Positions 1 through 20,781 of a stretch of 20,781 nt of DNA are shown here, one piece after another. A program made the translations under genes and the position numbers. This DNA is from a virus, in the IMG/VR virus record IMGVR_UViG_3300030333_007368, positions 2,996-23,776 of that record. The stretch is one strand, 5' to 3'. Numbering within the stretch: position 1 is the stretch's first letter; every line of letters starts with the position of its first letter. The notes beneath the pieces are model-generated. The model was not told the DNA's origin. It did not search any database and was given only the letters and a program-made list of their open reading frames with translations.

Positions 1-21
1 GCGAAACTCGCTGCTGAATAA
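1..21 (+). CDS. 3' end of an upstream plus-strand gene (partial)
   Basis: Reading from base 1, six codons give AKLAAE and then TAA at 19-21. An intrinsic terminator follows seven bases later, which is where the end of a gene would be expected. The other two plus frames stop at 13-15 and 38-40 and look less gene-like. The fragment is too short to identify a product. Confidence 0.35.
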   Translation, partial: AKLAAE

Positions 22-27
22 CACAAG

Positions 28-55
28 AAAGGGGTTCTAACGAACCCCTTTTTTT
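28..55. terminator. Intrinsic terminator between convergent genes
   Basis: GGGGTTC (31-37) pairs with GAACCCC (42-48) around a TAAC loop. The stem can be extended by AAA (28-30) pairing with TTT (49-51). A run of seven T (49-55) follows on the plus strand, so termination of the upstream plus-strand gene is well supported. On the minus strand the hairpin follows directly after the gp53 stop codon but has only a broken T tract (TTTCTT), so termination in that direction is probably weaker. The gp53 stop (56-54) shares bases with the T tract. Confidence 0.9.
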
Positions 56-710
56 ATGGCATTGTAATATTAGTATTCTCTGTTTTTATTGTGTCATCAT
101 TTACAAATTGAGACGATCTACCATATATCATTATATCTCTAAAGTCATTTAGGAATTGTTGTAAATAATCTGGTTTAAGTAAGTATATACTTGATTTTTT
201 CGCATTTAAACGTACTTCATGCATATAATTTGATACTCCTGTTCTAACATCAGTTCCACTTACTGTTTTATTTCCATTATCATAATATGTTAGTACAAAA
301 TCAGAATCAACAACTTGACCTTCTGGAAGAATTAATCTATCTTTACTATCTTTAATTTCTTTTGTTTCATAGAAACGTGTTTCATTTAATTCATCCCCAT
401 ATTTGTTAAGTGCATAATCATATAAGTCTTTATTTGCTAAAGGCCAGTCATTTCTAACATTTATTATATTAGAAGACATTAAAACTACCCAATCTAATTC
501 ATCACTACCATACAAATCTTCTGCTACGTTTTCGGGACGATATCCATCAGGTATTTCATATTTGTCAAAAAGAGTAAAAATATTTTGTAAATCGTCTCTT
601 AATTTTGTTCTACGAAATAAATTTTTTGCTTCAACATAATCCAAAGAAGAATTTTTGGATGGTAAGAATGATTGATATAATAAGTTTGGTAGTTCTCTGA
701 AATATCCCAT
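54..710 (-). CDS. 53: Baseplate wedge protein, gp53-like
   Basis: This 218-aa protein resembles T4 gp53 (about 196 aa), a baseplate wedge subunit that helps join wedges around the hub. The N-terminus (YFRELPNLLY, residues 3-12) is typical. A core follows at about residues 52-95, with a DGYRPE segment (55-60), AEDLYG (63-68), LDWVVLMSSNIIN (72-84) and NDWPL (87-91), the pattern seen in gp53 homologues of marine T4-like phages. No signal peptide or membrane segment is visible. The ATG lies two bases after the gp48 stop, so it is the last gene of the minus-strand operon and is probably expressed by read-through and translational coupling. The stop codon lies in the T tract of the terminator. The family call is by sequence pattern from memory. 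Confidence 0.85.
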   Translation of the reverse strand: MGYFRELPNLLYQSFLPSKNSSLDYVEAKNLFRRTKLRDDLQNIFTLFDKYEIPDGYRPENVAEDLYGSDELDWVVLMSSNIINVRNDWPLANKDLYDYALNKYGDELNETRFYETKEIKDSKDRLILPEGQVVDSDFVLTYYDNGNKTVSGTDVRTGVSNYMHEVRLNAKKSSIYLLKPDYLQQFLNDFRDIMIYGRSSQFVNDDTIKTENTNITMP

Positions 711-712
711 GT

Positions 713-1984
713 TTAGTACCCTACAGTATCGTCTAAGTCATAACCTCTTTCATCAAAGTAATCAATATCATAAATTGGTTCAAGTTCTTTAAAGGTTAAA
801 TCCATAGTCATAGAAATAGGCTCTCTATTTTCATAAGTTGCATAAACACCTTCAGCAGTATAATTGACAGATATATCAGTTAAGAAGCATTGTTTAAATT
901 TATGTAAGAATGGATGATTTCTATATCCAGTTTTATATCTTAATTCGAATACGTTAGGTGTATTTAAAAATAAACTTGCACCTTCACCTGAAGTTACTTT
1001 AGGTGCCATATTCATTTTAAATGTTCTTATAATTAACTTGCATTGTTCTGCTTCTTTTTGACTTCGAGGAGTCATTTTAAATGAGAATCTAAAGTTTCTT
1101 AATGTAGGACCATTAAACAATAGTTCCATATTAGGGTTTAATATTTGTCCTTGTTCTCTTGCTAATAATTGATTAACTGATACGTTACCTCCAAATACAC
1201 CAACTGCACTTGCTGCTAATTTTTTAGTAATCATATTCTTAGCAGCATCTACACTTACACCAGAACTTTTTAATGCATTACCAACTGCAGTTTTACCTGC
1301 TTCCATAGCTCCTTTCATATCTAATTCACCTGCTTTTTCTCCAGCATCTCTCATTAATTGATCTATTCCGCCAACAGCAGCACCAACAAGACTGTTTAAT
1401 TTATCTTCACCATAAGAAGCAGAGTTACCATCTTGAATTTGGGATGGTATTTGTAATAATACAGTTCCTTTATTAACTAAGGATTGAGTTGTTAATCCAC
1501 CAGGAACTCTGGATCTTTTAATAAGTTTTCTACTACCAGCAGAACCTACTATACCACCAAATTGACTTCTTTCCTTTATTGTTTGATATTTGGTAATATC
1601 AATTTGTAGATAATCTGTAGAGTCCGTCATTGATTCTAACGGATATCTTAATAATCCACCTCTTGCTTTTATATGAGATTCTTTATGTGCAGTTGTTGAA
1701 CCAGTATTATTTTTAGCATAACTAGACGATACTATATCACCTGATTTTTCTGTCTTTGCTGCTTCTTTTGCTGCTTCTTGTCTTCTTTTAGCAGCACTTC
1801 TACCCATTTGTCGTTTATTTGGGTCTACTGTATATTTTTTATTCCATGCATCAGGGTTTGGTTTTCTTCTACCTTGAATAACATTATTCTTTTTAAACTT
1901 TTCAGGGTTTGCTTCCCTATTTGCAGCAGCTCTTTCCTGTTGTAATCTTCTATCTCTGTTTCTTTGTCTGGCTCTACTTGACAT
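713..1984 (-). CDS. 48: Baseplate tail-tube cap, gp48-like
   Basis: This 423-aa protein is somewhat longer than T4 gp48 (about 364 aa), which sits on the hub and starts tail-tube polymerisation together with gp54. The N-terminal 80 residues are very rich in Arg, Lys, Gln and Ala and probably disordered or helical. The recognisable part is C-terminal: NPNMELLFNGPTLRNF (283-298), FSFKMTPRSQKEAE (300-313), IIRTFKMNMAPK (318-329), a PNVFELRY segment (343-350), and a final strand before the acidic tail. This is the tube-fold half of the gp48 family. The middle (about 195-265) is Ala/Gly-rich and helical. A promoter-like TCTAAATA box lies 27 bases upstream of the ATG, inside the end of the preceding gene, so the gene may have its own late transcript as well as operon expression. 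Confidence 0.85.
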   Translation of the reverse strand: MSSRARQRNRDRRLQQERAAANREANPEKFKKNNVIQGRRKPNPDAWNKKYTVDPNKRQMGRSAAKRRQEAAKEAAKTEKSGDIVSSSYAKNNTGSTTAHKESHIKARGGLLRYPLESMTDSTDYLQIDITKYQTIKERSQFGGIVGSAGSRKLIKRSRVPGGLTTQSLVNKGTVLLQIPSQIQDGNSASYGEDKLNSLVGAAVGGIDQLMRDAGEKAGELDMKGAMEAGKTAVGNALKSSGVSVDAAKNMITKKLAASAVGVFGGNVSVNQLLAREQGQILNPNMELLFNGPTLRNFRFSFKMTPRSQKEAEQCKLIIRTFKMNMAPKVTSGEGASLFLNTPNVFELRYKTGYRNHPFLHKFKQCFLTDISVNYTAEGVYATYENREPISMTMDLTFKELEPIYDIDYFDERGYDLDDTVGY

Positions 1985-2005
1985 TATCGACCTTATATAT
2001 TAATT

Positions 2006-2356
2006 TTAACTATTTAGACGGATTTTTCCATAAGGAATAGAACGTAAAGATTCTATCTCTTCTGAATTAACAATATGTAGGTTTCCTACCATTTCTTGCC
2101 ATGTATATTGTCTTACATTTCCCCAATGAAAATTCAATCCTTTGAACCCCCAATTAAAAACATCTGTGACTGCAACCAATGGAAATTCATCATATTGAAT
2201 ACCTGGTGTTTTTGGTTGATATACAAAAGTATAATAATTTCCTGCTTCAGGAGCTCCTTCTGCTTCGGGGAGTGCTTCTAATATTTCTAGCATTAAATCA
2301 TCAGGACTTTCAATTCCGATTAAGTTATCTGATATTTCTGCGATTCTATCTGCCAT
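2006..2356 (-). CDS. Hypothetical protein between gp4 and gp48
   Basis: This 116-aa acidic protein is one I do not recognise with confidence. The N-terminal third (to about residue 40) is rich in Glu, Asp and Ala and likely helical. The remainder has alternating hydrophobic and aromatic residues that suggest a compact beta fold, including TFVYQPKTPG (43-52), DEFPLVAVTDVFNWGFKG (56-73) and NFHWGNVRQYTWQEMVG (75-91). The conserved-looking Trp residues (69, 78, 86) and the position inside a virion-gene operon suggest a small structural or assembly protein, but this is inference. Its ATG overlaps the gp4 stop by one base (TAATG), so translation is probably coupled to gp4. Its 3' end contains a promoter-like box for gp48. 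Confidence 0.75.
   Translation of the reverse strand: MADRIAEISDNLIGIESPDDLMLEILEALPEAEGAPEAGNYYTFVYQPKTPGIQYDEFPLVAVTDVFNWGFKGLNFHWGNVRQYTWQEMVGNLHIVNSEEIESLRSIPYGKIRLNS
2011..2018 (-). promoter_or_regulatory. Putative late-promoter-like box upstream of gp48
   Basis: TATTTAGA on the plus strand reads TCTAAATA on the minus strand, ending 27 bases before the gp48 ATG. It lies within the last codons of the 116-aa gene. It differs from the T4 late box TATAAATA at the second position. The same octamer occurs at matching distances upstream of gp4 and of the gene at 2832, which supports a real signal. Confidence 0.45.
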
Positions 2357-2793
2357 TATTTAATACCTAGTTCGTTCTCTGTTAAGACTTTAAATTCTAA
2401 TTTACGATCCTTACAATACTCTGTTGCTGCTTCCCATTTTGCTTGGTTCTTTGCATATTCACATACCTCACGAATATATGATTTAGTTTTTATTTTTTGC
2501 ACTTTAGGTTCTATACATTGCTTCTTTGGTTTTATTTCAATTACATATTTTTTAATTTGTCCAGTATTTTCTCGTACCTTAATATAGAAGTCTGGAAAGT
2601 ATCTATGAGCACGATTATCTATTGGAGACAAATAAGGAATAAAGAATTCTTCACTTCCCCACTCTAAAATATTTTGATTACTATCACAATATTTCATGAA
2701 CTTTAGTTCCCATAAAGAACGGTATATTATATTGGTATAATCCCCTTTATACTTCTTAGGAATGCTTGGTCTGAATTTTCCTTTATAAGCCAT
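2356..2793 (-). CDS. 4: Head completion protein gp4-like, PD-(D/E)xK nuclease fold
   Basis: This 145-aa protein is close in length to T4 gp4 (gp50/gp65, about 150 aa), needed to finish DNA-filled heads before tail joining. The nuclease-like signature is visible: E29 in YRSLWELK, P67-D68 in RYFPDFY, and E86-x-K88 in YVIEIKPKKQ, spaced as in PD-(D/E)xK enzymes of the TnsA type. Residues 1-15 are basic and could bind DNA. All candidate catalytic residues are present, so the enzyme may be active. It is the first gene of the minus-strand operon, and a TCTAAATA box sits 31 bases upstream of its ATG. T4 also has gene 4 next to gene 53; here two other genes (the 116-aa gene and 48) lie between them. 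Confidence 0.85.
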   Translation of the reverse strand: MAYKGKFRPSIPKKYKGDYTNIIYRSLWELKFMKYCDSNQNILEWGSEEFFIPYLSPIDNRAHRYFPDFYIKVRENTGQIKKYVIEIKPKKQCIEPKVQKIKTKSYIREVCEYAKNQAKWEAATEYCKDRKLEFKVLTENELGIK

Positions 2794-2800
2794 CTAAATA
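2793..2800 (+). promoter_or_regulatory. Putative late-promoter-like box for the plus-strand operon
   Basis: TCTAAATA lies 32 bases upstream of the GTG at 2832 and begins on the first base of the gp4 start codon. It is one arm of a perfect 8-bp inverted repeat with 2824-2831. It differs from the T4 late consensus by one base. Confidence 0.5.
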
Positions 2801-2823
2801 GAAATAATATAAGACTCGTAAGG

Positions 2824-2831
2824 TATTTAGA
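2824..2831 (-). promoter_or_regulatory. Putative late-promoter-like box for the minus-strand operon
   Basis: TCTAAATA on the minus strand ends 31 bases before the gp4 ATG (2793). It directly abuts the GTG start of the plus-strand gene. It is the second arm of the inverted repeat with 2793-2800, so the two promoters would point towards each other across 23 bases. Confidence 0.5.
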
Positions 2832-3443
2832 GTGGCAAAGGGTATAGTACAAAGAATAACGATGGATGAAGTCAAGTTAAAACTTGGCAAGCTGTCGTTG
2901 ACGAATCAGTATCAGGTTAATTTTTCAGCTTTGAATAAAACTATAACTGATTTTCTTAAAGATTCTGGAATTGATAATGCTGATATTTTTCTATCTAGAG
3001 ATGTCGGAATTCTTTGTTCTGATGCATCATTACCTGCTAGTGCATTTGCAACAGGAGAAGTAAAGGATAATTTTATGGGAGTACCGCAAGAGTTTGCCCA
3101 TACCCGTTTATATACTGATATTGATTTTACTTTTTATGTTGATGAAGATTATACATCTTTAAGTATTTTTGAAGGATGGATGGATTATATTTCTAGTGGA
3201 GCAGATAATATAGATCCTGATGAAAAAGCATATTTTAGAAGATTTAGATATCCAGATGATTATAAAGTTAATACAATGACTATTGTTAAGTTTGAAAAAA
3301 ATATTGAAAGAACTTTGATGTATGAGTTTAAGAATGCCTTTCCTAAATCTATTACATCTTTACCTGTTACATATGGAACAGCAGATTTAATGAAAGTTAC
3401 AGTCAGCTTTAACTATGATAGATACGTTGTAACAAGAAGTTAA
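2832..3443 (+). CDS. 54: Tail-tube-fold protein, probably gp54-like tube initiator
   Basis: This 203-aa protein has the features of the tail-tube family: an N-terminal strand (NQYQVNFSAL, 25-34), a SDASLPAS loop (63-70), a NFMGVPQEFAHTRLYTDIDF region (79-98), a FEGWMDYI helix (113-120), FRRFRYPDDY (135-144) and terminal strands ending FNYDRYVV (193-200). In T4 this fold occurs in gp19 (tube), gp48 and gp54. The neighbouring hub genes favour gp54, the protein that joins tube to baseplate, but T4 gp54 is longer (about 320 aa). A gp19-like or other tube paralogue is possible. The start is GTG with a weak TAAGG eight bases upstream. It opens the plus-strand operon, 38 bases from divergent gp4. 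Confidence 0.75.
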   Translation: MAKGIVQRITMDEVKLKLGKLSLTNQYQVNFSALNKTITDFLKDSGIDNADIFLSRDVGILCSDASLPASAFATGEVKDNFMGVPQEFAHTRLYTDIDFTFYVDEDYTSLSIFEGWMDYISSGADNIDPDEKAYFRRFRYPDDYKVNTMTIVKFEKNIERTLMYEFKNAFPKSITSLPVTYGTADLMKVTVSFNYDRYVVTRS

Positions 3444-3452
3444 AATTACTCC

Positions 3453-3460
3453 TATAAATA
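3453..3460 (+). promoter_or_regulatory. T4-type late promoter upstream of gp26
   Basis: TATAAATA matches the T4 late promoter box exactly. It lies in the 41-base gap between the tube-like gene and gp26, ending 24 bases before the gp26 ATG. The intergenic position and spacing support function. Confidence 0.7.
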
Positions 3461-3484
3461 AACTTACTGAAGTGTGAAAACATT

Positions 3485-4207
3485 ATGCCATTACCAAAGA
3501 TTAATACTCCGACTTATGAGTTAGTTGTTCCTTCTACTGGAAAAAAGATTAAATACCGTCCTTTTTTAGTAAGAGAAGAAAAAATACTTATTCTTGCATT
3601 GGAGAGTGAAGATACTGCACAGATAACAAATGCTGTGGTTGAAATATTATCAGAATGTATTCTTACAAAAGGAGTTGATGTTACTAAACTCGCTACTTTT
3701 GATATTGAATACTTATTTTTAAATGTTCGTTCAAAGTCAGTTGGTGAAACAGTTGAAGTTAATTTGACTTGCCCTGATGATGACATAACATCTGTTGAGA
3801 TGGAAATTAATATTGATAGTATTAAAGTTCAAAAAACTAGAGGACATAAGAATATTGTTAAACTTGACGATCAATATTCTATGAAACTTAAATATCCATC
3901 TTTTGATCAATTTATTGAAAGTAATTTTGATACGAGTGTAGATACTAGTGATGTTGATAAATCATTGAATATGATTACTAATTGTATTGAAATGATTTAC
4001 GATGAAGAGGAAAGTTGGGATGCTTCTGATTCAACTAAACAAGAATTGGAAGAATTTGTAGAGCAATTGAATAGTAAGCAATTTAAATTAATTGAAAAAT
4101 TCTTTGAAACAATGCCTAAACTATCTCATAAAGTTAAGTTAACAAATCCTAAAACGGGAGTTGAATCTGAAGTGGTATTGGAGGGACTAGCAAGTTTTTT
4201 CACTTAG
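3485..4207 (+). CDS. 26: Baseplate hub assembly protein gp26-like (chaperone G role)
   Basis: This 240-aa protein is of the gp26 type of T4-like phages (T4 gp26 about 208 aa), which acts in hub assembly. The visible family pattern is LPKINTPTYELVVPSTGKK (3-21), YRPFLVREEKILILALES (24-41), LTKGVDVTKLATFDIEYLFL (60-79) and VRSKSVGETVEV (81-92), followed by an acidic helical C-terminal half. The ATG has an exact late-type promoter box upstream. The last codons (AGT TTT TTC ACT TAG) form a -1 slippery site with a downstream stem-loop, so some ribosomes are predicted to enter the gp51 frame. By position and frameshift, I infer that it plays the role of lambda gpG, a tail assembly chaperone. Confidence 0.85.
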   Translation: MPLPKINTPTYELVVPSTGKKIKYRPFLVREEKILILALESEDTAQITNAVVEILSECILTKGVDVTKLATFDIEYLFLNVRSKSVGETVEVNLTCPDDDITSVEMEINIDSIKVQKTRGHKNIVKLDDQYSMKLKYPSFDQFIESNFDTSVDTSDVDKSLNMITNCIEMIYDEEESWDASDSTKQELEEFVEQLNSKQFKLIEKFFETMPKLSHKVKLTNPKTGVESEVVLEGLASFFT

Positions 4208-4383
4208 GTATGGCTCATACAAGTCTTGAGTCATACTATAAGGTAAATTTTGCCTTAATGCAACACCATAAATATTCATTAACAGAGCTAGAAAATATGA
4301 TTCCTTGGGAGAGGGAAGTTTATGTTACTTTATTAAAACAGTATATCGACGAAGAAAATCTGAAACAAAGTGCCAACAATTAA
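3485..4383 (+). CDS. Predicted gp26-gp51 -1 frameshift fusion (GT-like chaperone)
   Basis: Ribosomes that slip back one base at T TTT TTC (4195-4201) would read TTT TTT CAC TTA GGT ATG and continue through the gp51 frame to the stop at 4381-4383. The product is 239 residues of gp26, three linker residues (HLG) and the 57 residues of the gp51-like reading frame, 299 aa in total. In lambda and many other tailed phages, a G/GT pair made in this way guides tube subunits around the tape measure and is absent from the virion. Frame, slippery sequence, spacer and stem are seen directly. Actual frameshifting and its rate are inferred. Confidence 0.7.
4195..4236 (+). promoter_or_regulatory. Programmed -1 frameshift site with stem-loop
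   Basis: The heptamer T TTT TTC (4195-4201) is in the gp26 reading phase and fits the X XXY YYZ rule. The spacer 4202-4207 holds the gp26 stop TAG. A stem then pairs 4208-4217 with 4227-4236: ten pairs including one G-U (4213 with 4231), around a nine-base loop. The gp51 ATG (4210-4212) is inside the 5' arm, and no Shine-Dalgarno sequence is well placed for it, so frameshifting looks the more likely route to gp51. Confidence 0.75.
4210..4383 (+). CDS. 51: Hub assembly protein gp51-like small reading frame
   Basis: This 57-aa frame is too short for usual gene-size cut-offs. It starts MAHTSLESYYKVNFALMQHH and continues with YSLTELENMIPWEREVYVTLL (residues 23-43). Short proteins with this HH-x-YSL-x-EL...PWER pattern follow gp26 in marine T4-like phages and are usually annotated gp51, the hub assembly catalyst. 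They are much shorter than T4 gp51 (about 249 aa), so the name rests on annotation custom and position. The frame is -1 relative to gp26 and begins two bases after its stop. Its ATG is predicted to lie in a stem, and the purine-rich stretch at 4180-4186 is too far upstream to serve as a normal ribosome site. The likely product is therefore the C-terminal part of a frameshift fusion. The next gene overlaps its last 14 bases. Confidence 0.8.
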   Translation: MAHTSLESYYKVNFALMQHHKYSLTELENMIPWEREVYVTLLKQYIDEENLKQSANN

Positions 4384-5719
4384 CCCAGAAGTAGTACCTT
4401 CTAACGTAAAACTAAATATCACTAACATGAAAACCATCTTTAATGGTGGTGGGAAAGGTGGTGCTATTGTTCCAAAGAAAGGTGGTGCTCTTGCTCGTAG
4501 TGGTGGTGCTCTTAGTAGTGAAAAAGTATTTCAATTAAATGATTTTGATCCTTTAGAAAAAAGGGTTGCTGCTAATGAAAAGAAGATTACTCTTTTGAAG
4601 AATGTTTTAAAGGCACAAAAACCTTTTGGTGGTAATGAAGATAAGTTAGCAGAAATAAATTCTACTCTTCAAGATATTGGTAATGCATTATCATTAGATT
4701 TTGCTAATAGAATTACTGAGGGGAAGGAAGCAAATAAATTAAGAAAAAAGGAAAACGAAGAACGAAAGAAAAATCTTGCTGAGAAAAGTGTAGAAGGAAT
4801 AAAGGGTGCAGGTAAGAAGTTGGGTGCAGGTATCAAGGGAGTAGCAGCTAGTGTTGTTTCTCCATTTAAAAATGTTTTTGATAAATTAATTAGTTTTGTC
4901 ACATTATTGGGTGCTGGTATTGCTGGTAATGCTGCGATTACTTGGTGGCAAAACTTAGATTCAAAATGGAAAGATAGAATAACTGGCACGTTTAATTTCC
5001 TAGCAAAACATTGGAAATGGATTGCTGCTGGAGTTGGTGTACTTCTTTTAACAAAAGTTGTAAAGAAAGTAAGACAACTGTGGAAATTAATAAAGTTTGT
5101 AGGTAAGGGATTTTTTAAAGTTTTAAATGGACTTAGAAAAGGTGCTGTTGCAGCATTTAAAGGAATAAAATCAATATTTAAACATGGTGTAAAAAGAGCT
5201 GGAAAACGTGCATTAATTAAAACTGGAATGAAAACCTCTACGAAAGTAGCATCCAAGGTTACCAGTAAGGTAGCAACAAAAACAGCAACTAAGGTTGCAA
5301 CAAAAGCAACAACAAAAGCAGTAGGAAAGAGTGTTCTTAAAAAGATTCCTTTTATTGGATTAGGTGCAGGATTACTATTTGCTGGACAAAGAGCATTAGC
5401 AGGTGATTGGACAGGTGCTGGTTTGGAGTTAGCATCTGGTGCAGCATCAATGGTACCTGGTGTTGGAACTGGTTTATCAATAGCAATTGATGCAGGAACT
5501 GTTGCTAGAGATATTCATAGAGCAAAAAATGCGAATGAAGTTCCAAATTTAGAAGTTGATGAAACAAAAGTAATAGTAGAAGATTTACCACCTGTTAAAG
5601 TTCCTATACCAGAGAAGAAAGTTCCAGCACCAGAAACAACAGAAGTTGCTTTTATTAGTTCTATTAATCCTTTGAATGAATATATGACTTTAACACCAGC
5701 GTTGCACGGGATAGTATAA
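4370..5719 (+). CDS. Lys/Ala-rich helical protein, candidate tape measure
   Basis: This 449-aa basic protein has no family I can name firmly. In order: a Gly/Lys-rich low-complexity N-terminus (25-50); a coiled-coil-like segment (60-83, PLEKRVAANEKKITLLKNVL); a charged helix (118-145); hydrophobic stretches at 173-190, 214-230 and 325-341; a TKVASKV/ATKTATKVA-type repeat (290-320); a Gly/Ala-rich hydrophobic part (345-380); and a Pro/Val/Glu tail ending in LTPALHGIV. It lies directly after the G/GT-like pair, where tape measure genes are found, and T4 has genes 27 and 29 after 26-51. At 449 aa it is shorter than T4 gp29 (590 aa). The start is GTG at 4370, overlapping gp51 by 14 bases. An ATG at 4427 (residue 20) is the alternative start. 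Confidence 0.7.
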   Translation: MPTINPEVVPSNVKLNITNMKTIFNGGGKGGAIVPKKGGALARSGGALSSEKVFQLNDFDPLEKRVAANEKKITLLKNVLKAQKPFGGNEDKLAEINSTLQDIGNALSLDFANRITEGKEANKLRKKENEERKKNLAEKSVEGIKGAGKKLGAGIKGVAASVVSPFKNVFDKLISFVTLLGAGIAGNAAITWWQNLDSKWKDRITGTFNFLAKHWKWIAAGVGVLLLTKVVKKVRQLWKLIKFVGKGFFKVLNGLRKGAVAAFKGIKSIFKHGVKRAGKRALIKTGMKTSTKVASKVTSKVATKTATKVATKATTKAVGKSVLKKIPFIGLGAGLLFAGQRALAGDWTGAGLELASGAASMVPGVGTGLSIAIDAGTVARDIHRAKNANEVPNLEVDETKVIVEDLPPVKVPIPEKKVPAPETTEVAFISSINPLNEYMTLTPALHGIV

Positions 5720-5723
5720 TATT

Positions 5724-6569
5724 ATGGCAACTGTTAAACTCCAAGATAGGGAAATCAAAAAACTTAAGATAACTGTAACTAATATCAAAAGTGTTTTGCT
5801 TGAAAAGAATAAAGAATTGAAGCAAGTTAAATTGTCTAAAAAAAGATTAGCTAATGCTGCTTTACAATTAGAAAGAAAAGAAGAAAAAGAAAAGAGTGTA
5901 GAATCGGTTAAAAAATCTTCTCCACTTACTAGTTTTTCTAAAAAAGCTGGTGCTGCAACTGGTAATATAATTGATAAAATTAAATCTTTTGGAATGATAG
6001 TTTTGGGTGGAATTCTTGTTAATGCATTACCTGGATTTATCAAAAAGTTTAATGAGATATGGCAAAGTATTAAACCTTTTATTGATGGTGTTGGTTCTGC
6101 TATAAAAAATATTGTTAACTTCTTTGGGGGTATTACTGAATCGGTAAAGAACTTCCTTGGGATTACAGATAAAACAAAAATAGATGATACTGCACAGAAG
6201 GAGTTAGAAGGCGAACTTAAAGAATTGGAGAAAGAATCTGATATTGATGTTAATAGTCTTAATAATGAAGATGAGTCAGTTGAAGTTGATGATGAAGGTA
6301 ATGTGATTGGTGGTGAAGATGTTATGAGTGATACTGATATTCCAGCAGAAGAAACTAGTGATACTCAAAGTGAATCTGAATCTACTTCAGATATATCTAA
6401 GATGATTGATTCTGTTCCATCAAAAGGTGGAGGAGTAAAACCAAATCAAGCTCAGATTAAACGCATAAATAACAATCAGGATTTGGCTAAATTAAATCAA
6501 AGAACTTCTACTGGACATAAAACTGTGATTGTTCAAAGACAAGTTGTTGAAGTACCAGTACCAGTATAG
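5724..6569 (+). CDS. Coiled-coil structural protein of unknown function
   Basis: This 281-aa protein begins with a strongly charged coiled coil (residues 5-60), followed by a hydrophobic and amphipathic helical region (80-148). A very acidic Asp/Glu/Ser stretch (155-225) comes next, and a basic, Gln-rich tail ends in VEVPVPV. Residues 84-101 match residues 171-188 of the preceding gene at 8 of 18 positions without gaps (D, K, S, F, G, I, N, A), suggesting a shared origin or a shared binding site. It starts four bases after the previous stop and lies just before the gp27-like hub gene. A hub or tape-measure accessory role is inferred from position only; a counterpart of T4 gp28 or gp29 cannot be excluded. 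Confidence 0.7.
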   Translation: MATVKLQDREIKKLKITVTNIKSVLLEKNKELKQVKLSKKRLANAALQLERKEEKEKSVESVKKSSPLTSFSKKAGAATGNIIDKIKSFGMIVLGGILVNALPGFIKKFNEIWQSIKPFIDGVGSAIKNIVNFFGGITESVKNFLGITDKTKIDDTAQKELEGELKELEKESDIDVNSLNNEDESVEVDDEGNVIGGEDVMSDTDIPAEETSDTQSESESTSDISKMIDSVPSKGGGVKPNQAQIKRINNNQDLAKLNQRTSTGHKTVIVQRQVVEVPVPV

Positions 6570-6573
6570 GAGG
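6568..6573 (+). promoter_or_regulatory. Strong ribosome binding site for gp27
   Basis: AGGAGG lies six bases before the ATG at 6580 and overlaps the stop of the preceding gene. It is one of the two strongest Shine-Dalgarno sequences in the window and fixes the gp27 start. Confidence 0.85.
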
Positions 6574-6579
6574 ATATAA

Positions 6580-7854
6580 ATGGCAGGAAGTGCAGCAAGA
6601 GCATCTAAGTATGCGAAAATGATTATTAATAAAGATGGTAAAACTGCTAATTTAGCAGGAAAAACTACATCTTTTGATTACTATGAGAGTGTATATTCTC
6701 CAGAAGTAACTGCTACTTTAGTATTTTTAGATGCTGGTGAATCTATTGAAGCAGATAAGAATCAAGATACACAAAATAGAAAAGGAAGTATTAAAAATTC
6801 ATTACCTATTACTGGATATGAAGATCTAGAGGTAAAAATAGAATCTAAATCTGGAACTTTAAATTTTACACAGAATCCATTAAAGGTTAATAGTGCTCCA
6901 GTAGTATCTCAGGAACCAAATCGTCAGTCTGTTTTTCTAAGTCTTAAATCCAATCCTGCTATTGATAATTTTGATATTAAAGATCCATGTAAAAAATATA
7001 AAGGTAGGATTAGTAATACTGTTGAAAAGATATTGAAAGATTTAAATGTTAAAAAATATAAAATAGATGGTACAAGTAATAGTTATGATTTTATTACAAA
7101 AGGAAAAGGTGGATTAGATTTAATAAATGATTTGTGCAGAAAATCTATTCCAGACAATGGTGATCCTGGATTTTTCTTTTATGAAACTCAAGATGGACTT
7201 AATTTTAGAGCAATAGATAATCTCATTGCTGAAGAACCAGTAGAGACTTATACATATTCTGGTGCTTTAAAGGCAAATCTTAAAGATGATGCAAATGATT
7301 TTAAGATTTTATTACCACCTGATATTACAAAAGATCAAGATATAACAAAAGCATTAGAATCTGGTACATATAGTAGTCGTAATGTATTTTTTAATCCTTT
7401 AACTTTCGTGACTGATGATAAGATTTATACTATAAAAGATAAAAAAAGTGCTCCTAAAAAAACTTTAGGTAAAGAAGTTCCAAATACAGATAAGGTAAAA
7501 AGTTATAGTAAAACTAATTATCATATTTTAGATATTGGTAGTTTAGATCCTAATAATACAGTTCCAAATAATGATCCAAGAGAATGGCAAGCAAAGGCAC
7601 CTATGAGATATAATCTTCTTCATTCTCAATTAATGACAATACAAGTTCCATGTAATTTAAAATTAAGAGCAGGAAATGTAATTAAAGTTGAATTTGAAAA
7701 ACAAACTAGTCAAAAGGAATTGGGTGGTGCAGATCAACAACAAAGTGGTAGTTATTTAATACTACATCTTTGTCACCATTTTGATTCTAAAAGATCATAT
7801 ACTTCTATGACTGTTGCTCGTGATACTTATGGATTACACACTGGGAAGAATTAG
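6580..7854 (+). CDS. 27: Baseplate hub protein, gp27-like
   Basis: This 424-aa protein resembles T4 gp27 (391 aa), which forms the trimeric hub ring that holds gp5 and links to the tail tube. An N-terminal beta domain includes FDYYESVYSPEVTATLVFLD (32-51), the usual first strands of hub proteins. A segment at about 175-215 contains GGLDLINDLCRKS (177-189) and GFFFYETQDGLNFRAID (197-213), the hub motif with the FFFYET and dGxxF pattern. The C-terminus has LRAGNVIKVEF (362-372), SGSYLILHLCHHF (389-401) and MTVARDTYG (410-418), as in other gp27/gpD-type hubs. It has a strong AGGAGG ribosome site and is followed two bases later by the OB-fold partner, the order expected for a hub and spike pair. 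Confidence 0.85.
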   Translation: MAGSAARASKYAKMIINKDGKTANLAGKTTSFDYYESVYSPEVTATLVFLDAGESIEADKNQDTQNRKGSIKNSLPITGYEDLEVKIESKSGTLNFTQNPLKVNSAPVVSQEPNRQSVFLSLKSNPAIDNFDIKDPCKKYKGRISNTVEKILKDLNVKKYKIDGTSNSYDFITKGKGGLDLINDLCRKSIPDNGDPGFFFYETQDGLNFRAIDNLIAEEPVETYTYSGALKANLKDDANDFKILLPPDITKDQDITKALESGTYSSRNVFFNPLTFVTDDKIYTIKDKKSAPKKTLGKEVPNTDKVKSYSKTNYHILDIGSLDPNNTVPNNDPREWQAKAPMRYNLLHSQLMTIQVPCNLKLRAGNVIKVEFEKQTSQKELGGADQQQSGSYLILHLCHHFDSKRSYTSMTVARDTYGLHTGKN

Positions 7855-7856
7855 AT

Positions 7857-8840
7857 ATGCAGAATAAAATCGATTTAGACAATCAATCATTTTTTGGAAA
7901 GGGTGTAGAATTCTGGTTGGGAATGATTGTGTCATTTGATAAGCAGAGAAGTCAAGTATCTGGTGAAAAAGGATGGGGTTGGAGATACAAAGTTCGTATT
8001 ATAGGTGATTATTCAGATCATGATAGTGTTGAGGATAAAGATGTTCATACAGCAGTTGCTTTAATTCCAACGACTGGTGGAACAGGTGGTGCAGGTAAAT
8101 CTGCTACTGTAAAATTAACGCAAGGTGATGTTGTTTTTGGTGTCTTTTTATCACCTAATAATGGATTTCCAGTAATTCTTGGTGCTTTAGGTAGAACACC
8201 AGATAGTGCAAAAGAAGCAGATAAAAATGGTGATAGTAAGCTTGCACCTAAACCTGGATTTACTTCTCAACAGAAACCAGGTTTAACTGAAACACAGGAA
8301 TTTACAGGACAGGCTACTGTGGAGACTCCTAAATTAAAAGCTGGTGGAGAGAAAGGTGGTGGTAAAACAAAATCAACTCCTACTGGTGATGGTGGAGAAT
8401 CTGAAAATAAAGGATTAGAAAAAATTGAAGGTGGACTTGATAAAGAGAATTCTGTTGATGCACTTCCTGATCCAAGTAGAATAAAAAAAGTAGATCAACC
8501 TGTAGGGTTTACTGATAAAGCAACTGAAGATTTGGGAGTAGGAGAAACAAATAGAGAAGTTCTTCAAGGTATAGAGAATGAAAGAGCATTGTTGGATGGA
8601 CAAGAACCTAGAAAAATAGAAGTAAGTAAGACGAAGAAGGAACTAGTGTTGCGTCCAACTGATACAGGAAACGATAGAATAAACAATAGAAATAAAAGAA
8701 TTAATGCATTACTGTTAAAAGATAGATATGGTGGAACTGGATATCCAATTACTATAGGAGACAAAACTTATCAACCACAAGATCCAGGATATCTAGATGC
8801 ATATAATACTGCTGCAGTAATTCCTAGTGCTAATAATTGA
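7857..8840 (+). CDS. 5: gp5-like OB-fold hub protein without lysozyme domain
   Basis: Residues 12-114 of this 327-aa protein look like the OB-fold that T4 gp5 uses to sit on gp27: FFGKGVEFWLGMIVSF (12-27), WRYKVRIIGDYSDHD (42-56), VALIPTTGGTGGAGKS (67-82), LTQGDVVFGVFLSPNNGFPV (87-106) and ILGALGRT (107-114). The remaining two thirds are hydrophilic, rich in Gly, Lys, Glu and Thr, with no lysozyme catalytic pattern and no beta-helix repeat. A conserved-looking segment (284-318) contains LLLKDRYGGTGYPI and YQPQDPGYLDAYNT. T4 gp5 is one 575-aa chain of OB-fold, lysozyme and beta-helix; here the helix-like part is a separate gene at 10728. The gene immediately follows gp27, which supports the assignment. 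Confidence 0.8.
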   Translation: MQNKIDLDNQSFFGKGVEFWLGMIVSFDKQRSQVSGEKGWGWRYKVRIIGDYSDHDSVEDKDVHTAVALIPTTGGTGGAGKSATVKLTQGDVVFGVFLSPNNGFPVILGALGRTPDSAKEADKNGDSKLAPKPGFTSQQKPGLTETQEFTGQATVETPKLKAGGEKGGGKTKSTPTGDGGESENKGLEKIEGGLDKENSVDALPDPSRIKKVDQPVGFTDKATEDLGVGETNREVLQGIENERALLDGQEPRKIEVSKTKKELVLRPTDTGNDRINNRNKRINALLLKDRYGGTGYPITIGDKTYQPQDPGYLDAYNTAAVIPSANN

Positions 8841-8841
8841 T

Positions 8842-8859
8842 GATAAATACTAAAAGGAG
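8842..8859 (+). promoter_or_regulatory. Putative late promoter box and ribosome site before 8871
   Basis: GATAAATA (8842-8849) differs from the T4 late box at the first base only and overlaps the end of the OB-fold gene's stop region. AAGGAG (8854-8859) is a good Shine-Dalgarno sequence 11 bases before the ATG at 8871. The promoter is plausible; the ribosome site is well supported. Confidence 0.5.
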
Positions 8860-8870
8860 ATGATACAGCT

Positions 8871-10721
8871 ATGAGCATAATAGGCGGTCCTTTACCAAAA
8901 GTTAATGAAACTAAGCAGAAGGAATTTTTTCCTTCTGAACCATCAGTGTTTCCATCTGAACAACAGATTAATGCATTCACTAAGTTGATTAAGGATAATC
9001 CTCCTGGTGATAAATGGCAGTCTGCAATTAAAAATATTAAGAATCAATATCCAGAGCAACTTGGAGATATTAATCCATTTTCTCCAGAAGCGATTGATAA
9101 GTTATCTGACACAGATTTTAAAGAATATACAAAAAGATTTGATGAGTATAAGAAAGTAATTTTTCCAGAAGTTAAAGCAGCATCATTGACTTCTGGAATG
9201 AAGATAGTAACTGCAAATCCAGATAAGGATAATTTCTTTGCAGAGACAGAAAGTGCTGTAAGTAATTTTTTAAAAGTAGCAACTAAAGTAGATAACTTTG
9301 CTCTTGATCTTCCTGGTGAAATTAAAAGTGTAGCAAAGATGATTAGTGGTTCTTCTAAATCACTTATTTCTAATTTATCAAATTCTCTTGCGGATGGAAT
9401 GATTGGTTGGGTACAGGGTGGATTAGATAATGTTGCTTCAAAAATATTTAATGCTTATCCAAAATTTAATGTAGCATTGAAAAAAGTTATTAATGCACAA
9501 ACAGCATTAATCGGTCCAATTACAAGTATGTTTGGTTCATTAGATTGTTTAGTTGGTAAAGTATCTGATGCTTTGACTGGATCGATTGAAGATATGTTAA
9601 CTGGATTGGTAAAAAATAGTTTAAATGCTCCAGTTTGTGCTGTTCAGCAGTTTATAGGTGCTATAACTGGTAAAGTTACATCAATGATTGATTCTATTGT
9701 TTCTCCATTTGCAAACCCATTAGGAGGAATATTGGGTGGTGGTTTTAAGGTAAAGGATTTTCTTAGTAAAGGAGCTAATTTATTAGATAAACTTCAAGAT
9801 CCTTTTGGTTGTAAAGCGGAATCACCAATTAAAGAATCTATTGCTACTGATAATTATGTTATTGATGGAGGAGAGAAGAAATCGAAAAGCAGTGTTAAAC
9901 AACAATCACTTTTAAATAAAGCATTTGGTGCTGCTAATGGTGCTGTTAGTCAGATAGAGAAAGTAAAAAATGATGTATTAGATGGTATTCCATCAACTTT
10001 AAGTAAGTTTGAAGAAGAATATGGACAGTGGAGTGTATTTGGTTCTAAGGTTAGTGAAGCAGCAGATCAAAGTATAGGTACTGATTGTTATACTGGAAAT
10101 ATATTTAAGTGTGGTGCACCGAAAGTTGAATTTTTTGGTGGTGATGGAAGTGGTGGTGCAGGAAAATTGCTTCTTGGTGGTTTTATAGATAAACTTGATG
10201 TAAATGATATCTATGGTGATATTAAAAGAACTGCAAGTATTATTGGTGTTGAAATGACTGATAGGGGTAATGGTTATACTGAAGAACCAATTGTTTCTTT
10301 CACTGATAGTTGTGAGCAAGGATATGGTGCATATGGTAAAGCAGTTATTGATAAAAATGTAAACTCTCCTACTTATGGACAGATTACTAAAGTTATTATG
10401 TTAAGTGAAGGTGAAAATTACCCAGTTGATATTCCTGCAGAAACAGATCCTGTTTATATTAGGGAAGTTATAGTTGAAAATCCTGGAAAAGGATATGAAA
10501 ATGCTACAATAGAAGATGAATGTTTAGTTCTTAATACTAAAGATGGAAAATGTGTTAGTTGTGATGTTATTTGCCAGAAACCATATACAGAATTACCAGA
10601 GATTATAATTAAGAATCCTGGTTCTGGTGCAGTTCTTCGTCCTGTTATGTCAATAACTCCTAAGGTAGTTGATGAAGAACTTCAAGAAGTTATAGATTGT
10701 GTAGGTACGGGAGGGGATTAA
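8871..10721 (+). CDS. Large virion structural protein of unknown function
   Basis: This 616-aa protein is of a kind found in marine T4-like phages and annotated only as structural. The N-terminal 140 residues are charged and helical. Residues 145-310 are amphipathic, Ser/Gly/Leu-rich and helical, without an obvious signal peptide. Residues 455-595 are beta-rich with a recurrent pattern, DRGNGYTEEPIVSF (464-477), GQITKVIMLSEGENYP (503-518), VIVENPGKGYENA (533-545) and EIIIKNPGSGAV (577-588). The same GxGY-type pattern occurs in phage fibres. It has eleven cysteines, four of them within 551-568, unusual in this window. It lies between the OB-fold and beta-helix spike genes, so a hub or spike-associated role is likely but not shown. 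A tape measure function is a weaker alternative because of its helical N-terminal half. Confidence 0.75.
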   Translation: MSIIGGPLPKVNETKQKEFFPSEPSVFPSEQQINAFTKLIKDNPPGDKWQSAIKNIKNQYPEQLGDINPFSPEAIDKLSDTDFKEYTKRFDEYKKVIFPEVKAASLTSGMKIVTANPDKDNFFAETESAVSNFLKVATKVDNFALDLPGEIKSVAKMISGSSKSLISNLSNSLADGMIGWVQGGLDNVASKIFNAYPKFNVALKKVINAQTALIGPITSMFGSLDCLVGKVSDALTGSIEDMLTGLVKNSLNAPVCAVQQFIGAITGKVTSMIDSIVSPFANPLGGILGGGFKVKDFLSKGANLLDKLQDPFGCKAESPIKESIATDNYVIDGGEKKSKSSVKQQSLLNKAFGAANGAVSQIEKVKNDVLDGIPSTLSKFEEEYGQWSVFGSKVSEAADQSIGTDCYTGNIFKCGAPKVEFFGGDGSGGAGKLLLGGFIDKLDVNDIYGDIKRTASIIGVEMTDRGNGYTEEPIVSFTDSCEQGYGAYGKAVIDKNVNSPTYGQITKVIMLSEGENYPVDIPAETDPVYIREVIVENPGKGYENATIEDECLVLNTKDGKCVSCDVICQKPYTELPEIIIKNPGSGAVLRPVMSITPKVVDEELQEVIDCVGTGGD

Positions 10722-10727
10722 TAATAA

Positions 10728-11462
10728 GTGGCAAATCAAGAGAATCGCACGGTTGAAATAGTCAACCAAAAATTATTATTTGAGTCTGGAACAGAAGTTG
10801 TTGGAGTAGCTGGAAAGACTGCATATATATTACAATCTCAGACTTCTGATGAGGTTCATTATAATCAGAGTTTGCATGAAGGTAGTGGTTTATCTCGTCA
10901 ATATGCAGAAAAAGCACTACAGGTAGAGTGTGGAGTTAAAAATAAGGATAATGAACAGAGTTATAAGATTCAGGTTCATCATGGTAATTATACTGTTAAT
11001 GCTGATAGAGGTGCTGTTTTAATTAAAGGAAAATCAATTTGTTTAGAAGCAGAAGATATAACGTTAAAGGCAAAAAGTACAATAACTATTGGAAATAAGA
11101 ATAGAACTACCGATCAGATTAATCTCAATGCAAGAAAAATTCAAGTTTCACGTAATAATGGAAATCTAGGTGATTGGATGAAAATTAGTGATAAGTATAA
11201 AGGATTTGCAAGTTCCTTTGTTAGTAATAGTTTGGGTAACATAGGAGCATCTGCTCTGGGTGGAACAAGTTTATCTTCTCTTGCTAAAGCTGCTGCTACT
11301 GCTTATGGTGGTCCTGTGGCAGGTATGGCTGCTGGAGAATTACTTGGTGGTGGAGGAGGAGATTTTAGTCTTGGTGGTTTAGCTAAAACTGCTGCTACTG
11401 CTTATGGTGGTCCTGTGGCAGGTGCAGTTGCAGGATCAGTAGTTGATGAGTATACGAGTTAA
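10728..11462 (+). CDS. Beta-helix spike-like protein with glycine-zipper C-terminus
   Basis: Residues 80-142 of this 244-aa protein have short alternating strands with small turns (VHHGNYTVNADRGAVLIKG, SICLEAEDITLKAKSTITIG, TDQINLNARKIQVS), the style of the gp5 C-terminal beta-helix and of VgrG needle tips. The C-terminal hundred residues are unlike this: two copies of a LAK-AATAYGGPVAG unit (185-199 and 218-232), rich in Gly and Ala with GxxxG spacing. I infer a membrane-puncturing spike, split from the OB-fold gene. The start is GTG at 10728, seven bases after the previous stop, with a GGAGGGG sequence (10710-10716) upstream. No PAAR-type tip gene is seen next to it. Confidence 0.7.
   Translation: MANQENRTVEIVNQKLLFESGTEVVGVAGKTAYILQSQTSDEVHYNQSLHEGSGLSRQYAEKALQVECGVKNKDNEQSYKIQVHHGNYTVNADRGAVLIKGKSICLEAEDITLKAKSTITIGNKNRTTDQINLNARKIQVSRNNGNLGDWMKISDKYKGFASSFVSNSLGNIGASALGGTSLSSLAKAAATAYGGPVAGMAAGELLGGGGGDFSLGGLAKTAATAYGGPVAGAVAGSVVDEYTS
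11290..11423 (+). repeat. Exact 35-bp direct repeat in the spike-like gene
   Basis: Bases 11290-11324 and 11389-11423 are identical over 35 positions and lie 99 bp (33 codons) apart in the same frame. They encode the AATAYGGPVAG unit. Identity at synonymous positions points to a recent in-frame duplication or gene conversion. Confidence 0.9.
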
Positions 11463-11467
11463 GGAGG
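11461..11467 (+). promoter_or_regulatory. Strong ribosome binding site for the fibre gene
   Basis: AAGGAGG overlaps the stop of the preceding gene and lies eight bases before the ATG at 11476. It supports high expression of the fibre and fixes the start. Confidence 0.85.
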
Positions 11468-11475
11468 TAATATAA

Positions 11476-14400
11476 ATGACACAAAGTTACGGTAACCAAA
11501 ATACTCATAGTGGAGATTCAATATTTGAAGACGTTTATATTTACGGAAAACTTTATTATGATTTTCAAGGTGATGCTTCTTTTAGAGATTTAGAGGTTGA
11601 TACATTAAAAGTTCTTGGTAATTCATGGTTTGGTGGTATTGCTACGTTTAAAGATGATGTTTTTATTGAAGGTGAATTAGATACAGAATATTTAACAGTA
11701 AAACAGAGATTAGATGTTGGTATTGGTGGATCAGCACTTCATGCTGATGTAAGAAAAGTTGAAGCTGGTGCACCAAATTATGCTGAACCTGCACTTGAAA
11801 CTGTTACTCAGCTTCAGCAGATTAGAGTTGGTATAGCAAATACAGAACCATTACATAGATTCCAAGTTGGTGGACCTAATACTATGGGCACTTACTATGG
11901 TCCTGGAACTATAGAGGAGAGTGCAGCTACAACTTTTGTTGTAACTGGTTTAGGAACAGTTGGAATTGGAACTACAACACCTGGTAAACTTAGTACATAT
12001 GATCCTAATAATCCTGCAAGTGGAGTAATAAAATTAGATTTAGATGGAAGTGTACATATTAGTAGAAATATTTTTGATTCTTCAAAGTCTCCAGGTGTTA
12101 ATGGGTATTATTTAAATAGAGATGCTAGAGGAATTAGGTGGATAGAAGCATCTCCTATTGCAATGGAGGGAATATATGTTCAAGATGAGGGTACATATCT
12201 TCCAACTGTAGGTGCTGCTCAAACATTCTCTACCTTAAATTTCTGGGGTACTAATAGTCTTGGTTTAGGTACGGATACAGTAATTGCTATACCTGATCCA
12301 GATAATCCTACTAATATTGCAAGAATACAAACTAGAGATTTATGGGGATATTCAACAACAGGTGATGTTAATAGTCCAGTCTATAGGATGACTAAGGTTG
12401 GTATTATGAATAATAATCCAACATATGTTTTAGATGTTAGTGGTGATTTTCGTACTACTAGTAATGCTCAAGTTGATGGTAGATTAACTGTAGAATTACA
12501 AACAGCTTTAAATGACACTCTTGATGTAGATGGTAATACTACATTTAATAGTACATTAGATGCATCCAGCCCTACAAATGCCTCAGTTCAAATGGATGGT
12601 GGTGTTGGTATTGTTAAGAAATTATATGTTGGTGGTAATGTGGTGGTGGAGGATGATACTGAATCAGTAGATAAAGATACTGGTTCATTGGTAGTTGAAG
12701 GTGGTATTGGTATAGAGAAAAGTCTAAACGTAGGACTTAATGCAAAGATATTAGGAACCGCAGATTCAACTGATAAAGATACTGGTTCATTAATAGTTGA
12801 AGGTGGTGTTGGTATTGAGAAGAATTTAAATGTAGGACAGAATGCAAAGATATTTGCAATTACAGATTCAACTGATAAAGATACTGGTGCTCTTGTAGTT
12901 GATGGTGGTGTTGGTATTGAAAAGAGATTGAATGTTGGTGGACAGACAATAATTGAAGATACTACTGCATCAACTGATAAAGATAGTGGTGCATTAATAG
13001 TCGAAGGTGGTGTTGGTATAGAGGAAAAACTGAATGTTGGTAGTGATGCAAAGATATTTGGAACTACTCAAGCATCTAGTAAGGATACTGGTGCTCTTGT
13101 AGTTGATGGTGGTGCTGGTATTGAGAAAAAATTATTTGTAGGTGATGATACTAAGATTGAAGGAACTACAGAATCAACTGATAAAGATAGTGGTGCTTTA
13201 ATAGTTGATGGTGGTGCTGGTATTGAGAAGAATGTTAATATTGGTGGTGCTTTAAAAGTAGATTCGACAACAGCATCTACTAATTGTACAACTGGTTCAG
13301 GTATTTTTGCTGGTGGTGTTGGTATTGCTGGAAAATTAAATGTTTGTGGTGATGCACATATTTTTGGAGATACATCTTCTACTGATAAAGATAGTGGTGC
13401 TCTTGTAGTTGAAGGTGGTACTGGAATTGAAGAGAATTTAAATGTTGGTGGTGATGCTAAGATAATTGGTACTTTAGAGTTAGAAAACTCTATTATTGAT
13501 AAGTTGAATAGTGTTGGTTTCGATGTTAGTAGAACAAAAAATGATTATAGATTATCTGCTGTTGGTAGTGGTGTATCATGGAGACCTTCTGGTGTAGATA
13601 CTGAAAATGCTATTTGGGTTACTGTAGATGGTGATGATAATAATACTGGATTATTAGAAGGTGATGCAAAGAGAACTGTTGGTGCTGCTGCATCTATAGC
13701 AAAAGAAGGAGATACTATTATTATTCGTTCTGGTAGATACACTGAAAATAATCCAATTGGATTAAGAACTGATGTTTCAGTATCTGGTGAAGATTTAAGA
13801 CTTGTAACTATTATTCCTCAGAATAGAACTAAGGATGTCTTCCATGTTAGAAGAGGATGTTTGATACAGAATATTAATTTCTCTGGTCCTCCTGAGGATG
13901 GGATGGGTGGAGTTTCTTATGCTCATACTGATGCAGGTGCTGTTGCATTCCCACCTACACAAGCTGCTGTTACTGCAGGAACAGATTTCCAAGCAGTGAC
14001 TGGATTTACTGATTTTGGTCCTGCTGATGAGGGTGCTACTGGTAGGTGGAAATCTCCATATATTAGAAACTGTACTAACTTTATGACTAAGAGTATTGGT
14101 ATGAAGATTAATGGTGATTTTGCAAATGCTGATTTTACAGGAACTAATAATCTTGGACAAGATTTGAAATCTATGGTTTGTGATGCATTTACTCAATATA
14201 ATGAGGCAGGTATTGGTGTTTCTATTTCTAATATGGCATATGCCCAGTTAGTTTCTATCTTTACTATTGCATCTGATATTGGTATATCATGTGTAACGGG
14301 AGGACAATGTGACTTAACAAACTCTAACTCCTCATTTGGTAATGTTGGATTAAAGGCAGATGGAGTTGGTATTACAGAATTTACTGGTACAACTTTTGGA

Positions 14401-15210
14401 GATGTAGCTGCTGAGAATGATGTATTTCCAATTACTAATTGTACGGATAGTTTAGGTAGATTTAGAAAACCTTTTGATGGACAGGGATTATACTTTAAGA
14501 TTAATTTAGATGACTATACTGATATAACTGGCACTGGAATTATAAATGCACCTATGAAATTATACAGAGGTATTACTGTTGTTAATGGTGGTAATCCTGG
14601 TGATTATACTGCATCTGCTCCTCCAGTTATTACGGTTCCTGCTCCATTAGGTCCAGAAGGTATTCAGGCAGAATTCTCTGCTAATGTGAGTGCTGCTGGA
14701 ACAATAACATCTGTTGATGTTATTGCAAGTGGTAGAAATTTCTTACCAAATCAATCATTTGATGTTTCTATATCAGGAACTGGAAGTGCACAACTTGAAG
14801 CAGACACAGATCCTATTTTATATACTGTGGCTGTTGCAAGTGAACCAACAGCTGTTGGATTAACAACTATAACATTTAATGAATTTGTTCCTTATGCTGT
14901 AAATAGTGGAACAGACATTGAACTCTTTAGAATTAGTCGTATCATTACTAGTTCTCATTCATTTGAATATATTGGTGCTGGTACTGATATAAATAAAGCG
15001 AACCCCTTCCAAGGGGGTGTACCTAAACCCGAAAATGAAGTCATTGCGATAAATGGAGGACAATGCCCATTCACGAGTACCGATCAAAAAGGTAATTTTA
15101 GAATTGGTGATGGATTAACTGTAGATCAAACAACTTCAACTATTCGAGGAAGAGATTTTAACCGAGCAATTCAAGCCCAATTAACACCATTAATACTAGC
15201 GTTGAGATAA
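11476..15210 (+). CDS. Repeat-containing tail fibre or baseplate fibre protein
   Basis: This 1244-aa protein has clear modules. The N-terminus (1-90, with GKLYYDFQGDASFRDLEVDT) is probably the attachment domain. TVGIGTTTPGKL (161-172) and VGIMNNNPTYVLDVSGDF (308-325) are VGIGTxxPxxxLdVxG fibre motifs. Nine copies of an about 34-residue beta repeat follow (355-665). Residues 712-970 contain a WVTVDGDDNNTGLLEGDAKRT segment and SIAKEGDTIIIRSGRYTEN, typical of right-handed beta-helix (pectin-lyase-like) domains. Residues 1031-1105 have a GxGY-like module, and the last 70 residues form a terminal domain with unusual codon use. No catalytic site can be asserted. It probably forms a trimeric fibre; receptor binding is inference. 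Confidence 0.8.
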   Translation: MTQSYGNQNTHSGDSIFEDVYIYGKLYYDFQGDASFRDLEVDTLKVLGNSWFGGIATFKDDVFIEGELDTEYLTVKQRLDVGIGGSALHADVRKVEAGAPNYAEPALETVTQLQQIRVGIANTEPLHRFQVGGPNTMGTYYGPGTIEESAATTFVVTGLGTVGIGTTTPGKLSTYDPNNPASGVIKLDLDGSVHISRNIFDSSKSPGVNGYYLNRDARGIRWIEASPIAMEGIYVQDEGTYLPTVGAAQTFSTLNFWGTNSLGLGTDTVIAIPDPDNPTNIARIQTRDLWGYSTTGDVNSPVYRMTKVGIMNNNPTYVLDVSGDFRTTSNAQVDGRLTVELQTALNDTLDVDGNTTFNSTLDASSPTNASVQMDGGVGIVKKLYVGGNVVVEDDTESVDKDTGSLVVEGGIGIEKSLNVGLNAKILGTADSTDKDTGSLIVEGGVGIEKNLNVGQNAKIFAITDSTDKDTGALVVDGGVGIEKRLNVGGQTIIEDTTASTDKDSGALIVEGGVGIEEKLNVGSDAKIFGTTQASSKDTGALVVDGGAGIEKKLFVGDDTKIEGTTESTDKDSGALIVDGGAGIEKNVNIGGALKVDSTTASTNCTTGSGIFAGGVGIAGKLNVCGDAHIFGDTSSTDKDSGALVVEGGTGIEENLNVGGDAKIIGTLELENSIIDKLNSVGFDVSRTKNDYRLSAVGSGVSWRPSGVDTENAIWVTVDGDDNNTGLLEGDAKRTVGAAASIAKEGDTIIIRSGRYTENNPIGLRTDVSVSGEDLRLVTIIPQNRTKDVFHVRRGCLIQNINFSGPPEDGMGGVSYAHTDAGAVAFPPTQAAVTAGTDFQAVTGFTDFGPADEGATGRWKSPYIRNCTNFMTKSIGMKINGDFANADFTGTNNLGQDLKSMVCDAFTQYNEAGIGVSISNMAYAQLVSIFTIASDIGISCVTGGQCDLTNSNSSFGNVGLKADGVGITEFTGTTFGDVAAENDVFPITNCTDSLGRFRKPFDGQGLYFKINLDDYTDITGTGIINAPMKLYRGITVVNGGNPGDYTASAPPVITVPAPLGPEGIQAEFSANVSAAGTITSVDVIASGRNFLPNQSFDVSISGTGSAQLEADTDPILYTVAVASEPTAVGLTTITFNEFVPYAVNSGTDIELFRISRIITSSHSFEYIGAGTDINKANPFQGGVPKPENEVIAINGGQCPFTSTDQKGNFRIGDGLTVDQTTSTIRGRDFNRAIQAQLTPLILALR
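12538..13470 (+). repeat. Nine tandem 34-codon fibre repeats
   Basis: The core pattern is STDKD-[ST]-GALVVEGG-x-GIEK-x-LNVGG followed by about ten variable residues. Units begin at residues 355, 395, 428, 462, 496, 530, 564, 598 and 632 of the fibre. From residue 428 every unit is exactly 34 residues (102 bp). Unit 598-631 is the most divergent, with STNCTTGSGIFAGG and two cysteines. Confidence 0.9.
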
Positions 15211-15211
15211 T

Positions 15212-16846
15212 ATGGCAATAGCACCAGTCAATAAGTTTTTATCTGTTATGGTTCCTGTAGCACCAGGAGAACAGAAATTGTATGAGGTTCCTACAGGAAC
15301 TTCTGCGTTGGTATTGTATGCTCAAGTTGCTAATGTTGGTGTAGGTACATATCCAACAGTTACTTTTATTCAGAGAAGAGAATCTAGAAGTACAGGACTT
15401 ACAAGGGATATAAGAGTTATAAAAGATGTAGAGATTCCACCTAATGATGGTGTAATTTTAGTTGATGGTAGAATGGTATTGGAAAAAACACCATTAGTTA
15501 TAGATAGAATTTATATACAAGGAACGCAAAGTGGTGTAAGTACGATTACAGATGTTTCTTATTGTGAGCCATTAGGACTTGCTACAGTTACAACAATGGA
15601 TGCTCATGGTTTTAGTGCTGGTGAGCAAATAACTTTGGGTGGAATTGCATTTACATGCTCAAATAATAATTCAGGTATTACAACAACAATATTTCCAGAT
15701 CCACAGTCATCTTATATTGTAGAAACTGCTCCAACTACTGATGCATTTACAACTCGTGTTGGTTCTTCAAATGGTATAACTCATTTTTACAATGCAGCAA
15801 TTCATAGTTTTGTTAGAGCAGATAATAATTCAATATTAGCAAATAATACAACGTATAAGACTCCTACAGATGGAAGTTATGATCCAGGAACTGGTACTTT
15901 GTCTTTGACTATTGCAAATCATGGTATTCTTGCTGGTGCAACATCACATACTCCAAATGGTGCATTTTATAATGGTGATGTTGGTATATTAACAGTAACT
16001 ACAGCAGCTGCTCATGGATTTTCGACAGGTAATTTGATTAAATTTGATGATAATGCATTGACATTTACTTGTTCAATGGGATCTGGTAACAAGACATATC
16101 CAAGATCTACAGATCCTGCTAGTGGTAGATGGAAAGCTATTACTGTAGAAAGTACTACTAGATTTAATTTGGATGTAGGAAAAAGTCCTATTGTTTCATT
16201 TAATGTTTCTGATGCTGAGTATAATCCTACTGCTGGTATTTTAACTTGTACTATTGGTAGTCATAGTTTATTGGCAAATACTAGTGTAAAAATAAAAGAA
16301 GAATCTATTAAATTTACTTGTGCACAAGATAGTAATGCATCTATAAAAGCTTATCCAAGATCTAGTGGATGTACTGGTCCTGGATGTGTAGGTGGAGCTG
16401 ACCCTTCATATGATAAACCTGTTAATATTACTGCGGTAACAGACACAACAATTAGTTTAAATGTTGGTGCATCTTCTAATGTAACTGCTCATACATTTTC
16501 ATCAGCAGTTGCAGGTGCAATAATAAGTGGTGGTGATTATGCACATACTTATGTAAGTGCAGTAACTAATGGTATGAAGAGATCCACTGCTTATGTTGGT
16601 ATTGCTACTGGTTCTATATATTTTAAATGTAGTCAAGATGGATTTGCGACTGAGCATGGATATCCCCGTGCAACTGGATCTGATTATGCAGGAGGAGCTG
16701 ATCCTGCACATAATACTAATTTAAATATTATTGAAGCAGATACTAATACAATTAAAGTAAATGTAGGTGTATCCACTCAGGGTGGACTTGTTGCTCCACT
16801 CCAAATGGAATTTCTTGCAAGTATTCTAGAAAACAGTAATGCCTAA
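15212..16846 (+). CDS. Virion structural protein with four Cys/YPR repeat modules
   Basis: This 544-aa protein starts one base after the fibre stop, so coupled translation is likely. Residues 1-110 form an N-terminal beta domain (APGEQKLYEVPTGTSALVLYA, PPNDGVILVDGRMVLEKTPLVIDRIYIQG) shared by many marine phage structural proteins. From about 111 to 519 it has four related modules. Each has a hydrophobic strand ending FTC or FKC (Cys at 148, 287, 370, 473), then YPR or a similar sequence (FPDPQ in the first), and ends in a strand closing with VG (183, 323, 419, 519). It is likely a fibre-associated or baseplate-peripheral protein; the role is inferred from position between two fibre genes. Its end overlaps the next start by eight bases (ATGCCTAA). 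Confidence 0.75.
   Translation: MAIAPVNKFLSVMVPVAPGEQKLYEVPTGTSALVLYAQVANVGVGTYPTVTFIQRRESRSTGLTRDIRVIKDVEIPPNDGVILVDGRMVLEKTPLVIDRIYIQGTQSGVSTITDVSYCEPLGLATVTTMDAHGFSAGEQITLGGIAFTCSNNNSGITTTIFPDPQSSYIVETAPTTDAFTTRVGSSNGITHFYNAAIHSFVRADNNSILANNTTYKTPTDGSYDPGTGTLSLTIANHGILAGATSHTPNGAFYNGDVGILTVTTAAAHGFSTGNLIKFDDNALTFTCSMGSGNKTYPRSTDPASGRWKAITVESTTRFNLDVGKSPIVSFNVSDAEYNPTAGILTCTIGSHSLLANTSVKIKEESIKFTCAQDSNASIKAYPRSSGCTGPGCVGGADPSYDKPVNITAVTDTTISLNVGASSNVTAHTFSSAVAGAIISGGDYAHTYVSAVTNGMKRSTAYVGIATGSIYFKCSQDGFATEHGYPRATGSDYAGGADPAHNTNLNIIEADTNTIKVNVGVSTQGGLVAPLQMEFLASILENSNA
15542..16768 (+). repeat. Four degenerate protein modules (Cys...YPR)
   Basis: The modules cover about residues 111-183, 254-323, 336-419 and 465-519 of the 544-aa protein. 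They share the F-[TK]-C strand, a YPR-type turn and a terminal hydrophobic-N/R-VG strand. Modules 3 and 4 carry a GGADP insertion after YPR that module 2 replaces with STDPASGRW. Divergence shows an old duplication. Confidence 0.75.
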
Positions 16847-19800
16847 GTATATAAGTGGAAGAGTAAAAAGAACTCCTCAGAGTGCTTTAACGGATGATAG
16901 ATATCAATATCTTGGATTAGAACAAACAGAACCAAATCTTGGTGATCCAACAGGTACTTTACCTTCTGTTCCAGTAGGACAGCAATATCAGATAGTTTCT
17001 CTTGTAAATCATCCAGGAGAAAGATATTGGGTTACAAAGAGTGGTGGAATAATACCTGGTGCTATTAGTTTATATGATGAGGGAAGTCTTGTAGGAACTG
17101 CTGATAGTATTAGTCAGGTTGATTTTCGTGGAAATGCAGTATCTGCAATTGCTACTCCTTATGTTGAAGGTGTATCAACTGGTGTTGCTGGAACTATTAC
17201 CGTTAAACCACCAGGTAATAATGGAAGTGTATTATTTAAGGAAGCAAATGATTTTGCAACATCATCTAACCTTGTATTTAATACTAATGTTGGTATTCTT
17301 ACAGTAGGTAATGGAATTGATATTGGAATTGGTGGAACTATTCTAACTGCAAAAACATCACCTTCAACAGGTTATCCATTAATTGGTGTAAATGAAGCAA
17401 ATCCAACACAAGAATTAGATGTTAATGGTGATATTAGAATAAGAGGGACAATATATGATTACAATAATGATCCAGGTAGTCAAAGTGAAGTTTTAACTAA
17501 GGGTTCTAATGGTGTTGAATGGGTATCTCAAGGTTCAGTTACAGCAGGTGCTGGTGGAACCATATATAATGTTCAATTTCATGGTACTACAGGAGTTGTT
17601 GATGGTGCTAGTAATTTTGTCTTTAGATCTGATACTAATCGTGTAGGTATTGGTAGTACACAACCCACTAAATTATTAGATGTTTATGGGCCATCTAGGT
17701 TTAGAAGTGGCATCAGTGCTGATATGCTTTATATCACTGGTGTTAGTACTGCTCTTAATCTTATTAATGCAGATGGTGGTATAAAGGCAAATACAGCATC
17801 AGTCACTGATCTTACAACTGGACGTGTTGTAACTGTAGGAACAGCAGGTGAACTTCAAGACAGTGCTAATTTAACTTGGAATAATACTACAGGTTACTTA
17901 GGAGCTCTTAGTTTAACTGTTTCTGAGAATACTACTACTGGACAATTAAATGTAACTGGAATTACTACGATTGGTAGTGTAAAGATAAGTTCAGATACAG
18001 TTACTACAACTTCTGGAAATTTAAAATTAAATTCTACTAGTGGAACAACACAAGTTGATGATATTTTATTAGTAAATTCTACAATACAATCTAATGATAA
18101 AGATACTGGTGCTCTTGTAGTTGAAGGTGGTGTTGGTATAGAGAAGAATGTTAATATTGGTGGATTACTTAATGTAACAGGAATTGCAACATTAAACAGT
18201 TCTGGAGGTATTACCACAACTGGTGGTGATTTATATGTGGGTGGTACTTTATATCTTAAATACCCTTTAAATTTAAATCAGGCTAATTTTGAGAATCTTT
18301 ATGTTTCTCCTGGTATTTCAACATTTAAAGGAGATGTAGAGTTTCATGGTGCTCTTGGAGTAACATCAGCTTATTGGGATAAGTCTGATAATGCACTTAA
18401 GTTTATTGATAATGCCAAAGCAAAATTTGGTACTGGTGGAGATCTTGAGATATATTATACGGATGGTGATGGATCTAATGATGGTAGTGTATTCAAGCAC
18501 ACAGGACCGCATGATATGCGTTTCCAAATACCTTCAGGTGCTCATGATATAGTATTTGAAAGGACTGATGGTGCTAATTTAGCAGTATATAATGCTGATA
18601 ATAGTGTAGATTTACATTATAGAGGTTCTAGTGGTGCTGGTAGGAAATTTCAAACTTCTGGAATTGGAGTTACTGTAATTGGACAATTAGATGCTACTAG
18701 TGCTGTTCTTTCTGCTGCTTTAACCGTTGGTGGAGATACAAATTTAAATGGTAATGTAGTTCTAGGTGATGCAAATACTGATAATATAACTGTTAATGGA
18801 GAATTTAATTCAAATCTTATTCCTGATGTAAACGTTACCTATGATTTAGGTAGTGATGCTCGTAGATGGCAAACTGTTTATGCAAGAAATATTGAGGGAT
18901 TAACTAATTTAGATATTGAAAATTTATATGTAAGTGGTATTGCAACATTTAAAGATGATGTGCAGTTTCATGGTACTGCTGGTGTTACATCTGTTTTCTG
19001 GGATAAGTCAGCAGACACTTGGACATTCTATGATCATGTTAAAGCAAAATGGGGTAATTCTGGAGATTTAGAAATATATCATGATGAAGATAATAGTATT
19101 ATAAGTGATGTTGGGACAGGTAGATTAAAGATTCTTGGTAGTAATGTAGATATTGATGCATCTAGTGGAGTAGATTTAAAACATAATGGTGTTAAAGTAT
19201 TTGAAACTCTTGGACTTGGTGTTACTGCCATAGGTAATATCGCAGCTAATTCATCTAGTATATCAGGAATTGCTACCTTTGAAGGTGCAGTTCATGATAG
19301 TACTAAGAGTGCTGGAAGTAGTGGATGGCTTTTAAGTTCATTAGGTGCCTCTGGAACACAATGGGTAAGTCCAGGATCTATATCAGTAGAAAATGCAGAG
19401 AAGGTTAGAGTTACTTCTAAGAGTGATAATAATACTTACCATCTAACATTCGTTGATGATATAACAACTAACTATCAAGGAATTAATGTTGATAATGATA
19501 GTTTAACTTGGAATGCATCAACTAATTTATTAACTGCTCAAAAGTTTAAAGTAGAATCAATAGAAGAATGGGGTACTGTTGATACTGGACAAAATGAACA
19601 GGTTATAACAGCAGATGGTTCTGGTGGGTGGACATGGAAGGATAATACAAGTGGTGGTATTGGAACAGTATTTGTAAAACAATATACCAAGGCATCTGGT
19701 TCATCAATAGCACCTTTTGTTCCTGATGCTGTTGAAAGAACTTGTACTTCTTATATCACAGTTGATACTACTACAGCAGGAATTTCTACTATTGGTATTG

Positions 19801-20781
19801 CAGAAACGAGTAATGCTTATGGTAACCATTGGACTCAAAGTGATGATCCTACTTCTGTTGCAGGTGGTAGTTTAACTGTTTGTGATGGTGATTTATGGTA
19901 TGATACTACTGATACTGGTGGGTCTGCTGCTGCTGGCGGTATGACTATTCTGGATGAAGGTGTTACATTACCAACTATTGCAACAACTCTTGATTTTGTA
20001 GGTGGTGGTGTTGTAGCAAGTGGAACAGGAGCAACAAAAACAATTACAATTTCTGGTGGTGCTGGAAATCCAGCTGGATCTGATACCCAAGTTCAATATA
20101 ATAATGGTGGTTCCTTTGGTGGAATGGCTGAACTTACTTATAATGATTCCACTGGTGATATAACTCTTGCAGGTGCAAACTATAATACTATTTGGGATAA
20201 GTCTGCGGATGCATTGGAATTTCAGGATAATGCAAGAGCTAACTTTGGTACTAATAATGATTTACAAATATCTCATACTAATGATCTTTCTGGACAAAAT
20301 GATTCTGAAGGAAATAGTGTTCTTGATGGTGGAGATTGGTGTTCATTAATAAAAGAAGCTGGCACAGGTCCATTCATATTTAAGACGGATGGTGGACCTG
20401 GAACAGGAGCATATCAATTCTATGATGCAGGTTGGAGACCAATACTCAAATTATTCAGTGGTACTAGTGCAAGGGCTGCTTTATACTGGGGTGGAGTAGA
20501 AAAATTAATTACTGATACAGCTGGTATTTCTATTACTGGTGGAATTAAAGATAAGGATGGAGATTTAGGATCTGCAGGACAAGTTTTAAGTAGTACTGGT
20601 ACTCAATTAAATTGGATTGATGCTACTAGTGGTTCATCTACATTAGCTGGACTTACAGATACAGCAATTACTTCTGCTACGAAGAATGATATGTTATTAT
20701 ATGATGGTACATCAACTAAGTGGGACAATGTACCTAGTGGTGTTGCTAATGTTAAACTTTATGGTGCAGTAGGTGATAATG
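16839..20781 (+). CDS. Giant tail fibre protein, 3' end outside window
   Basis: The frame from ATG 16839 stays open for 1314 codons to the window end. The N-terminus MPKYISGRVKRTPQSALTDD, with QTEPNLGDP (34-42) and VGQQYQIVSLVNHPGERYWV (51-70), is the attachment domain type of giant fibres in marine T4-like phages. A VGIGSTQPTKLLDVYG motif (269-284) follows, then one GALVVEGG-type repeat identical in style to the upstream fibre, three WDKS modules, and several short W-ending motifs (NGVEWVSQG, SGTQWVSPG, GGWTWKDN, TQLNWIDAT) that mark module ends. The beta-rich, Asn/Thr/Gly-rich composition fits a trimeric fibre. The start overlaps the previous stop by eight bases. The C-terminal receptor end is not in the window. 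Confidence 0.85.
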   Translation, partial: MPKYISGRVKRTPQSALTDDRYQYLGLEQTEPNLGDPTGTLPSVPVGQQYQIVSLVNHPGERYWVTKSGGIIPGAISLYDEGSLVGTADSISQVDFRGNAVSAIATPYVEGVSTGVAGTITVKPPGNNGSVLFKEANDFATSSNLVFNTNVGILTVGNGIDIGIGGTILTAKTSPSTGYPLIGVNEANPTQELDVNGDIRIRGTIYDYNNDPGSQSEVLTKGSNGVEWVSQGSVTAGAGGTIYNVQFHGTTGVVDGASNFVFRSDTNRVGIGSTQPTKLLDVYGPSRFRSGISADMLYITGVSTALNLINADGGIKANTASVTDLTTGRVVTVGTAGELQDSANLTWNNTTGYLGALSLTVSENTTTGQLNVTGITTIGSVKISSDTVTTTSGNLKLNSTSGTTQVDDILLVNSTIQSNDKDTGALVVEGGVGIEKNVNIGGLLNVTGIATLNSSGGITTTGGDLYVGGTLYLKYPLNLNQANFENLYVSPGISTFKGDVEFHGALGVTSAYWDKSDNALKFIDNAKAKFGTGGDLEIYYTDGDGSNDGSVFKHTGPHDMRFQIPSGAHDIVFERTDGANLAVYNADNSVDLHYRGSSGAGRKFQTSGIGVTVIGQLDATSAVLSAALTVGGDTNLNGNVVLGDANTDNITVNGEFNSNLIPDVNVTYDLGSDARRWQTVYARNIEGLTNLDIENLYVSGIATFKDDVQFHGTAGVTSVFWDKSADTWTFYDHVKAKWGNSGDLEIYHDEDNSIISDVGTGRLKILGSNVDIDASSGVDLKHNGVKVFETLGLGVTAIGNIAANSSSISGIATFEGAVHDSTKSAGSSGWLLSSLGASGTQWVSPGSISVENAEKVRVTSKSDNNTYHLTFVDDITTNYQGINVDNDSLTWNASTNLLTAQKFKVESIEEWGTVDTGQNEQVITADGSGGWTWKDNTSGGIGTVFVKQYTKASGSSIAPFVPDAVERTCTSYITVDTTTAGISTIGIAETSNAYGNHWTQSDDPTSVAGGSLTVCDGDLWYDTTDTGGSAAAGGMTILDEGVTLPTIATTLDFVGGGVVASGTGATKTITISGGAGNPAGSDTQVQYNNGGSFGGMAELTYNDSTGDITLAGANYNTIWDKSADALEFQDNARANFGTNNDLQISHTNDLSGQNDSEGNSVLDGGDWCSLIKEAGTGPFIFKTDGGPGTGAYQFYDAGWRPILKLFSGTSARAALYWGGVEKLITDTAGISITGGIKDKDGDLGSAGQVLSSTGTQLNWIDATSGSSTLAGLTDTAITSATKNDMLLYDGTSTKWDNVPSGVANVKLYGAVGDN
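18096..18166 (+). repeat. Single copy of the upstream fibre's 34-codon repeat
   Basis: The segment encodes DKDTGALVVEGGVGIEKNVN and so matches the repeats at 12538-13470. Bases 18096-18139 match 12874-12917 at 43 of 44 positions. It is therefore a shared DNA module between the two fibre genes. Confidence 0.85.
18285..20541 (+). repeat. Three WDKS fibre modules
   Basis: Modules start at about 18285, 18912 and 20178. Each has a WDKS-x-(5-6)-F-x-D motif, then KAKFGTGGDLEIYY, KAKWGNSGDLEIYH or RANFGTNNDLQISH, and ends in a [GT]-[IL]-G-[IV]-T or GISITGG segment. The first two also share the leader ENLYVS...F-K-x-DV-x-FHG. Between module 2 and module 3 lies about 940 bp of unrelated, WVSPG-marked sequence. 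Confidence 0.8.

Follow-up and report, generated by a model that had tools for sequence, protein, structure and literature searches.

The −1 frameshift signal of Escherichia coli dnaX comprises the heptamer A AAA AAG, a Shine–Dalgarno (SD)-like element some 10 nt before it and a hairpin a few nucleotides downstream, and its product is truncated. Among T4-like phages, frameshifting is reportedly conserved in several groups, T4 itself being said to carry separate genes 26 and 51. The T4-like tail chaperone genes (26/51) were identified in short and long forms by Vladimirov, Gautam & Davidson (2022, Virology 566:9-15), as cited in PMC10885494, which adds, on the same authority, that a short gene is paired with a long one in some T4-like phages. 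PolyT −1 slippery sites in the TAC-N genes of T4-like phages are mentioned in PMC12846349 (2025), again with reference to Vladimirov 2022.

To judge from the papers that cite this work, a frameshifted chaperone in T4-like phages is already known, and the site described here is a further case. It lies in a window of 20,781 nt (positions 2,996–23,776 of the 23,776-base IMG/VR virus record IMGVR_UViG_3300030333_007368), whose numbering is used below; all features of the window are on the + strand. The first-pass annotation of this DNA, which was aware of no described G/GT-type frameshift in such phages, is superseded by the 2022 report as the citing papers present it. Our main message is not new, because the contrast with the two genes of T4 is the subject of that paper, as far as these citations describe it.

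The site has the three-part layout of dnaX, with an SD-like element, a heptamer and a downstream hairpin, but its heptamer is T TTT TTC and not A AAA AAG, and the shift extends the product instead of truncating it. It differs from lambda gpG/gpGT in its T-only run ended by a C, in its SD-like element and in the hairpin, which is found in near relatives. In all likelihood, judging from the sequence, a single gene yields the tail assembly chaperone in two forms through a programmed −1 ribosomal frameshift; the slippage itself we infer. If this reading is true, it shows how marine T4-like phages make both tail chaperone forms.

The probable chaperone gene and its neighbours

The zero-frame product (3485–4207) is a gp26-like protein of 240 aa, which matches PF12322 (E 9.6e-74; 248 bits against a cut-off of 24.5) and phrog_150 (E 1.7e-80). 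The −1-frame extension (4201–4383), joined after F239, adds 60 aa and a stop, the usual gp51 ORF occupying 4210–4383; it matches phrog_634 (E 1.2e-27) and, over positions 239–278, phrog_150 (E 8.4e-06). By these profile matches the pair belongs to the T4-like gp26/gp51 family, gp26 being TAC-N and gp26-51 TAC-NC, the equivalents of lambda G/GT, and the extension corresponding to TAC-C, the equivalent of lambda T. Both would act as chaperones.

The chaperone reading gains support, though not proof, from the structure of gp26 as modelled with AlphaFold2 (mean pLDDT 85). Its first ~95 residues are predicted to be nearest to 3fgx, to the HK97 tail assembly chaperone 2ob9 and to 3klu (YqbN). Over 84 residues the model superimposes on 2ob9 with an rmsd of 3.9 and a VIA-align Z of 7.8, below 8 and thus under the safe level of the tool, and the fold match is not counted as proof because of this value. 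Foldseek ranked 2ob9 second, with a probability of 0.75 but an E-value of 0.87. A search with a sequence profile of the fusion against solved structures found nothing relevant.

Regarding the neighbouring genes, the tail tube protein, in the position of lambda V, is encoded upstream (2832–3443; phrog_45, E 4.2e-41; PF23849, E 2.5e-20). The next gene downstream (4370–5719), in the position of lambda H, overlaps the end of gp51 and encodes a probable tape measure protein of 449 aa, assigned from its position and because the genes at this place in Vibrio D486 and phiM7 match tape-measure PHROGs (E 1.1e-06 and 1.8e-05). The order tail tube, chaperone and tape measure, the first established by profile and the last probable from position and relatives, would be that of lambda, where the genes run V-G-T-H. 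The 4370–5719 product has no tape-measure match itself, and its residues 185–384 give partial matches to phage peptidase and endolysin families.

Anatomy of the probable slip site

The gp26 gene ends with the codons AGT (4193–4195), TTT, TTC (4199–4201), ACT and TAG (4205–4207), so that the slippery heptamer T TTT TTC (4195–4201) stands in the X XXY YYZ phase of gp26. Over all 6772 codon positions of the window's CDSs, an in-phase TTTTTTC turns up a single time; its presence here is more than chance. A 6-nt spacer (4202–4207), which includes the stop, separates the heptamer from a predicted stimulatory hairpin (4208–4236) with a 10-bp stem (4208–4217 paired with 4227–4236, one G-U) and a 9-nt loop (4218–4226). 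Across the site the −1 frame meets no stop before the one that ends at 4383, so that the fusion would have 239 + 60 = 299 aa. The gp51 ATG (4210–4212) falls within the stem, and the sole good SD-like sequence nearby, GGAGGG (4180–4185), is 24 nt away from it. All these coordinates agree with the first-pass annotation, which had also described the −1 frame without a stop and a gp51 start lacking a well-placed Shine–Dalgarno sequence. The GGAGGG itself, 9 nt upstream of the heptamer, was absent from that description.

These elements suggest the following course. The majority of ribosomes would reach the gp26 TAG and release TAC-N, whereas a minority would stall at T TTT TTC through contact of the anti-SD with GGAGGG upstream and through the hairpin downstream. 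Both Phe tRNAs would then move by one base, from TTT TTC to TTT TTT, and reading would resume as CAC TTA GGT ATG, producing the 299-aa TAC-NC with the junction SFF|HLGMAHT. If lambda gpG/gpGT is a guide, the tape measure protein would be coated by many copies of TAC-N and few of TAC-NC, the C-terminal domain of the latter recruiting the tail tube protein. As chaperones of the G/GT type, neither form would be expected in the virion.

Conservation of the heptamer and its flanking elements

Homologues were collected from viral contigs and named phages with gp26 alone as the query, so that retrieval was independent of the frameshift. Clustering at 85% nucleotide identity left 104 representatives, RB27, which has no such overlap, being excluded from the count. 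An in-phase T6 heptamer occurs in 103/104 (94 TTTTTTC, 8 TTTTTTT and 1 TTTTTTG), although such counts overstate significance because the homologues share kinship and are not independent tests. The codon preceding the heptamer ends in T without exception in the 103, and Phe-Phe at other places in the same genes is written TTTTTC in only 4/99 cases. Across the homologues it is the −1 frame that encodes the gp51 domain, and the −1 product counted from the heptamer has 59–75 aa in 102/103, the one short case having 17 aa. The stop follows the heptamer by one codon in 92/103 and by 0–24 nt in the others; since this distance varies, the overlap with the stop is not what fixes the heptamer. A conserved in-phase heptamer that links a gene to an overlapping −1 ORF is the G/GT-type arrangement, and the phase of the heptamer, whose retention in relatives had been proposed as a check, is kept in nearly all of them. 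The sole exception is Vibrio phage K397 (L089, 3556–3590), which has CTTTTC and no heptamer, its −1 frame being open with a TAATG overlap; coupled reinitiation or a slip at a single codon may operate in this phage.

The SD-like element is also widespread. In the SD-like region, the anti-SD duplex reaches a dG of −6 or lower in 81/103 homologues, compared with 9.5% of background windows, with a peak 10–17 nt upstream of the heptamer; the same scan did not find a strong element in the other 22/103. In this, the window and these 81 homologues resemble dnaX, with its element about 10 nt upstream. Codon choice points in the same direction, as 71 of the 84 upstream GAR-GGN pairs write Glu as GAG, against a GAG background of 32%. 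Both sets of statistics make GGAGGG a putative stimulator in the window.

The downstream hairpin has a narrower distribution. In the window, the 45 nt past the heptamer fold with −16.9 kcal/mol (z −5.2; 0/200 shuffles as good), and the fold is also stronger than expected from synonymous recoding that preserves the −1 protein (z −4.5). The same control applied to 61 near relatives gives a mean z of −3.97, compared with −0.75 for 41 distant representatives and −0.6 to 0 at control positions elsewhere. Folding strength in homologues peaks directly 3′ of the heptamer. The stem of the window is paired in 82% of cells over 57 distinct rows, compared with 25–42% when it is slid. The first-pass annotation had proposed conservation of the stem as a further check: constraint in near relatives bears it out, but the expected compensatory changes are few, covariation in the 57 distinct rows being weak, with just 3 pairs showing double changes. 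A constrained dnaX-like hairpin is present in the window and near relatives and absent from most distant ones, and the stem was rejected as a universal element. A search of 4100–4400 against Rfam gave no match.

Because the heptamer and the SD-like element are widespread and the hairpin is limited to near relatives, the former look old and the latter lineage-specific. There is about an even chance that the chaperone frameshift of T4-like phages is a modular signal, with the heptamer in nearly all sampled frameshifting groups, an SD-like stimulator that is widespread and a hairpin mostly confined to the cyanophage-like lineage, in which one subclade would have swapped hairpins in situ. That subclade (L052, L053, L055 and L057) has neither the gp51 ATG nor the stem of the window, and carries another stable hairpin at the same place, displayed for L052 and L057 and with a z of about −5 in L053, L055 and L057.

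Two improbable alternatives, a separate gp51 and transcriptional slippage, and the arrangement in RB27

One rival reading takes gp51 as a protein of its own, 57 aa long and translated by coupled reinitiation from the ATG at 4210, two bases past the gp26 stop, with no need for a fusion. The short distance between this ATG and the TAG speaks for it. An ATG lies near that position in 74/103 representatives, and GenBank records such as that of P-SSM2 list gp51 as a CDS of its own. However, 20/103 representatives, including Aeromonas 65, have no ATG, GTG or TTG in the stretch from the heptamer to the conserved NF motif. In many homologues the usual ATG position encodes Leu. A start of its own thus cannot be how gp51 is generally made. 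The residues between the heptamer and the ATG position stay similar in the −1 frame across homologues, and the ATG of the window is buried in the hairpin, far from GGAGGG. A free gp51 would also leave the synonymous conservation of the heptamer unexplained, and both parts are one protein in RB27. We regard a free gp51 as very improbable. The small gp51 gene of many records most likely gives no free protein.

The −1 fusion might also come from slippage of the RNA polymerase on the T6 run, at transcription and not on the ribosome, since six consecutive T make up the site, and seven in 8 representatives. Efficient slippage of this kind usually needs longer runs, though, and here the run is closed by a C in 94/103 and not lengthened, and never departs from X XXY YYZ phase. 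This origin, which gives the SD-like element and the downstream RNA fold no role, has next to no likelihood in our view. The programmed −1 ribosomal frameshift, of the G/GT type that had first been proposed from the window's sequence, is upheld by the phase of the heptamer, by the missing gp51 starts and by the constraint on the stem in near relatives.

The T4-type phage RB27 is organized differently. Its gp51 and gp26 genes (L090, 2216–2965 (−) and 3016–3642 (+)) lie apart on opposite strands, with no overlap and no slippery site. Both proteins match PF12322, and BLASTP relates them as distant paralogues (E 1e-05). RB27 gp26, which ends at the FF junction, corresponds to TAC-N, and RB27 gp51 is a full-length relative with the same C-terminal domain, aligning nearly end to end with the fusion and over nearly the full length of phrog_150. 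On this point the first-pass reading needs correction: as RB27 shows, the gp26/gp51 pair of T4-type phages does not act through a frameshift, the two genes being separate paralogues. PF12322 is present in two copies in RB27 and in one in each of the 13 other phage records searched; no second PF12322 gene, that is, no separate full-length gp51 paralogue, was found in those 13. From these comparisons, a pair of genes seems to take the place of the frameshift in phages of the RB27 type.

Finally, the records of the Aeromonas phages Aeh1 (L086, 3717–3884) and 65 (L087, 3705–3869) and of Agrobacterium phage Atu_ph04 (L084, after 3702) have no annotated gp51 CDS, although the −1 frame behind gp26 encodes the conserved gp51 domain in all three; in Aeromonas 65 no ATG, GTG or TTG start lies near the junction. 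The frameshift would also mean that these three records miss the gp51 domain altogether.
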